Assembly: GCA_947478865.1 (NCBI GenBank)
Contig: CANJXF010000014.1
Location: 1-64,000, forward strand
DNA from: Verrucomicrobiales bacterium
Lineage (GTDB): Bacteria > Verrucomicrobiota > Verrucomicrobiia > Limisphaerales > CANJXF01
DNA: 64,000 nucleotides
Direction: 5' to 3'
Shown: positions 1-64,000 of the stretch, in pieces
How the letters are laid out: the number at the start of each line of letters is the position of its first letter
Position numbering within the stretch: the stretch's first letter is position 1
Notes under the pieces: generated by a model
Told to the model about the DNA's origin: nothing
Database searches by the model: none
Seen by the model: the letters and a program-made list of their open reading frames with translations, nothing else
Position numbers and translations under genes: made by a program

Positions 1-77
1 AGCGTCAAGTACCGGACGCAAAACGCCCACTCTTCATCACTGACATCGCTCGGATAACTCTTTCGTTGTTTGCTCAT
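1..77 (-). mobile_element. IS5-like transposase, N-terminal fragment cut by the window edge
   Basis: The minus strand opens with an ATG at 77 and reads MSKQRKSYPSDVSDEEWAF and a few more residues before the window ends. The 'SYPSDVSDEEW' start is typical of IS5-superfamily DDE transposases. Only about 25 residues are visible, so completeness cannot be judged. The sequence just upstream (about 124-146, ending GAGCCTGTACTTAAC on the minus strand) could be the terminal inverted repeat, but the other end is outside the window, so this is inference. Confidence 0.7.
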
Positions 78-285
78 CCACAGCTTATTGCCGGGATGTA
101 TTTACATTGTACAGACAATTTTTGCGAAAAGTTAAGTACAGGCTCTAGATGGCGAACGCTGCGAAGCGGAAGCGCGGAAAAGAGTTTTGTCGCCAGGCAG
201 CCGGTTCAAAACGGATGTCGTGCGCGATTCAGATAAAGACTTGGACAACAACGATTCCGTGCAGAAAACGCGTCGGACCAGAAAA

Positions 286-573
286 TCAATGCGATGGGGC
301 TGAGGTGAGCCTCGCTGGGCGGTTTCCTTTGTTGGCGCCCTTGCGCTGCGCCGATTTGCCGTTCGAGCAGTTTCCCGATTGGCAGTTTCCGCAGCCGGAT
401 TGTTCATCGAGCAATGCCGTTTCTTTTTCGAGGATCATGAAAATCATGAAGAGGCCAAAGAAAATTGCGCCGACCGGAAGCCCCAGGTACCAAAAAATGG
501 ACTCGCCGGTGCTGATGAATCCGATGGCAAACGAAACCAGTGAAATCGTCAGAAAAACATTTTTAAGTTTCAT
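286..573 (-). CDS. small membrane protein with a C-terminal cysteine cluster
   Basis: I chose the internal ATG at 573 (MKLKNVFLTI...) because it begins directly at a membrane segment and avoids overlap with the upstream gene; the longer open frame starts at 672. The 95-residue product has two hydrophobic helices (about residues 5-22 and 26-47), then a soluble tail with three close cysteines (C61, C64, C69; CGNCQSGNC) and a basic, Ser/Ala-rich end. The cysteines could bind a metal, but no family is recognised. It is the last gene of the leftward series that follows the NO-reductase-like operon and the CxxCH protein; whether it is co-transcribed is unknown. Confidence 0.5.
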   Translation of the reverse strand: MKLKNVFLTISLVSFAIGFISTGESIFWYLGLPVGAIFFGLFMIFMILEKETALLDEQSGCGNCQSGNCSNGKSAQRKGANKGNRPARLTSAPSH

Positions 574-659
574 GCCGGGAACTATCGTTTGCGACCCCCG
601 GCAGCGCTTTACAAATTTTGCCGAAAATTCAACTAATCTTGCTCTGAAATTATGGAAAA

Positions 660-1922
660 TTATCGCTTCCAATAAGCGGGTAAACCCTGCTTCGTCTCCG
701 CCAGGATTTCAAGGATGGCCCGCCGGCTTTTTGCAGAGATGCGAGAGAACTCTGGTAACTCGTCTTTTCCGGTAAGAATGTCCCATAACCTTTTGTAGAT
801 GTGCTCCTGGATTTTGTCCGGCAGCGCTTCAAACGATTTGGAATAAATCAAATAGCTGCAGGGATATTTGAAAAGCCGCGTCTGCAAATCCAGGTCGCGC
901 AACGATCGGCCTTTGCTGTCTCGCGGTCCGCGACTCTCAAAATCTTTGGAAAAGGCTCCACCTGTGATATCGCTTTTAATCGGCGCTTCTTCGGTAAACA
1001 ATAAATATTTCAGGAACGAATTCGCGATGTTGGTAACGTAGTTGATGTGGCCGTAGCGGGACAGTTGCACAACCGATTCGTAGTTCAATCGCGTGATAAA
1101 ATTATGCATGTGAATCTGGTGCTCCAAGACCATGAGCGCCACGATGTCGCTGCTGTTTTCTGGATAGCGTTTTACATCGAAGAAACGGCTCAGGTCCGAA
1201 AGGTTACCGAGGTAATTAGGAGACTTCTCCTGCTTTGCAAACGCCGTCTTTCCAAATAGATTTCCGCGATGCACCTGGCTTCCGTGCTGGCCCGTGACGA
1301 ACCAACCACCCCAGCGCTCCTCGATCGGCGTGCGATGATTCACTTCCGAAATGCCGCTGTCCAACTCCACCACGCCGGTTGAATCGGTTTTGAATGAGCG
1401 CAATAAATGCCCCGGAACTCCCATGCTTTTTGCCGATGCATGGCATTCCAGGCATTGGTCCGTGCGGGCGAATTTGGGCTTGCTCTCGATCGTCTGCTCC
1501 AACGTATAAAATACGCCGCCCAGCCTCGGTTCTGCCGTCGAAAATTCCATCAACGGCGCACCGGGAATGAACCCTACGTAAACATCATCGTTGAAATAAA
1601 GCGCGCGTGGCGAGTGGGGAGAAATGCGTTCGCGCTGAAACGACGTTTTGGAGAACACCAGCACCTGCGATGACTTCGCAATGCCAAGTTCTTTGAGCAC
1701 GGAATCCAGATAGCCGTGTTCGGACTCAAACTTCAATGTGCGGTCGCCTTTTTCGACGGCGTCCTGCAGTTGTGTTACCGGATCATTCGGTTTTGCTTTG
1801 TTATAATTGATTGTCTCTTCATCAAAAGGCATGAGGTGCGTGGAACCTTGAAAATCATTCTGGCCACGCGCCAGACCACCGAGAAGCAGGGCGAAGGAGA
1901 AAATAACGCTGCGCAAAGTCAT
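660..1922 (-). CDS. secreted protein with one CxxCH haem-binding motif
   Basis: The product is about 420 residues from the ATG at 1922, which opens directly onto a signal peptide (MTLRSVIFSFALLLGGLARG); an upstream ATG at 1952 adds ten residues. A single CLECH motif (C167, C170, H171 in the longer numbering) is a potential covalent haem c site, which fits export. The rest has no recognised domain; a His-rich stretch (EHQIHMHNF) in the middle could supply a distal haem ligand or a metal site. It lies 171-200 bases downstream of the cytochrome b gene on the same strand, so it might serve as an electron carrier for that operon; this is inference. One isolated CxxCH can also occur by chance. Confidence 0.6.
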   Translation of the reverse strand: MTLRSVIFSFALLLGGLARGQNDFQGSTHLMPFDEETINYNKAKPNDPVTQLQDAVEKGDRTLKFESEHGYLDSVLKELGIAKSSQVLVFSKTSFQRERISPHSPRALYFNDDVYVGFIPGAPLMEFSTAEPRLGGVFYTLEQTIESKPKFARTDQCLECHASAKSMGVPGHLLRSFKTDSTGVVELDSGISEVNHRTPIEERWGGWFVTGQHGSQVHRGNLFGKTAFAKQEKSPNYLGNLSDLSRFFDVKRYPENSSDIVALMVLEHQIHMHNFITRLNYESVVQLSRYGHINYVTNIANSFLKYLLFTEEAPIKSDITGGAFSKDFESRGPRDSKGRSLRDLDLQTRLFKYPCSYLIYSKSFEALPDKIQEHIYKRLWDILTGKDELPEFSRISAKSRRAILEILAETKQGLPAYWKR

Positions 1923-2123
1923 AATTGCTGGATTCAGTTTGGGCGTTTGCATTGCTCTAAAAATGGACGGAGCCGGTGAGAATTACTTCACCGAATTTGC
2001 AAAAATCAAATCGGTTCTTGCGCATGAGCTTGGATAACATTGTCACATCCCACCTCCGGATCTTCGCTTTGTCCATCGAATCGGGCTAGGCCAATCACCT
2101 AGCCGTCGTAAACCACCCGGTGG

Positions 2124-3578
2124 TCAGTGTAGGGAAAAACCCGTTTTGGTATCAAAGAGCAAGACGTGCAGGTGGTTTTCCTGAAACGTAACCGTCTCGG
2201 TCCACCGTTGGGTAAACTGCGCGGAGTCGGCGGTGTCGGCCAGTTCCACCTGCACCATGTGATGGCCCGGCGTGACCGGCAGACGGACCACGGCCATGCT
2301 GGGGCCGTCGTGTGAGAGACCTTTGCTCTGGTAGGAAGCGTCGTGGACAGTCCGGCCATCGACCTGCACGCGCAGGCGGACAGGCACTCGCGCCCGTGTC
2401 ACGTTCACTTGGGCGCGCATGTCGAGCCCTGGCAGGTTAATCGCCTGCGAATCGCAGGCCCCCACACACACGCCGCAACCGACGCAGAGCGAAACGTCGA
2501 TTTGTGACTGCACTTCAAACTTCTTGCCGTCCTCGCGCGCCACCATTGAGATGGCGTTGAACGGACAGTCCTTCGCGCACAGCGTGCAGCCGAAGCAGCG
2601 TGCGAGATCGACGTCAGCCTTCCATTCCGGTGCGAGCCGGCGACGAGCCATCCACCACGGCGCGGTCAACGTCACGAGACCCGTGCCGAGGAACAAGGCC
2701 CACAGGGCGCCGCCACTCAATCGATCCGTGAGGCCGAGCGGCCAGAGATACCACCAGTCGAGCGTAAACCGTTGCACCTTCAAGGTCATCTGCGCCGGGC
2801 TGGAGCTGGTGGCCGGGAGCAGCGCTGCGACCACCACCAGCGAACCAATGATCCACAATGTCATGGCACGGCCCGTCAGCAGGCGCGCGCGGCTCACCCG
2901 CGTGAGATGCAGCCATAGCCCGATGCCAATCGAGAGAGGCAGGAGCATGTGGGCGAAAAAAATCAGGAAGAAGAGGAGCGACGGCACGCTGCCGTTCGTG
3001 AGGAACGAGCGAGACATCGGCTCCGCGAAGATGGGGAGCTGATCAATGAACCGCGCAGTGCCGAGCGCGGCGTGCTGGGCGCGTACGTCCCAGACCAGCC
3101 AGTAACCGGTCCAGCCGATGAACCACAGAGCCGCCAGCATGAGAATACCCGTGACCCACGCCAGCCAACGCGCCCCGGTAAAGCGCCGCTGGCAGACAAT
3201 GCGCGCGGCATGCAGCAGGATGAAAAAGATGCAACCATCTGAACTGTAGCGATGGAGCGAGCGCACGAGCTGCCCGAACCAAGCACCGGCGCGGAGTCTT
3301 TCCAGCGAATCGTAGGCCTGCGATACGCTCGGAGTGTACCAGACGAGTAGCGCGATACCCGACACCACGGCAGCGATAAGACAGGTATTGGCAATCGCAC
3401 CGAGCTGGCCAAAGGGATTCAGCGCGGACGGCAGGAACCGTTCCGCGAGCCGATCAAGATGGAGCCAGACATTCTCGAAGCGGCGCAGCAATGATTCGCC
3501 GTACACACTGGGCTTAAGAGGAATCGTCGCGGGATCGCTGCCAGTGGGTCGATCGAACGTTGGGGCATTTTCAGTCAT
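2124..3578 (-). CDS. cytochrome b / ferredoxin fusion, electron-input subunit of the NO-reductase-like operon
   Basis: The 484-residue membrane protein has an N-terminal cytochrome b domain with the classic paired histidines: H109/H123 in one helix and H210/H224 in another, each pair 14 apart, as in b-type haem ligation of bc-complex cytochrome b. After more membrane helices come two [4Fe-4S] motifs, CFGCTLCAKDCP (C328, C331, C334, C338) and CVGCGVCVGACD (C365, C368, C371, C375). A beta-rich tail of about 100 residues has no recognised fold. It could pass electrons from quinol or a soluble donor toward the CuA subunit. The gene starts 9 bases after the SCO gene. In nitrifier norSY-senC-orf1 clusters the last open frame occupies this place; I recall that arrangement from the literature and could not check similarity. 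Confidence 0.85.
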   Translation of the reverse strand: MTENAPTFDRPTGSDPATIPLKPSVYGESLLRRFENVWLHLDRLAERFLPSALNPFGQLGAIANTCLIAAVVSGIALLVWYTPSVSQAYDSLERLRAGAWFGQLVRSLHRYSSDGCIFFILLHAARIVCQRRFTGARWLAWVTGILMLAALWFIGWTGYWLVWDVRAQHAALGTARFIDQLPIFAEPMSRSFLTNGSVPSLLFFLIFFAHMLLPLSIGIGLWLHLTRVSRARLLTGRAMTLWIIGSLVVVAALLPATSSSPAQMTLKVQRFTLDWWYLWPLGLTDRLSGGALWALFLGTGLVTLTAPWWMARRRLAPEWKADVDLARCFGCTLCAKDCPFNAISMVAREDGKKFEVQSQIDVSLCVGCGVCVGACDSQAINLPGLDMRAQVNVTRARVPVRLRVQVDGRTVHDASYQSKGLSHDGPSMAVVRLPVTPGHHMVQVELADTADSAQFTQRWTETVTFQENHLHVLLFDTKTGFSLH

Positions 3579-3587
3579 GTGACTGAA

Positions 3588-4547
3588 TCACTTCGTTTTC
3601 TCCGCCAGCAACGTGCGCACGGCTGAGACGAGCCACGATTGCTCGCGCTGGCTCAGCGACAGCCGGTAGGCGATGCGCCCCTCATGGTCGAGAAGGATGA
3701 ACAGGTTTGAGTGGACGAGCTCGCCGGTCTTTTCGTCGCGCATGCGTCCGATGTTCAGTTTTTCAAGCAAAACGTTCATCTCGGATGGCAGACCATTGAC
3801 GAAGTGGAATTGCGCGGTGTGAAAGCCATAGGACTTCGTGATCATGGTACGCAATTCGCGGGTATCGACCTCCGGGCTGAGCGAGAAGGCCACCACCGCG
3901 AGTTCGGCGCGCTCGGCGGGCGTGAGTTGATCGAGCACTTCACGGATCTTCTTCAGCATCATGGGGCAAGTCGTCGTGCAGGTAGAATAGACCGCGGTGA
4001 CAAGCGTTACGCGCCCCTTGAAGTCGGCAAGCGTGACGGGCTGGCCGTCCTGGTTGGTAAAATTGAATGCCGGCATCGGCAGTGCGCTGCGCAGGCGGTC
4101 AGCGGGAAATGGGAACTCTCGCTGCACCGGTTCCGCGCGCCCCAGGCCTGCAAGACCTGCGCCGAGAATTCCAACCAGCAGCAACGCCGCCGAGGCAATC
4201 GGAATCACGGCCCGGCGACGGATTTGCCATAGTTCGCGAATCTGCGCGCGCCAGATGAAGAAGACGATGCCCAAAAGGGGCACCGGTTCAGCCACCATCA
4301 CCGCGACGGAACTCCATTTCATCCAGCCGGTCTTGGGTTGGTATTGAAAACAGCGGATGCGGAACTCTTCGAGAAATCCTCCCAGAGCGCCGCCGTTGAT
4401 GGGGGCAAAGGTCATGATGATTACGAAGGCCTCGTAAAAACAGAGCACGAAGAGGACGAACATCGCGAAGCCCCCGCCCGACAACATGCGGCTGAAGCGC
4501 AGCACTAGGCGTTCGAGCGGACTGGGGGTGAGCGTTTGCGTCGTCAT
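3588..4547 (-). CDS. senC: SCO1/SenC-family copper chaperone with N-terminal membrane helices
   Basis: The 319-residue protein has three hydrophobic helices (about 25-48, 80-100, 113-136), then a thioredoxin-fold SCO domain. The copper-binding residues are visible: C190 and C194 in STCTTTCPM and H279 in LVHSNLF. SCO proteins load copper into the CuA site of oxidase subunit II, and the CuA gene is two genes upstream in the same operon. The extra membrane helices are unusual, since most SCO proteins have a single anchor. It is 32 bases downstream of the subunit I gene and 9 bases upstream of the cytochrome b gene, so it is almost certainly co-transcribed. Confidence 0.9.
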   Translation of the reverse strand: MTTQTLTPSPLERLVLRFSRMLSGGGFAMFVLFVLCFYEAFVIIMTFAPINGGALGGFLEEFRIRCFQYQPKTGWMKWSSVAVMVAEPVPLLGIVFFIWRAQIRELWQIRRRAVIPIASAALLLVGILGAGLAGLGRAEPVQREFPFPADRLRSALPMPAFNFTNQDGQPVTLADFKGRVTLVTAVYSTCTTTCPMMLKKIREVLDQLTPAERAELAVVAFSLSPEVDTRELRTMITKSYGFHTAQFHFVNGLPSEMNVLLEKLNIGRMRDEKTGELVHSNLFILLDHEGRIAYRLSLSQREQSWLVSAVRTLLAEKTK

Positions 4548-4579
4548 GGGTTATTTGGGTCGCTGATGGTCATGGTAAT

Positions 4580-6298
4580 TCATCGCACCGGCCATACGTC
4601 CGCAAGCGCTTTCCAGTTCGCGAAGTAGTAGACCGCGAAGCTGATCAGGAAGACGATGGCGAGAACCATCGTGCCCTGGGTGGGATGAACTGTGGCCACC
4701 ACTCCTGCGCCCGCCTGAATTGGAGCCGGGTGATCATGCCCAGCCGAGGTACTGAGCACTTTGGGCGTGCCCCAGTCCTCCATGGCCCGGCCAACAATGC
4801 GACGGCCAAACAATAATGTGCCGACGGTCAGGCCGACGTAGAGGAACAAGGCCAGGAACGCCAGGATGCCGCCGATGCCAACAAGCCCCAGGAACAAGTG
4901 GGCCGTCGGTCCGTAGATGGAACCCGCGGCTTCGATGTCCCAACTGCGCCGTGCCACCCCCATCGAGCCAGCGAACGACATGCCGACGGACAGCGTCACG
5001 ATCCCGATGCCGAAGAGATACGGCTGCAAGCGCGCGAGCGGTTTGAAGATATACTCGCGCTGCCACAGCAGCGGCACCAGGTAATAGGTCAACCCCATGA
5101 AGGCCAGCGTCGTGCCGCCCACGACCGTCACGTGGAAGTGACCGGGAATGCGGAGCGTGTTGTGGGCGATGATGTTGATCTGTTGCGTGCCCAGCGTCAC
5201 GCCGGTGATGCCGCCGAGGAAGCCGAATATGATCAGCGAAAGGAAGAACGCGGAGAAGCCAGGATTGCGCCAGGGCGCACCCGTCAACCAGCCAAACAGG
5301 CCGCGGATATAGCCCTTGTGGCGCATGGCGACCTCTACCGAAGCCGGCACGGTGAAACCATGCATCATCGAAGCGAGCACTGCGAGATACATGGCGTAGG
5401 AGGTGTTCCAGATTTTCCAGCCCGCACCGACGCCAGGATCGACGAGTAAATGATGCGCGGAGGCCAGATTGATGAACAGGATGTAGAGCACGAACGCGCT
5501 GCGGCAGACGGCTTCGTTGAGCGGTTTCGCGCCGGTAGTCACGGTGGCGAGGAAATACCACACCGCCACCATCGCACAAACGTTTACCTGCTGGGACATG
5601 TGACCGAGGCCCCACCAGATAAGGCGATACCATTGCGGGTCGGGCTGCGCGATCAGGCCGACGGAATGAAGAAACGTCGGCACCATCACGACCGCGCCGT
5701 GCAACAGCGTGACCACCGCGATGATGGCCGCCGCCGTCGCACCGAACACCACCAGCGGAACGGAGCCTTCGTAGGTTTTCTCCTTCTTGGCCTTGTAGAG
5801 CGTGGCGAAAAAGTTAATGACCCCGATCAACGTGCCCACGGCGACCAGAATGATGCCGAGGTAGAACGCCGGATGCGCCAGCAGCGGCAAGTAGGAGCTC
5901 AACATTACGTCGGCTTTGCCCACCAGGATCGTGACATCCACCATCACCGCTCCAGTCAGCATCATGCTCAGGGAGACCCAGGCGATGGCACGCGAAGCCA
6001 GGCGCACGTTCAGCAATGTGGTGACGACGAAGTAGAGGATGGCCACCTCAAAGAACAGGATCCAGAAGAGGAGCATGTTGATCCCGTGCAGGGTGATGAT
6101 GCGGTAGAACCAATCCACGGGCAGCAGATGAACCGTCTGCCAGCGGGTCAGCGCGAGCAGGATCGCAGCAATGCCGCCAATGAGGAGGAACACGACGGCG
6201 AGCACGGCATTGGCCTTGACGAAGAATTCCGCCTGGCGGCAGATCGTAAGGCCGGTAGTCAGGCAGATGCGTTTAGCGGAGTCTGATTTGGCATTCAT
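4580..6298 (-). CDS. norS: haem-copper oxidase subunit I, probably an sNOR-type nitric oxide reductase
   Basis: The 572-residue protein has about 13-14 membrane helices and all six metal-binding histidines of the superfamily: H71 (low-spin haem), H233 and H282/H283 (CuB), H387 (active-site haem) and H389 (low-spin haem) in PGHFHV. At four residues after H233, where oxygen reductases carry the Tyr cross-linked to the CuB His (HPEVY), this protein has Gln (GHMSQQV). Loss of this Tyr is a feature of NO reductases related to B-family oxidases. The neighbours (CuA subunit, SenC, cytochrome b) match the norSY-senC order known from ammonia oxidisers. The reaction would be 2 NO to N2O at the membrane. 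A cbb3-like enzyme, whose Tyr sits on another helix, is the alternative, but the CuA partner argues against it. Confidence 0.75.
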   Translation of the reverse strand: MNAKSDSAKRICLTTGLTICRQAEFFVKANAVLAVVFLLIGGIAAILLALTRWQTVHLLPVDWFYRIITLHGINMLLFWILFFEVAILYFVVTTLLNVRLASRAIAWVSLSMMLTGAVMVDVTILVGKADVMLSSYLPLLAHPAFYLGIILVAVGTLIGVINFFATLYKAKKEKTYEGSVPLVVFGATAAAIIAVVTLLHGAVVMVPTFLHSVGLIAQPDPQWYRLIWWGLGHMSQQVNVCAMVAVWYFLATVTTGAKPLNEAVCRSAFVLYILFINLASAHHLLVDPGVGAGWKIWNTSYAMYLAVLASMMHGFTVPASVEVAMRHKGYIRGLFGWLTGAPWRNPGFSAFFLSLIIFGFLGGITGVTLGTQQINIIAHNTLRIPGHFHVTVVGGTTLAFMGLTYYLVPLLWQREYIFKPLARLQPYLFGIGIVTLSVGMSFAGSMGVARRSWDIEAAGSIYGPTAHLFLGLVGIGGILAFLALFLYVGLTVGTLLFGRRIVGRAMEDWGTPKVLSTSAGHDHPAPIQAGAGVVATVHPTQGTMVLAIVFLISFAVYYFANWKALADVWPVR

Positions 6299-6310
6299 GG
6301 GCTGGGTTTT

Positions 6311-6871
6311 CTATTCAACGATGATTTTTCCGACCATGTTCTGATGGCCGATGCCGCAGAACTCATTGCAGACAATGTGATAGGTGCCGGGCGCTTGAGG
6401 CGTGATCGTGAGCACGTGGTCATAGCCGGGGACAATCTGGAAGTTCATGTTCATGGGCAGGAGTGAGAAACCGTGCTGAAAATCGGCCGACGAAATGTGC
6501 AGCCGATACGTTTCACCGGCGCGCAGCTTGAGAATGGGGAACCAGGCAAATTGCTTCGCCAGGAGATAGATCTCGCCGGGAGGCGCGGGCACCACCGGAG
6601 CTATGCCCTCCTCGACCAACGATTCCACGCCAGTGTTGGCCAGCACGAATTTCTCGACGCGTTTGATGAAGTCAGCGGGTTTGACCTTGTAAGCCTCACC
6701 GGTGCTGTTCTGTTTTCCACGGAAATGCCAGTAGGGCATCATCACCGAGAGGATCAGGCACCAGACCACAGCCATGCCGATCCAGGTGCGCTCATTGCCG
6801 CTCGGCGCCTGGAACCATCCGGGCGCGGGGCATTGTAGGCTGGAAGAAGATTCCTCGCTCATAATTTTCAT
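6311..6871 (-). CDS. norY: cupredoxin subunit II with an intact CuA site (NorY-like)
   Basis: The 186-residue protein has one N-terminal membrane helix (about 30-47) and a periplasmic cupredoxin domain. The CuA ligands are all present: H133 in QHGFS, then C168, E170, C172, H176 and M179 in CNEFCGIGHQNM. It would accept electrons and pass them to subunit I. It is 12 bases upstream of the subunit I gene and 9 bases downstream of the small membrane protein gene. A second ATG three codons in (6862) is also possible. Canonical cNOR and qNOR lack CuA; a CuA-bearing subunit is what sNOR- and ba3-like enzymes have. Confidence 0.85.
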   Translation of the reverse strand: MKIMSEESSSSLQCPAPGWFQAPSGNERTWIGMAVVWCLILSVMMPYWHFRGKQNSTGEAYKVKPADFIKRVEKFVLANTGVESLVEEGIAPVVPAPPGEIYLLAKQFAWFPILKLRAGETYRLHISSADFQHGFSLLPMNMNFQIVPGYDHVLTITPQAPGTYHIVCNEFCGIGHQNMVGKIIVE

Positions 6872-6880
6872 CGGGGTGGA

Positions 6881-7030
6881 TCAGGGCAGTTGAGCCGTCT
6901 TGAGAAAGATCAGCTCCAACCAACCCCACAGTGTGTAAGACAGAGACGGGATGGCCACGCCAAGCACCAGCAACAGCCACGGGTTGTCCATCAGTTTTTG
7001 TATCGGATGTTTGCGATCAGGTTCGTTCAT
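6881..7030 (-). CDS. 49-residue single-helix membrane protein heading the NO-reductase-like operon
   Basis: An ATG at 7030 starts a 49-codon frame ending with TGA at 6881-6883, nine bases before the cupredoxin gene. The product begins with a charged head (MNEPDRKHPIQKLMD), followed by one hydrophobic helix of about 25 residues (NPWLLLVLGVAIPSLSYTLW...), and ends in TAQLP. Its place as first gene of the operon and its clean membrane topology make it likely to be a real small subunit, comparable in position to the tiny IIa-type subunits of ba3 oxidases. Function is inferred from context only. Confidence 0.65.
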   Translation of the reverse strand: MNEPDRKHPIQKLMDNPWLLLVLGVAIPSLSYTLWGWLELIFLKTAQLP

Positions 7031-7101
7031 AGGTCAGTTCTCACTTGATTGTTTGTTCGAATCATCAGAGTCATGTTTAGCAGTCAAGCGGCCGGTCTTA
7101 C

Positions 7102-7115
7102 TTGATCTAAGTCAA
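7102..7115 (-). promoter_or_regulatory. FNR/DNR-type binding site and putative promoter for the NO-reductase-like operon
   Basis: TTGATCTAAGTCAA matches the FNR/CRP-family half-site pattern TTGAT-N4-(A/G)TCAA, as bound by oxygen-sensing FNR and NO-sensing DNR/NnrR. It is centred 78 bases upstream of the operon's first ATG. On the minus strand a weak -10-like TAAACA (7079-7074) lies 22 bases from the box edge, the spacing of a class II FNR promoter centred near -41.5. This would place transcription start near 7067. Activation under low oxygen or NO is inferred. Confidence 0.65.
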
Positions 7116-7708
7116 AGAAATACAACTAGGCAGCCGGCGAAATGCTTCACAGCAAAATCCTGCATGAATGCATCTTCTGCCACATCGGGATTGGCATGTT
7201 TGCGTCTTGCTTCAAAATCTTTTTGGCTTCGCGCAAGCACCCGGAACAGGCCGTTCGATTACTGAACTGCTCGTCGGAAGATGTTTTTGCTCTCTGCGCA
7301 GTTCATTAGTCCTAGTCTAATTCTGTCTGGTCGAATTTTGGAGTGCTCCTTAAATTCCATAGGGCTGGCCTGCCGTCTCAACGTTTCTTTGTGAGTCGCT
7401 CAACTTTCCTTGTCTGGCGCGTTTTGAATCGGCCATTGCTGTTTGTAGAGGAAAGCTTCGCAAGCACATCGACACGGCCTGGATGTGAATGACTGTTTCG
7501 GGTTCTTCAGTAACGCTTGGCTTACCAACGGGCAGATGTCGCGAGTTTGTGGAGATTGGTCCGGAGGAAACATTCGGCTGTCTTAGCCTTCTCCAATCCG
7601 GGTCGGAGCCGAAGACGCTTTTCCGATATTCGAGAACGGGTTCCAATCGGCCCCGGATTCGAACGCGAAAAGCTTGCGAAAATTTCTCATCAAATTATCC
7701 TGTCAAGG
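7116..7708. other. intergenic stretch between the NO-reductase-like operon and bioB, no confident gene
   Basis: This stretch separates two divergent units. It holds only short frames. The most notable is a plus-strand 55-codon frame at 7142-7309 whose product includes a CIFCH (CxxCH) motif and several other cysteines; it has no clear ribosome binding site. The bioB frame is open upstream to 7517, but the added residues do not resemble BioB and are probably untranslated. Confidence 0.4.
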
Positions 7709-8812
7709 ATGATTGCAAAAGCAGTTGACGTGACCAACCATTCTAGGATTTCTGAACTGGGCCAACGGGTTTTGGCCGGCGGGACGGTCGCCCGACCGGA
7801 AGCGCAATGGCTTTTCGAACTGGAAAGCGCCGCGGATATTTTTGATCTGATTGCCTGGGCCAACCGCATCCGTGAGCATTTCAAAGGGAACAAGATCCAT
7901 CTCTGCTCGATCGTGAACGCGAAAGCGGGCGCGTGCTCCGAGAATTGTAGTTTTTGCGCGCAATCGTCGTTTCACCAGACTGGTTCGCCCAAGTACGGGT
8001 TTATTGACCCCGAGCCAGTCGTTGAAGCGGCGGACGAAGCGAACAAAAACCAGGTGACGGCCGTCGGGTTGGTTGCAGCTTGGAAAGGTCTGAAGGAAGG
8101 GCCGATGCTCGACGAAGTCTGCGATCGCATTCGCGAACTGGCCAAAACCGGCAAGACCCGTCCCGATGCCTCGCTGGGGATTATCAAAAGCCAGGCTGTG
8201 GCGGATCGTTTGAAAGAGGCGGGGCTGGAATGTTACGGTCACAATCTGGAAAGCTCGAAACGATTTTTCCCGAGCCACTGCTCCAGTCACACTTACGAAG
8301 ATCGGATCGAGACCATCGGATATTTGAAGAAAGCCGGCCTGAAAATCTGCTCCGGCGGGATCATTGGCATGGGAGAAACTCGCGACGACCGATGCGACCT
8401 CGCTTTTTCGCTGAAGGAAATTGGCGCGAATGTCGTTCCCATCAACATTTTGAATCCCATCAAGGGAACGCCCTTTGAAAATGTAACCCCGCTCCCGCCG
8501 CTGGAAATTTTGAAAACGATTGCCTGTTTTCGTTTTATTTTGCCGCGGCAGGAAATCATGATCGCCGGTGGACGAACGGTTAATTTGCGCGATATGCAAA
8601 GTATGGTATTCTCAGCCGGCGCCAGTGCGTTGATGGTTGGAAATTATTTGACGACGCTCAACCAATCGGTGGAAAAAGATCTCCAGATGCTCAAGGATCT
8701 GGGGCTCGATCCAAACTGGGACAGTCACGATTTTGCGGACCAGGCGGATGCGCCATCTTTCTCGGCGGCGTCTCCGGCTTTTGACGAAGCTGCCGCCACA
8801 ACGTTCGCCTGA
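7709..8812 (+). CDS. bioB: biotin synthase
   Basis: The 367-residue radical SAM enzyme inserts sulfur into dethiobiotin to make biotin. The radical SAM cluster motif CSENCSFC (C76, C80, C83 from this start) is clear, as are family landmarks such as YGHNLESS, GGIIGMGE, NILNPIKGTP and the late AGGRTVNLRDMQ that supplies the [2Fe-2S] Arg ligand. I chose the ATG at 7709 because homology begins there; the frame stays open back to 7517 with unrelated sequence, and ribosome-binding signals are weak at both. The C-terminal 35 residues are Ala/Asp-rich and not part of the core. No other biotin genes lie nearby. Confidence 0.93.
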   Translation: MIAKAVDVTNHSRISELGQRVLAGGTVARPEAQWLFELESAADIFDLIAWANRIREHFKGNKIHLCSIVNAKAGACSENCSFCAQSSFHQTGSPKYGFIDPEPVVEAADEANKNQVTAVGLVAAWKGLKEGPMLDEVCDRIRELAKTGKTRPDASLGIIKSQAVADRLKEAGLECYGHNLESSKRFFPSHCSSHTYEDRIETIGYLKKAGLKICSGGIIGMGETRDDRCDLAFSLKEIGANVVPINILNPIKGTPFENVTPLPPLEILKTIACFRFILPRQEIMIAGGRTVNLRDMQSMVFSAGASALMVGNYLTTLNQSVEKDLQMLKDLGLDPNWDSHDFADQADAPSFSAASPAFDEAAATTFA

Positions 8813-8838
8813 TGATTTTCCTCAGGCAGTAATTTTTT

Positions 8839-9654
8839 ATGATGGACGATACAGAATTTATTATTCGTCGGGGATACGGAGGCGAGCCGATCGATATCCA
8901 GCAAGTTCTCGGCAAGGTCAAAGAAGTCGCCGAGCGAAACGGCTGGAAACGCGACTCCGTCAGGCTCGTTAACCAAGGGGCCACGAAAGAAGTTGAACTG
9001 CTCGCGTATCATCGCGTCAGCAAACCATCGTTGCACCGCGTTTATCTATCGACGGGAATTCATGGCGACGAACCGGCTGGTCCGGTGGCGATTTTGCAAT
9101 TGCTCAAGGACAATGTTTGGCCGAGCGGTGTTGATATTTTCTTGTGTCCTTGTTTGAACCTCACCGGTTTTCCCCTGAACCGCCGCGAAAATGCCCGTGG
9201 CATAGATCTGAACCGCGATTACCGCGACCTCAAATCCGAGGAAACCCGCCATCATGTTGAATGGTTGAAGCGCAAACCTCGATTTGATGTGACGCTTTGC
9301 CTGCACGAAGATTGGGAATCGAAGGGCTTTTACATTTACGAATTGAACCCCGACGACCAGCCCTCTTTTGCCAAAAAAATTATCAGTCGCGTGGCGGAAA
9401 TTTCCGCCATCGACCGTAGTTCAACGATCGACGGATGGCCGGCTGAAAATGGCGTGATCAATCCGAGCAAAGACCCGTTTGATCGACCGCAATGGCCGGA
9501 AGCGCTTTATCTCATCACGAACAAAACCCGCCTTTCTTACACGTTGGAAACACCCTCCAGTCTGCCACTGGAGACGCGCATCACGGCGCATGTCAAAGGA
9601 GTGCGCGCGGTCCTGGACTCCATTTCCGAGCACCCGATTTTGAGAATGGATTAG
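8839..9654 (+). CDS. M14-family zinc carboxypeptidase-like enzyme
   Basis: The 271-residue cytoplasmic protein has the M14 zinc site: H75 and E78 in TGIHGDEPAG, and H156 in LCLHEDWES. GIDLNRDYR supplies the substrate-binding Asn-Arg, and a Glu in YTLETPSS fits the catalytic base. Size and motifs resemble the MpaA / succinylglutamate-desuccinylase-like branch, so a role in trimming a peptidoglycan peptide or another small amide is likely; the substrate cannot be told from sequence. It starts 26 bases after bioB on the same strand. Confidence 0.8.
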   Translation: MMDDTEFIIRRGYGGEPIDIQQVLGKVKEVAERNGWKRDSVRLVNQGATKEVELLAYHRVSKPSLHRVYLSTGIHGDEPAGPVAILQLLKDNVWPSGVDIFLCPCLNLTGFPLNRRENARGIDLNRDYRDLKSEETRHHVEWLKRKPRFDVTLCLHEDWESKGFYIYELNPDDQPSFAKKIISRVAEISAIDRSSTIDGWPAENGVINPSKDPFDRPQWPEALYLITNKTRLSYTLETPSSLPLETRITAHVKGVRAVLDSISEHPILRMD

Positions 9655-9769
9655 TTTTTCCTCGGAAGTTCCACGGCAAAACCCAACCGCTGGCCTGACC
9701 CTCTTTTGGGCTTGTCTCGGGGCCAATGTCCCCTAACGTTTCGCCGACGCGCTAAATTCTAGTTTCATT

Positions 9770-10399
9770 ATGTTTTCCCTACAAAAATTACTCGGCAAAG
9801 AAGATAAGTTTTTCGACCTGTTGGAGGCTAGCGCCGACGAGGGCAGGGCCAGCGTGCAGGCTTTGATCAAGTTGGTCAAAAGCGCGGCGGAAGCCCGAAG
9901 CCTGGAAGATTTCGTGGCGGCGCGGCGCAAAGAAAAACGGATTGCCGCGCAGATCAGCCAGATGGTCGCCACGACCTTTGTCACCGCATTGGAGCGCGAA
10001 GACATCGAGGCGCTTTCCTTCGCGCTCTACCGGATTCCGAAGACGGTTGAGAAGGTAGGCGAACGCATTTTGATCGCTCCGCAGTTTATCAATGGCATCG
10101 ATATTTCCCGGCAGATGGCGATGATGGAAAAATCAACCAACACGCTTCTGCTCATGATTCAGGAGCTGCGGCGCGATGTGAATCCGGAACAAATTTTTAA
10201 GCACAACGATCATCTGCAAGCGATCGAAGGTGAGGCGGATCAACTCGTGCTGGAATTGTTGCGCGATTTGTATTCTGGCAAACACGAGCCGCTCAAAGCC
10301 GTTTTTCTCAAGGAACTTTACGACCTGTTGGAAAAAGTCACTGACCGCTGCCGCGATGCCGGCAATGTCATCAACCACATTGTTCTTAAAAACTCCTAA
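9770..10399 (+). CDS. DUF47/PhoU-like phosphate transport accessory protein
   Basis: The 209-residue, mostly helical protein matches the DUF47 (TIGR00153-like) family, distantly related to PhoU, which regulates or gates Pit-type phosphate transporters. Typical features are the ...KFFDLLEASA... start, the central MEKSTNTLLLMIQELRR helix and the closing DRCRDAGNVINHIVLKNS. It lies 6 bases before the Pit transporter gene, the usual pairing. No transmembrane segments are seen, so it is probably cytoplasmic at the membrane face. Confidence 0.88.
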   Translation: MFSLQKLLGKEDKFFDLLEASADEGRASVQALIKLVKSAAEARSLEDFVAARRKEKRIAAQISQMVATTFVTALEREDIEALSFALYRIPKTVEKVGERILIAPQFINGIDISRQMAMMEKSTNTLLLMIQELRRDVNPEQIFKHNDHLQAIEGEADQLVLELLRDLYSGKHEPLKAVFLKELYDLLEKVTDRCRDAGNVINHIVLKNS

Positions 10400-10405
10400 T
10401 CGAGC

Positions 10406-11506
10406 ATGACGCTGATTCTTTTCGTCGTCTTCGTTGCGCTCGCCTTCGAGTACATCAATGGTTTTCACGACACGGCGAATTCAATTGCGACGGTGGTTTC
10501 CACCAAGGTTCTCACCCCGCGGCAGGCAATCGGGTTGGCCGCAATCACCAATCTGGTGGGAGCGATGTGGGGAACAGCGGTCGCGAAAACAATTTCCTCC
10601 GGCCTGGTGGACACAAAAATATTTTCGCTGACGAGCGAGGCTCTGGTTTGTGCTTTGCTGGGCGCGATTGTTTGGAACCTGTTCACCTGGTGGATCGGTT
10701 TGCCCTCCAGTTCGAGTCACGCGTTGATCGGCGGGCTTTGCGGAGCTGCGCTCGCTGCGGCCAAGAACAACTGGCACGTCATCATCTGGTCGCAGCCTGA
10801 CCCAGAACATTGGTTCAAAGGCAAAGGGCTGCTTTGGAAAGTCATTGTGCCGATGATCACATCGCCGTTTCTTGGGTTTGTTCTCGGCTTTCTCATCATG
10901 GCGATTTTATACATCACCTTGCAACGGCTGCGCCCCAAGACGATCAATAACATTTTTGGAAAGCTACAGATATGCAGCGCGGGTGGAATGGGTTTGATGC
11001 ACGGAACCAACGACGCGCAAAAGACGATGGGAATTATTGCGCTCGCGCTCCTGACTGGAACAAAAGCCGGCGTGTTCGATCAATTGCCGCCTTGGCTGTC
11101 GTTTCTGCACACGCCGGTGCCAGCGCCTGGAAAAGATTTGGACATCGCGCTCTGGATCAAACTGACCTGCGCGGTCGTGATGTGTGCCGGCACTGCCGCC
11201 GGGGGATGGCGCATCATCCGCACGCTCGGCCATAAAATGGTGAAGTTGCAGCCGATCAACGGTTTCGCGGCGGAAACAAGTTCCGCCTTGGTGATTTTTT
11301 TGGCCACCCACCTGGGCATTCCGGTTTCGACGACGCATAACATTTCCGCATCCATCATGGGCGTGGGAGCGGCGAAACGTTTTGGCGCGTTAAATTTATC
11401 CGTCATTGAAAAAATGATGTGGGCCTGGGTTTTCACCATCCCGATTTGCGGCGCAATTTCTTACGGGCTGGTTCGCCTCTTGGAGATGCTGAATCTGATG
11501 CAATAG
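10406..11506 (+). CDS. pit: inorganic phosphate transporter, Pit/PHO4 family
   Basis: The 366-residue integral membrane protein of about ten helices carries the two inverted PHO4 signatures: GFHDTANSIAT near the N-terminus and GLMHGTNDAQKTMG in the middle, with LPSSSSHALIGGL and PVSTTHNISASIMG as the paired membrane loops. Pit proteins import phosphate (often as a metal complex) using the proton gradient. Together with the preceding DUF47 gene it forms a two-gene phosphate uptake unit. Confidence 0.93.
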   Translation: MTLILFVVFVALAFEYINGFHDTANSIATVVSTKVLTPRQAIGLAAITNLVGAMWGTAVAKTISSGLVDTKIFSLTSEALVCALLGAIVWNLFTWWIGLPSSSSHALIGGLCGAALAAAKNNWHVIIWSQPDPEHWFKGKGLLWKVIVPMITSPFLGFVLGFLIMAILYITLQRLRPKTINNIFGKLQICSAGGMGLMHGTNDAQKTMGIIALALLTGTKAGVFDQLPPWLSFLHTPVPAPGKDLDIALWIKLTCAVVMCAGTAAGGWRIIRTLGHKMVKLQPINGFAAETSSALVIFLATHLGIPVSTTHNISASIMGVGAAKRFGALNLSVIEKMMWAWVFTIPICGAISYGLVRLLEMLNLMQ

Positions 11507-11525
11507 TTTTATCTGGAGAAAATTG

Positions 11526-12125
11526 ATGCAACCCCCCGACCAATCGCTTCGCGTTCTCGCCGTCATCGGCAGCCTTCACCGGAAATCGGTCACGCGATCG
11601 ATCATCTGCCACGTCGCTGAACGGTTGAAGGAAGCGGGTTGCACGGTGGATGTGATTGATTTTGAAAACGAGCCGTTGCCGCTCTACAATCCGGACACGG
11701 CCTATCACGCTCCGAGTTTTCCCGCGCTCAAGAAACGGGTGGAAGAAGCCGATGTTCTACTGCTGGGCACGCCCGATTATCACGGCTCGATGAGCGGCGC
11801 GATGAAAAGTTTTCTCGACCATTTTTGGCGTGAATTCGCGGGCAAGCTGTTCGCCACCATCGTCGCTTCGCACGAAAAAGGTCTAACCGTGACCGACCAG
11901 CTTCGAACCGTGGCGCGACAATGCTATGCGTGGTCGTTGCCGTATGGTGTTTCCTTTTCTGAAAGCAGCGATATGAAAGAGGGGGAAATCGCCAGCGAAC
12001 CGTTTGAGCAGCGCATCGAGATGTTTGTGCGCGATATTTCGGTTTACGGAAAACTCCTTGCGCAGCAGCGCAGGATGGATTTGGCTGGGAACGAGGCTGG
12101 GTTTCTGGCGCGGCATCGCAAGTAG
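11526..12125 (+). CDS. NAD(P)H-dependent FMN reductase family protein
   Basis: The 199-residue flavodoxin-fold protein starts at ATG 11526; a TTG lies just before. The phosphate-binding loop VIGSLHRKSVTRS follows strand 1, and TPDYHGSMSGAMKSFLDHF is the typical flavin-contact segment (P-[ED]-Y-[HN]-[GS]). Such enzymes reduce FMN, quinones or azo compounds with NAD(P)H. It follows the phosphate transporter by about 20 bases, but no functional link is evident. Confidence 0.85.
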   Translation: MQPPDQSLRVLAVIGSLHRKSVTRSIICHVAERLKEAGCTVDVIDFENEPLPLYNPDTAYHAPSFPALKKRVEEADVLLLGTPDYHGSMSGAMKSFLDHFWREFAGKLFATIVASHEKGLTVTDQLRTVARQCYAWSLPYGVSFSESSDMKEGEIASEPFEQRIEMFVRDISVYGKLLAQQRRMDLAGNEAGFLARHRK

Positions 12126-12179
12126 GCTTGCCTCAAATCGTCATTCGACATTCGGGCAGGCGGTTTCTATTCTTTTTTC

Positions 12180-12863
12180 ATGAATTTCCAGTCCAATCCT
12201 CCATTTATTAAGGAAGATCCATGGCGGATTTTTCGCATCATGGCAGAGTTCGTTGATTCTTTTGAAACCCTCTCGCAGGTCGGTCCGGCTGTGACGGTTT
12301 TCGGTTCCGCCCGCCTCGCCCCCAAAAATCCCCACTACGAAATGGCCGTCGCGCTGGGCAAGATGCTCGCGAAACAAAATCTCACGATCGTCACCGGTGG
12401 CGGACCGGGCATCATGGAAGCGGCCAATCGCGGCGCGAGTGAGGCCAAAGGAAAGTCAGTCGGTCTGAACATCGAATTGCCGTTTGAACAGAAGGGAAAT
12501 AAATACGCAAATATTCCGATCAATTTTCACTACTTTTTTTCGCGTAAAGTCTGTTTTGTAAAGTACAGCATCGCGTTCGTTTTCATGCCCGGCGGCTTCG
12601 GGACTTTGGACGAATTCTTCGAAATCTTAACCCTGGTTCAGACCCGCCGGATTCCACGGTATCCGTTGATTCTGATCGGAGAGGATTACTGGTCCGGTTT
12701 GCTCAAATGGACGAAAAGCACGATGGAACAAAATAACTATATCAGCCCTGGCGACATGGATCTCGTTACGGTTACGGATGATGTGCAGGTCGCGGTTGAC
12801 CTGATTTTGGATTACAAACGCCGGGTGGGGCCTCCGGAAGTCATCCCAAGCACTTTGGCCTAG
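12180..12863 (+). CDS. LOG-family nucleotide 5'-monophosphate phosphoribohydrolase
   Basis: The 227-residue Rossmann-fold protein has both LOG signatures: VTGGGPGIMEAANRGA (about 71-86) and PGGFGTLDEFFE (137-148), with the catalytic Glu in the second. Such proteins, often misannotated as lysine decarboxylases, cleave ribose 5-phosphate from AMP-like nucleotides; some make cytokinins. The protein is longer at the N-terminus (MNFQSNPPFIKEDPWRIFRIM) than small LOGs and matches the TIGR00730 group of general metabolic members. Confidence 0.88.
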   Translation: MNFQSNPPFIKEDPWRIFRIMAEFVDSFETLSQVGPAVTVFGSARLAPKNPHYEMAVALGKMLAKQNLTIVTGGGPGIMEAANRGASEAKGKSVGLNIELPFEQKGNKYANIPINFHYFFSRKVCFVKYSIAFVFMPGGFGTLDEFFEILTLVQTRRIPRYPLILIGEDYWSGLLKWTKSTMEQNNYISPGDMDLVTVTDDVQVAVDLILDYKRRVGPPEVIPSTLA

Positions 12864-12991
12864 CGGCCAGAGATGGTTTGTGCGGTTTCAAAACGGGCTG
12901 CCTTGTAAAACTATTTTGTTCGAGGACTGGAGTGCGCTGGTTTTCGCATTATAATAGGTTCAGTCTAACTTCCGTGGCTAAATCTAATTCC

Positions 12992-14254
12992 ATGTATCAA
13001 ATCACGCGGCTTAACAACGGGCTCACGATTGCCACGGCGGAAATGCCGCACATGGCGAGCGTCAGCTTGGGAATCTGGGTGGGCATTGGCGGCCGTTACG
13101 AACCTGCGGAGATCAGCGGCGTCTCCCATTTCATTGAGCATCTGCTTTTCAAGGGAACCAAAAAACGGTCCGCGGAAAAAATTTCCCAGGACGTGGAGGG
13201 CATTGGCGGCTATCTGAACGCGTTCACCTCGGAGGAGAATACCTGTTTTTATTCCAAGGCGCGGCATGATCGTTTCGACGAACTTCTGGACGTTTTGACC
13301 GATATGTTTCTCAACTCCACGTTTGCACCGGTTGAGATCGATCGCGAGCGCAACGTGATCAAGGAGGAGTTGGCCATGTATCGCGATCAGCCGCAGCAAT
13401 ACGTCCAGGAATTGTTGAATGAAACCCTCTGGCCCGACCATCCGCTCGGACGTTCGCTGACCGGGACCGAGCAAACTCTGGACGCCATCGATCGCCAGCG
13501 ACTCCTCAATTACAAGCAGCAGAATTACATCGCATCGACCTCGCTCATTTGCGTGGCCGGCAGAATGCAGCATAAGAAAGTCGTCGAAGCCGTCTCGAAG
13601 TTTGGAAAATATTTCAAAGCGGGAGAGCGGCTTCCCTTCGCCCCTGCTTTGGCCAACCAGACCGAACCGCGCGTCCGGTTGTTCCGCAAGAATGTGGAAC
13701 AAACCCAGGTTGCCCTGGGCATTCGCACCTGTTCCCGCCACGACGAACGGCGCTACGCGCTTCGTTTGCTCAATACCGTTCTCGGCGAGAATATGAGTTC
13801 GCGCCTTTTCCAGACCGTTCGCGAGAAACACGGACTGGCCTACTCGATTTACAGTTCGCCCAGTTTTTTTGCCGACACCGGCGACCTGGTCATCTCCGCG
13901 GGACTCGACACCGACAAGCTCCCCAAAGCGCTGAAACTCATTTCGCATGAATTGAAAGTTCTCGGCGAAAAACTTGTTTCACCCGGCGAACTGCGCCGCG
14001 CCCGCGACTATGTGATCGGCCAACTGGAAATGACGATGGAAAGCACCGAGCCGCAGATGATGTGGATTGGCGAACACCTGCTTGGCTACGGAAAAATTCA
14101 GCACCCGGACGATGTGAAAAAGAGGCTGAATAAAGTTTTGCCCAGCGAGATCCGCGCCGTCGCCCGGGAATTTTTCCGGCCGGAACGAATGAACCTCGCC
14201 CTCGTCAGCCCAATGAAAAAAGATCATTCACTCTTGCGAACGCTCGTCTCGTGA
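12992..14254 (+). CDS. M16-family zinc protease (processing-peptidase-like)
   Basis: From the ATG at 12992 the product has 420 residues. It contains the inverted zinc motif HFIEH (H46, E49, H50), with the distal ligand E126 in ERNVIKEELAMY, 76 residues after H50 as the family expects. The N-terminal catalytic and C-terminal pseudo-catalytic M16 halves are both present. The frame is open back to 12878, but the extra 38 residues do not look like M16 sequence. Relatives (PqqL/YmxG/mitochondrial processing-peptidase-like) degrade or process peptides; no signal peptide is visible with this start, so a cytoplasmic location is likely. Confidence 0.9.
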   Translation: MYQITRLNNGLTIATAEMPHMASVSLGIWVGIGGRYEPAEISGVSHFIEHLLFKGTKKRSAEKISQDVEGIGGYLNAFTSEENTCFYSKARHDRFDELLDVLTDMFLNSTFAPVEIDRERNVIKEELAMYRDQPQQYVQELLNETLWPDHPLGRSLTGTEQTLDAIDRQRLLNYKQQNYIASTSLICVAGRMQHKKVVEAVSKFGKYFKAGERLPFAPALANQTEPRVRLFRKNVEQTQVALGIRTCSRHDERRYALRLLNTVLGENMSSRLFQTVREKHGLAYSIYSSPSFFADTGDLVISAGLDTDKLPKALKLISHELKVLGEKLVSPGELRRARDYVIGQLEMTMESTEPQMMWIGEHLLGYGKIQHPDDVKKRLNKVLPSEIRAVAREFFRPERMNLALVSPMKKDHSLLRTLVS

Positions 14255-14262
14255 ACCATTTC

Positions 14263-15414
14263 CTACGGATAAACGACCCGGAAAAAACGCTGTGCGCCGC
14301 CACCTTGGTTCGTAAATGACACGTTTGTTGTCGCTGAAACCGCCGTTCCCACCGTCGAAAACGTGGGCAGATTCGTGCTCGCCTGAACCGAATAAATCAC
14401 GTTGCTGACGCCTTGCCAGCGCAGGATGTTTGTGGAATTCAAAGCCAGAGTGGGCGAGGGGACCGTGACGAAATTCGTGACGGTGTAGTTGATCCGGAAA
14501 TCTTTCACCACCCCCATGTGCTGCATATTGGTGCCATGTGAATCGCCAAATGCCACCGGAGAAACCTCGCTCAGCGGCGTGTAAACATCTGAATCGAAAA
14601 CCAATCCTTTGGGAAAGGTGTGTGTGCCGATGATCACGTCGGTCAAAATATTGGTGAGCGAGAAACTCGGCAGAACGTAATCGTAACGTTCGGAGCGGGG
14701 TTCGCTGGTATTGAGGTTGGTTGAGGCGTTTGAAAATCCATCCGTGGGAATCGGATTGTCGCTCAGATAGGTTTTAAATTTGGCGAGCGCGGTTTCACCG
14801 GACGATCCAATGTTAAAGTCGCCCGCCACGATGATCCAGGCATTGGACGGGAAGCTGGACTGAATAAGCGCCGTTAGATTGGTAGCTTGAATGGCTCGTT
14901 GTGCGGAGGAGCCGCTGCTGGCTTTCAAATGAACGCTGACAACGTAAAGATCGTCGGCTCCGGGAACATCAATTCGCGCCCAGGCAAATCCGCGGTCCGC
15001 GATCGAGGTTACATCATTCCATGAACCGTTTGTGATCATGGGGTAACGGCTGATCACGCCGTTCGGAATTGTGTAAGTCTCAGAAGCGCTGCTTTCCCGG
15101 TAATAGACGAAGTTCGTGCCAAAGGTCGTGTCCACCATGGAGCGCAACGCGGCGGCGGTGTTAATGCCGAAACTGTTGCTGACGTTAAACTCCTGCATGG
15201 CCACGATGTCCGGCTTCAGCGCTTTCAGGATATTCAAACCCGCCGTTTCGTAACGTTGATTGTTTCCGCTGGAAAGATTCGAGGCCATCACGCGAACGCT
15301 GACATTGGTGTTCACGACTACGGGCGCCTGACTGTGGGCTTTTTCTGCCAAGAAAACGGTTGCGACGATTCCGAGAGGTCCCAACGTTCTGAAAATTCGG
15401 CGTGTGCAAAACAT
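14263..15414 (-). CDS. secreted endonuclease/exonuclease/phosphatase-family protein with C-terminal sorting-like module
   Basis: The 383-residue protein starts with a signal peptide (cleavage likely after AEKAHSQA). The EEP fold is supported by VRVMASNLSSG, DIVAMQEFN (metal-binding Glu), VSVHLKASS and IIVAGDFNIG (Asp-Asn), ending with FGDSHGT (catalytic Asp-His). It could cleave nucleic acids, sugar-phosphates or phospholipids outside the cell. The last 65 residues form a separate beta-rich module (NVIYSVQASTNL ... QRFFRVVYP) like that ending the hydrolase at 19323-20894. It converges on the M16 gene with only 8 bases between them. Confidence 0.83.
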   Translation of the reverse strand: MFCTRRIFRTLGPLGIVATVFLAEKAHSQAPVVVNTNVSVRVMASNLSSGNNQRYETAGLNILKALKPDIVAMQEFNVSNSFGINTAAALRSMVDTTFGTNFVYYRESSASETYTIPNGVISRYPMITNGSWNDVTSIADRGFAWARIDVPGADDLYVVSVHLKASSGSSAQRAIQATNLTALIQSSFPSNAWIIVAGDFNIGSSGETALAKFKTYLSDNPIPTDGFSNASTNLNTSEPRSERYDYVLPSFSLTNILTDVIIGTHTFPKGLVFDSDVYTPLSEVSPVAFGDSHGTNMQHMGVVKDFRINYTVTNFVTVPSPTLALNSTNILRWQGVSNVIYSVQASTNLPTFSTVGTAVSATTNVSFTNQGGGAQRFFRVVYP

Positions 15415-15485
15415 AAATCGAGCAGTCGTCGGAATTATACCGACCGGGTGTAAAACACAAGAAAGCTTCGCCGAATTTTGTGACG

Positions 15486-15495
15486 TGACCGGTCA
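15486..15495. promoter_or_regulatory. perfect 10-bp palindrome upstream of larB
   Basis: TGACCGGTCA is a perfect palindrome centred about 29 bases upstream of the larB start, in the space between larB and the divergent EEP gene. It could be an operator half or a chance palindrome; no family assignment can be made. Confidence 0.25.
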
Positions 15496-15519
15496 AAAAC
15501 GGCATGGCATTGTCCGGTC

Positions 15520-16284
15520 GTGACGACCGTTGAAGCAGCACAATTACTGGAACAGTTTCTCGCCGGGAAGGTAACCCGCGAACGAGTTCTGCACGCATTT
15601 CAGAGTGCGCCTGTCACCGACCTCGGTTTCGCCGAGGTCGACACCCACCGCGCGTTGCGCAAAGGGTTTCCTGAAGTTGTTTTTGCCGCGGGTAAAACGC
15701 CGGAGCAGGTGGTGAAAATCGCCGCTGAAATTTTATCTCACGAACAGCGCATGTTGGTGACCCGGGTCACCGCGACGCATGCGCGAGCGTTGCGGCGCAA
15801 ATTCAAATCCGCGGTTCATCACGAAACCGCGCGATGCGTGACGCTCGAAAAAAAGAAGCAGGCAAAACGGCCGGGAACGATCGCGGTTTTATGCGCCGGC
15901 ACCAGTGATTTGCCGATCGCCGAGGAGGCCGCCGTGACGGCGGAAATCATGGGCAACCAGGTGGAACGAATTTACGATGTCGGCGTCGCCGGATTGCATC
16001 GATTGCTCCGGCGCCTCGAAACGATTCAGGAGGCGAACGTCATCATTGTCGTCGCTGGAATGGAGGGAGCGTTGCCCAGCGTTGTCGCCGGATTGGTTTC
16101 CAAACCGGTCATAGCGGTGCCGACCAGCGTTGGATATGGCGCGAGTTTCGGCGGGCTCGCCGCGTTGCTCGGAATGTTGAATAGCTGCGGCAGCGGAGTG
16201 ACGGTCGTGAACATCGATAACGGATTCGGCGCCGGCTATTCCGCCAGTCAAATTAACACCCTGGCGAGCGGTCAAAATTTTTAA
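15520..16284 (+). CDS. larB: LarB, nickel-pincer cofactor biosynthesis carboxylase/hydrolase
   Basis: The 254-residue protein starts with GTG. It resembles PurE in its C-terminal half (GTIAVLCAGTSDLPIAEEAAVTAE, MEGALPSVVAGL, VPTSVGYGASFGGLAALLGML), as LarB does. LarB carboxylates and hydrolyses nicotinic acid adenine dinucleotide to the mononucleotide dicarboxylate that becomes the nickel-pincer nucleotide. Its stop codon overlaps the larC start (TAATG), so the two are translationally coupled. LarE and the lactate racemase LarA are not in the window. Confidence 0.92.
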   Translation: MTTVEAAQLLEQFLAGKVTRERVLHAFQSAPVTDLGFAEVDTHRALRKGFPEVVFAAGKTPEQVVKIAAEILSHEQRMLVTRVTATHARALRRKFKSAVHHETARCVTLEKKKQAKRPGTIAVLCAGTSDLPIAEEAAVTAEIMGNQVERIYDVGVAGLHRLLRRLETIQEANVIIVVAGMEGALPSVVAGLVSKPVIAVPTSVGYGASFGGLAALLGMLNSCGSGVTVVNIDNGFGAGYSASQINTLASGQNF

Positions 16285-17612
16285 TGAAAACACTTTACCT
16301 CGATATCTTTAGCGGGATCAGCGGCGACATGTTTCTGGGTGCGATGCTCGATCTCGGCGTCGATTTTCATCAGCTCGAAACGGAGCTAGCAAAGCTGCAC
16401 CTCGATGGTTATCACCTGCACGCCTCCCGCCAGCAGAAGTCCCAGATTGAAGGGGTGAAATTCGATGTTCATCTCGCTCATCATGACGAGCATGACCATG
16501 ACCACGGTCACGGTCATAAACATTCGCCCGAGCATTCTCACGCCGATGGGCATTCGCATGCTCATGAACATTCCCGCGAGCACCATCACCACCATGAACA
16601 CGGCGAGCACGAACATCATCATGAGGAACCGGAGCACGGGAGGAATTTTTCCGAAATCCAACACCTGATTGCCCGCAGCTCGCTTTCGAGTTGGGTCAAG
16701 GCAAAATCAACCGCCATCTTCCGGCGCATCGCGGTTGCCGAAGGAAAAATTCATGGGATGCCGGCCGAGCAGGTTCATTTTCATGAGGTTGGTGCTGTCG
16801 ATTCCATCGTCGACATCGTGGGAGCCTGCATTGCCGTGGAACTGCTCGGCAAACCCCGCATTCAAGCCAGCCCGGTCACCGAGGGAACCGGCTGGATTAA
16901 TTGTGCGCACGGCCGATTTCCCGTTCCTGCTCCCGCCACGCTGGCCATTCTCGGCGAGCGCGGAATTCCGATTACGCAGTGCGTCGAACCGCACGAGCTC
17001 ATCACTCCCACGGGGGCGGCATTGCTCGCGGAACTCGTGGAGGTTTTCGGCCCAATGCAAGGGCTGACTGCGGCGCGAATTGGCTTCGGCCTCGGCACGC
17101 GCGATCACAAAACCCGCCCGAACGTTCTTCGCGCCATTTTGGGTGAAGCGGATTCCGGCGCCCACGACTGGGAAACCGATACGATTGCGGTGTTGGAAAC
17201 CAATCTCGATGATGTCAGCGGGGAGATTCTCGGGCACTTCGTGGAACGAGCCCTGGCAGCCGGTGCATTGGATGTTTTTCATACGCCGATTCAAATGAAG
17301 AAAAATCGTCCCGGCGTTTTGCTAACGGTTTTGTGCCCGATTTCCGATGCGGATAAATTCAGCGCAATGATCCTGCTCGAAACCAGCGCGTTCGGCGTCC
17401 GGCGCTCCACGGCCGAGCGGCGCAAACTTCAGCGCGAGTTTGCCGTGATCAAAACTTCGCTGGGAACCGTCACGGTGAAGGTCGGCAAGTTGAATGGCAA
17501 AACTGTCCAGATCACGCCGGAGTTTGAGTCGTGCAAGAAATTGGCAAATGAGCGAAACGTTTCGCTCAAGGAAGTTTACGACGCAGTCGCGCTCAGCAAA
17601 TCCGAAATGTGA
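16284..17612 (+). CDS. larC: LarC, nickel insertion enzyme of nickel-pincer cofactor synthesis
   Basis: The 442-residue protein begins MKTLYLDIFSGISGDMFLGA, the LarC signature. Residues 63-119 form a very histidine-rich linker (roughly half His), fit for nickel storage or delivery. The conserved core VHFHEVGAVDSIVDIVGA follows, and the C-terminal part (VLETNLDDVSGEILG...) is in the same frame. In lactobacilli larC is expressed through a programmed frameshift (larC1/larC2); here one uninterrupted frame encodes both parts. The enzyme uses CTP to place nickel in the pincer. It ends directly against the convergent Rieske gene. Confidence 0.93.
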   Translation: MKTLYLDIFSGISGDMFLGAMLDLGVDFHQLETELAKLHLDGYHLHASRQQKSQIEGVKFDVHLAHHDEHDHDHGHGHKHSPEHSHADGHSHAHEHSREHHHHHEHGEHEHHHEEPEHGRNFSEIQHLIARSSLSSWVKAKSTAIFRRIAVAEGKIHGMPAEQVHFHEVGAVDSIVDIVGACIAVELLGKPRIQASPVTEGTGWINCAHGRFPVPAPATLAILGERGIPITQCVEPHELITPTGAALLAELVEVFGPMQGLTAARIGFGLGTRDHKTRPNVLRAILGEADSGAHDWETDTIAVLETNLDDVSGEILGHFVERALAAGALDVFHTPIQMKKNRPGVLLTVLCPISDADKFSAMILLETSAFGVRRSTAERRKLQREFAVIKTSLGTVTVKVGKLNGKTVQITPEFESCKKLANERNVSLKEVYDAVALSKSEM

Positions 17613-17966
17613 TTATTTCGTTTCCGGCGAATTCTGTTCCAGCCAGATCACGCCGTCGTGAACTGCGAATTTCAACTTCTTGAGGCGCGCTCCCTCGCAG
17701 GGGCCGCGCACGCACAACCCGGTTGCCGGCTCGTAAAGTGCGCCGTGTGATTGGCAGAAAAAGTGTCGCCCGTCTCGGCTGAAAATTTCTCCGTCGCCGC
17801 CGTCGAGGCTGAGCGGAAGATGCCGGCAGACGTTTTCGTAGCCCACTAGTTTTCCGTCAAAACGAGCCACAAATCCCCGCACGTTTCTTCCGGCGCGAAC
17901 AAACACAAAGGATATGGTTTGACCTTCGGTCAATTCAGATTCCGGCGCAATCGGGCATTTCTTCAA
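17613..17966 (-). CDS. small Rieske [2Fe-2S] protein
   Basis: The 117-residue soluble protein has the Rieske ligands in VCRHLPLSLD (Cys-x-His) and FFCQSHGALY (Cys-x-x-His), the second followed by the usual GxxYxPxTG-like GALYEPATG. This is the size of a stand-alone Rieske ferredoxin, such as the electron donor of a dioxygenase or a NirD-like protein. No partner enzyme lies beside it. Two further cysteines (GLCVRGPC) lie after the second motif. Confidence 0.87.
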   Translation of the reverse strand: MKKCPIAPESELTEGQTISFVFVRAGRNVRGFVARFDGKLVGYENVCRHLPLSLDGGDGEIFSRDGRHFFCQSHGALYEPATGLCVRGPCEGARLKKLKFAVHDGVIWLEQNSPETK

Positions 17967-18049
17967 CGCGGGAAACCTAGTTCAGCCCGCGATCGGGCGG
18001 AAGCCAAATTGGCATGGCAACCGACTCCGGCTTGAGTCATGTTTCAGAC

Positions 18050-19078
18050 ATGAAAACCGTTCAACTCATCGCCCATGGGGCGCCCGGAACAATGGAATTG
18101 CGCGACCTCCCCGCGCCGAACCCCGGCCCTGAAGACGTTGTCGTGCGGGTCGGCGCCTGCGGATTGAACCGGCTCGATTTGTGGGCGGAGGAAGGCGCTT
18201 TGCCGATCCCAATCGCCTTGCCCCGCACGCTCGGCAGCGAAATTGCCGGGGAAATTTTATCGGTCGGATCCAACGTTACTTCCTGGAGGGCGGGCGATCG
18301 GGTCGCAGTCCAATCCAATTTGTATTGCGGCGAATGCGAGTTTTGCATGCGTGGCGAAGAATCGATCTGCGTGCGCGGCCAGCTCATGGGCGTCCAGCGC
18401 GACGGCGGTTTTGCCGAACAGGTGCTCGCTCCCGCGGCCTCGTTGATCGCCTTGCCCGACGCCGTCAGTTTTGAAACTTCCGCTGCACTCAGTCTGGCGG
18501 GCAGCACTGCCATGCATATGCTCACCACCCGTGCCCGGGTTTGTTCCGGCGATTGGGTTCTGGTCATCGGCGGGACCAGCGGCGTCGGTTCGGCCGCCAT
18601 TCAAATCGCCAAACAGCTCGGCGCCTACGTCATCAGCACCGGCTCGACCGCCGCCAAACGGGAATTCGCTTCCCGCATCGGCGCGGATTATGTCGTGGAT
18701 TCTGCCGACGGCGCATGGCCTGCCGAAGTGCGAAAGATCACCGGCAAACGGGGCGTCGATCTCATCGTCGAACACGTTGGTGGGTCCGTTTTGCTCCAGT
18801 GTCTGGAATGCCTGGCGCGCGGCGGATCCATCGTGACCTGCGGCGCCACGGCCGGTCGCGAAGTCGCGATTCAGCTCTGGCCGCTGTTCGTGAAAGAGCA
18901 GAGCATCGTCGGCAGTTACGGCCGCAATCGAGCCGATTTGCAAAACACCTTGCTGTGGGCAGAGCAGGGGAAATTGAAACCCGCGATCGATAAAACCTAC
19001 AGCTTGGCGGAAACCTCAAACGCATTTGCCCAACTTCGGGACCGGGCCGTGATGGGAAAATTGCTCGTAAAACCGTGA
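18050..19078 (+). CDS. medium-chain zinc-type dehydrogenase/quinone reductase
   Basis: From the ATG at 18050 the product has 342 residues. The structural zinc motif C93, C96, C99, C107 (YCGECEFCMRGEESIC) is complete. The nucleotide-binding GGTSGVGSAAIQ lies in the second domain. The catalytic region reads GACGLNRLDLW, where the NRLD resembles the quinone oxidoreductase branch rather than the classic GTD-H of alcohol dehydrogenases. The substrate is uncertain: an alcohol, enone or quinone with NAD(P)H. An upstream ATG at 18014 would add 12 residues. Confidence 0.87.
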   Translation: MKTVQLIAHGAPGTMELRDLPAPNPGPEDVVVRVGACGLNRLDLWAEEGALPIPIALPRTLGSEIAGEILSVGSNVTSWRAGDRVAVQSNLYCGECEFCMRGEESICVRGQLMGVQRDGGFAEQVLAPAASLIALPDAVSFETSAALSLAGSTAMHMLTTRARVCSGDWVLVIGGTSGVGSAAIQIAKQLGAYVISTGSTAAKREFASRIGADYVVDSADGAWPAEVRKITGKRGVDLIVEHVGGSVLLQCLECLARGGSIVTCGATAGREVAIQLWPLFVKEQSIVGSYGRNRADLQNTLLWAEQGKLKPAIDKTYSLAETSNAFAQLRDRAVMGKLLVKP

Positions 19079-19112
19079 GCCGGCCGCGCGTGCGCATTTT
19101 CTGGAAAATCAG

Positions 19113-19141
19113 TTGACGCACCGAATAGCCATTTGTAAATT
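19113..19141 (+). promoter_or_regulatory. putative sigma70-type promoter of tRNA-Asn
   Basis: TTGACG (19113-19118) and TAAATA (19136-19141) are separated by 17 bases and end 14 bases before the tRNA, a good fit to -35 and -10 elements. Confidence 0.5.
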
Positions 19142-19155
19142 ACGCGTCCTTTGGT

Positions 19156-19231
19156 ATCCAAGGTAGCTCAATGGTAGAGCTCCGCACTGTTAATGCGGCT
19201 GTTGAAGGTTCGAGCCCTTCCCTTGGAGCCA
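19156..19231 (+). tRNA. tRNA-Asn (anticodon GUU), CCA encoded
   Basis: All four arms fold: acceptor TCCAAGG/CCTTGGA, D arm GCTC...GAGC, anticodon stem CCGCA/TGCGG with loop CTGTTAA (anticodon GTT), and T arm GAAGG/CCTTC around TTCGAGC. The mature 3' end ACC-type tail (GCCA) is present at 19228-19231. Confidence 0.97.
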
Positions 19232-19322
19232 TCTTCAAACCGTCCTGTTCCCGAGGGTTAATTCTCCGAAAAAACGCTGATATCTTAGTCCACGAAAGTT
19301 TCCAGAGACTTCGAAGTGGCTT

Positions 19323-20894
19323 TTGCATAACCTCTTCGAAAACTTTCTGAGTAAAACAAAATTCATCACGGTTCTGTTGGCGCTGTTCGTTGGCGGTTTC
19401 GCTCGCGGGGCGGGAGTCACGCTTGTCACCCATGGCTTCAATAGCAGCATCGACGGCTGGATTATTCCGATGGCTGGAAAGATGGCCCAATATCCGGCGC
19501 TGCCCGGAACCAATTCCAGCTGTTACGAACTTTCCATCACGCGTAATGCGCAGAGCCAATACGTCGCGTTGGCAACGCTGATTAGCGGCGTTGAACCGTT
19601 GGTCGCAAACTCAGGTGAAATTTTCATCAAGCTCGACTGGTCCACTCTTTCGGGCATTGGCGGCGCTTCCTCGACCGTTATCGCCAATGCGGCCGCGAGC
19701 GCACTGTTCTCGACGAACCTGATTTCAGCTTTGGGCGGCAGGTCGTTGACGGAATTGCCCCTTCACCTGGCGGGGCACAGTCGCGGTGGATCAGTCGTTT
19801 CCGAAATGGCCCGACTTCTTGGCGCGCAGGGGCTGTGGGTGGACCACGTCACCACACTCGATCCGCGCCCCGTCGGTTCGCTTGGCGATCCGGCCATGAA
19901 AAACTACGCCAATATTTTGTTCGCCGACAATTATTGGCAGAACCTGGGCGACGGATTGTTCGTGCCGAATGGCCAATCCATTGCCGGTGCTTACAACCGT
20001 CAATTAACGGATTTAAACGGCGGCGATTCCTCGTCCCACACCGATGTGCATCTCTGGTATCACGCCACGATTGATACGAATGTTTCCCTGACCGTTGATT
20101 TTGCGACCATCAATGCGACACAGCGACAAACCTGGTGGAAATCCAATGAAACAGCCGGCGCGACCGCGGGATTCTTTTATAGTTTGATGGGCGGTGGGGA
20201 TCGATTGAGCAACCTCGAGCCGGCTGGAGCGGGGAATGGCCGGGTTCGCGATGGCTACAATAAAGTCTGGGACCTTGGAGCGGGTGTCGCGACGAATCGC
20301 GATGCCTTGCCCGCGAACAATGGCGCATGGCCGAACCTGCTGAAGTTAAATGTCACCAGCACGAACCGGCTATCGGTGGATGACCCCATTGCGCTGAGTT
20401 TCTACACGCAATCCGGCGCAACCACTTCGTTGACTTCCGAGGTCCGTTTTTTCCTCGACCAGGATGCCAACCCTTACACGGCGAACAACGTGGAGATTTT
20501 TCAAACCAACATTTTATCCACGGGGACGAGCCATGTTGCGCTGAACAGCCTTAACCTTTTGCTTGATCGAACCAACACCCCGCCGGGCACCTACAATTTG
20601 TTTGCGCGGATCTACGACGGAGTTCATGCCCGCTATCTTTACGCTTCGCAAAAAGTTTCGATTCTCCCGAGCCGAAATGCTCCGGGCCTAAGCGCGCCGC
20701 GCTTGGAAAACGCGCAACTTCATTTCAATATTAATGGATTCATCGGGCAAACCGTGGTTGTGCAAACCTCGTCCAATCTTCTGCAATGGACTTCCCTCAG
20801 CACCAATACACTCGGCCTGGCTCCCCTGGAAGTCGTGAGCCAGCCCGTCTCCAGTTTGTCGCCGCGCTTTTATCGCGCGGCGCTGGTTCAGTAG
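19323..20894 (+). CDS. secreted alpha/beta-hydrolase (lipase-like) with C-terminal sorting-like module
   Basis: The 523-residue frame starts with TTG; no ATG precedes the signal peptide (FITVLLALFVGGFARGA). An oxyanion motif VTHGFN (H37, G38) and the nucleophile elbow LAGHSRGG (S153) mark an alpha/beta hydrolase; TTLDPRPVG and the later DVHLWYH could give the Asp and His of the triad. A CARDB-like or Ig-like region follows, then a C-terminal module (VVVQTSSNLLQWTSL ... PRFYRAALVQ) similar to that of the EEP protein at 14263-15414. Substrate unknown; lipid or polysaccharide esters are plausible. It begins about 90 bases after the tRNA. Confidence 0.75.
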   Translation: MHNLFENFLSKTKFITVLLALFVGGFARGAGVTLVTHGFNSSIDGWIIPMAGKMAQYPALPGTNSSCYELSITRNAQSQYVALATLISGVEPLVANSGEIFIKLDWSTLSGIGGASSTVIANAAASALFSTNLISALGGRSLTELPLHLAGHSRGGSVVSEMARLLGAQGLWVDHVTTLDPRPVGSLGDPAMKNYANILFADNYWQNLGDGLFVPNGQSIAGAYNRQLTDLNGGDSSSHTDVHLWYHATIDTNVSLTVDFATINATQRQTWWKSNETAGATAGFFYSLMGGGDRLSNLEPAGAGNGRVRDGYNKVWDLGAGVATNRDALPANNGAWPNLLKLNVTSTNRLSVDDPIALSFYTQSGATTSLTSEVRFFLDQDANPYTANNVEIFQTNILSTGTSHVALNSLNLLLDRTNTPPGTYNLFARIYDGVHARYLYASQKVSILPSRNAPGLSAPRLENAQLHFNINGFIGQTVVVQTSSNLLQWTSLSTNTLGLAPLEVVSQPVSSLSPRFYRAALVQ

Positions 20895-21268
20895 CGCATT
20901 GGCCTGGCCGTATCCTCGCGACCCATCACGATCGGACTGGCGATGGCCGGATTGCTTTGGAACTGCTTTCGAGGGGGAATTCTGGGAAAAGACGCGTTCG
21001 GGATCCAAAACAATGGGGGCACCCGAAGGTTTAAAATCTCTGCGGTGAAGCATCTGCGAGGGCCGAAGGTCCGCCCTGTGAAAGCCTGGGCTGAAGCGCC
21101 AGCGCAGGCCGGGGAAACGGTCCCGACAAAACGATCGTCCACCCTGAAAGGAAGGACATGTTGCGCGCAAATGAACGCCGAAAATGGTTTCGACCTTCCA
21201 GGCCTTGCGAGAAATCAAACGTCCGTGACCTGGGCCTCCGTTCGTTTCACGAACTCCGGCCCAGGCTG
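20895..21268. other. intergenic stretch, possibly a decayed dispersed repeat
   Basis: No gene is supported here, although frames are open on both strands (for example 20943-21404 plus). The segment 21040-21130 is GC-rich and reads on either strand as the sort of low-complexity text often seen in multi-copy intergenic elements of this phylum. That it is repeated elsewhere cannot be seen in this window. Confidence 0.3.
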
Positions 21269-23470
21269 TCACATTGCGGGGCTTTCAGCCCTATTTGTGA
21301 AATTCGTGACGGAACGGCGTCGCTTCTCAAAACCAATTTGCTCAAACGGGATCGCCTCGAAGCCGGGCAGGTGTTTGAAAAGTTCGGCGGCGGGACGTAA
21401 TTGAAAATCTCCGTTGGCCGCGTCCACGAAACCGGGATCGCTATCGGTCTGCCACATTTGGTCGGCGGAATACTTCCAGTTGCCGCTGCTCCTCTCGCGC
21501 GAACGGATCAGGACGTTGTTTTTCGCAAAGCTGTTGCGCGGCTGGCCGGGCTGCGGGTTCATGTAACCGACCAGCTCGGGATAACGCGTCGTGTAGGGCG
21601 GCTTCGTGATGTCCACCTCTTGCAATAGCTTTTCCTGGAAGAAGCAATCTTCCCCGCCATTGATGGCGTTCTTCCAGCGGGCATCGTCCCATGGCGCGGA
21701 ACCGAGAGCGCGCGGGCAATCGATGAAAATATTATTCTCGGCGCGGAGGTCGTGGCCGCCGTGGGAAAAGATTGTGCCGAAGCTGCCCGCCCCGGGATGG
21801 CCGCAACGCAGAAAAATATTTCCAAAGACAAGATCGCCGCCGTCGCCGTCATCGAAATAAATCGCGGCTGTGCCGTGGCCCATGGGACTGCCGATGTCCT
21901 TCCAAAAATTGTAGCGGATGATATTGCCGCGACAGGAGGGATTGCGGCCTTTGTAAAGCGCGCCGGCATCGTCGGTTTCCATGACGACGTTGCTCACGCG
22001 GTTGAATTCGAAGATGTGATCGTTGCCGTTGAGGAGGACGGCTTGATGCGGCGCGTCGTGGAGGACGTTGTGGGCGGCGCGATTGCCGACGCCTCCGAGC
22101 ACGATGCCGTAAGCCGCCGTCAACTGGTGCCGGGAGAATCCCCAGATGTGATTGTTCAACGCCTGGTGATGGGCGGGCGTGAGCGTTTTGCGGTCGCCAC
22201 CTTCCAGAACGAGCCCCCCGGTGCCCGTGTCGTGGATGTCGCAACTCTCGATGACGTGTCCCGCGCCGCCGGTCACGCGAATGCCGAGCTGCCGCGTGTT
22301 CCGCACGACGCAGCTTTCGAGGCGATTGCTGCGGCCAGCGGAAATTTCAACGCCATTGCCGAGCGATGCTTCAAAGATAAAACCGCGAACGGCGACGTGT
22401 TCGACATTGGTCAGCACGAGGAGAGGCGCGTTGAGAATGGAGAGCGTGACGCGTGCGTCTTTCAAGGCGGAAGGCGGCCAGAAATAGAGCATGCCTGCGA
22501 CGCGGTCGATGTAGAATTCGCCGGGTTCGTCGAGTTCTTCGAGAAGGTTCAGGGCGCGAAAGCGGCGCGGCGAAGGATTGCCCTGCTTGACGCTGTAGAG
22601 CGAGGGCGTGGCCAGAGTGATTTGGTGTTTCTCGCGCTCGATGGATTTTACCTTGATCGTTTCCTCATACCAATCGAAGCACCAGTAACCTTGCAGCCAG
22701 AGGCCTGGCGCGGCGTTCCAGCGGTCGGGGCGCGCATCGCTGTATTCAAAAATGCCCGGGCGATTTGATTTATCGCCTTCACGCGGGTTGGAACCGGAGT
22801 CGATGATCTTGGAAATGGTGGCCCAACCCTGGTTCGGCCAGCGAGCCAGAGTCATGCGTCGATCCTGGAAAAACAATTCGGGCGCAGCCGGAACGCCGCG
22901 AAATTTTTCCGGGAACTCAGGAATTTCAATTGAGTTAAATTGTTCCTCCCCGCCCCGCGCGCCACGAGAGGTGGGAGGATTAGAGGAGAGGGGAGGTCTC
23001 CTATCCCCAGCCCCCTCCTCATTTTGGGAAGAGAGTGCGTTTTTGCCGCGGAGGTTTAGTTGAAACACCTTGCCGTGAGCCATTGGGTCAAGTCGCGCAA
23101 GAACCGTGACGTTCGTTATCAAACCAAAAGCCGTGGCGGGCAACGCCGGTCCGCCCGTCAGGCGGACTTCTTCGCCGGATGCTGTTTGCCATAGCACCGG
23201 GTATTTTGCCGTGCCGGAATCTTTTTCGGCGAGCTCGAGACTGTTGGTCAGGCAATAGGTGCCGCCATGCACAATGATGGTCACCGGCTCACGAAGCGGC
23301 TGGTCGTGTTTGAGTTTGCGGACGGCGTCGCGGGCATGGGCTAAACTGGCGAAAGGCTTTCGCTTAGAACCGGAGTTCGCATCGCTGCCGGTGGTCGCGA
23401 CATGGAATGTTTCGCACTGAGCGCTGCTCACGGTGAAAATAAAAACCGCAAAACAAAAAATCCGAATCAT
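21269..23470 (-). CDS. secreted right-handed beta-helix protein
   Basis: The 733-residue protein starts with a signal peptide (MIRIFCFAVFIFTVSSAQC). Next comes FHVATTGSDANSGS-KPFASLAHARDAVR, the DUF1565-like opening of parallel beta-helix polysaccharide-active proteins. The middle holds many helix-coil repeats typical of pectate-lyase-like folds (GNGVEISAGRSNRLESCVVRNT, HVIESCDIHDTGTGGLVLEGG, DHIFEFNRVSNVVMETDDAGAL). It probably binds or cleaves a polysaccharide outside the cytoplasm; catalytic residues cannot be assigned. Residues about 147-177 (Gly/Pro/Arg-rich) interrupt the fold and look like an inserted repeat. Confidence 0.85.
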   Translation of the reverse strand: MIRIFCFAVFIFTVSSAQCETFHVATTGSDANSGSKRKPFASLAHARDAVRKLKHDQPLREPVTIIVHGGTYCLTNSLELAEKDSGTAKYPVLWQTASGEEVRLTGGPALPATAFGLITNVTVLARLDPMAHGKVFQLNLRGKNALSSQNEEGAGDRRPPLSSNPPTSRGARGGEEQFNSIEIPEFPEKFRGVPAAPELFFQDRRMTLARWPNQGWATISKIIDSGSNPREGDKSNRPGIFEYSDARPDRWNAAPGLWLQGYWCFDWYEETIKVKSIEREKHQITLATPSLYSVKQGNPSPRRFRALNLLEELDEPGEFYIDRVAGMLYFWPPSALKDARVTLSILNAPLLVLTNVEHVAVRGFIFEASLGNGVEISAGRSNRLESCVVRNTRQLGIRVTGGAGHVIESCDIHDTGTGGLVLEGGDRKTLTPAHHQALNNHIWGFSRHQLTAAYGIVLGGVGNRAAHNVLHDAPHQAVLLNGNDHIFEFNRVSNVVMETDDAGALYKGRNPSCRGNIIRYNFWKDIGSPMGHGTAAIYFDDGDGGDLVFGNIFLRCGHPGAGSFGTIFSHGGHDLRAENNIFIDCPRALGSAPWDDARWKNAINGGEDCFFQEKLLQEVDITKPPYTTRYPELVGYMNPQPGQPRNSFAKNNVLIRSRERSSGNWKYSADQMWQTDSDPGFVDAANGDFQLRPAAELFKHLPGFEAIPFEQIGFEKRRRSVTNFTNRAESPAM
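22940..23032 (-). repeat. probable short repeat inserted in frame in the beta-helix gene
   Basis: On the minus strand this segment reads as polypurine/polypyrimidine text (GAGGAGGGGGCTGGGGATAG, then CCTCCCCTCTCCTCTAATCC) encoding NEEGAGDRRPP-LSSNPPTSRG-ARGGEE. It is compositionally unlike the flanking beta-helix sequence and keeps the frame. Similar text is widespread between genes in this phylum as I remember it; copies cannot be shown within this window. Confidence 0.4.
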
Positions 23471-23550
23471 AGAAATCGCTTCAGTTGAGCACGCGGATTG
23501 CGCCGCTTGCAGTGTTCTTTCCAGGCGTTCAAGACCCGCTTTGAACCCGC

Positions 23551-24834
23551 CTAAATTGCCTGGTCGTAAATCCGCTTAAATACCTGGTCCGCTCCTTCGC
23601 CAGCACGATTCGGGTCCACGATGGTGATTCCGTCCCTGCCGAACCGCGCGGTGACGGGCGCGCCTTTGCCTTGCTCGAGGTATTTGAAATTCAGATCCCG
23701 CACAATGGCGGCGGCATGGACCATCGCGACGGTGATGCGCGCGTCTTCGGCGGTGGGATAAATTTCTGAAACGGCTTGGAGCGAGTCGCCAAAAAATTTC
23801 ATGCGGCAAATCGCTGCGAGCCCGACCGTCAAACTATCCACGCCATAACCGACGTAGGCTTTGGTTCCATCCGGGCGCGCGACTTCTCGGGTGAAATGGT
23901 TGTTGCTGGTGCGCGAGCCGCCGCCGTTGTTCCAGAAACGAAACCCGCGATATTGCTGGTCGCTTTCCACTTTGCCATCCGCGCCGACGATTTCGTGGCC
24001 TTGATTGACCGGTCCTTCGAAGTCGGCGGGGGTGATCCAGTTGTTGTGGAAATTGATGCTCATGCCGTTCTCGAAATCGACGCGCACCTGCACGGCGTCG
24101 TAGGCGTTGATGCCATCGCGCACCAGGCGTTTCTTCTGTCCAACCGCCGTGAGCGAAGCCGGTTTGCTTTTGTAATAGCTGTAAATCAAGTCGGTCCAGT
24201 GCGGTCCGACGTAGCTGAACGGGTCGCTTTGCTCGGCCCATTTGAAGGTGCTCAACGAAACTTCGAGCGGCTCTTCAAGATAGGCCGTGCCGTAGAGCGG
24301 GGCGCCGATGCGTTTCTGAATGTCATCGCGAATCCGCAAATGATCCGGGTCGTAGCGCTTGTGCATGTCCACCGCGACCACGCGATTTTTCTTCTGCGCG
24401 AGTTCGATGATCTGATCGGCTTCGTGAATGGAAAGGCACATCGGTTTTTCTGTGATGACGTGAACGCCGCGTTCGAGCGCCGCCAGGATCACTTCCGTGT
24501 GCAAATTATCGGGCGTTGCGACAGCCATCACGTCGAGGTCTGGAAAATCGCGCAGGACATCGAGCCACGGCGTCGTCCCGAAATAAGCCTTCGGTTCATC
24601 GCCGGTCCACGCTTTGAAATTCTTTTGTGCGAGCAGCGCTGATTTTTCGGAGCGCGTGGCGACTGCGACCAATTCAAATTTGATGGGTGCAAAATCGCGG
24701 GTCCATTTGTCGAGCCCGACGCGGCCGAGCTGCGAAGAAATTCCTGCGCGCTGCAGGTCCGCGTAGGCGCGGGCATGGACGTCGCCGCCGAACATTCCTG
24801 CACCGATGAGAGCAATTTTAATTGTGCCTTCCAT
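23551..24834 (-). CDS. Gfo/Idh/MocA-family oxidoreductase
   Basis: The 427-residue protein has an N-terminal NAD(P)-binding Rossmann domain (IKIALIGAGMFGGDVHA) and the family's EKP motif (VHVITEKPMCLS), followed by the alpha/beta C-terminal domain with VAVDMHKRYDPDH, where Lys and His fit catalytic positions. No signal peptide, so it is cytoplasmic. Such enzymes oxidise or reduce sugars, inositols and related compounds. It is 80 bases upstream of the beta-helix gene on the same strand, so both could serve degradation of one polysaccharide, by inference. Confidence 0.88.
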   Translation of the reverse strand: MEGTIKIALIGAGMFGGDVHARAYADLQRAGISSQLGRVGLDKWTRDFAPIKFELVAVATRSEKSALLAQKNFKAWTGDEPKAYFGTTPWLDVLRDFPDLDVMAVATPDNLHTEVILAALERGVHVITEKPMCLSIHEADQIIELAQKKNRVVAVDMHKRYDPDHLRIRDDIQKRIGAPLYGTAYLEEPLEVSLSTFKWAEQSDPFSYVGPHWTDLIYSYYKSKPASLTAVGQKKRLVRDGINAYDAVQVRVDFENGMSINFHNNWITPADFEGPVNQGHEIVGADGKVESDQQYRGFRFWNNGGGSRTSNNHFTREVARPDGTKAYVGYGVDSLTVGLAAICRMKFFGDSLQAVSEIYPTAEDARITVAMVHAAAIVRDLNFKYLEQGKGAPVTARFGRDGITIVDPNRAGEGADQVFKRIYDQAI

Positions 24835-24936
24835 AAGATTGTCGCGGCGCTTTGTGGCCGCGGAAAATTTCGTAGAGTCTGTGGCCGGACGGATTTGCCG
24901 TCTAGTCTTTATGCGCGGAGTGGCCCCGGCGCAAAT

Positions 24937-27900
24937 TCATCCCGCAGCTCGAATGCGGGCCAGAGTCTCGTCCAGGCGCTTTGCGGAAACGGGTTGAGCG
25001 GTTCCCAGTTCCTGTGCGAAGACCGAGACTTTGAACTCCTCGATCATCCAGCGAAATTCTTCCATCGCTTGACGGGCTTCGCTGGAATGGGGCGGCGCGG
25101 TTTGCAGTTGCTTCCACGCCATCTGATACGGTGCTGTCTGGCGAACGCGTTCCTGATCTTTCAATGGATTTAACCCGGCCCGCTCGATTCGCATCATCAG
25201 CGCCTTGAGGTAACGCGGGAGATGCGGCAGGCGGTCGAACGGAATCTGTTCGAGAAAGCGAGGGGGCAGCAACCCGGCGAGTTCAGCCGCGAGGGGATGG
25301 CCGCCCGTCGGCCCGGGAGGTGTTCCGAGCTGGCTAAGTTGATTAAGGGTCGTGGCGCGCTGAGAGGCCGCGGGAAGCGCCGGACCGAGACGCTGCTGCA
25401 CTTGCTGGCGAAGCTGGAGAATGAGCCCAACGCGATCGAGGAAGGGCGGCACCAGCCCGGGCAAGCGGCTGCGGGCAATCTCGACGGCGTATTGGAATTG
25501 GGCCTCGCTCAACGAGGGCAGGGGATCGGCGGGCAGGAGGTGGCGCTTGAGATTTTCGAGGGCGCTCTCGCGGAGGGCGTCGAGATCTCCCAGCGGGGCA
25601 TGGAGTGATTCAAAACGGCTCAAGGCGCGCAGATCTTTTTCCATCCACGCCAGTTCCTTCTCGATGGCGATTTCCACGAGCCGTTGCACGCCATGGATGC
25701 TGGCGCTGCGCGCGGCGTTCTGGACGCGGAAGAGGCGGACGTTCACATTGCCCTCCTCCAGGTGGAGGCCGGGCCATCCGTAGAGCGGCAACCCCGGGCC
25801 TTCGCTTATGGTGACACGTTCAGGGAGATCGCCGCAGGTCCAGCCGCGCAGGCCAAAGCGTTCCCACTGTTTGGTGGCGCGTTGCCAGGCGGCAGGCTCC
25901 TTCGCGGGCTCGGGCTTCACCTGCTCAAGACCCTTGCGGAGGTGTTCGAGGTCGCGACCGCTACCGAGTATCTTGTGATCGTGGCTAATGATCTCGATGC
26001 GCGGACGCAGATGGGCGGGGATGGCATCGGCAGGCCAGGAGGACGCAGGCACGGGAACGCCGTAACGTTGGTGCAGAAAACGTCCAAGGTCGGCGAGGAA
26101 TGAATTTCCGCCGGGGTTAAAGTCCCGCACGATCTCCGCCACCTTCGGCGGAAACGGCATCAGGTCGCGCCGAATGGATTTCGGCAGCGCGCGCAGCAGC
26201 GTGCTGATCTTTTCCTCGCGCAAGCCGGGCACGGCCCATTCGAGCACCGACGCAGACGCGCTGTTCGCGATGCTGAATGGGAGTTGAATCGTGACTCCAT
26301 CGTGCTCTTCACCGGGCGCATAGGCGTAGGCCAACGCTACGGGATGGCCCGCGACCGGCAGCGCGTCCGGGAACGCCGCGGCGTCGTAATTCGAAACGGG
26401 CCCGCCCGCGAGATCGGCCTCGTGAATGCAGAGGAAATTTGGATCGGCCTGTTCGCCGAGCAAACGATTCAACTCATGCGTGGAGGAAACGTTCTCGATG
26501 TGCTTGGAATAAAAGTCGAACAACGCTTGATCCAAATCGGCGAGGTCATAACGACGGACGCGCGTCTGCCAATTCTCGATCTTCTCGCGCACGGCGCGGT
26601 TGTGCGTGAGGAAACGATACCGCTCATTCGCCGCGCGTGACGTGGGTGGAGTAAGTTCCGCTTCGTCGTCTTCAACGCCCGCGGTCAGCGATGACACGCG
26701 CGATCCGCGCGGAACGATTTTCGGCATGAGATTGTCCTCCACCAACGCAGAGCGAATGAAGATTTCGGTGGCATCCTTCGCATTGATGTTGCCGTAGGCG
26801 ACCTTGCGCCGCTGCACTTCCAACCCGTGTAACGTGATGACTTCTTCAACGAGCACGCGACCGGCGCTGGCGCTCCAGTGCGGAGTCTGATGCGTGACTT
26901 TGCAGCAGTGCGGCGCGAGTTGGAAGATCCACTGCGGATCAATCCCCGCGAGCGTGCGGGCGAAGAGCTGCGACGTCTCCACGATTTCACCGGCGACAAT
27001 CCATTGCGGCTGATTCGAGCGCGGCTTGGGGGCCGACGGTGCGGGCTTGGGCGCGTGTTTTTTCAGCGGTTCGCCGCGTTCGAAGAGAGCCGATCCGGGA
27101 AAGACATTGAGGAGCCGATTGCCAGCAGCCTTGTAGCTGTTGCGATCCTCGCGCCGGCCGACGTGGCCCGTCAACCCGGCGAGGATCGAGCGATGAATGG
27201 CGTCGTAGTCGGCGTCGCGTTCGTTGAGCTTGATCGTGCCGAGATTGTCGAGCGCGTCGTGCAGTTGGGTGTAGAGATCCTGCCACTCGCGCATCCGCAG
27301 ATAGGAAAGGAAGTGTTGTCGGCAGAACTTCCGACGCGCGTTCTGGGTGCGGAGCTTGTCCCATTGATCGTGGACGGCGTTCCAAATGTTGAGCAGCGCG
27401 AGGAAGTCGGACTTCGGGTCGTTGAACTTTTTGTGCGCGGCCGCCGCGGCGTCTTTCTGATCGAGCGGGCGCTCACGCGGATCCTGAATGCTCAAGCCGG
27501 CGGCGATAATGAGCAATTCGCGCGTGGCGTGCTCGTGCTGCGATTGCAGGAGCATGCGCCCAATTGTCGGGTCGATGGGCAATCGCGCGAGATCACGACC
27601 GAGCGGGGTGAGCTCGCGCTTGTCGTCGAGCGCGCCGAGTTCCTGCAGCAATGCGAAGCCGTGCGAGATCGATGCCGGCGCGGGTGGTTGGACGAAAGGA
27701 AATGTTTCAATGTCGCCGAGGCCGAACGCCTTCATGCGCAGGATGACTTCGGCGAGATTGGCCCGCTGGATTTCCGGTTGAGTGAACGGTGGACGCTCGT
27801 TGAAATCCTCCTCGGAGTAGAGCCGAATGCAGACGCCCGCTTCGACGCGGCCGGCGCGGCCCTTGCGCTGATTCGCACTGCTCTGAGAAACGGCCTCCAC

Positions 27901-29067
27901 CGGAAGTCGTCGCGTGCGGGTGCGCGGATTGTATCGGCTGATGCGGGCGAGTCCGGCGTCGATCACGTAACGAATGCCGGGAATGGTCAGCGAGGTTTCG
28001 GCGATGTTCGTGGCGATGACGATTTTTCGGCGAGGAGATTTCGAGAAGACGCGTTGTTGATCGCCCGAGCTTAAGCGGCCGAAGAGCGGAATGACTTCCG
28101 CTTCGCCGGAGAAGCGGCCTTCGAGTTGATCGCTCGTCTCGCGGATGTCGCGTTCGCCCGGCATGAAGATGAGCAGGTCGCCAAAGGTCGTTTCGTAAAG
28201 GATGCGCTCGGCGGCTTGCACTGCGGCATCGACGAAGCTGATGTCGCCGCGCTCTTCCGAGTCAGCGTCGAGCGGTTGGTAAACCACCTCGACGGGATAG
28301 AGGCGACCGGAGACCTCGATGATTGGCGCATTGTCGAAGTGCCGCGAGAACGCCTGTGTGTCGATGGTGGCGGACGTCACGATCAGCTTGAGATCCTGAC
28401 GGCGCACGAGCAGGCCCTTCAAGTAGCCGAGGAGGAAATCAATGTTGAGCGAACGTTCGTGCGCCTCGTCGAGGATGATCGCGCTGTAATCGGCAAGGGT
28501 CGGATCGCCCTGCGTTTCCGCGAGGAGAATGCCGTCCGTCATCAACTTGATGTAGGTGTGCGCGCCGGACCGATCGTCGAAACGAATCTTGCAACCGACC
28601 TCGCGTCCCCACGGAACGTTTAGCTCCTCGGCGATGCGTTGAGAGATGGAAAGCGCGGCGACGCGTCGCGGCTGCGTGCAACCAATCATCGCGCCGATGC
28701 CGAGTCCGGCCTCGAGGCACATCTTGGGAATCTGCGTGGTCTTGCCCGAGCCGGTTTCACCCGCAATGACGACCACCTGGTTATTGCGAATCGCAGCGAC
28801 GATCTCGTCCTTGCGCGCCGTAATCGGAAGGTCGGGCGGATACGTGACTCGCGGAACATTGATGCGTCGCGCCTCACGTAGGGCAATGGACGCGCGCACT
28901 TCCTCGAGGATTCTTTGGAGCAACACGTCGTGCTTGTCGGGATGATGACGATCGCGCAAAAGCCGAACGAGCCGCGAGCCCAGCCGCACCCAATCGTGCA
29001 GGAGGCATTGCGGCAGGAGCGCCTTCAATTGTTCAATTCGTTCATCAGCCATACTAAAGCTTGCCAT
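24937..29067 (-). CDS. hrpA: ATP-dependent RNA helicase HrpA (DEAH box)
   Basis: The 1376-residue protein is the full length expected for HrpA. Walker A GETGSGKTT (103-111) and DEAH (200-203) are clear, followed by SAT in VTSATI, TNIAETSLTIPGI and QRKGRAGRVEAGVC. The helicase-associated and OB-fold domains come next, then the long DUF3418 C-terminal domain found in HrpA. It unwinds RNA 3' to 5' and rescues stalled ribosomes in E. coli. Start could be the first ATG or the sixth codon (MADERIEQL). The ZIP transporter gene lies 18 bases upstream on the same strand. Confidence 0.95.
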   Translation of the reverse strand: MASFSMADERIEQLKALLPQCLLHDWVRLGSRLVRLLRDRHHPDKHDVLLQRILEEVRASIALREARRINVPRVTYPPDLPITARKDEIVAAIRNNQVVVIAGETGSGKTTQIPKMCLEAGLGIGAMIGCTQPRRVAALSISQRIAEELNVPWGREVGCKIRFDDRSGAHTYIKLMTDGILLAETQGDPTLADYSAIILDEAHERSLNIDFLLGYLKGLLVRRQDLKLIVTSATIDTQAFSRHFDNAPIIEVSGRLYPVEVVYQPLDADSEERGDISFVDAAVQAAERILYETTFGDLLIFMPGERDIRETSDQLEGRFSGEAEVIPLFGRLSSGDQQRVFSKSPRRKIVIATNIAETSLTIPGIRYVIDAGLARISRYNPRTRTRRLPVEAVSQSSANQRKGRAGRVEAGVCIRLYSEEDFNERPPFTQPEIQRANLAEVILRMKAFGLGDIETFPFVQPPAPASISHGFALLQELGALDDKRELTPLGRDLARLPIDPTIGRMLLQSQHEHATRELLIIAAGLSIQDPRERPLDQKDAAAAAHKKFNDPKSDFLALLNIWNAVHDQWDKLRTQNARRKFCRQHFLSYLRMREWQDLYTQLHDALDNLGTIKLNERDADYDAIHRSILAGLTGHVGRREDRNSYKAAGNRLLNVFPGSALFERGEPLKKHAPKPAPSAPKPRSNQPQWIVAGEIVETSQLFARTLAGIDPQWIFQLAPHCCKVTHQTPHWSASAGRVLVEEVITLHGLEVQRRKVAYGNINAKDATEIFIRSALVEDNLMPKIVPRGSRVSSLTAGVEDDEAELTPPTSRAANERYRFLTHNRAVREKIENWQTRVRRYDLADLDQALFDFYSKHIENVSSTHELNRLLGEQADPNFLCIHEADLAGGPVSNYDAAAFPDALPVAGHPVALAYAYAPGEEHDGVTIQLPFSIANSASASVLEWAVPGLREEKISTLLRALPKSIRRDLMPFPPKVAEIVRDFNPGGNSFLADLGRFLHQRYGVPVPASSWPADAIPAHLRPRIEIISHDHKILGSGRDLEHLRKGLEQVKPEPAKEPAAWQRATKQWERFGLRGWTCGDLPERVTISEGPGLPLYGWPGLHLEEGNVNVRLFRVQNAARSASIHGVQRLVEIAIEKELAWMEKDLRALSRFESLHAPLGDLDALRESALENLKRHLLPADPLPSLSEAQFQYAVEIARSRLPGLVPPFLDRVGLILQLRQQVQQRLGPALPAASQRATTLNQLSQLGTPPGPTGGHPLAAELAGLLPPRFLEQIPFDRLPHLPRYLKALMMRIERAGLNPLKDQERVRQTAPYQMAWKQLQTAPPHSSEARQAMEEFRWMIEEFKVSVFAQELGTAQPVSAKRLDETLARIRAAG

Positions 29068-29085
29068 TGTAGACGGAGAAAATGC

Positions 29086-29898
29086 TCAGCGAAAGGCGAG
29101 ATCCAGAATCATCATCACAACGAAACCCATCAGGGCAGCCATCGTGGCCAAATCGTGATTGGGGTTGCGATGCGATTGTGGAATCAGCTCTTCAACCACG
29201 ACGAAGACCATCGCGCCGGCCGCAAAGCTCATCGCGTAGGGTAAGATCGGACGGGCAACCATGACGAGGGCGGCACCAAGCATCGCGGCCACTGGTTCGA
29301 CCAGCGCGGACGCCTGACCGTAGCTAAAGCTCTTCCATCTTGATGCGCCTTCCCGCCGCAAGGGCAGCGAGACGGCCAGTCCCTCCGGAAAATTCTGCAG
29401 GCCGATGCCCACGGTGAGAGCGATCGCGGCCGACAAGCTGGCCGCAGGAAAATTCTGCGCCGCCGAACCAAAGGCCACGCCCACGGCCAAACCTTCCGGG
29501 ATGTTGTGCAGCGTGATGGCGAGGATGAGGAGAAAGTTTCGTTCCCAGGCTGTCTTGATTCCCTCCGCTTCCTCCACCGGCAGGCCTCGATGCAGGTGAG
29601 GCAGAAGCTTATCCAACGACCAGAGAAACAATCCACCTGCCATGAAGCCCAGCGCCGGCGGCATCCATACCGGCAATGGCCCGCCTGCTGACAATTCGAT
29701 TGCCGGAGCCAGCAGCGACCAATAGCTGGCGGCAATCATCACTCCGGCCGTGAAGCCTTCCATCGCATCCAGCGACCTTTGCTTCACCTTCGTGGTGAAC
29801 AAAACCAGCGCCGCTCCCAGCGCGGTCACCGCCCAGGTGAACCCGCCAGCCAGCAAGGCCTGCGCCGCCGGATGCAGTGTGCGGAACCAATCGTTCAT
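29086..29898 (-). CDS. ZIP-family divalent metal transporter
   Basis: The 270-residue membrane protein of about eight helices has the ZIP metal-site motifs LHNIPEGLAVGVAFG in helix IV and QNFPEGLAVSLPL in helix V, as in GufA/ZupT-like proteins. A histidine in the III-IV loop (LLPHLHRGLP) fits the variable metal-binding loop. It probably imports zinc or other divalent cations. Close spacing to hrpA suggests a shared transcript without a clear functional link. Confidence 0.9.
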   Translation of the reverse strand: MNDWFRTLHPAAQALLAGGFTWAVTALGAALVLFTTKVKQRSLDAMEGFTAGVMIAASYWSLLAPAIELSAGGPLPVWMPPALGFMAGGLFLWSLDKLLPHLHRGLPVEEAEGIKTAWERNFLLILAITLHNIPEGLAVGVAFGSAAQNFPAASLSAAIALTVGIGLQNFPEGLAVSLPLRREGASRWKSFSYGQASALVEPVAAMLGAALVMVARPILPYAMSFAAGAMVFVVVEELIPQSHRNPNHDLATMAALMGFVVMMILDLAFR

Positions 29899-30212
29899 AT
29901 CTCAGCCGGCGCCGTGCGCTGGCGGGCGCTTTGTTTGGGATTCAGATTAGGCATCGTCGTCTTTTTCGCCGGCGCCAAAGGCAATGCTCCCGATTCTCTC
30001 ATCAACCAAAGGAAACCTGACCGACCGGGTTGGGCAATAGAAATAGATTCACGGCCAAAGAGATTTTCTAATGCGAGAATGCCGACGCGGCGGCCAGGGG
30101 CCGGCGCACAACGCAGTTCTTCGACATCCTGGCCAGCCGCGGAATTTCCTGGCGCGGTTTTGGGGCAAGTTGATTCGGTAAAATCTAGTTAATATGGGAG
30201 CAGATTTTAGCG
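29899..30212. other. intergenic stretch upstream of the amidohydrolase remnant, no gene seen
   Basis: Several short frames are open here, but none has a recognisable product or good start signal. Confidence 0.4.
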
Positions 30213-30423
30213 ATGCTGGCGCCCGCCGGAGTTGCTGACACTATCTATACCGGCGGCGACATCATCACCATCAATGATGCCATGCCTTCGGCCGAGGCGC
30301 GGGCGGTGAAGGGATGGCAAGATCATAGCGGTTGGCGCCAAGGCTGACGTGAGACGGTCAAGGGCAACGCGACGAAGCTGGGGGATCTCGGCGGGAAGAC
30401 GATGTTGCCGCATTGCAGGTGGC
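30213..30423 (+). pseudogene. amidohydrolase (YtcJ-like) N-terminal remnant
   Basis: From ATG 30213 the frame reads ADTIYTGGDIITINDAMPSA, the classic N-terminus of exported or cytoplasmic YtcJ-like amidohydrolases. After about 45 codons a one-base insertion breaks the frame; the next frame gives DGKIIAVGAKADV and a third gives KLGDLGGKTMLPH, both standard continuations of the family. After position 30423 no further homologous sequence is recognisable. At least two frameshifts plus loss of the remaining ~500 codons show a dead fragment. Confidence 0.8.
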
Positions 30424-30693
30424 CTATCTGGTTTGGTCTCGATTGCGGACCGTGCTTCAGTTGACTATGACAGGGATGAACTGGTGATGTGAGCTGGCTC
30501 AACCCATCATGCCTCGAAAGGAAATAGTTATCAAAATGAGAGGGAGAAAAACAACTTTTCTACTTTCAATTGACTCAGGCCACCGGCCGACAATCTCCGA
30601 GCAAAATAAGCCTGCCATTTTGCAATGGGCGGTGAGCTTTCGGGGAAGCGACGGCTCATAAAAGCTCCGCAGCCAATCAACCAAAGAAAAAAT

Positions 30694-31521
30694 ATGGGAA
30701 AGAAATCAAACGGGAGAAGAATGATCTTTGCCGCCATGTCTGCTAGCCTTGCCGCCACCTCGCTGTTCGCACAAGAACCGGCCACGGATGAAAGAGACGC
30801 CGCCGAGCTGGCCAAGAAACTGGCAAACCCGGTGGCTGCCCTGATCAGCGTCCCGATTCAGAATAATTTCGATTGGGGCGCAGGTCCCAGCGGCGATGGC
30901 TTCCAATACAAGCTGACCGTGCAACCGGTGATTCCCTTTTCGCTCAACGAAAACTGGAACGTCATCTCCCGGACGATTTTGCCGTACGTCTATCAGGAAG
31001 ACGTCTTCGGCACTTCCAGCCAGTCGGGCCTCGCGGATACCGTGCAGAGTTTTTTCTTTTCCCCCGTGAAACCGGCGAAGGGTGGTTGGATCTGGGGCGC
31101 CGGTCCCTTGCTGCAAATTCCGACCGCCACGGACGATTTGCTCGGTGAAGAAAAGTGGGGTGCCGGTCCGACTGCGGTGGTGTTGAAGCAGCAAGGGCAG
31201 TGGACCTATGGCGCTCTATTCAATCACGTCTGGTCCTTTGCGGGAGAGTCTGGCCGGTCGGAAGTCAACCGGACCTTCCTCCAACCATTCGTATCCTACA
31301 CGACCAAGACCTTCACCACGTTCGGCCTGAACACGGAGTCCACGTATGACTGGAAAAACTCCCAGTGGACCGTGCCGCTCAACGCGTTTGTGCAGCAGTT
31401 GTTGAAGGTGGGCAAACAGCCCATCGCCCTGCAACTGGGCTATCGCTACTACGCCGAAGGCCCGAGCGGAGCGCCAGAGTGGGGCCTGCGTTTCCAAATC
31501 TCCTTCCTGTTCCCGAAATAG
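30694..31521 (+). CDS. outer-membrane beta-barrel protein (MetA/transporter-like)
   Basis: From the ATG at 30694 the product has 275 residues with a signal peptide ending near LFAQEPA. The rest alternates in beta-strand fashion with aromatic girdles (WNVISRTILPYVYQ, GGWIWGAGPLLQIPTA, WGLRFQISFLFPK) and ends in an aromatic-rich strand, as in outer-membrane barrels. Repeated NFDWGAGPSGDGFQYKLTVQPVIPF-like text is shared by proteins annotated 'transporter' or MetA-like phenol-degradation channel. Transport role is inferred. The start is preceded by the same A-rich leader (AAAGAAAAAAT) as the next gene. Confidence 0.72.
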   Translation: MGKKSNGRRMIFAAMSASLAATSLFAQEPATDERDAAELAKKLANPVAALISVPIQNNFDWGAGPSGDGFQYKLTVQPVIPFSLNENWNVISRTILPYVYQEDVFGTSSQSGLADTVQSFFFSPVKPAKGGWIWGAGPLLQIPTATDDLLGEEKWGAGPTAVVLKQQGQWTYGALFNHVWSFAGESGRSEVNRTFLQPFVSYTTKTFTTFGLNTESTYDWKNSQWTVPLNAFVQQLLKVGKQPIALQLGYRYYAEGPSGAPEWGLRFQISFLFPK

Positions 31522-31560
31522 TTCCACGCATTCCAGGTCGCTGACCCCTAAACAAAAAAT

Positions 31561-32598
31561 ATGAAAACCAAAATCATACTTACCGCTGCGGTGGTGGGCG
31601 GGCTGGCGTTTGCCGCCACCGTCGCGCCGGCGGCCAGCCCCTCCGCCGCCGCCACTGGCAAGCGGCCAAACATCGTGATCATCCTCGGCGATGATCTGGG
31701 TTTTTCGGACCTGGGCTGCTTCGGCGGCGAGATCAAGACCCCTCGCTTGGATTCACTCGCCAAAGCCGGCGTGCGCTGCACCCAGTTCTACACCCACGCC
31801 AGTTGTTCGCCCACGCGCTCCATGCTGCTCAGCGGCACGGACACGCATCGCAACGGCCTCGGCAACATGGACGAGTGGACCGCCCCGAACCAGATGGGCA
31901 AGCCCGGCTACGAAGGCTATCTCCACACCCGCGTCGCCACCCTGCCGCAACTCCTCAAGGACAGCGGTTACCACACCTACATGGTCGGCAAATGGCACAT
32001 GGGTAAGAAGCCCGACCTGATCCCCGTCGCACGCGGGTTCGAGCGTGACTTCGCGCTGCTCGACGGCGCGGGCAGCTACTGGGACATGCTGAATTTCACC
32101 GCCTCGAACCCGAAATCCACTTACACCGAGGATGGCCGGTACCTGAAAAAGTTGCCGAAGGATTACTACGCCACGAAGACCTACACCGACAAAATGATCG
32201 GTTACATCGAGGCGAACCGCCGCGACGGCAAACCGTTCTTCGCCTACGTTTCGCATCAGGCGCCGCATGACCCGTATCATCTGCCGCGCGACTGGCGCAA
32301 CCGGCATGTCGGGGAATACGACAAGGGCTGGGACGCGGTGCGTCGGGAGCGGCTCAAACGCCAGGTCGAACTCGGCGTCACCCCGGCGGGAACGGAATTG
32401 GCCGAACGCATGTGGTTCGTGCCCGATCCCATCGTGCTGGCCCCCGCGCCGCGCGCGGTCCTGGGCAAAAAGATGGAGCTTTACGCCGGCATGGTGGAGA
32501 ACATGGACTTCCACATCGGGCGGCTGATTGATTATTTGAAGAAGATCGGCGAGTACGACAACACGATCTTCATCGTATTCGGGGACAACGGCGCGGAA
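31561..32598 (+). pseudogene. arylsulfatase, N-terminal two-thirds, fused out of frame to another gene's tail
   Basis: A signal peptide is followed by a sulfatase domain: NIVIILGDDLGFSD (metal Asp pair, D44-D45), CSPTR (C82, the formylglycine cysteine), MVGKWHMGK, SHQAPHDPYH and FIVFGDNGAE (D342, N343). All motifs up to residue 346 are normal. After GDNGAE the frame continues with unrelated Arg/Gly-rich text to a stop at 32892, and the usual last ~180 residues are missing. At about 32599 the sequence switches to the tail of a different gene in another frame. The metal and FGly sites remain, but the fold is probably incomplete. If translated, the product would run to 32892 (443 residues). Confidence 0.85.
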
Positions 32599-32599
32599 G

Positions 32600-33265
32600 T
32601 CCGGCTACGGGGCCGACTTCATTCTGGGCCTCACCGTCGAAGGGTTGAACGGGGTGCGCAATCGCTCCGCGACTGGCGGCGCGATGCGGGAGGCGGACCC
32701 GGAGTTTGTGCGCGCGCTGGAGCTCATGCGCGATGTGCAGGCCGCCGGCGCGTTTGGCATGCGCGTGGAGGACGACAAGGTCAAGGGCTCGACCGGCGTG
32801 GTCTTCTTCCGGCGCGACGACGTGGCCCGGGAGATCCAGGAGAAGGGGGTGGAAATCCGGCGGCTGCTCAAGTTGTCTGCGACGGGGGATAAGTTTACGC
32901 TCAGCTATTCGCCGGTGCGCGGGGCGGAAACGGAGCTGGCCGTGAACAGCCGTTCCATGCTCCAGATCATGGCGGCGTTCTCGAGCTACCTGGACGTGCC
33001 CGAGGAACACTTGAAAGACCACCGCGCCATGCCGGCCTTCGAACACGTCTCTGCCGACAAGCGCGCGGACCTCGTGCGCATTTGCAGCGGCAAGGCTAAG
33101 CCAGCCTCCGCCTTTGCATCGGTTTACTATCGCGACCACTGGTTCTGGATCAACGATGACGACTGGCGGACCAAGCGCGCCATGACGGCCATCATATTTT
33201 TCTTCACGCTCGCGGAAAGTGGCGACACCGGAAAGCTGCCGTTGATCACCATCCCGGCCCAGTAA
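32600..33265 (+). pseudogene. C-terminal part of a conserved hypothetical protein, start lost at the sulfatase junction
   Basis: An open frame beginning SGYGADFILGLTVEGLNGVR runs 221 codons without a start of its own before the first in-frame ATG at 32645. The text is globular (FEHVSADKRADLVRICSG, FASVYYRDHWFWINDDDW) and resembles the C-terminus of a protein family found in several phyla but not assigned a function. It begins exactly where sulfatase homology ends. A short product from internal ATG codons is possible but would lack the N-terminal part. Confidence 0.7.
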
Positions 33266-33290
33266 GTCCGCCGGCCAGTCATCCAAACCC

Positions 33291-34532
33291 ATGAATGTAA
33301 ATCGAACCAGCGGGTCCGAAGCAATCATCAGCCTGGCGTTTGCCTTGATCGCCTCTGCCACTGCCGCCCAAAGCTTCGGCGCTGAACCCGCCCGAGTCCT
33401 CAAGCCCGTCGTCACCACCAACTACGTCGTGGTTACCAACATCGTTCTGGTGACCAACTATATCAGCGTCCCGGGCCCGGCTTCCGGCCTGGGCAGCCTG
33501 GCCGCTGCTCGGACCAACAAGGCCTTGCCCGACTTGAACTGGGTGCCGCCTGCGGACAGCTACGACTGGGTTCAGCTGAAGTCCGGCGAATGGCTGAAAG
33601 GCTCCATCAAAGCCATGCAGAAACGGACGCTTGAATTTTACAGCGACGAGTTGAACGACCTGTCCTTCGATTGGAAGGACATTCGCCAGCTCCGCTCCGC
33701 CCGCACTCTGGACGTGTTGTTCGGTGATGGCCAAAAGGTGTCCGGCCCCGTTGCGATCACCCCGGATCAGGTCTCGGTGGGGGGCGCTGAGCCGCGCGTT
33801 CTTCCCCGTGAGCAGATGCAAAGCCTCACCCCGGGTGGGTCCAAGGAGCGGAATTACTGGTCCGGCAGCGGGTCGTTCGGCTTGACCCTCCGCGCTGGCA
33901 ATACCGAGCAGGTTGAGTACAGTGCCCAGGGCAGCTTGCAGCGCCGCACCCCGGCCACCCGGCTCAGTCTGGATTACATTGGCAACGTCAGCAGCATCGA
34001 CAGTGTCGAGAGTGCCAACAACCACCGCGTCAACTCCGAATTTGATTATTGGCTCTCGCGCCGGTTCTATCTGGTCCTGCCCAGCGTGGAATATTACCGA
34101 GACCCTTTTCAGAATCTGGAGCATCGTGTGACTGGCGGCGTGGGCGTCGGCTACGACATCATTGACCGGCCAAACCTGGCATGGAATGTCACCACCGGCC
34201 CGGCCTACCAGAAGGCCTGGTTTGTCTCCAGCCAGCCCGGCGAGCCAACCGAGAGAGGCGCCGCCGCGCTCACCTTTGGCAGCCGTTTTAAATGGGACAT
34301 CACCCATCGCATTAAATGGCTTCTGGAATATCGCGGCCAATACACCAGCCGCGAGATCGGCGACACCACTCACCACGGTCTCAGCACGCTGTCCCTCGAA
34401 TTGACCAAGCGCTTTGATCTGGATGTCTCGTTAATCTGGGACCGCATCTCCAATCCCAAGATCGGGTCCGACGGCGTTCAACCCAAGCCGGACGACTTCC
34501 GCCTCGTCGTCGGGTTGGGTGTGGATTTCTGA
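33291..34532 (+). CDS. DUF481 outer-membrane protein
   Basis: The 413-residue protein has an N-terminal signal peptide, then an odd Val/Thr/Asn repeat (VVTTNYVVVTNIVLVTNYIS), a small SH3-like domain (WVQLKSGEWLKGSIKAM) and a DUF481 beta-barrel of about 230 residues from WSGSGSFGLTLRAGNTEQ onward. This domain order is the YdiY-like one: salt-induced outer-membrane proteins of unknown role. It starts 25 bases after the tail of the previous fragment. Together with the barrel gene at 30694 it forms a small envelope-protein block around the broken sulfatase. Confidence 0.82.
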   Translation: MNVNRTSGSEAIISLAFALIASATAAQSFGAEPARVLKPVVTTNYVVVTNIVLVTNYISVPGPASGLGSLAAARTNKALPDLNWVPPADSYDWVQLKSGEWLKGSIKAMQKRTLEFYSDELNDLSFDWKDIRQLRSARTLDVLFGDGQKVSGPVAITPDQVSVGGAEPRVLPREQMQSLTPGGSKERNYWSGSGSFGLTLRAGNTEQVEYSAQGSLQRRTPATRLSLDYIGNVSSIDSVESANNHRVNSEFDYWLSRRFYLVLPSVEYYRDPFQNLEHRVTGGVGVGYDIIDRPNLAWNVTTGPAYQKAWFVSSQPGEPTERGAAALTFGSRFKWDITHRIKWLLEYRGQYTSREIGDTTHHGLSTLSLELTKRFDLDVSLIWDRISNPKIGSDGVQPKPDDFRLVVGLGVDF

Positions 34533-34582
34533 CCAGAACCGATCCCATAAACCGGAATCAAAGCGCTTGTATCCAAAGGATC

Positions 34583-34653
34583 AGCCGCAGCAAGGATACG
34601 CCCTTGAAATAGATCACTGCTGCGGGTCGGGACGACACCGCGCTCCGGGATTT
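34583..34653. repeat. direct repeat, left copy
   Basis: The segment (AGCCGCAG ... TTGAAATAGATCAC ... TGCTGCGGGTCGGG ... GACGACACCGCG) recurs almost unchanged at 34878-34951, which lies inside the 3' end of the truncated gene there. The two copies are in the same orientation about 295 bases apart. Confidence 0.75.
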
Positions 34654-34675
34654 AGGTAACTAAGCCTGGAAAGGT

Positions 34676-34842
34676 GTAGCGGCAGGCGTCCTCGCCTGCC
34701 GTAGAGCCGAGGCGTCCCGCCCGGCGGATCCACACGAACAATCCCGCCGCTGGAACATTTCAAGACCGCTCAAATTTTCCATCCTCTTTTCCGGGCGGCG
34801 AGACGCGCGCCCTATACGGCAGGCGCGGACGCCTGCCGCTAC
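34676..34842. repeat. palindromic repeat element (BIME/MITE-like)
   Basis: The arms at 34676-34701 (GTAGCGGCAGGCGTCCTCGC...) and 34817-34842 (...GCGGACGCCTGCCGCTAC) are 26 bp inverted repeats differing at one base. Each arm is itself a hairpin (CGGCAGGCG / CGCCTGCCG). Further imperfect complementarity lies inside. It looks like a non-autonomous mobile or REP-type element. Confidence 0.75.
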
Positions 34843-34867
34843 TTTGGAAAACGGAGCGCGGCTGTGT

Positions 34868-35296
34868 CTAAATGTTTAGCCGCAGGAATGATGCGCTCTT
34901 GAAATAGATCACGCTGCTGCGGGTCGGGGACGACACCGCGGTCCGGGGTTTGCGGACGCAACAATTGGTCAGGATGGCGCCGGCCCGCGTGATTCCGTCC
35001 CCCGCGCCGTTGGTCCCAATCAGGGCGAACCCGTTCAAATCAATGGTGATGTCGCTCGCCGCCAGGGTGATTCCGGCCGCGCTGTTGGTTTGCTTGAGAT
35101 CGGCCGTGAGGTAATAGGAGCCGCCGTTGGTGAGGGTGATGGGGATCGAGGAGATGGGCGTGCGCGGCTCGACCTGCGAAAGCGTCCGGAACGTGGGGGC
35201 CGGCGCGCCGGGCGGGGTCAGGCTGCCCTGGGCAAAGGCCCGGACGGCGAAGAGCAGGGCGGCGGCGGAAGCGAGGAGGAATTTGGTGGTTTTCAT
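34868..35296 (-). pseudogene. truncated secreted protein, likely remnant of a larger beta-helix protein
   Basis: The 142-residue product starts with a signal peptide (KFLLASAAALLFAVRAFAQ). It continues LTPPGAPAPTFRTLSQVEPRTPIS-SIPITLTNGGSYYLTADL-TITLAASDITIDLNGFALIGTNGAGDGI, which matches the opening of long beta-helix proteins common in Verrucomicrobia. Where those continue for several hundred residues, this one ends after about 35 residues of unrelated text (TAVSSPTRSSVIYFKSASFLRLN), and that end belongs to the direct repeat. A large deletion is the simplest explanation; a short functional protein is less likely. Confidence 0.6.
34878..34951. repeat. direct repeat, right copy
   Basis: Partner of the copy at 34583-34653. 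It covers the last ~25 codons of the truncated secreted protein gene on the minus strand. Confidence 0.75.
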
Positions 35297-35540
35297 TTAT
35301 TTGATTTGAGGTGCAGCCCAAACAAGCAGGCGAGGGGACAGGGGAGGCATGGTTTTTTTCCAGATTTAAATACCCAAGGTTAATTTCAACGAGTTAAACA
35401 TTTGGAGCGGCGGCGTCAACGGAATTCACCCCGCCAGGCTGCGGCCCGCCGAAGGGTTGTGTATCGCGGCCAACGCCGGAGCCTGTTTCTTCGTGGTGAA
35501 TTTCCTTTCGCTGACGCGCGATTCGGTTTTCAATTTTTCG

Positions 35541-37634
35541 ATGTCGCGTGATTACATTTTGCAGCCGTTCCGTTCGCCGATCGAACTGCAAATTGATTAC
35601 GCCAAGGAACTCAATCCCCAACAGCACGCGGCGGTGACGGCGCCGCCGGGCCCGGCCCTGGTCATCGCAGGGGCGGGTTCGGGGAAGACCCGGACGCTGA
35701 CCTTTCGCGTCGCCTATTTGATTGAGCAGGGGATTCCGCCGGAGAAGATTCTCCTGCTCACGTTCACCAACAAAGCGGCCAAGGAAATGATGCGGCGCGT
35801 GGCCGACCTGCTGGGGAGCGATCCGGCGGGCGCAGGACTTTGGGGCGGAACCTTTCATTCGATCGGGAACCGGGTGCTGCGCCGCCACGCCAACCTGCTC
35901 GGCTACCAGCAGGACTTCACGATCATGGATCGCGAGGACGCGAAGGACCTGCTCAACGCGTGCATTGGCGAAGCGGAAATCGACGTGAAGGCGACGCGCT
36001 TTCCGAAGGCCGAGGTGCTGGGCGATATTTTTTCGATGTCGCTGAACACGGAGAAAACGATCGAGGCCATCCTGGCGGAGCAATACGATTATTTCAGCGA
36101 ACTTGCGCCGCTGGTGATCGATTTGCAGAAGCGTTATGTCGCGCGAAAACTTTCCACCAATGCGATGGATTTTGACGATCTGCTCGCGCTCTGGCTCAAG
36201 CTGCTCCAGAACAACGCGGAGGTGCGCGAACATTACCAGCGCCGTTTTCAATTCATCATGGTTGATGAATACCAGGACACGAACAAACTGCAGGGCGACT
36301 TGATCGACCTGCTCGCGGCCCGGCACAAGAACGTGATGGTGGTGGGCGACGATTCCCAAAGCATCTACTCGTGGCGCGGGGCGAATTTCCGGAACATTAT
36401 TGATTTTCCGCAGCGGTATCCGGGCGCGCAGGTTTACAAGATCGAAGTCAACTATCGCAGCACGCCGGAGATATTGTCGGTGGCCAACGCCGCGATTGCC
36501 GCCAACGTCAACCAGTTCGCCAAGAAACTTTCGCCGGCGCGCAAGTCGGGAAACAAGCCGACCATCGTCACCTGCCACGACGGCGGGGAACAGGCGGCGT
36601 TCGTGGCGCAGCGGGTTTTGGAACTGCGCGAAGAGGGCGAAGATTTGAACCAGATGGCGGTGCTGTATCGCTCGCATTTCCACGCGCTGGAACTTCAGCT
36701 CGAACTGACGCGGAGGAACATCCCGTTCTCCATCACGAGCGGAATCCGGTTCTTCGAGCAGGCGCACGTCAAGGATGTGGCGGCCTTCCTGAAGCTCGCG
36801 TCGAATTCGCGCGACGAACTTTCCTTCAAGCGGCTGGTTCGCCTGCTCCCGGGAATCGGCGGCAAAGGCGCGGACAAATTGTGGGCGAAATTTCAGGAGG
36901 TGGAGCGTTCCGTGTCCAGCATTGTGCAATTCGCCGTGACGGGCGACGTGCCACAGGCGGAATCCGAAACCGAGAACTTGAAACCGAGGAAGCAAAACTT
37001 CATTGCCATCGCATTGCAAAAGTGCGCCGCCTCAGTTCCGAAGAAGACAGCCGCGGCCTGGGCGCAATTCACCGCGACCCTAGCGCAATTGGAAACCGAC
37101 CCGGTGCGGGGGGATCCGTCACGGATGATCCGGCTCGTGATTGAAGCGGGTTACAAGGAGCATTTGCAGGAGGAGTACGCCAACTACCGCCAGCGTTTGG
37201 AAGACCTGGAGCAGCTTGCGAACTTCGCGCAACAGTTCAAGACGCTGGAAGAATTCTTATCGCAGCTCGCGCTGCTCACCAACGTGGAGGCGGAGGATAA
37301 CCAGGCCGTGAATGACAATGAACAGCTTCGCCTTTCCTCGATCCATCAGGCCAAAGGGCTGGAGTTCGATGTCGTTTTTGTGGTCATGCTTTGCGAGGGG
37401 CTTTTCCCGTCGGCGCGCTCGCTGGAGGACCTGGATGCGATTGAGGAGGAGCGCCGGTTGTTCTACGTCGCCGTGACGCGGGCGCGCAACGAACTTTATC
37501 TGAGCTATCCGCTCATTCGCATGATTCCCGGCGGCAGCGGCGACATGATGCAGCAACCGTCGCGGTTCCTCGGAGAAATTCCCAAGGAGCTGGTGGAAGA
37601 ATGGAATTTGCGTCCGTACGATCCTTACGGGTGA
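35541..37634 (+). CDS. UvrD/PcrA/Rep-type DNA helicase
   Basis: From the ATG at 35541 the product has 697 residues. It carries all superfamily 1A helicase motifs: LNPQQHAAV (Q motif), AGAGSGKTRTL (Walker A), LLTFTNKAAKEM, VDEYQDTN (Walker B), GDDSQSIYSWRGA, YRS in VNYRSTPEI, SSIHQAKGLEFDVVFV, and EERRLFYVAVTRA. Such 3'-5' helicases act in nucleotide excision and mismatch repair, or plasmid/replication restart. Length matches the family, without an added nuclease domain. The frame extends to 35457 upstream, but the extra residues are not helicase-like. Confidence 0.93.
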   Translation: MSRDYILQPFRSPIELQIDYAKELNPQQHAAVTAPPGPALVIAGAGSGKTRTLTFRVAYLIEQGIPPEKILLLTFTNKAAKEMMRRVADLLGSDPAGAGLWGGTFHSIGNRVLRRHANLLGYQQDFTIMDREDAKDLLNACIGEAEIDVKATRFPKAEVLGDIFSMSLNTEKTIEAILAEQYDYFSELAPLVIDLQKRYVARKLSTNAMDFDDLLALWLKLLQNNAEVREHYQRRFQFIMVDEYQDTNKLQGDLIDLLAARHKNVMVVGDDSQSIYSWRGANFRNIIDFPQRYPGAQVYKIEVNYRSTPEILSVANAAIAANVNQFAKKLSPARKSGNKPTIVTCHDGGEQAAFVAQRVLELREEGEDLNQMAVLYRSHFHALELQLELTRRNIPFSITSGIRFFEQAHVKDVAAFLKLASNSRDELSFKRLVRLLPGIGGKGADKLWAKFQEVERSVSSIVQFAVTGDVPQAESETENLKPRKQNFIAIALQKCAASVPKKTAAAWAQFTATLAQLETDPVRGDPSRMIRLVIEAGYKEHLQEEYANYRQRLEDLEQLANFAQQFKTLEEFLSQLALLTNVEAEDNQAVNDNEQLRLSSIHQAKGLEFDVVFVVMLCEGLFPSARSLEDLDAIEEERRLFYVAVTRARNELYLSYPLIRMIPGGSGDMMQQPSRFLGEIPKELVEEWNLRPYDPYG

Positions 37635-37696
37635 TGAGGTGGCGGGGAGCAGAAGCAGATCTTTGTTCCTACAAAAAATTGAAGCCGATTTTGGTA

Positions 37697-38290
37697 TTAG
37701 CCGTGCCGTTTCTGAAGTTCAAACTTCCCTCCGGGCAACATTTGGATGGTTGTTTCGCCGCCCATTCCTCCGGTAACATATCCTTCCAGTTGACCCGCAA
37801 TCTTGAAGCGGTTCTGGCGCGCAGTGAAATCCAAAGAACCGTCGCCTGCAAAATGAAGATGACGCTGCAATTGATCTCCATCGGCAATCGACCCCAACTC
37901 GACACAAATACCAGGACCTGTCACAACAAAATTTTCAATCGGGCTTCCGCTATTATTAATCACATGAACGGTGTAGCGGGTTACGAGGTTGATCGCCGAG
38001 AGGGTGAAAAAGCCTGCGACAGGAAAATTCACCAACAGGACACCGCTGATCAGCGCCGCCTGTAGCCAGGTTTTGCCGCTAATCTGACCTGATGCTCGGA
38101 ATTCACGCCACAAATGTCGAACTACAATGGCTATTCCGATGACGACTGAAGCCAACCCGAGGAAGAGCCAGCAGAACCCCGCTGTCTCAAGCCAAGCCCA
38201 GCGAGTAAATCGCCAGATGGTGTAAATAATTGTCGCCAGCAATAATGGGATTGTGCCGAAAACAGTGGCTGCTTTTAGTGCATGTGGCAT
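37697..38290 (-). CDS. membrane protein of unknown function
   Basis: The 197-residue protein has three predicted membrane helices (about 8-28, 36-58, 77-100) and then a soluble beta-rich C-terminal half (TVHVINNSGSPIENFVVTGPGICVELGSI...). The tail resembles an extracytoplasmic Ig-like or carbohydrate-binding fold, but no family is recognised. It converges on the helicase gene. Codon use looks like its neighbours, and the long open frame with clear topology supports a real gene. Confidence 0.6.
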   Translation of the reverse strand: MPHALKAATVFGTIPLLLATIIYTIWRFTRWAWLETAGFCWLFLGLASVVIGIAIVVRHLWREFRASGQISGKTWLQAALISGVLLVNFPVAGFFTLSAINLVTRYTVHVINNSGSPIENFVVTGPGICVELGSIADGDQLQRHLHFAGDGSLDFTARQNRFKIAGQLEGYVTGGMGGETTIQMLPGGKFELQKRHG

Positions 38291-38528
38291 GGGTGAAGAA
38301 ATTCAACCGCGATTGAGATGCTGCCAACTGAATTTTATTCGAGCTGATGGATTCATTAGTGGGAGTTCACCTCATGCCGACCTTTAACCACCGCTCCCGA
38401 AAAGGCAAGGAGTGAAAATCGGTTCATCTTGCTGTTCAAATTCGAATCGGCCTGCGTCATTCCAAATCAGCACCAACTTATCCTGTCCATCCGGTCGATC
38501 CCTGTTAAGAATTCACCCAAGTTAATTT

Positions 38529-39326
38529 ATGCATCGATTCTTTATTCTTATTTTCGTTTTGATCTTTGTCCTGTCGCGGGATTCGGCTCGCGCCGACCTG
38601 CTGGATCAACTGGGCCTCGGCAAGAAGAAGGAGACCAATCAAACCGCGCAGCTCACCTCGGCGCTGTCCCAGGACCAAATGGTTGCCGGGCTCAAACAAG
38701 CCCTGGGCAAGGGGGTGCAGGAAGCGATTGCCCGGCTCGGCCAGACCAACGGGTTTCTCACGAACATGAATGTGAAGATTCCGATGCCGGAAAAATTGCA
38801 GAAGGTGGAAAAGGGTTTGCGCGCGATGAAGCAGGATAAGCTGGCCGACGATTTCGTGACCACGATGAACCATGCCGCCGAACTGGCCGTGCCGGCCGCG
38901 GGTTCCGTTTTCGCGGATGCCGTGCAGTTGATGTCGATTGCGGACGCGAAGGCGATTCTCGTTGGCACGAACAACGCCGCGACGGAATACTTTCGCAAGG
39001 TGACGCAGACCAATCTCTCCGCCCGCTTTTTACCCATTGTGAAAACGGCCACCGAACAAGCCGGCGTTACTTCGGCGTATAAAAAGCTGCTGGAAAAAGC
39101 CAATGGCCTGACCAGTTCGAGCGGCACGTTGGGCACCTTGGGCAAGACCTTGAGCGCCACCGGCTATTTGAATCCCGAGACCATGGACATCGATGCTTAC
39201 GTGACGCAGAAGGCGATGGATGGACTTTTCAAAACCGTGGCTGAGGAAGAAAAGCGCATTCGCGAGAATCCGGCGGCGCGCACGACCGAGGTTTTGCAAA
39301 AAGTTTTTGGCGCGGTAGCCAAATAG
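38529..39326 (+). CDS. DUF4197 secreted protein
   Basis: The 265-residue protein has a signal peptide (FFILIFVLIFVLSRDSARA) and a helical body with the DUF4197 core: ALGKGVQEAIARLGQTNGFL, KIPMPEKLQKVEKGLR, DDFVTTMNHAAELAVPAA, NPETMDIDAYVTQKAMDGLFKTVAEEEKRIR. The family is widely conserved in Gram-negative bacteria and has no known function. Located in the periplasm or at the outer membrane. Confidence 0.87.
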   Translation: MHRFFILIFVLIFVLSRDSARADLLDQLGLGKKKETNQTAQLTSALSQDQMVAGLKQALGKGVQEAIARLGQTNGFLTNMNVKIPMPEKLQKVEKGLRAMKQDKLADDFVTTMNHAAELAVPAAGSVFADAVQLMSIADAKAILVGTNNAATEYFRKVTQTNLSARFLPIVKTATEQAGVTSAYKKLLEKANGLTSSSGTLGTLGKTLSATGYLNPETMDIDAYVTQKAMDGLFKTVAEEEKRIRENPAARTTEVLQKVFGAVAK

Positions 39327-39370
39327 TTTATCAGCCTTGTATCCCGTTCGCGGTTTGCTATAAACGCGCC

Positions 39371-40327
39371 ATGCAAACATGGGCGTTGTGGTTTTTCTCC
39401 GGGATTATTGGACTTATCTCCTTTGCGGGTTGCGCCACGAAGCCCGACCCGCTCTCACAAGCCTCCACCAATTCCTGGCCGTGCTATCAGTTGTCGGCGG
39501 AAAAATCCTGGCAATTAGACCTGCCGCAAGGCGAGCGCTTCGATGCCTCGGCGTTGCTGCTGCGCAAGGGCGGCGAACTGTTGACCGTGAACGATCGCGG
39601 CGCCGCCGTTTACAAAATTCAATTCGCCAGCAATGCGCCATCGGCCAGGCTGGTCTGCCTGACGAACTGCTTTGCCGCCGCGCGCCTGGCTCGCTTCGAC
39701 CGTGAGAAAGTGGACCGCTACGATTGCGAGGGATTGGCGCAGGATTCACGCGGATGGATTTATCTTTGTGAGGAAGCGAACCGTTGGATTTTGCGGTGCG
39801 ATCCGAAAACCGGGGAGGTGGAACGCCTTGCGATTGATTGGGCACCGGTTAAACAATATTTTCATCCGAGCGATCGCAATGCGTCTTTTGAAGGGATCGC
39901 GATCGGCGGCGGAAAACTTTTCGTGGCCAACGAGCGTCAGGAAGGACGCATCATCGTGGTGGATTTAAAGAGCTTGAAGATCGTTGATGACTTCACCGTG
40001 CGTCCGAGCAAAACGCAAATGCAGGACATTCATTACTCCGACTTGAGCTGGCACGATGGCGCGCTCTTCGCCCTGTTGCGCGATAATCGCGTGGTTGTGA
40101 AAATCGATCCCAGGAACCATCGCGTTCTCGCCGAATACAGTTTTTACGCCATGGAACAGCAGCCCGACCTGATTTATCGCACCACCTATCCGACAAGCAC
40201 GATGGAAGGATTGGCGGTGGACAAAGACTTTTTCTGGCTGGTGACCGACAACAATGGATGGGGCCGAAAACAATTTCCCGATGACAAACGGCCGACGCTG
40301 TTTAAATGCCGCAGGCCGGATAAGTGA
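39371..40327 (+). CDS. lipoprotein with a beta-propeller (SdiA-regulated / phytase-like)
   Basis: The 318-residue protein has a signal peptide ending in a lipobox (ISFAGC, C21), so it is probably anchored in a membrane. The rest has repeating blades such as LLTVNDRGAAVYKIQF, GWIYLCEEANRWILRC, GKLFVANERQEGRIIVVDL and FWLVTDNNGWGR, which match the esterase-like/SdiA-regulated propeller group. Catalytic function is uncertain; it could be a binding protein. It follows the DUF4197 gene by 44 bases. Confidence 0.72.
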   Translation: MQTWALWFFSGIIGLISFAGCATKPDPLSQASTNSWPCYQLSAEKSWQLDLPQGERFDASALLLRKGGELLTVNDRGAAVYKIQFASNAPSARLVCLTNCFAAARLARFDREKVDRYDCEGLAQDSRGWIYLCEEANRWILRCDPKTGEVERLAIDWAPVKQYFHPSDRNASFEGIAIGGGKLFVANERQEGRIIVVDLKSLKIVDDFTVRPSKTQMQDIHYSDLSWHDGALFALLRDNRVVVKIDPRNHRVLAEYSFYAMEQQPDLIYRTTYPTSTMEGLAVDKDFFWLVTDNNGWGRKQFPDDKRPTLFKCRRPDK

Positions 40328-40356
40328 TGCAACGGTGCTTCGCCCGGTAATCATAA

Positions 40357-40427
40357 CCCCTCTCTTAATCGTTCACCTTTCGGACGGAGGTTAAGGTTAG
40401 GGGCGACGATTAAGATTAAAGAGGGAA
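40357..40427. repeat. imperfect inverted repeat between the lipoprotein and HAD-Nudix genes
   Basis: The sequence CCCCTCTCTTAATCGT (40357-40372) pairs with ACGATTAAGATTAAAGAGG (40406-40424) with a small bulge. It may form a terminator-like hairpin for the upstream gene or represent a mobile-type intergenic repeat; no T-run follows, so a plain intrinsic terminator is doubtful. Confidence 0.4.
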
Positions 40428-40475
40428 GGGTGAAATTCTGTGTTCATCCGTTTTCATCTGTGGAAACATTCCGGC

Positions 40476-41558
40476 GTGATCCGTAACATCATTTTCGATT
40501 GGTCCGGGACGCTGGTGGACGATTTGCCGGCGGTTTTTCGAGCGACCAATTTTGTTTTTGGCCAGGCGGGAGTGGACGAATTGACCATCGAACAATTCCG
40601 CGCGGAGTTTTGTTTGCCCTTCAAAAGCTTTTACGACCGCTACACGCCCGAGGTCAAAATGGAGCAGCTGGAAGAATGGTTTCACGGGCACTTTAAACAG
40701 GTCCAGGATTCGGTGATCGAGCTGCCGCACGCCCGGGATTTCCTGTTGTTCTGCCGCAAGCACGGCATTCGCACCTTCCTCCTGAGCACGGTCCACCGCG
40801 ATCATTTCGCCGTGCAGGCGGGAGTTATCGGCTTTGGTGAATTGATCGATAAACCGTACGTGGAGATTTTGGACAAGCGGACGAAGATCCACGAAATCCT
40901 CGAGGAAAACCAGCTCGCCGCAGGCGAAACCATGTTCATCGGCGACATGCAACACGACGTGGAAACCGCCAAGCACGGGAACGTTTTTTCGTGCGCCGTG
41001 CTGACCGGCTACAATCGGTTGGAGCAACTCCGCGCCAGCGAACCCGACCTGATCGTCGAGCACCTCGGCGAACTTCAGGAAATATTGGAACGAACTGGTT
41101 TCAATATCATTCATCGAAAACATGGGCTGGAAGGTTCGCCGATTGCCCATCCCATTTGCACGGTTGGCGCGGCTATTTTCAACGAAGCCGACAAAGTGCT
41201 GATGGTGCGCACGCAAAAGTGGTCGAACCTCTGGGGAATTCCCGGCGGCAAAACCAAATACGGCGAAACGTCCGTGGCGGCGCTGCATCGAGAAATCAAA
41301 GAGGAAACGGACCTTGAGATCGCGGACATTGAATTTGTTCTGGTGCAGGATTGCATTCACTCCAAGGAATTTTATCGGGAGGCGCATTTTGTTTTGCTGA
41401 ACTACCAGTGCCGGGTCCGCGGACGTGGCGCTGTGACCTTGAATGAGGAAGCGCAGGAGTTCTGCTGGAAGTCGCTCGACGAAGCGCTCGGAATGAATCT
41501 CAATCAGCCCACGCGGATTCTCCTCGAAGAAATCCAACACCGCATCGCCCGTGAATAA
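40476..41558 (+). CDS. HAD hydrolase fused to a Nudix hydrolase
   Basis: From the GTG at 40476 the 360-residue product begins MIRNIIFDWSGTLVDD, HAD motif I (D8). Motif II (LSTV), a Lys region and FIGDMQHDVETA (motif IV) follow. After about residue 225, a linker leads to a Nudix domain with the box GGKTKYGETSVAALHREIKEETD, matching GX5EX7REUXEE. HAD domains remove phosphates; Nudix domains cleave X-linked nucleoside diphosphates. A fusion could carry out two successive steps, perhaps in folate or pterin metabolism given the next gene. A GTG at 40440 is also possible but would add text resembling non-coding repeats. The end overlaps folB. Confidence 0.85.
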   Translation: MIRNIIFDWSGTLVDDLPAVFRATNFVFGQAGVDELTIEQFRAEFCLPFKSFYDRYTPEVKMEQLEEWFHGHFKQVQDSVIELPHARDFLLFCRKHGIRTFLLSTVHRDHFAVQAGVIGFGELIDKPYVEILDKRTKIHEILEENQLAAGETMFIGDMQHDVETAKHGNVFSCAVLTGYNRLEQLRASEPDLIVEHLGELQEILERTGFNIIHRKHGLEGSPIAHPICTVGAAIFNEADKVLMVRTQKWSNLWGIPGGKTKYGETSVAALHREIKEETDLEIADIEFVLVQDCIHSKEFYREAHFVLLNYQCRVRGRGAVTLNEEAQEFCWKSLDEALGMNLNQPTRILLEEIQHRIARE

Positions 41559-41901
41559 AATCATCATCGAAGATTTGGAAGTGTCGTATCACGTGGGCGT
41601 GCCCGACGAAGAACGCGCCCGGCCGCAACGCTTGTTGATCACCGTCGAAATGGAACACGACTTTTCCGCCGCGGCGCAGAGCGACGATCTCGGCGGGACG
41701 ATCGATTATTTTGCGGTGACCCAGCGGCTTCTGGGCTTCGGCAAAGGACAAAGTTGGAAGCTCATCGAGAAGCTGGCCAACGACATTGCGGAACTGGTCT
41801 TGAAGGATTTCCACGCGGCCGCGGTGGAGGTGACGATTAAGAAATTCATCATTCCGCAAACGCGTTTTGTGGCGGTGAAAATTCGCCGGCCGCGTGCATG
41901 A
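41551..41901 (+). CDS. folB: dihydroneopterin aldolase
   Basis: The 116-residue protein starts with GTG. It matches the FolB family: IIIEDLEVSYHVGVPDEERARPQ at the N-terminus (catalytic Glu in the DEER region), TIDYFAV (substrate pocket) and the late VTIKKFIIP containing the conserved Lys. It converts dihydroneopterin to 6-hydroxymethyl-dihydropterin in folate synthesis. Its start overlaps the HAD-Nudix stop by eight bases, so the two are translationally coupled. Confidence 0.9.
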   Translation: MNKIIIEDLEVSYHVGVPDEERARPQRLLITVEMEHDFSAAAQSDDLGGTIDYFAVTQRLLGFGKGQSWKLIEKLANDIAELVLKDFHAAAVEVTIKKFIIPQTRFVAVKIRRPRA

Positions 41902-41966
41902 ATTGCAAAAACGATTTCGCTCGGAAAGAAATTGAACTCCAGGCGCTCCGAAAATAGAGTCTCGCC

Positions 41967-42860
41967 ATGAACCCGCTCCTGACGCCTGAACTTCTCCGGA
42001 GGCTGGAGCAGTTCCAATTGCTCGCCGCCAAGCGGGCTAAGAGTTCGGCGCGAGGCGAGCGGCGCAGCAAGGCGCGGGGTCAATCAGTCGAATTTGCTGA
42101 CTATCGCAACTACTCCGCGGGCGATGATTTTCGTTATCTCGATTGGAATCTTTACGGGCGTCTCGAAAAGCTTTTCCTGAAACTATACGAAGAGGAACGT
42201 GAATTGCCGGTTCGCATTTTTCTCGATTGCAGCGAGTCGATGACCTTTGGTTCGCCGCGCAAGTTTGATTTCGCCCGGCAAATCGCGGCCGCGGTGGGCT
42301 ATGTGGCCTTGTGCGGCTTTGACCGCGTGACGGTCGCCACCTTTCCCGACAATGCCGGCGACGCTGTCTATCGCGGAGCGCTCAGGGCCGTGCGCGGGCG
42401 CAAATCGTCCCTCACCTATTTTCAAAATCTCGCGAAGCTTACGGCCAAGGGCACGGCGAATCTCAACGAGTCACTTAAGCGCGGCGCGATTGAAGCGCGG
42501 CAGGCGGGAGTGGCGGTGGTGCTCAGCGACTTTCTTGATCCCGCGGGTTACGAGTCGGGTTTGACGGCGCTGATCTCGCGGGGGTTTCATGTGAATGCGA
42601 TCCAAATCCTCGCGCCCGAAGAATTGAATCCCAGCACGTTTGGCGATTTGCGGTTTATTGATTCGGAAACCGGCGCCGAGCAGGAAGTTTCTTTCGGAAA
42701 ATATCGTTTGAAAAATTACCAGCAAACCGTGGAGAACTTCTGCCAGCGGCTCCGCGAATTTTGTCAGGGCAGGGGGATCAACTTCTTCCGGGTCGGCTCG
42801 GACACATCGCTCGAACAGCTGTTGCTCAAGCAGCTGCGCACCGCAGAAGTCTGGGGTTGA
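41967..42860 (+). CDS. DUF58 domain protein
   Basis: The 297-residue soluble protein carries the DUF58 signature GQSVEFADYRNYSAGDDFRYLDWNLYGRLEKLFLKLYEEERE. A vWA-like fold follows with a partial MIDAS (DCSESM). DUF58 proteins usually work with MoxR ATPases in complex assembly or cell-wall processes. MoxR and membrane partners are not in the window on this side, since the next genes are on the other strand. The family assignment is firm; the role is not. Confidence 0.87.
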   Translation: MNPLLTPELLRRLEQFQLLAAKRAKSSARGERRSKARGQSVEFADYRNYSAGDDFRYLDWNLYGRLEKLFLKLYEEERELPVRIFLDCSESMTFGSPRKFDFARQIAAAVGYVALCGFDRVTVATFPDNAGDAVYRGALRAVRGRKSSLTYFQNLAKLTAKGTANLNESLKRGAIEARQAGVAVVLSDFLDPAGYESGLTALISRGFHVNAIQILAPEELNPSTFGDLRFIDSETGAEQEVSFGKYRLKNYQQTVENFCQRLREFCQGRGINFFRVGSDTSLEQLLLKQLRTAEVWG

Positions 42861-42968
42861 AATTGCACCGGCACTTTGCCGGGACCTGGAGGAAATTTTG
42901 CCATCCAATCTGGCGCGGCGCGTTCCGGCGATCGTCCGCCGAAGATCTAAAGAAAGTGCGAAAATGAT

Positions 42969-45900
42969 TTAATGAAAATCGTAGGAGCTGCTGCCCGCTA
43001 GATTTTCATTTTGTAACCGCTCAATGCGCTGCGCCTGAATCAAAATAACCTCGTCCGTATTTTGCAGGTGCCCTTCGATCAGGAGAAACGATTCCTGAGT
43101 AATCAGCAGTCGCAGTTCTTCAAAAAGTTTCGGGCGCACGATCGCATTGCTCATTCCCGTTTCATCTTCCAGCGTGATGAAGACAAAACCTTTGGCGGTG
43201 CCGGGTCGTTGACGGCAAATGACGTTGCCCGCGATGCGGATGATTTCTCCCTGTTTGGCTTTGGGCAAATCGCAGGCGCGCCAGAGGTTGAGCGGCTTGA
43301 GATGCTCGCGCAGCAGCGCCATCGGATGGGGGCCGGTGGTCAAATGCGTGCCATCGTAATCAGCGCGCAGGCGCTCGGCGGAATTCATCGGCAGAAGCGG
43401 CGAATCGCCTTTCTCCTTGCTCCCTTCATTCCACGTTCCGAGTTCGAATAGATTATTCTCGGGAATGTCGCGTTCCACTTCCCAGAGGGCATCGCGACGA
43501 TGTTTCGCCAAATTATTCAGCGCGCCAATCTCCGCGAGCGTCCGCAATTCTTCTTTGTTCAATCGCGTTCGCAGTTTGAAATCCCCGATTGAAGTGAAGT
43601 TCTGTTTCGCGCGTTCTTCCAACATTTTGCTGGCTCGATCGTGGTTGAGGCCCTGCACCACGCAAAAGCCGAGGCGAATGGAATTATCTTTCTCAATCGT
43701 GCAGAGCCATTCCGATTTTCTGGCGCACACGGGGCGAAACGGTTGTCCATGGCGTTTTCCATCTTTGACAATCGTGGCGGAGGAATAAAATCCCATCGGC
43801 TGATTGTTCAGCAGGCTGGCGTAGAATTCCGGCGCGCGATGCGCTTTCAAATACGCCGTTGCGTAAGCCAGATGAGCGAAGCTGATGGCGTGCGACTCGG
43901 GAAAGCCGTAGAGCGCAAACGAAGTCACCGCTCCGGAAACTTCATCAACCACCTTGGGTCCGTAGCCTTTTCGCGCTAAGGCGTCGCGCAATTTCTTCTC
44001 CACCTTTTTCATTTTGTCCTGCGAACGATGGAAGCTCAGCGCGCGCCGCAGCTCCTCTGCTTCCGAAGCGGTGAAGTCGGTCATCTTCATCGCCATTTCC
44101 AGCATCTGTTCTTGAAAGAGCGGAACGCCGAGCGTTCGTTCGAGCACGGGAATTAAATCCGGATGATAATAAATCACTTCCTCCTTTTTCGCGCGGCGTT
44201 GCAGGTAAGGATGCATCAGGTTCCCTTGAATCGGTCCCGGCCGAATGATCGCGACTTCAATCACGAGATCATAAAACTTCTCCGGCTTCATGCGCGGCAG
44301 CGTCGCCATTTGCGCGCGGCTCTCGATTTGAAAAACGCCGATCGTGTCTGCCGCGCGAATCATCTCAAACGTCTTCGGATCGTCTGGAGGAAGATGGCCG
44401 AGGTCCAGCGGATTGCCGCGTTGTTGAGTGAGTTCGATGGAATCCTGAATCACCGACATCATTCCCAGTCCGAGAAAATCCACTTTGATAATCCCGAGCT
44501 GTTCGCAGTCATCTTTGTCCCATTGCGCCACGACCCGGCCCGGCATCGACGCGTTTTCCAGCGGGACAATGGAGCTCAGCTGGTCCTGGCAAATGATCAT
44601 TCCCCCGGAATGCTGACCGAGATGTCGCGGCAGATGTTGACCGGCAATCTGCTGGTAAAGCGTGGCGAACGCCAGCGCGCGGGGATGTTGCGCGGGCAAG
44701 CCGGCCCGCTCCATTTGTCCGACAAGCTCGAGCGTGTGGGGAAAATCGCCGCTGGAAAAAAGATTCGAGAACCGATCCAGCACATCGGTGGAAATGTTCA
44801 ACGCTTTGCCAATTTCCCGTGCCGCGCTGCGGCCGCGATAACAAATCACATTGGCCGTCATCGCCGCGCCGTGTTTGCCGTAACGCTTGTAAACCTCCTG
44901 GATGACGCGCTCGCGCCGGCCGCCGCTCGGCAAATCAATGTCGATATCCGGCCAGGAATTCTTTCGCCCTTCGCTCAGGAAGCGCTCGAACAGCGTGTGA
45001 AATTTCAGCGGGTCGACGTTCGTGATGCCAAGGCAATAACAAACCGAACTGTTGGCCGCGCTGCCCCGGCCTTGCGACAAAATGTTTTGTTCGCGGCAGA
45101 ACTCGACGATGTCCCAGACGATCAGGAAATATCCCGCCACCTTGAGCTTTTGAATGAGTGCCAGCTCGTTGGTGATTTGCTGAAAAACCTTGGACGGAAT
45201 TTTGCCGGCGTAACGTTTCCGCGCGCCCGCCAGGGATTGTTCGCGCAAAAAGGAGTTCGCATCGTGCCCTGGCGGGACCGGATATTTCGGGAATTCGTAG
45301 CCGAGATTGTCGAGAGAAAATTGCAGCCGGTCGGCGAGCCGGGTGGAGTTGTCGATGGCTTCCGGCAAATCGCGGAAAAGTTCGCGCATCTGCCGGTCGC
45401 CTTTCAGAAAGCGTTCGCTGTTTTGCGCCAGCAATTTGCCCGCATTATCGAGATGCACGTGGTGCCGAAGACAGGTGAAAACATCAAGCGCCTGGCGTCC
45501 AGCGGGGTTCGCGTGGAGCACGCCGTTCGTGGCGAGCAGCGGAAGGCGAAACTGCGACGCCAGCTCCACGATCGATTGATTGAGCAGGTCCTCGCCGCGA
45601 AGGTGGTGACGCTGGATTTCGACAAACAAATTTTTGCGGCCAAAGATTTGGAGAAGCCGTTCCAGAACAGTGCCAGTCAACTCGCCGCGGCCTCCACCCA
45701 TTGCTTTCACGAGCGGTCCTTCTTTGTCCCCCGTGAGCGCCACCAATCCTTCCACAAATTCCGGCAGCTCGCCCCAGGCTATGCGGCTCATTCCTTTCTC
45801 GCTGCGAAGATGGGCGCGGGTGAGAAGTTGGCTCAGGTTTTTATAGCCTGTCGGATTTTCCACCAGCACCGGAAGGACGGCGCCGTCTTCCATCGTCAAT

Positions 45901-46097
45901 TCCGCGCCAACGATCGGACGTAGATTGTGTTCCCTGGCCTTTTGAAAAAATCTTGGCGTGCCGTAAAAACCGTCGCGATCGCAAACCGCCATCGCAGGCA
46001 GGCCCAATTGTGCGGCGGCCTCCGCGAGCTGCTCGGGATGCGAGGCGCCGCGCAAAAAGCTGAACGCGCTTCGGGCATGGAGTTCGACGTAGCTCAT
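42969..46097 (-). CDS. dnaE2: error-prone DNA polymerase DnaE2 (ImuC)
   Basis: The 1042-residue C-family polymerase has an N-terminal PHP domain (YVELHARSAFSFLRGASHPEQL), the catalytic PDIDIDLPSG motif with invariant Asp residues, FQEQMLEMAMKMTDF and a C-terminal OB fold (EIIRIAGNVICRQRPGTAKGFVFITLEDE). The length and PHP start match DnaE2, not DnaE1. It performs damage-tolerant mutagenic synthesis together with ImuA and ImuB. It follows imuB by 12 bases on the same strand. Confidence 0.95.
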   Translation of the reverse strand: MSYVELHARSAFSFLRGASHPEQLAEAAAQLGLPAMAVCDRDGFYGTPRFFQKAREHNLRPIVGAELTMEDGAVLPVLVENPTGYKNLSQLLTRAHLRSEKGMSRIAWGELPEFVEGLVALTGDKEGPLVKAMGGGRGELTGTVLERLLQIFGRKNLFVEIQRHHLRGEDLLNQSIVELASQFRLPLLATNGVLHANPAGRQALDVFTCLRHHVHLDNAGKLLAQNSERFLKGDRQMRELFRDLPEAIDNSTRLADRLQFSLDNLGYEFPKYPVPPGHDANSFLREQSLAGARKRYAGKIPSKVFQQITNELALIQKLKVAGYFLIVWDIVEFCREQNILSQGRGSAANSSVCYCLGITNVDPLKFHTLFERFLSEGRKNSWPDIDIDLPSGGRRERVIQEVYKRYGKHGAAMTANVICYRGRSAAREIGKALNISTDVLDRFSNLFSSGDFPHTLELVGQMERAGLPAQHPRALAFATLYQQIAGQHLPRHLGQHSGGMIICQDQLSSIVPLENASMPGRVVAQWDKDDCEQLGIIKVDFLGLGMMSVIQDSIELTQQRGNPLDLGHLPPDDPKTFEMIRAADTIGVFQIESRAQMATLPRMKPEKFYDLVIEVAIIRPGPIQGNLMHPYLQRRAKKEEVIYYHPDLIPVLERTLGVPLFQEQMLEMAMKMTDFTASEAEELRRALSFHRSQDKMKKVEKKLRDALARKGYGPKVVDEVSGAVTSFALYGFPESHAISFAHLAYATAYLKAHRAPEFYASLLNNQPMGFYSSATIVKDGKRHGQPFRPVCARKSEWLCTIEKDNSIRLGFCVVQGLNHDRASKMLEERAKQNFTSIGDFKLRTRLNKEELRTLAEIGALNNLAKHRRDALWEVERDIPENNLFELGTWNEGSKEKGDSPLLPMNSAERLRADYDGTHLTTGPHPMALLREHLKPLNLWRACDLPKAKQGEIIRIAGNVICRQRPGTAKGFVFITLEDETGMSNAIVRPKLFEELRLLITQESFLLIEGHLQNTDEVILIQAQRIERLQNENLAGSSSYDFH
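42971..43010. terminator. inverted repeat at the dnaE2 3' end
   Basis: AATGAAAATC (42971-42980) and GATTTTCATT (43001-43010) are perfect 10-bp complements around a 20-base loop. It overlaps the last codons of dnaE2, and T-richness is limited, so a terminator role is only possible. Confidence 0.25.
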
Positions 46098-46109
46098 GCA
46101 ATGGGGCGC

Positions 46110-47609
46110 TTAATCATACGAGCCTTCCAGGAACCAATCGCCGTCGTGCTCAAAGATGCGAAATAAATTTCCATCGGCAGTTTCGATATCCCATTCGTCG
46201 CGCGACCAAAGTTGTTTTGGTTCCCACCAATGGCCCGAAGAACGGAATGGCCCGTCCGCGTGGGAGACAGCGCCAACGAATTGTTCGCTGTTCAATAGCG
46301 ATGGGAGGCCTCCCCGCATTTCCACAATCGCGGGCAACGGCGGACGAAAACGGCGCAGCGAAAGCGCGGAGGACATTCTCCCCGAGGAATTCAAAGTTGA
46401 GCTCTCAGAACGCTGTTCCGAAGAATTCCGCCTCGAAAAAGTTGGCAACACATCGAAATTCACCGGTTCCATCCGGAATGCGTCGGGACGAAAACTGTTC
46501 TCCACCACGGGTGTTCCGACGCGATCCGCGCCGAGCAGGGAAGTCAATTGCGCGAGGGTTTCGTAAAAATGATTGGGGTCGCGCAACGCCGTTTCGAATA
46601 ATCCAAATTGGAAATGCTCGGGCTTGCCCGGTTTCGCGGCGAGATGCAGCGCCACAATCGGCGACTCGGTTTGCAATGTTTCCAGATGCGTTTGCAGCAT
46701 GCGGAACAGCGTCTCAATGTTTCGCGTGGGCGAGGGGACGCGAAAGCTGCGCTCCAGCTTCTCTCCGGAGCTGAGTTTCAGGTTCAGTTGGATTTCCTGC
46801 GCGACGAGATAAAACAGTTCCAGGCGCAGCGAAAGCTGCTCGATGAAACGCCGCAAAACAAAGAGCAACGGCTGGAGGGTCTCGATTCCGTTCTCAAATT
46901 CCATCGCCTCTTCAAAAACATTTTTCGGCTGAACGACATCAAGCGGGCGAATTGAATTGGCAGAGGCTCGGTCGAACAGTTCCAGCGCTTCGCTGCCGAG
47001 GCGTTCGGCAAGCTTGTCTTTTCCCAGCGCCACAAAATCTCCGAGCGTGTGAATTCCCCAGCGCCGGAGAATGCCCGAAATCTCTTCGGGCGGCTCAATG
47101 CTTTCAACCGGCAGCCGGGAGATGAATTGGCGAGAGTTTTCCACGACGAAAACCGGCTGCGCCATTCGCGCCGCCTGCAAGGCCAGCTCAGGGTTTTCCG
47201 CGATGCCGATTTGCGCGCGCAGATGGAGCGAGGCGAGTTGCATGGCAATTTTTTCGCCCCACGCTTTTTCTTCCGGCAAGGTGAGCCCTTGCAAATCGAG
47301 CGTGCAGATGCCCGGCGCGGTAGCCTCGATGCTCGGCGAAAAAGAATAAGCGGATTGCAGCAAAAGTTCTGTGGCAGCGCTTTCCTGCGCGGCGGAGCGG
47401 TTTCGGAAAATGAGCTGCGGGCAGCGGGCCAGGGCTTGAGTGCTCGTCAAACCTTCGCTGACGCTTTGCGCGCGCGCGGCCGGGGTGAGTTGAAAAACGG
47501 TTTTGGAAAACGGCTCGTCGAGCAGCGCGATGGGCTGAGAAAAGAGTTCCGGCTCGTGCCGCAAAGCCGCTTGCAGGAAAAAATCAGGAATGAAAATGAC
47601 CGCGAACAT
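46110..47609 (-). CDS. imuB: ImuB, catalytically impaired Y-family polymerase-like protein
   Basis: The 499-residue protein has the Y-family fold (AVIFIPDFFLQAAL, then the little-finger-like LSLRLELFY region). However, the catalytic S-x-D-E segment is replaced by SIEATAPGICTLDL, as expected for ImuB, which acts as a hub. ImuB recruits DnaE2 to the sliding clamp and to ImuA. Its ATG overlaps the imuA stop by one base (TGATG), so the two are coupled. The clamp-binding motif was not pinned down by eye. Confidence 0.9.
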   Translation of the reverse strand: MFAVIFIPDFFLQAALRHEPELFSQPIALLDEPFSKTVFQLTPAARAQSVSEGLTSTQALARCPQLIFRNRSAAQESAATELLLQSAYSFSPSIEATAPGICTLDLQGLTLPEEKAWGEKIAMQLASLHLRAQIGIAENPELALQAARMAQPVFVVENSRQFISRLPVESIEPPEEISGILRRWGIHTLGDFVALGKDKLAERLGSEALELFDRASANSIRPLDVVQPKNVFEEAMEFENGIETLQPLLFVLRRFIEQLSLRLELFYLVAQEIQLNLKLSSGEKLERSFRVPSPTRNIETLFRMLQTHLETLQTESPIVALHLAAKPGKPEHFQFGLFETALRDPNHFYETLAQLTSLLGADRVGTPVVENSFRPDAFRMEPVNFDVLPTFSRRNSSEQRSESSTLNSSGRMSSALSLRRFRPPLPAIVEMRGGLPSLLNSEQFVGAVSHADGPFRSSGHWWEPKQLWSRDEWDIETADGNLFRIFEHDGDWFLEGSYD

Positions 47610-48286
47610 CAGCCCGCCTCCACTTTTTCTTCCGCGAGATGCAAACGATGCTGCGTCAGTTCCACTTTTAGTTTTTCCAGCAGTTCAAACGGTTCCGCCT
47701 GGAAATCCCGCAGGGTAAAACGGCTGCTGAGGCCGAGCCGGATTTGCGCGCAGCCAACGGTCGGCTGCGGCGTGATCACGAGGAAAACGGTTGATGTGGC
47801 TTCGGCGATCCGTTGCAATCGATACCACGCCGATGGTGGGATTTTGCGAAGTTGCTTCGCCGGATTGATTGTCAGGTCCAGCAAAACCAACGGCAAATTG
47901 CGATCGCGCAAAATCAAATCCACTGCCTTCATCGCCTCGCCCGCGTGCTGGCATCGGACCCAAAGGAGCCGCGACAATGTTTCTTTTTCAAAGGCGCACG
48001 GATCAAATGAATCATTTCCATCGATCAGCGTGACGATTTGATTTTCCGAGGCGGCCTTCCGCAACAGGGCCGAAATTAACAGCGCGCTCCCGGAATTTTT
48101 TCGCTCGTTGACGAGTTCCGCAATGCCCCCTTTGAGCAATCCGCCACAAAGCAGGGCGTCGATTTGCGCGATGCCAGTGGGCCACACGCGACTTGATCGC
48201 TCGACCGGGTCGGCGGAAAATCGCGTGCCGGGAAATCGTTCCGACAAAAGCCGGCGCAGTTGAATGATTTTTTCGCTTGATGACAT
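47609..48286 (-). CDS. imuA: ImuA, RecA-like component of the mutagenesis cassette
   Basis: The 225-residue protein from the ATG at 48286 (a TTG at 48310 could also serve) has RecA/SulA-like text: AQIDALLCGGLLKGGIAELVNERKNSGSALL (strand-loop region), VTLIDGNDSFDP, LLWVRCQHAGEAMKAVDLILRDRNLPLVLLDL. The Walker A-type loop is degenerate, as is common in ImuA. It leads the imuA-imuB-dnaE2 cassette. I did not find the SOS box reported for this phylum in the 100 bases upstream. Confidence 0.85.
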   Translation of the reverse strand: MSSSEKIIQLRRLLSERFPGTRFSADPVERSSRVWPTGIAQIDALLCGGLLKGGIAELVNERKNSGSALLISALLRKAASENQIVTLIDGNDSFDPCAFEKETLSRLLWVRCQHAGEAMKAVDLILRDRNLPLVLLDLTINPAKQLRKIPPSAWYRLQRIAEATSTVFLVITPQPTVGCAQIRLGLSSRFTLRDFQAEPFELLEKLKVELTQHRLHLAEEKVEAG

Positions 48287-48356
48287 GGTCTCGCTTGGCT
48301 TCTCCAGCAAATTATTATACGGCTCTCCGCCCGCAAATAAACCGGATTTAGCAAAC

Positions 48357-48720
48357 TCACTTTACGACGGCTGCATGGACAACCGCGGTCCAAGCCGCAA
48401 CCTGAGCCACACACACCGCCGGCACAGGGCCCGGGCATCGAGCTTGGCGGTCTTGCGCGCCCCGTTGAGGGCGATGGGGGTGATCAGGAAGGATTGCGCC
48501 CCGGCGGAAACCAGCTGCCGGTGCAAGGTGAAGCCGAACCCGCAGCATTCGCTCACGCCAAAGGCCTGGAGCCGTCCTAGCGGGCCGCCTGCCCCAGGAG
48601 GAGCTGGCCGGACGTTTGAGCATCAGTTTGGTGGGACCGATCACCGGCTGTGGCAGCGGCTGGCGCGGCGATGCTTTCCTTGTGGACGGCCCAACCGATG
48701 TGATGCACTGTTTCGTTCAT
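48357..48720 (-). pseudogene. decayed IS110-family transposase
   Basis: On the minus strand from ATG 48720 the text MNETVHHIGWAVHKESIA resembles the IS110 N-terminus (…IGLDVHKESI…). Further on, in another frame, SECCGFGFTLHRQLVSAG-AQSFLITPIALNGARKTAKLDARALCRR matches the middle of IS110 transposases. The frames do not join, and both the DEDD catalytic domain rest and C-terminal serine domain are absent. This is a remnant lying directly before the broken haloperoxidase gene. Confidence 0.75.
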
Positions 48721-48876
48721 GGGCGCTTGTTTCCTATCTGAGGTTGTGGATGATTCCTTGTTTCAACGGCGGGCCTTTCACCTTCCGGCTCGGCCTGGCT
48801 CACGCCCGGCCACCCGCGTTCTAATGGATCCAAACTCCCTCTTAAACCCTTCGTTAAGCCATACGGTCTAGGTGGC

Positions 48877-50441
48877 TTGGGGTACCCGGATTATCCGAGC
48901 GGGCAGGGCGGATACGTTTACCTCAACTCGCCGTTGGCCACGGACCGCTCCGGCACAAGCGACGGTCAAGGGAATAATCTGGTGGATGTGAATCATTGGC
49001 AGCGGCTCTACATCGTCAATGCCGTGGATCAAAATGGATTTCCAGTCTCGGGCCCCGTGCAAAATTATCTTGGCGCCCAATGGCTGGGAGTTCGACCTTT
49101 TGCCTTGAGCCGCACGGACGCGAGCAAGCCGTGGATTGATCCCGGTCCGCCGCCACTCTTCCCCAGTTCAGTTTTTCGCAGCAACGTCGTGAACGTCATT
49201 CAACGCAGTGCCGAACTTACCCCCGATGATGGCGTGGTGATCAATATTTCTCCGGGCGCATTTGGAAATAATCCTTTGGGAACGGGCAACGGCACCGGCT
49301 ACGCAACGAATCCGGCCACCGGCCAACCGTACGCAGCAAACCTGGTGAAACGCGGCGACTTCGTGCGGGTGCTGGCGGAATTCTGGGCAGACGGTCCCAA
49401 TTCCGAAACGCCGCCGGGGCATTGGAACACAATCGCGAACAGCGTGAGTGACAATCCCAATTTTGTGAAGCGCATCGGCGGAACCGGCCCGGTGCTTAAT
49501 GATCTCGAATGGGATGTGAAAACCTATTTTGCCCTCAACTCGGCCGTCCATGAAGCGGCCTGCGCGGCATGGTCGCTGAAGCGTTATTATGATGGATGGC
49601 GTCCGATGACCGCGATTCGTTATCTCGGCGGGCTAGGCCAATCCACGATCACGAATGATCCATCGTATCATAGCAGTGGCCTTCCGCTGATTTCGAACCT
49701 GATTGAACTGGTCACAACGGCGACGACCAGCAGCGGGCGCCACCTCGGTTTGACCCCTGGTAAAATCGCGCTTTTGACCTGGCCCGGCCAGCCTGCCGAC
49801 CCAACGAATCAATACAGTGGCGTTCGATGGATTCACGCGGATAGCTGGGTGCCCTATCAGAAGAAGAATTTCGTCACGCCCGCTTTTCCCGGTTATATTT
49901 CCGGCCACAGCACGTTCAGCCGTTCCGCTGCAGAAGTTTTAACAGCCATCACGGGATCGCCCTTTTTTCCCGGCGGCATGGGGACTTACACCTCGGTTTC
50001 CAATATTTCGCTCGCGTTTGAAAAAGGACCGAGCCAAACGATCCAATTGCAATGGGGAACCTATTTTGACGCGGCCGATCAAGCCGGACTGTCGCGGATC
50101 TGGGGCGGCTTCATCCGCCCATTGATGACTTCACGGGGCGCATCGTCGGTTCGCAGTGCGGGCAAGGCGCGTGGGCGCTGGCGCAAAAGTATTTCAATGG
50201 CTCCATCCTCAATACGCCGATGAATCTCACCTTCGCCCGGGTGAATTCGTCTCAATGCCAGATTCGTTACGACACCGTTCGCGGCATGTTCTACAAGCTG
50301 CAATCCTGTCCGAGCTTTGGCGAGGCTTTCGCCGATGACGGCGGCGGATTTACACAGGCCATGGATACCTTTTCGGTGCGAACCCAAACCGCCAACGACT
50401 CGGCAAAGTTCTTCCGTGCCGTCAGCGCGGGCGCGCCATAA
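48877..50441 (+). pseudogene. vanadium-haloperoxidase-like secreted protein, 5'-truncated and frameshifted
   Basis: The first frame (TTG start 48877) gives PDYPSGQGGYVYLNSPLATD and continues with family text such as NHWQRLYIVNAV, LNSAVHEAACAAWSLKRYYDGWRPMTAIRY and FPGYISGHSTFSRSAAEVL (the PSGH-like vanadate-binding loop). At 50112 one base is missing: the text moves from frame 1 (WGGF) to HPPIDDFTGRIVGS in the next frame, restoring the active-site His motif and running to TAA at 50439-50441. No signal peptide or true start is seen; the ~100 N-terminal residues appear lost next to the IS110 remnant. A sequencing error could explain the frameshift but not the missing start. Confidence 0.8.
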
Positions 50442-50530
50442 ACGTTTCGATCGTTTGTCTCGGGCGAATCTTCTCGAAGAAAGACTTCATTCGCACGTAG
50501 GCTTCCCCTGATGAAGGTTCGTTTAAACCC

Positions 50531-51367
50531 ATGAATAATTCAGAGCAACGGCGCGCGCTCAGAAGCGCCATCGAAGCCGCGCAAGCCGCGGGCGCGGTGA
50601 TGAAGAAAAACTTCCGCTCGCCCAAAAAAATCAATGAGCAGACCCAATTTGATATCAAGTTGGAACTGGATGTCCGCTGCCAAAAGCTGATTGAGAAAAC
50701 CTTGTTTCGCCATTTTCCGGACGTTTCATTTCTTGGCGAAGAAGGAGATGAGATTGCCAGCGACGCAGACTTTCGCTGGGTCGTCGATCCGATCGACGGC
50801 ACGGTGAATTTCAGCTATGAAATACCTCATTCGTGCGTTTCGATTGCGTTGCAGAGGAGAAAAGCGCGCCGCGCGAAAAGCAAGTCTCCGCAGCATCCAG
50901 ATGCGGCCTACGAAACAATTGTCGGAGTGGTTTACGATCCATTTTGCGACGAGCTTTTTACCGCGATTCGCGGACAGCCCGCGCGCTTGAATGGAAAGAT
51001 TATTCGCGTCAGCAAGCGCAAGAGCCTGGACACAGCGATCGTCTCGCTCGGATTTGGGAAAACCAAAAGCTCGGTCGAAACCACGCTCGTCTATTTCAAC
51101 GAACTCCTTCGACGGGTTCGCAAAGTGCGCATGATGGGCGCCGCGGCGCTGGCCATGGTCTACGTTGCCGCCGGGCGGTTTGATGGCTATGTGGAATCTC
51201 AGATTCGGCTGTGGGATATTGCCGCAGGCGGGTTGATTCTAGAGTGTGCGGGCGGAGAGTTTTGGAACGATCCCATCGAAGGCCACGGCGCACATGCCTA
51301 CCGGATGCTCGCCAACAACGGTTTGCTGCGGGCTCAACTGGAGAGCATTGGTAAAGTTGTCGCTTAA
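50531..51367 (+). CDS. inositol-monophosphatase-family phosphatase
   Basis: The 278-residue protein carries the metal-site motifs GEEGD (69-73), WVVDPIDGTVNF (84-94) and RLWDIAAGGLIL. It would dephosphorylate myo-inositol 1-phosphate, 3'-phosphoadenosine-5'-phosphate or a sugar phosphate; these cannot be distinguished by sequence. A basic insert (RRKARRAKSKSPQHPDA) lies between two core strands. It starts 90 bases after the broken haloperoxidase gene. Confidence 0.9.
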   Translation: MNNSEQRRALRSAIEAAQAAGAVMKKNFRSPKKINEQTQFDIKLELDVRCQKLIEKTLFRHFPDVSFLGEEGDEIASDADFRWVVDPIDGTVNFSYEIPHSCVSIALQRRKARRAKSKSPQHPDAAYETIVGVVYDPFCDELFTAIRGQPARLNGKIIRVSKRKSLDTAIVSLGFGKTKSSVETTLVYFNELLRRVRKVRMMGAAALAMVYVAAGRFDGYVESQIRLWDIAAGGLILECAGGEFWNDPIEGHGAHAYRMLANNGLLRAQLESIGKVVA

Positions 51368-51417
51368 GAAATTTCTGGCCCGCACGGGCGGCACAAATTA
51401 CGAAAGGAGGTTGAGCG

Positions 51418-52326
51418 ATGAACGTTTTTGTCACGGGCGCGACCGGTTTTGTCGGCACGGAAATCGTGCAGCAACTTCGCCAGTCGGGCCATTCCGTTCG
51501 GGTGCTGGTCAGGAGTTTGAACTCCTCATCGAGCCGGCTGCTTGCTTCCACTTACGGCGCGGAGCTGCATCGCGGAAATGTCTTGGACGCCGTCACATTG
51601 AAAGGCGGCCTCGGGGGAATTGATGCGCTAATCCACCTGGTCGGAATCATCAGCGAGCTGGGTGAAAACACCTTCGAAAAGGTCCACACGCTTGGGACGG
51701 AAAACATGGTGAAGGCAAGCTGCGACGCGGGCGTGAAGCGCTTTGTGCTAATGAGCGCGCTGGGCGTTCGTCCGAGCGCAGTGGCGCGCTACCATCGGTC
51801 AAAATGGGCGGCAGAAGAAATCGTTCGCAGCAGTGGATTGGATTTCACCATTTTTCGGCCTTCGATTATTTACGGGCGCGGGGATCACTTCGTAAATCTT
51901 TTCGCGCGCATGTCGCGCTGGTCGCCGGTTCTGCCGGTGATGGGAAGCGGGCAGGGGACGTTGCAACCAATTCGAGTTGAAGACGTGGCGCGCTGTTTTG
52001 TGGGATCGCTCCACGAGCCGCTTGCGATCGGGCAGACTTACGATCTGTGCGGGCCGGATGTTCTGACGATGCCCGTAATTCTGAAAACAATCTGCGAGGT
52101 CATCGGGCGCAAGCGCGGGCAGGTTCGCATTCCTCTGGCGCTGGCGCGCGGGCAGGTGGCATTGCTCGAATTAATTTTCCCGGCGTTTTTGCGAAAAGCA
52201 TCCCCGCTGACGCGCGATCAATTGATCATGCTGGAGGAAAAAACCATCGGCAATTGCGATCCGGCGAAGGCGTTATTTGGAATTGCTCCTCCGCATTTCC
52301 GGGATGGCATTGCGGAATATCTTTGA
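51418..52326 (+). CDS. NAD(P)-binding protein, complex I NDUFA9/NmrA-like atypical SDR
   Basis: The 302-residue protein opens with NVFVTGATGFVGTEIVQQLRQSGHSVRVL (GxxGxxG nucleotide loop). It contains HLVGIISELGENTFEKVHTLGTENMV and ARYHRSKWAAEEIVR, where Tyr/Lys positions match atypical SDRs, then FRPSIIYGRGD. This pattern is typical of bacterial NDUFA9-like proteins, which bind NAD(P)H and have unclear roles. A strong ribosome binding site (AAAGGAGG) precedes the ATG. It follows the phosphatase by 50 bases. Confidence 0.87.
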   Translation: MNVFVTGATGFVGTEIVQQLRQSGHSVRVLVRSLNSSSSRLLASTYGAELHRGNVLDAVTLKGGLGGIDALIHLVGIISELGENTFEKVHTLGTENMVKASCDAGVKRFVLMSALGVRPSAVARYHRSKWAAEEIVRSSGLDFTIFRPSIIYGRGDHFVNLFARMSRWSPVLPVMGSGQGTLQPIRVEDVARCFVGSLHEPLAIGQTYDLCGPDVLTMPVILKTICEVIGRKRGQVRIPLALARGQVALLELIFPAFLRKASPLTRDQLIMLEEKTIGNCDPAKALFGIAPPHFRDGIAEYL

Positions 52327-52383
52327 AGAAAACGGCGCGTTTTCGCCTGTAACGATCTGGCCCTGTTCTGCGTCCATTGATCA

Positions 52384-53676
52384 ATGGCTCTCAAATCAAA
52401 AGTTTTGCTAGGAATTTCTTTCGGCGTGAACGCGGTGTTGATGGCGGGACTGCTGATCAACCGTTCATCGCCGCAACCGACCGCGAAATCCGATGCGGTG
52501 ACGAACGAGGTTCAAGCGGCGCGGAGCGCAAAGCCGGCGCGTGGAGAAAAATTGATCCAGACTGTCACCGTGACGCATGAAAAAGAGTTCGATTGGGGAA
52601 GCGTGGAGTCACAGGATTATCGCGAATACATCGAAAATCTTCGCGCGATTGGCTGTCCTGAGGAAACCATCCGAGACATCATCATCGCCGATATCAACAA
52701 GCTTTACGCATCGAAAATTGCGGCGCTATATCCGTCTCCAAAAGATTTTAAATTCTGGCGCGTAGACGATCGAAAGGCGCGCACCGAAGAAAAGGGACTT
52801 GCTCGAAGCCGCCATGAATTGGAGCAAGAAAAGCGCGAGTTGATCCAGCAATTGCTGGGCATCGACTATGACGCTGAATTAGCCCGCGCATCTGGCCGAC
52901 CGGACAGCGATGCATCGCGATACGGATTTCTTTCTCCGGAAAAGCAGGAGCAAGCCAAAACCTTGCGTGAAAAATACCGCCAGATGGAGCGTGAGCTTTT
53001 CAAGGATGGCAGCGCATGGACTCCGGAAAAAAGGGCGAAATTCACCGCATTGCGAGCGGAAGGCGAAAAGGAAATGGCCAATGCGCTGGGCCCGGTGGAT
53101 TTTGAACAATATCAACTGCGCAATTCCAACACCGCAAAAAACATGCGCGAAGATCTGACTGGATTCCAGCCGGATGAGGATGAATTCCGTAAAATATTTG
53201 CTTTGCGCAAATCGTACGATGATCAGTTCAGCTTGTCCGGAAAAAAGGGGGATGTCGGCGTGCGCGAGGAGCAAAAAGCCGCGCAGCAAGCGCTGGAGGA
53301 ACAATTGAAGGCAACGCTCGGCGAACAGCGGTTCCATGATTACCAACTGTCGCAGGACGAACGTTACCGCAGCAGCTTTGATTTTGCCCAGCGTTACGAT
53401 TTGCCGAGTCAGACGGCCAACACGCTTTACGCTGTGCGCCTTGCCGCCGAACTGGAACAACAGAGAATTCGCAGCGATGCAAGCTTGTCACCAGGGGCGC
53501 GTGAGTTTGCTTTGAATTCATTGGCGGATGAAACTCGCAACGCGCTCGAACCTACCCTGGGTAAGGATGCCTGGGCCAAATACCAATCTAAAGACGGAGG
53601 GTGGATCAACCGGCTAAGCATGAGTCGTGATCTGGCTGGCAGCCGAGTCGGGCGAGATCGTCCCAAACGAAAGTAA
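52384..53676 (+). CDS. hypothetical membrane-anchored helical protein
   Basis: The 430-residue protein has one N-terminal membrane anchor (VLLGISFGVNAVLMAGLLI) and a highly charged, helical remainder (about 35% Glu/Lys/Arg), rich in coiled-coil-like patterns (KRELIQQLLGIDYDAEL, TLREKYRQMERELF). The segment YRAIGCPEETIRDIIIADINKLYA-like text is shared by proteins I recall from Verrucomicrobia, without a known role. No catalytic motif is seen. A periplasmic, structural or binding role is plausible but unproven. Confidence 0.65.
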   Translation: MALKSKVLLGISFGVNAVLMAGLLINRSSPQPTAKSDAVTNEVQAARSAKPARGEKLIQTVTVTHEKEFDWGSVESQDYREYIENLRAIGCPEETIRDIIIADINKLYASKIAALYPSPKDFKFWRVDDRKARTEEKGLARSRHELEQEKRELIQQLLGIDYDAELARASGRPDSDASRYGFLSPEKQEQAKTLREKYRQMERELFKDGSAWTPEKRAKFTALRAEGEKEMANALGPVDFEQYQLRNSNTAKNMREDLTGFQPDEDEFRKIFALRKSYDDQFSLSGKKGDVGVREEQKAAQQALEEQLKATLGEQRFHDYQLSQDERYRSSFDFAQRYDLPSQTANTLYAVRLAAELEQQRIRSDASLSPGAREFALNSLADETRNALEPTLGKDAWAKYQSKDGGWINRLSMSRDLAGSRVGRDRPKRK

Positions 53677-53694
53677 GTTCAAACACGCGGTTCA

Positions 53695-54189
53695 TCAGGA
53701 AACCAAAACTACAGTGTAGTCATTGCGCAAACCGCCAATTTCGATCTGCAAACGATCCCCCTGTTTTTTACCGGCGAGTTGCTGGCCCAGAGGAGACTGC
53801 GGTGTAATCACCAACACTTCTTTTTTTTCGTGAAGCACTTCCGTTCCTCCCGCGCGCGGCCCGATGAAATAAAAAGATTGCTCATTTCGTCCGTTCAATT
53901 CGACGAAGGCACCGAGTTCGATCGCGTCTCCCTTCTTGAATTCGCGCAGCGCGAGCTTTTCAAATTCCTGGATGGCTTGGAGAATTTCCGCGGCCTGGCG
54001 CGACTGCCCGCGCGCCAGATAAGATGCTTCAAGCCCGCGGGTGTCGTATTTGTTTTCGGCTTTGCTTTGCTCGTGAGTTGCTTCGGCATGCGCCGCCCGG
54101 GCCGCCTTGTGGTAGACCGAAAGATCGGACGTGAGTTGTTCGATGATTTTTTTTACGAGCGCGCGTTTGTTCACAATATTGACTCGCAT
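53695..54189 (-). CDS. GreA/GreB-family transcription elongation factor-like protein
   Basis: From the ATG at 54189 the product has 164 residues. The N-terminal coiled coil is followed by a GreA/GreB C-terminal domain (KGDAIELGAFVELNGRNEQSFYFIGPRAGGTEVLHEKKEVLVITPQSPLGQQLAGKKQGD). The C-terminal domain binds RNA polymerase. The usual acidic tip of the coiled coil is unclear, so RNA-cleavage activity cannot be claimed. Convergent with the hypothetical gene upstream in the window. Confidence 0.85.
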   Translation of the reverse strand: MRVNIVNKRALVKKIIEQLTSDLSVYHKAARAAHAEATHEQSKAENKYDTRGLEASYLARGQSRQAAEILQAIQEFEKLALREFKKGDAIELGAFVELNGRNEQSFYFIGPRAGGTEVLHEKKEVLVITPQSPLGQQLAGKKQGDRLQIEIGGLRNDYTVVLVS

Positions 54190-54289
54190 GGAACTGGAAG
54201 ATGAGCTGGGGCGCAAGGCAGTTGCTCAAAACAAATTTAAAATGCCGAACCAGCATGCGTCAACCTGAGGGTTCCGTCCCCAGCCTCGA

Positions 54290-54931
54290 TCACAAGGTCC
54301 ACGCCAACACCATTTGGGCTGCGGCAAATGCGGCAAGCGCCATGGAGACGAACCAGAGCGGTTTTTTCTTGGTCACCGTGCAGATGGACGCGGTGGCGAT
54401 GGCGACCGTAAAATAGGAGATGGCCAGGCCAAGCTTTCCGCTGCGTTTACTGGCATCGTCGCGGAGTTTTTCCAGGGCCTCGGCCTTCGCTTTGATTTCC
54501 GCCTTTTCTTTATCATAGCGGGATAAATTTTCGCTTAGCTTCCTGGTGGTCCTGGCCAACTCCGCGTCATTGGTATTTCCGCCCCTGGCCATTTGGGCGA
54601 GGGTCACCTCGTCGATATGTTGCTTGATCGACTTGGCTTGATAGTAGGCCCATTGGTCGGATGCCTGAGTCTGGCTCATCTGGGTGCGGCTGCTGTATTT
54701 GCCGCCCCATTGGGCCGCGATGGCGGCAACGACAGCGATGATGACGACTGTGAGGGAGACGTATTTCGTCCAAGCCTCGCGGGATTCCTTTTCCTTGGTC
54801 GCGGCGCGATCGGCCTTAAGGTCGACGATGAATTGTTTTAATTCGCTGATTTCTTTCTGTAGATCGTTCATGTTTTTTGCTTCTGGTTTATTCATCAGGT
54901 CGGCAACGGCTGGAGTCGCGACATAATTCAA
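54290..54931 (-). CDS. DUF4337 membrane protein
   Basis: The 213-residue protein has an N-terminal coiled region (EISELKQFIVDLKADRAATKEKESREAW). A membrane helix (YVSLTVVIIAVVAAIAAQWGG) follows, then the family text SDQWAYYQAKSIKQHIDEV, a charged coiled coil, and two C-terminal helices. This order defines DUF4337, of unknown function. The start could be the first ATG or the later MNKPEAKN or MNDLQ. Conserved widely; no partner genes nearby. Confidence 0.85.
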   Translation of the reverse strand: MNYVATPAVADLMNKPEAKNMNDLQKEISELKQFIVDLKADRAATKEKESREAWTKYVSLTVVIIAVVAAIAAQWGGKYSSRTQMSQTQASDQWAYYQAKSIKQHIDEVTLAQMARGGNTNDAELARTTRKLSENLSRYDKEKAEIKAKAEALEKLRDDASKRSGKLGLAISYFTVAIATASICTVTKKKPLWFVSMALAAFAAAQMVLAWTL

Positions 54932-55140
54932 AAATGGCTCGGTGATATACTTAATGATCCAAGGTAATTCAATCCAACTCGTTAATCTTCAATTCCCGCG
55001 CGTGGGCCAGAAGGAAATTCCTTTGATATTTTCTATCTCATGCAGCGCGCGGTTGGATAAGGAAATTGAGCAATCGATTCTTTTCGAGTGCAGTGACTTT
55101 ATCTGGCCACGATAACCCGCTCGCGCTACGCTTTTGAAAT

Positions 55141-56514
55141 ATGAACGCTCGCGCCACTTCAAACCCGACGGTCGGGGTCGCACGACGTTGCCTTACGCCG
55201 CCGCCTGGCGTGGAACTGGCGGGTTTGGGTTATTATCTCAACCGCACCTGGGAGCGTGTGCGGGACGATCTTAACGCGACGGCGATCGTGATCACGGATG
55301 GCGCGGGCAGCGGCGTCGCTTTAGTGGCAGTGGATCTGATGTATAACGACGCCACATTCACGCGCGTGGTGCGCGAGCAAGCATCGGCACGAACTTCGCT
55401 CCGACCCGAAGCGATCTGCGTAAACTTTTCGCATTCACACAACGCGCCCACGGCGGGTCTGATTATTGGAGGCGGCCAACGGGACGAAAGCTACCTGGCG
55501 TTCGCAGCCCAGCTTGTTGCAGAAACCATTGTCGATGCATGGCGCGGTCGTCAACCGGCTCGGCTCTTCACCGGGAAAAGTGAGCTGGCAGGAATGACTT
55601 TTAATCGCGCGCGCGAAAACGGACCGGTGGACACGCGCGTGAGCGTGCTGCGTGCGGACAGGCTCGACGGAAAGCCATTCGCCGCCGTCGTTAATTTCCA
55701 TTCGCATTGCACGGCGCACATGGAAGTGGATTTGCGCGCTGTGAGTCGTGATTGGCCCGGCGAAGCAGTGGATCAAATTGAAAACGCATTGCCGGGGGTT
55801 ACCGCCCTTTACCTTCAAGGCACGGCAGGCGACGTGAATTTCCGGCGCGAACTCAATGGAACAGAACGCCGTTTCGAACCCGCTCGGGCGCTTACTCGCG
55901 CCGCACTGGACGCCATCGCAAATGCCCAGCCTCTCGAGGTGGCCAGCATCGACGCCCACACGCGATCAGTCATTCTTCCCACCCGGCGCTGGACTCGCGA
56001 GGAGATCGATCGCGATCGCGCGGAGGGGTTGTATCGGCTTGCAACCGGCGACACCACTGGTTGGCTCGAAGGCATTGCGCGCGTCTGCGTGAACCAGCCC
56101 GAGCGGTTGCCATTGCGCTACGACGGCGATGTTGCGAAAGCCGCGGCAGCCGTCGCGCGGTTCGCCGTGGAATGGACCGATGCCATTCTAGAGGGATGGG
56201 AAAGGCGCGCGGAAACATTGACGACAGAGGTGCAAGCTTTGCGCATCGGTGACGTTTTCTTTTGCGCGCACCAAGCTGAATTGTTCACGTCCCTCGGGCT
56301 GGAGGTGCGCCGACAGTGGCCTGCCTCGGATCTCTTTATGCTCGGTTATTCCAACGGCTCAATTGGCTACCTGCCCGATGCGCACGATATCACTCGCGGC
56401 AGTTACGCGGCGCTGCAATCACCAAAATTCACGGGGCAATTCCCATTCACGTCTGAAGCGGGCGTGGGGATGGTGAATGGCCTGCTGACAGCATTGGAAC
56501 AGGTAAAAAAATGA
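55141..56514 (+). CDS. neutral/alkaline ceramidase-like hydrolase
   Basis: The 457-residue protein matches the neutral ceramidase-like family: LTPPPGVELAGLGYY, then FSHSHNAP (H98, H100, zinc ligands), VNFHSHCTAHM and LYLQGTAGDVNFRR. Many bacterial relatives are of unknown specificity and not proven ceramidases. No signal peptide is visible at this start, which is unusual since family members are often secreted. It stands in front of a sugar-related group, so a role on a glycolipid or glycoside is possible. Confidence 0.83.
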   Translation: MNARATSNPTVGVARRCLTPPPGVELAGLGYYLNRTWERVRDDLNATAIVITDGAGSGVALVAVDLMYNDATFTRVVREQASARTSLRPEAICVNFSHSHNAPTAGLIIGGGQRDESYLAFAAQLVAETIVDAWRGRQPARLFTGKSELAGMTFNRARENGPVDTRVSVLRADRLDGKPFAAVVNFHSHCTAHMEVDLRAVSRDWPGEAVDQIENALPGVTALYLQGTAGDVNFRRELNGTERRFEPARALTRAALDAIANAQPLEVASIDAHTRSVILPTRRWTREEIDRDRAEGLYRLATGDTTGWLEGIARVCVNQPERLPLRYDGDVAKAAAAVARFAVEWTDAILEGWERRAETLTTEVQALRIGDVFFCAHQAELFTSLGLEVRRQWPASDLFMLGYSNGSIGYLPDAHDITRGSYAALQSPKFTGQFPFTSEAGVGMVNGLLTALEQVKK

Positions 56515-56637
56515 CGGCGGAGCGGCAGAATATTCTGGTTGCATCCACAAAGTTAGGCTCAACTTTAAAGCATGGTTCAACCAGATTTTAATTCCTGCCC
56601 TTTTGCTGCGAAGAGAGTCAGAAGTGAGTTCCTGTTG

Positions 56638-57531
56638 ATGGCGCTGAAGGTTTTTTTGACGTCCCTGGCTGCTTTGATGACAACGAATGTGGCCGGCGCG
56701 TTGCCCGTGTCCTCGTTTACGAACGACTTCATTGCGATGGACACGTGCTTGAAGGTGCCTAATCCATCATCCGAAATCGAATGGGGGAAACAGTTCGATT
56801 TGGTGAAGGCGGCGGGTTACGCGGGAATCACCTGGGCAGAAGGCGAGCCTCAGCAGGTAAAACGCGCCGCTGACGCAGCCCGAAAACGCGGACTGCGATT
56901 TGCGGCGATTTACTGTGGAGCAACCTTGACGAAGACCAACCTGATGATTAATCCGTCGCTGCGACAGACGATGGAGTTCCTCAAAGGAGAAGGAACCTTG
57001 ATCTGGCTCTACGTTGCGAGCCGCGATTTCAAATCATCGTCGGATGCGGGTGATGATGTCGCGATCCCAGCTTTGCGGGATTTGGCGAACCTCGCCGCGT
57101 CCAACGGGCTGCGAGTCGCGATCTATCCGCATGTCGGCACTTGGACCGAGCGGGTTCAGGACGCAATCCGAATTGCCCGCAAGGTGGGACGGCCGAACTT
57201 CGGCGTGACCTTCAACCTTTGTCACTCGCTCCATGTGGGAGATGAGCAAAGAATTCCGGGTTTACTGACCGAAGCTGCTCCATTTTTGTTCATGGTCACA
57301 GTGAATGGTGCGGATGCCAATGTTCAGGGAGGTTGGGAACGGCTCATCCAACCGCTGGACCGTGGCAGCTACGATCTCTCGGCGCTGTTACGGAGGTTGC
57401 GGGACCTTAACTACGTCGGCCCAGTCAGCCTCCAGGGTTACGGCGTCAAAGGAGACGTGAATGAAAATCTATCGCATTCCATGGCGGGGTGGAGAAAATA
57501 TCTGCGCACGCTTAATGAACCGTCGAACTGA
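56638..57531 (+). CDS. secreted TIM-barrel sugar isomerase/epimerase-like protein
   Basis: From the ATG at 56638 the product has 297 residues with a signal peptide (FLTSLAALMTTNVAGA). The TIM-barrel text is of the xylose-isomerase-like AP2Ec family: FDLVKAAGYAGITWAEGE, AADAARKRGLRFAAIYCG, LANLAASNGLRVAIYPHVGTW, GVTFNLCHSLHVGDE, GPVSLQGYG. Such periplasmic members occur with Gfo/Idh and DUF1080 proteins in Verrucomicrobia and Planctomycetes, where they may act on keto-sugars. Activity is inferred. Confidence 0.8.
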   Translation: MALKVFLTSLAALMTTNVAGALPVSSFTNDFIAMDTCLKVPNPSSEIEWGKQFDLVKAAGYAGITWAEGEPQQVKRAADAARKRGLRFAAIYCGATLTKTNLMINPSLRQTMEFLKGEGTLIWLYVASRDFKSSSDAGDDVAIPALRDLANLAASNGLRVAIYPHVGTWTERVQDAIRIARKVGRPNFGVTFNLCHSLHVGDEQRIPGLLTEAAPFLFMVTVNGADANVQGGWERLIQPLDRGSYDLSALLRRLRDLNYVGPVSLQGYGVKGDVNENLSHSMAGWRKYLRTLNEPSN

Positions 57532-57584
57532 CGTGGTGCGCAGATTGCGGCGCCACGCCAGTTCCCATCGTTAATTCATTAGGC

Positions 57585-58919
57585 TTAACTCAAGCCTTTG
57601 ATGCTCCAGCCCTTCCGGTAGGTGCGGCGGACGAATTGATTCGCCTCGCTGAGGTTGAATTTCAATTTGCGCGCGTTCCATTCCAAGGTGGTCCTGGGGA
57701 ATCTTGAGGCAATGCCACCGAGCAGCACCGCTTCCGTGAGCGGCCCGGCATAGGCGAAGTGGGCGGATGTTTTACCCTCGCCCAAACATGCGCTGACAAA
57801 CGAGCCCCAGTGGTTTACTTCTCCAATTTCGGGGTGCTTGAAATCCTTGAACTTGGCCTCTGGATACAACTGTGGCTTGCCAACATGCGGCATAACCATC
57901 ACACCATCGGTGCCGATGAAGATTGATCCTGAATTCGGCAGCTCACCTTTGCCAAGAAGGGCGATGACTTCCGCCGGCGGCTTGGATGCGCCGTCATACC
58001 AGGTGACAGGAAGAATTTTCTCCGCAGTATATTTGGTTCCCGCAAACGTGTAATGAATCTTGGAGTCGAGCGCCCAGTTCCACTGGTTGGGCGGAAGACC
58101 TTCGGATCGCACGGAAATGGGTGCTGCAAGTTCCAAGGCCTTGAACACGGGGTCGAAGATATGGCAGCCCATGTCGCCGAAGGTGCCGGTGCCAAAATCA
58201 AGGCGCTTGCGCCAGTTGGACGGGTGATAATAAGCATCGCCAATGAAGGGGCGGTCTGCGCAGACCCCGAGCCATAGATTCCAATCGAGATTTTCCGGAA
58301 CTGGATCAACCCGGGTGGGTTTTGCCGAGCTGTCTCCCCAGGATTTCGGGCACCATGAATGGACCTCCTTGACCTTGCCGATCGCGCCGCTCTGGACAAT
58401 CCGCACGCCGATGCGGTATTCCGCGGCAGAATGGATTTGAATGCCCATCTGGGTAACGACCTTGTTCTTTTGTGCGACTTCAGTCATACGGCGCACTTCA
58501 TAGAGGTCATGCGCCAGCGGTTTCTGACCGTAAACATGCTTGCCCAGTTGCATGGCACTCACCGCGATGGGCGCGTGCATGTGATCGGGAGTCGAGACAT
58601 TAACCGAATCAATGTTCTTTGCCTCCTTGTCCAGCAGTTCGCGATAGTCGCGATAAACGCGCGCATCGGGAAATTGTTTTTGCGCTCGCTCGATTTGCTT
58701 GGAATCGACATCGCATAAGGCCACCAGCTTGAATTTTGGTTGAAGGGCCAGTTGCGTAAGGTCGCTCCATCCCATTCCGCCGACTCCAAAGCTGGCGTGA
58801 CGCAATACGCTATTGGGCGAGTTCGCGAGCAGGCCGCGGGTAATGAAAGGTGCAACGATCGCTGCCGCGCCGGCAGTCTTGAGAAATGATCTCCGGGTCA
58901 ATTGTCTTTGGGTTTTCAT
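57585..58919 (-). CDS. Tat-exported Gfo/Idh/MocA oxidoreductase
   Basis: The 444-residue protein starts with a twin-arginine signal (TRRSFLKTAGAAAIVAPF), so it is exported folded. The Rossmann domain gives ASFGVGGMGWSDLTQ and ALCDVDSKQ; the family motif is KHVYGQKPLAHDLYEVRR. Exported Gfo/Idh proteins with cofactor bound, next to DUF1080 hydrolases, are thought to convert sugars to 3-keto-sugars in the periplasm. It lies 14 bases downstream of the DUF1080 gene on the same strand. Confidence 0.9.
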   Translation of the reverse strand: MKTQRQLTRRSFLKTAGAAAIVAPFITRGLLANSPNSVLRHASFGVGGMGWSDLTQLALQPKFKLVALCDVDSKQIERAQKQFPDARVYRDYRELLDKEAKNIDSVNVSTPDHMHAPIAVSAMQLGKHVYGQKPLAHDLYEVRRMTEVAQKNKVVTQMGIQIHSAAEYRIGVRIVQSGAIGKVKEVHSWCPKSWGDSSAKPTRVDPVPENLDWNLWLGVCADRPFIGDAYYHPSNWRKRLDFGTGTFGDMGCHIFDPVFKALELAAPISVRSEGLPPNQWNWALDSKIHYTFAGTKYTAEKILPVTWYDGASKPPAEVIALLGKGELPNSGSIFIGTDGVMVMPHVGKPQLYPEAKFKDFKHPEIGEVNHWGSFVSACLGEGKTSAHFAYAGPLTEAVLLGGIASRFPRTTLEWNARKLKFNLSEANQFVRRTYRKGWSIKGLS

Positions 58920-58933
58920 TTGTGGTGAGGAAA

Positions 58934-60265
58934 TTAGTCGAGTTTTTGAATCGAGATATTGCGGAACATGACCGGGTCATTATGCCCCGCAAAGCCGAAA
59001 TGGCCGCTGGCGAGATTTTTTCCCGGATGAGAGCTTCCCGCCATAAACTCGGTCACTTTGCTCAGATCAGCGTCCAGGATAATCGTGCCGTTGAGTTCCA
59101 CCTTGATGGTTGAACCTTTGACCGTGACCTCCTGGTAATTCCATTCGCCGACAGGATGCTGGTAGCCACGTTGTGCTGCGACCATTCCGTACGCCGAGCC
59201 ATGCGCCTGACGAGGGTCGATTTTTTCTCCGGTGGCCTTCTCATAATTGTCATCCAACACCTGGCATTCGCACATGCCATCATAGGCGGCATTGCCTTTG
59301 CCGGGGTATCGAATGGCCAGACCGTTGTTGCCACCTGGCGGGAGCTTGAATTCCAATCGCGCGATGAAATTCGCAAACTCATCCTTCGTGTAAATCGTTC
59401 CGCCTTGACCCGCCTTGCAGGTGATCGCGCCATCCTTCACCTGATAATTGTTAACTGGTCCTGCCCAGCCGGTGAGATCCTTGCCGTTGAAGACGGGTTT
59501 GAATTCTGCACGATCTTTTCCGCGCAACAGCTTGTTTGCCTCATCGCTGCCAATTTCGCGGATGGAAAGATTGCGCCAACGGATTTCGCCGCCGTGGGTT
59601 TGGAGTTGAATTGGACCGGTCGCCGGAACGGGAAGCTTGCGATCATAATAGTTTTCCATCACCGCGCCATCCACCGTTTGTTTTCCATTCAGCCATACCC
59701 AGACCCGTGTCCCGCACATCACCACTCGCACGGAATTCCATTGCCCGAACGGTTTATCCGCTTTGACGATGGGATCCTTGCCCGGCGCACCGGGGCTATT
59801 GTTCCAAAGTGCACCGGAACCTTTGTCCGCCCCGAGTTTAAATTTTTCGGTTTCGGTGGAATCCCAAATTTGCACCTGGGGACATCCACGCAAATAAATC
59901 CCGCTATCGGCCAAGGGGACAGTTTTGTAATCGAGCAATAATTCGAAATCGCCGTAGTTTTTATCCGTCGTGAGATATAGCCCTTTCCCGTCGTTCACCA
60001 AATCGTTGCCCTGCACTGACCAATGCTGCCGGATGTCGTCCAGGCTAGCGTCGTGTTTTTTCTTAAACTCGTCTGCGGGCAGTGCCAGGTATTTGCGCGG
60101 ATTTTCCGTCGTTGCGCCCCACCAGCCGGCGAGGTCTGTATTGTTAAATAGAGCTTTGAAACCTTTCGGCGGAGCGCTCTGGGCTTGGGAACTTGAAAAC
60201 GAGTGGCAGCCGACGACAGCCACGATGCCAATCATGGCAATGCTTGGAAGGAGATGACGTTTCAT
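58934..60265 (-). CDS. lipoprotein with two DUF1080 (3-keto-disaccharide hydrolase) domains
   Basis: From the ATG at 60265 the product has about 443 residues and a signal peptide with lipobox (GIVAVVGCHS). Two copies of the DUF1080 jelly-roll follow: FKALFNNTDLAGWWG ... and FKPVFNGKDLTGWAG ..., each with paired beta strands such as GDFELLLDYKTVPLADSGIYLRG and ANFIARLEFKLPPGGNNGLAIR. DUF1080 proteins cleave 3-keto-glycosides produced by Gfo/Idh partners. A longer frame to 60367 adds non-homologous residues. It forms a unit with the next gene. Confidence 0.88.
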   Translation of the reverse strand: MKRHLLPSIAMIGIVAVVGCHSFSSSQAQSAPPKGFKALFNNTDLAGWWGATTENPRKYLALPADEFKKKHDASLDDIRQHWSVQGNDLVNDGKGLYLTTDKNYGDFELLLDYKTVPLADSGIYLRGCPQVQIWDSTETEKFKLGADKGSGALWNNSPGAPGKDPIVKADKPFGQWNSVRVVMCGTRVWVWLNGKQTVDGAVMENYYDRKLPVPATGPIQLQTHGGEIRWRNLSIREIGSDEANKLLRGKDRAEFKPVFNGKDLTGWAGPVNNYQVKDGAITCKAGQGGTIYTKDEFANFIARLEFKLPPGGNNGLAIRYPGKGNAAYDGMCECQVLDDNYEKATGEKIDPRQAHGSAYGMVAAQRGYQHPVGEWNYQEVTVKGSTIKVELNGTIILDADLSKVTEFMAGSSHPGKNLASGHFGFAGHNDPVMFRNISIQKLD

Positions 60266-60437
60266 TTTGCAAAGAATTTCCCAGCACGACCGGTCCGGCA
60301 AGCACAAACACCGGGCTCCGCGAAACTGATCCGCAACGCGAAGATCTACAAACGCGAGAATCGGCACTGACCTTCCGTGGGCCGAAAATTTTGCGGAAAT
60401 TGCGAATTGATTTAGGTTTAACGATCATTCATTCGCT

Positions 60438-61046
60438 ATGGAAAGATCAGAAAAATGGCGGCTCTTTGTCGCTTTTGCCCTTCCGGAATCGGTCAAGACG
60501 GCGCTCGAAGCCGTGCAAGCCGAGCTGGCTTCCGCAGTGTCCAGGGAATCCGTGCGTTGGACTCGGCCCGACCAGCTTCATCTGACTCTTAAGTTTTTGG
60601 GCAACGTCGAACCGAACCTCGTTCCTGCTTTGACGGAGGCGGTCGCGCGCGTTTGCCATGGATTCCAACCGCTTAGGCTTCGCGTCCAGGGAATTGGATT
60701 TTTCCCCTCAATCGGCCCGCCTCGCGTCGCGTGGGCTGGAGCCGATGACGCGAATGGAAATTTGACGGAATTACAAGCGGCTCTGGAAATGGCAGTGGGC
60801 GATTTCACACATGAAAGATCCGAAGGATCCTTCACTGGCCACATTACGCTGGGAAGAATCAGAAAGCTCCACCGTTCACAGGTCGCGTCCGTTTTTGATA
60901 CCGCAGAACGGATGCAAAAACGATTTTTCGGAGAATGGACGGCGGATGGAATCGAATTAATCCGGAGCGAACCCACCTCAACCGGTTCGAGCCATTCCAC
61001 GATTGCCGTCGTTGGATTCGCAAATGGATCGGAATCGTTCGCCTGA
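60438..61046 (+). CDS. thpR: RNA 2',3'-cyclic phosphodiesterase (2H family)
   Basis: The 202-residue protein has the two HxT motifs of the 2H superfamily: QLHLTLKFLGN (H48, T50) and TGHITLGRIRK (H135, T137), with LFVAFALPE at the start, typical of ThpR/LigT. It opens 2',3'-cyclic phosphates, probably in tRNA or RNA end processing. It lies between divergent genes; the next gene starts 50 bases later on the same strand. Confidence 0.92.
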   Translation: MERSEKWRLFVAFALPESVKTALEAVQAELASAVSRESVRWTRPDQLHLTLKFLGNVEPNLVPALTEAVARVCHGFQPLRLRVQGIGFFPSIGPPRVAWAGADDANGNLTELQAALEMAVGDFTHERSEGSFTGHITLGRIRKLHRSQVASVFDTAERMQKRFFGEWTADGIELIRSEPTSTGSSHSTIAVVGFANGSESFA

Positions 61047-61099
61047 CACCGAATCCGTGGTTGCATCGGCTGGGCGGAGCTGATTACGGTGAACGACGC

Positions 61100-64000
61100 A
61101 TGTCCCGCTATTTTGTCCGCACTCAATTGATCCGGGTGGCTGTGCTTGCGACCTGTCTCTGCCTTCCATGGGCAAAGGATCTGCAGGCCGCGGAGGCGTC
61201 CGCCGACCCGATGGATGCTTCCCAGTTTGTGGTTCGCTCCTGGCGGGTGGAAGACGGACTTCCGCACAACACCGTCAACGCCATCCTGCAAACCCGGGAC
61301 GGTTATTTGTGGCTGGGAACTGACGATGGGTTGGCGCGGTTTGACGGCGTGCACTTCACCGTCTTCGGCCTTCGCGAAGGATTGCCGAGCTTGCAGGTTT
61401 TGGCGTTGCTGGAGGAGCCCAACGGTGCGCTGTGGATTGGAACGAGCCTGGGTTTAAGCCGGCTGCAAAATGGACGCTTTGAGACTTGGACCACGAAGGA
61501 GGGATTAGCCGGGAATGAGGTCACGTCGCTGGCTTCAGAGCGGGATGGCTCAATCTGGATTGGCACCGCAACCGGACTGAATCTTTGGCGAGAAGGAAAG
61601 TTTCGCACCATGGGAATTGCTGAGGGCATTTTCGAGAAACGGGTCCGCGTGGTAGCCAACGGAGCCGCCGGAAGAACTTTGGTTTCGGTTTTCTACCAGG
61701 GCTTGCTGGAATGGAACGGGAGCAGGTTCACCCCGGTGCCCAGGTCTGCCAACACGCCGGAGGCCGCGCCGTTTTGCGTGTTATTAGACCGAAAAGAATA
61801 TCTCTGGGCAGGGCTGCCGGGCGGAATCGTCCTTTGCCGTGAAAAACACGAATGGCGGGAATTTGGACCGAACAACGGTTGGCCCGCCGGTGCAGTTGCC
61901 TGCCTGGCCGAAGGATCGGATGGGACAATCTGGGCTGGGGTGGGGCGCTCGGGATTGGCTTATTTTCCGAGCAACCGTCCACCGCAATTATTTCGTGAAG
62001 AGGCACTGTTAAAGGAAGAGGTGAAATCGTTGCTGGTGGACCGGGAGCAGAATCTCTGGGCGGGGACCGCCGCGGCGGGTTTGGTCCGCCTGACGCCAAG
62101 GAAGGTATCTATTTTCCGGATCTCGGCGGGAGATGCCGATGCGGTTGCTCGATCGCTTGCGGAAACACCCGGTGGTGTGCTTTGGGTTGGAACAACCAGT
62201 CGCGGATTGTTTCGAGTTCAGGATGGGACCGCCGGCCAACTGCTGAATGGCCCGCCCGTTCAAGGTTATCCCTATGTCAGCGCGGTTCTCTCCGCCAGGG
62301 ACGGCAGCGTTTGGTGGGGCGCCGGGCCAGCCCTCTTTCAGTGGAAAAATGGGGAGCTGCTGGCAACCTACACGACGGAATATAAAACCTGGCTGCGACA
62401 GGATCGGATTCGCGCCCTAGCCGAAGACCGCGCCGGCGGAATTTGGGTTGGGACGCAAAATGGACAACTTCGACTTTTGCGCGACGGAAAATTCATCGCA
62501 TTCACCAACGCGCAACCGGGAGCGCCGGTAACGGATTTGATCCAAAAACCCGACGGAACGTTGCTCGTCGGCACCTACGGTCAGGGATTGATCCAGATTC
62601 GAAATGGGAATCGCCTTACGCCGACCAACCAAAGCGGCTCGTCGGGGCTGTTCATTCTCGCCCTCCACCTGGACAGGGATGGAGTGCTTTGGATGGGGAC
62701 CGAAGGCGACGGGTTGGGCCGGCTGGAAGGGGGGCGACTGACGACGTTAAGGACGCAGCAGGGATTGATCAGCGAAACGATTGCGCAAATTGTGGAGGAC
62801 GACACGGGCTATATGTGGCTGGGCTCTTATCGTGGGATTCTGCGCGTGAGCAAGCGTGAGTTAAATGAATTTGCCGAAGGGCAAACCGGATTTGTCCATC
62901 CGCTGATTCTAAACCGTTCCGACGGAATGCCGTCCGAACAATGCATGCGGGGTTTCCATGCCGGACTGAAGACTGCCGCCGGACTTCTCCATTTTTCCAC
63001 AGCGAAGGGAATTGTGGTGGTCGATCCGAAACAGCAACGCGCCGATGTTTCACCGCCCGCAGTCTTGCTCGAAACAGTCGTCGTGGATGGCGATGTGAGG
63101 CGGGCGAAAGCTCATTCTTTAAATCAAGGGCAGGTCGCCAAAGTAGATGGTGTGGAGCAAACAGAGTTGTCCATTCCGCCTGGGAAACGGCGTGTGGAGT
63201 TTCATTATACCGGGTTGAGTTTGGGAGCGCCGGAAAGTGTCCGATTCCGGTATCGGCTTGAAGGGCTGGACGAGCGTTGGATTGAAACCGGAGTGCAACG
63301 CGTGGCCCCTTATTCGCTTCTGCCAGCGGGGCATTACAGGTTTCATGTCACGGCATGTAATAATTCAGGCATCTGGAACGAGCAGGGCGCCATCATGAGT
63401 TTTGTGGTTGAACCTTATTTCTGGCAGACATGGTGGTTCTACCCCTGCCTGCTCGGCGTGCTCGTAGGATGTGTTGTGGCGGTGGTGCGCTATGTCTCCT
63501 TCCGGCGCTTGCGGACACGTCTCCAACTGCTCGAACAGGAATCCGCCGTGCAAAAAGACCGCGCGCGCATCGCCAAAGATCTGCACGACGATCTGGGCGC
63601 GCACCTGAGCCAGATCGCGATGCTGAGCGAACTGGCGCAAACCGATTTCGAAAAACCCGTCCAGGCCCGCTCGCACATTGACCAGATCTTTCGCACCGCG
63701 CGCACGGTCACGCGTTCGTTGGATGAGATCGTTTGGGCCGTCAATCCGCGCAACGACAGCCTTGACCGTTTTGCGGCGCATCTCTGCACTTTTGCGCCAG
63801 AATATTTGCGTTCGGCGGAAATTCGATGCCGCCTCGACGTGCCCATGGAATTGCCCTCGACGCTTCTGCCGGCGAAGGCGCGTCACCACCTTTACCTCGC
63901 GTTCAAGGAAGCACTGCACAACGTCGTCAAACATGCCGAGGCTACCGAAGTCTGGCTTCGCCTCAAGGTCGGTGAACGGGAACTGACCCTGGTCATCGAG
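61100..64000 (+). CDS. hybrid propeller-type sensor histidine kinase, C-terminal end beyond the window
   Basis: An uninterrupted frame from the ATG at 61100 runs to the window end (967 codons). After a signal peptide come repeated two-component-regulator propeller units such as GLPHNTVNAILQTRDGYLW, GTDDGLARFDG and GALWIGTSLGLSRL. A Y_Y_Y-type domain follows, then a membrane helix (about 776-796), the phosphoacceptor box KDLHDDLGAHLS (H829, HisKA_3 type) and the N box FKEALHNVVKHAEA (N941). The large extracellular sensor probably detects a polysaccharide product. The rest of the ATPase domain and any receiver lie outside the window. Confidence 0.9.
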   Translation, partial: MSRYFVRTQLIRVAVLATCLCLPWAKDLQAAEASADPMDASQFVVRSWRVEDGLPHNTVNAILQTRDGYLWLGTDDGLARFDGVHFTVFGLREGLPSLQVLALLEEPNGALWIGTSLGLSRLQNGRFETWTTKEGLAGNEVTSLASERDGSIWIGTATGLNLWREGKFRTMGIAEGIFEKRVRVVANGAAGRTLVSVFYQGLLEWNGSRFTPVPRSANTPEAAPFCVLLDRKEYLWAGLPGGIVLCREKHEWREFGPNNGWPAGAVACLAEGSDGTIWAGVGRSGLAYFPSNRPPQLFREEALLKEEVKSLLVDREQNLWAGTAAAGLVRLTPRKVSIFRISAGDADAVARSLAETPGGVLWVGTTSRGLFRVQDGTAGQLLNGPPVQGYPYVSAVLSARDGSVWWGAGPALFQWKNGELLATYTTEYKTWLRQDRIRALAEDRAGGIWVGTQNGQLRLLRDGKFIAFTNAQPGAPVTDLIQKPDGTLLVGTYGQGLIQIRNGNRLTPTNQSGSSGLFILALHLDRDGVLWMGTEGDGLGRLEGGRLTTLRTQQGLISETIAQIVEDDTGYMWLGSYRGILRVSKRELNEFAEGQTGFVHPLILNRSDGMPSEQCMRGFHAGLKTAAGLLHFSTAKGIVVVDPKQQRADVSPPAVLLETVVVDGDVRRAKAHSLNQGQVAKVDGVEQTELSIPPGKRRVEFHYTGLSLGAPESVRFRYRLEGLDERWIETGVQRVAPYSLLPAGHYRFHVTACNNSGIWNEQGAIMSFVVEPYFWQTWWFYPCLLGVLVGCVVAVVRYVSFRRLRTRLQLLEQESAVQKDRARIAKDLHDDLGAHLSQIAMLSELAQTDFEKPVQARSHIDQIFRTARTVTRSLDEIVWAVNPRNDSLDRFAAHLCTFAPEYLRSAEIRCRLDVPMELPSTLLPAKARHHLYLAFKEALHNVVKHAEATEVWLRLKVGERELTLVIE

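Follow-up and report, generated by a model that had tools for sequence, protein, structure and literature searches.

A probable eNOR-type nitric oxide reductase operon with a cytochrome b/ferredoxin partner in an uncultured verrucomicrobial lineage

The stretch of DNA analysed here (the window) covers the first 64,000 nucleotides of contig CANJXF010000014.1, from a Verrucomicrobiales draft genome of 4.4 Mb in 114 contigs. Positions 2124-7030 hold five leftward genes, all on the minus strand, with intergenic gaps of about 9-32 bp, which bears out the tight five-gene operon of the original prediction. The first gene of the operon (6881-7030) is a 49-aa single-helix ORF that has no Pfam match and is probably a small subunit. 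It is followed by genes for subunit II, 186 aa with one N-terminal TM helix and a cupredoxin domain carrying the CuA ligands (6311-6871; Pfam COX2, E value 4e-6, and NCBIfam CoxB); subunit I, 572 aa (4580-6298; COX1, 8e-63); a SCO/SenC copper chaperone, 319 aa with a three-helix N-terminal membrane part (3588-4547; SCO1-SenC, 9e-20); and a 484-aa protein in which Pfam matches (Cytochrome_B, 2e-20, with Fer4 also matched) and homolog alignment identify a cytochrome b, a dicluster ferredoxin and a beta domain (2124-3578).

The metal ligands that had been listed for these proteins were all found. Subunit II has the CuA ligands in CNEFCGIGHQNM plus an upstream His, and the SCO protein has the redox motif CTTTC and a downstream His (both read directly or by alignment); subunit I has six haem/CuB His (His71, 233, 282, 283, 387 and 389, from sequence and alignment), and the cytochrome b protein has four haem b His (His109, 123, 210 and 224) and eight Fe-S Cys. 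In a comparison with a near relative (L040), dN/dS was 0.06-0.16 across all five genes, with subunit II at 0.06, and this purifying selection argues that the operon is not a chance arrangement. The loci nearest to it are from Verrucomicrobia subdivision 3, with 87% identity in subunit I, which supports the verrucomicrobial origin proposed from the sequence. Just 3′ of the operon, also on the minus strand, lies a gene for a 430-aa protein with one CxxCH motif (660-1952), which matched nothing in Pfam or NCBIfam and of which no homolog turned up in related eNOR loci.

The residue at the position of the oxidase Tyr in subunit I is Gln237 (codon 5588-5590), as first read, within a GHMSQQ motif (residues 232-237; 5588-5605, minus strand; sequence and alignment), and the cross-linked Tyr of HPxxY is not there. 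Relatives in a sample of the phylum with 57-75% identity to subunit I all have Gln at this position, the next matches, at about 30% identity, all have Tyr, and none fell in between. A motif-guided scan returned at least 509 relatives, from which 80 loci representing many phyla were kept; Gln conservation in these 80 loci is partly circular because the Gln motif was one of the two scan patterns, a circularity from which the unguided searches are free. According to Table A4 of PMC8756737 (after Hemp and Gennis 2008), the Tyr position holds Gln in eNOR and Asn in sNOR, and the same paper uses Gln as the defining feature of eNOR; we therefore filed the window enzyme as an eNOR. The eNOR family is predicted to have one proton channel; in an alignment of nine eNORs, Y248 and S310 are kept, and the other K-channel positions are unlike those of ba3 oxidases. 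Murali et al. 2024 (PNAS) reportedly define the family set and characterise an eNOR.

A subunit I tree of 73 rows, which included no sNOR, bNOR, gNOR or nNOR sequence, placed the window protein with the Gln types rather than inside an oxygen-reductase clade. The 35 Gln types (the window and 34 others) form one group with an SH-aLRT of 93, below the starred level, and the 24 Tyr-type B-family oxidases form a separate group (SH-aLRT 99). The window subunit I is nested with the Verrucomicrobia subdivision 3 loci (SH-aLRT 99). A third group (SH-aLRT 100) consists of subunit I paralogs of ∼490 aa that keep the haem His and are missing the CuB His pair; its joining to the Gln types is uncertain because of long branches. 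Of 62 testable loci, 39 carry a gene for such a paralog directly upstream of eNOR (for example L053:6773-8245, L057:6779-8281 and L155:4477-6213), and none was found anywhere in the window genome.

Taken together, these results suggest that the window operon very probably encodes an eNOR-family NO reductase, with reduction of NO to the greenhouse gas N2O as its likeliest reaction. The eNOR is a known enzyme family that has already been reported in the Verrucomicrobia phylum. Its members (Hemp and Gennis 2008; PMC8756737; PMC13274419) resemble the window system in the active-site Gln, the CuB and haem ligands, the CuA subunit II, a B-family-related subunit I and the presence of NirK in the genome. 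No essential difference was seen between the window operon and other eNOR operons; what differs is its shortened cytochrome b gene and the absence of the CuB-less paralog that is common in relatives. A homolog of the 49-aa ORF is directly upstream of subunit II in all 73 testable eNOR loci, the SCO gene is downstream in 65 of 70, and eNOR operons from many phyla generally share the order subunit II, subunit I, SCO.

Several variations were seen among the other eNOR loci. Two Thermus plasmid eNORs (L026:7986-9668 and L027:8016-9695) have Lys at the expected low-spin haem ligand His389. In eleven loci (L062, L067, L075, L076, L077, L081, L082, L085, L086, L087 and L091), mostly from Myxococcota, Planctomycetota and Nitrospirota, subunit I is split, with its last TM helix on a separate reading frame or small downstream ORF. 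Three Planctomycetota eNOR operons have one in-frame TGA in the SCO gene (L089:2979-3947, L090:10708-11661 and L094:1434-2402), falling exactly on the second Cys of the CxxxC-P redox motif, which suggests that these encode selenocysteine SCO proteins. A SelB match over the cut-off was found in all three of these genomes and in neither of two genomes with a Cys-type SCO (L040 and L081); hairpins 3′ of the TGA were only partly convincing.

The cytochrome b gene at the end of the window operon is shorter than its homologs. Its cytochrome b part (residues about 39-316; 2631-3464), delimited by conservation and by the fold match of the homolog from locus L041, contains the four haem b His and a Qo-like DWWY sequence (Asp274). 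The 2x[4Fe-4S] ferredoxin part (2433-2621), located by Fer4 matches and Cys mapping, has the eight Cys, and the C-terminal beta domain (2127-2423), recognised by alignment and predicted strands, is preceded by a TM helix in homologs. At the junction between the last two parts (2420-2424), relatives carry about 645 bp more, corresponding to an FlpD/MvhD domain and the TM helix, and matches across the junction are split into 2415-3518 and 2130-2423. In the alignment with G430, the missing 645 bp are exactly in frame (about 215 codons); the FlpD cysteines and the last helix are gone, and all haem and ferredoxin ligands are kept.

This gap is due to a recent deletion or to misassembly. Misassembly is quite possible, in which case the organism has a full protein of ∼700 aa: the other 12 matches in the order are all longer than the window copy, the source is a draft in many contigs, and purifying selection still acts on the C-terminal part. 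Against this, the junction is exactly in frame, a short shared ACA at the junction fits a natural deletion, and neither the missing segment nor a full-length partner was found elsewhere in the assembly. Since the FlpD domain and the last helix are both missing, the FlpD branch has been altered or lost unless the gap is an assembly error; a real gap would leave the beta domain on the cytoplasmic side of the membrane and abolish the FlpD branch.

The fusion of cytochrome b to ferredoxin, which had been proposed as an unusual route of electron entry, turned out to be a conserved eNOR partner that is not peculiar to the window genome, apart from the shortening of the window copy. Among 388 genomes from the phylum, the partner was found in nine, which are exactly those with eNOR, and FlpD and the last TM helix are missing only from the window copy. 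Of 68 testable loci from many phyla, 66 have a homolog of the partner gene next to eNOR: 48 encode a fused protein of about 700 aa, 10 have a short or split gene on the same strand, and in 8 the gene is divergent. In most loci it adjoins the SCO gene. No cytochrome b gene was seen near the eNOR genes of Thermus and Thermomicrobium members, so the partner is not needed by every eNOR.

Intact homologs of ∼700 aa consist of a bc1-type cytochrome b, a dicluster ferredoxin, an MvhD/FlpD domain, one TM helix and the beta domain. An earlier single-sequence fold of the L041 partner protein was useless (pLDDT 47); the model used here (pLDDT 90, pTM 0.88) matched bc1 cytochrome b with a Z of about 23 over 255 residues in a fold search, which, run with the whole protein, was dominated by the cytochrome b part and barely probed the beta domain. 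The four haem His and the Asp of DWWY are invariant in 60 homologs, and we read DWWY as a probable equivalent of the PEWY quinol-site motif. Residues 40-316 resemble the cytochrome b of bc1 and b6f complexes in fold, in the four haem b His and in this PEWY-like motif, but the operon differs from those systems in that there is no Rieske protein or cytochrome c1/f among its five genes and in that the cytochrome b is fused to a ferredoxin and, in homologs, also to FlpD. The homologs' domains also match solved MvhD chains and the ferredoxin part of HdrA chains of the methanogen heterodisulfide reductase complex; the difference is that in the partner these domains are joined to a membrane cytochrome b, and that FlpD is absent from the window copy. 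The topology of bc1, taken as a guide, would put the ferredoxin and FlpD domains of intact homologs in the cytoplasm and the beta domain in the periplasm.

CcoG, which has been discussed as a cupric reductase, has a layout like that of the partner protein. This raises the alternative that the partner serves in assembly rather than as an electron donor, acting as a CcoG-like transmembrane reductase that maintains copper in the Cu(I) state for SCO, CuA and CuB. We consider this possible but unlikely: the succession of a membrane redox domain, a cytoplasmic 2x[4Fe-4S] domain, a TM helix and a periplasmic beta domain, with the assumed topology, resembles CcoG/FixG of cbb3 oxidase assembly, and the partner gene adjoins SCO in most loci, but neither a full homolog nor a split C-terminal ORF gave a Pfam match to FixG_C or a CcoG-type domain up to an E value of 0.1, and the membrane redox domain is a different one, a bc1-type cytochrome b with a quinol-site motif. 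Because of this bc1 fold and motif, we favor quinol-linked electron transfer, and the likeliest role of the intact partner would be electron exchange among the quinol pool, eNOR and/or a cytoplasmic partner. Electron entry to eNOR through the cytochrome b/ferredoxin protein, in that direction of flow, is possible. A more elaborate proposal is that the partner, in many phyla, oxidises quinol and splits the electrons between the CuA of eNOR and a low-potential cytoplasmic acceptor reached through haem b and the ferredoxin/FlpD module, and that the window organism lost this low-potential branch by the FlpD deletion. If true, NO reduction would drive uphill electron transfer, but such bifurcation goes beyond the evidence and we regard the proposal as very improbable.

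The genome context bears on the reaction of the enzyme itself. A NirK scored over the NCBIfam cut-off in the window genome, where it has a C-terminal cytochrome c domain, and no NosZ match over the cut-off was found there. In the two closest relatives (L040 and L041) a NirK-FGE-SCO-CRP module adjoins eNOR, and the window genome has the same module, in the same order, on another contig. A bc complex and alternative complex III, read from gene sequences and order, are also present, and the genome encodes oxidases of caa3 and cbb3 type. Verruconatronum alginivorum, a verrucomicrobium in culture that has both NirK and eNOR, is reported to grow by nitrite reduction to N2O (PMC13274419, 2026). The NirK, the lack of a NosZ match, the modules of the relatives and this cultured organism together point to NO reduction to N2O as the likeliest reaction. 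Electrons would pass from a periplasmic cytochrome c, served by the bc complex or alternative complex III, to CuA, and from there through the low-spin haem to the haem/CuB site, where NO from the genome's NirK would be reduced to N2O; because NosZ was not found in the genome, the N2O would be released.

A high-affinity B-family oxygen reductase that has lost its Tyr is a very unlikely alternative to this NO reductase. The solved structures nearest to subunit I are ba3 oxidases, which share its fold and metal ligands at about 30% identity, and an oxygen-reducing role has been argued for sNOR (PMC6967387). The same paper discusses, for sNOR, that B-type haem-copper enzymes can reduce NO as well as O2, which also counts against too firm an eNOR reading. 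However, the oxygen reductase was rejected on the missing Tyr at position 237 and on the tree, where the window protein stands apart from every Tyr-type B oxidase. The NirK in the genome, often adjacent to eNOR in relatives, likewise speaks against it, as do the report of eNOR as the NO reductase of the nitrite-respiring verrucomicrobium (PMC13274419) and the caa3-type and cbb3-type oxidases that the genome already has.

The original prediction had favored sNOR over cNOR or an oxygen reductase, and was right that this is a CuA-containing enzyme of NO-reductase type, neither a Tyr-type oxidase nor a cNOR, but the family indicated by Gln is eNOR. A cNOR or qNOR does not fit, as subunit II is COX2-like rather than NorC-type and the active-site position is Gln rather than Glu. 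That the enzyme is an sNOR (NorSY with SenC and orf1) is scarcely tenable: the sNOR of ammonia oxidisers likewise has a CuA subunit, a B-type subunit I (PMC6967387) and SenC in the operon, but it has Asn at the Tyr position, and the shared order of CuA subunit II, subunit I and SenC, which had been taken as norY-norS-senC-orf1-like, is general in Gln-type operons and therefore lends sNOR no support. The rejection is made on the active-site residue (Gln237 versus Asn) rather than on the tree. Of the proteins read in a search for sNOR references in Gammaproteobacteria, all were of Tyr or Gln type, and a further order-level search gave no obvious candidate, its new loci being left untyped.

In summary, the probable sNOR label of this locus is corrected to eNOR, and a putative N2O-producing gene set (NirK and eNOR, with NosZ not found) is added for an uncultured verrucomicrobial lineage. 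More broadly, eNOR is strictly paired within the phylum with a cytochrome b/ferredoxin/FlpD protein, and often with a CuB-less paralog of its own catalytic subunit as well. The partner and the paralog are the parts worth following, and their pairing with eNOR turns the source of its electrons or its copper into a testable question.
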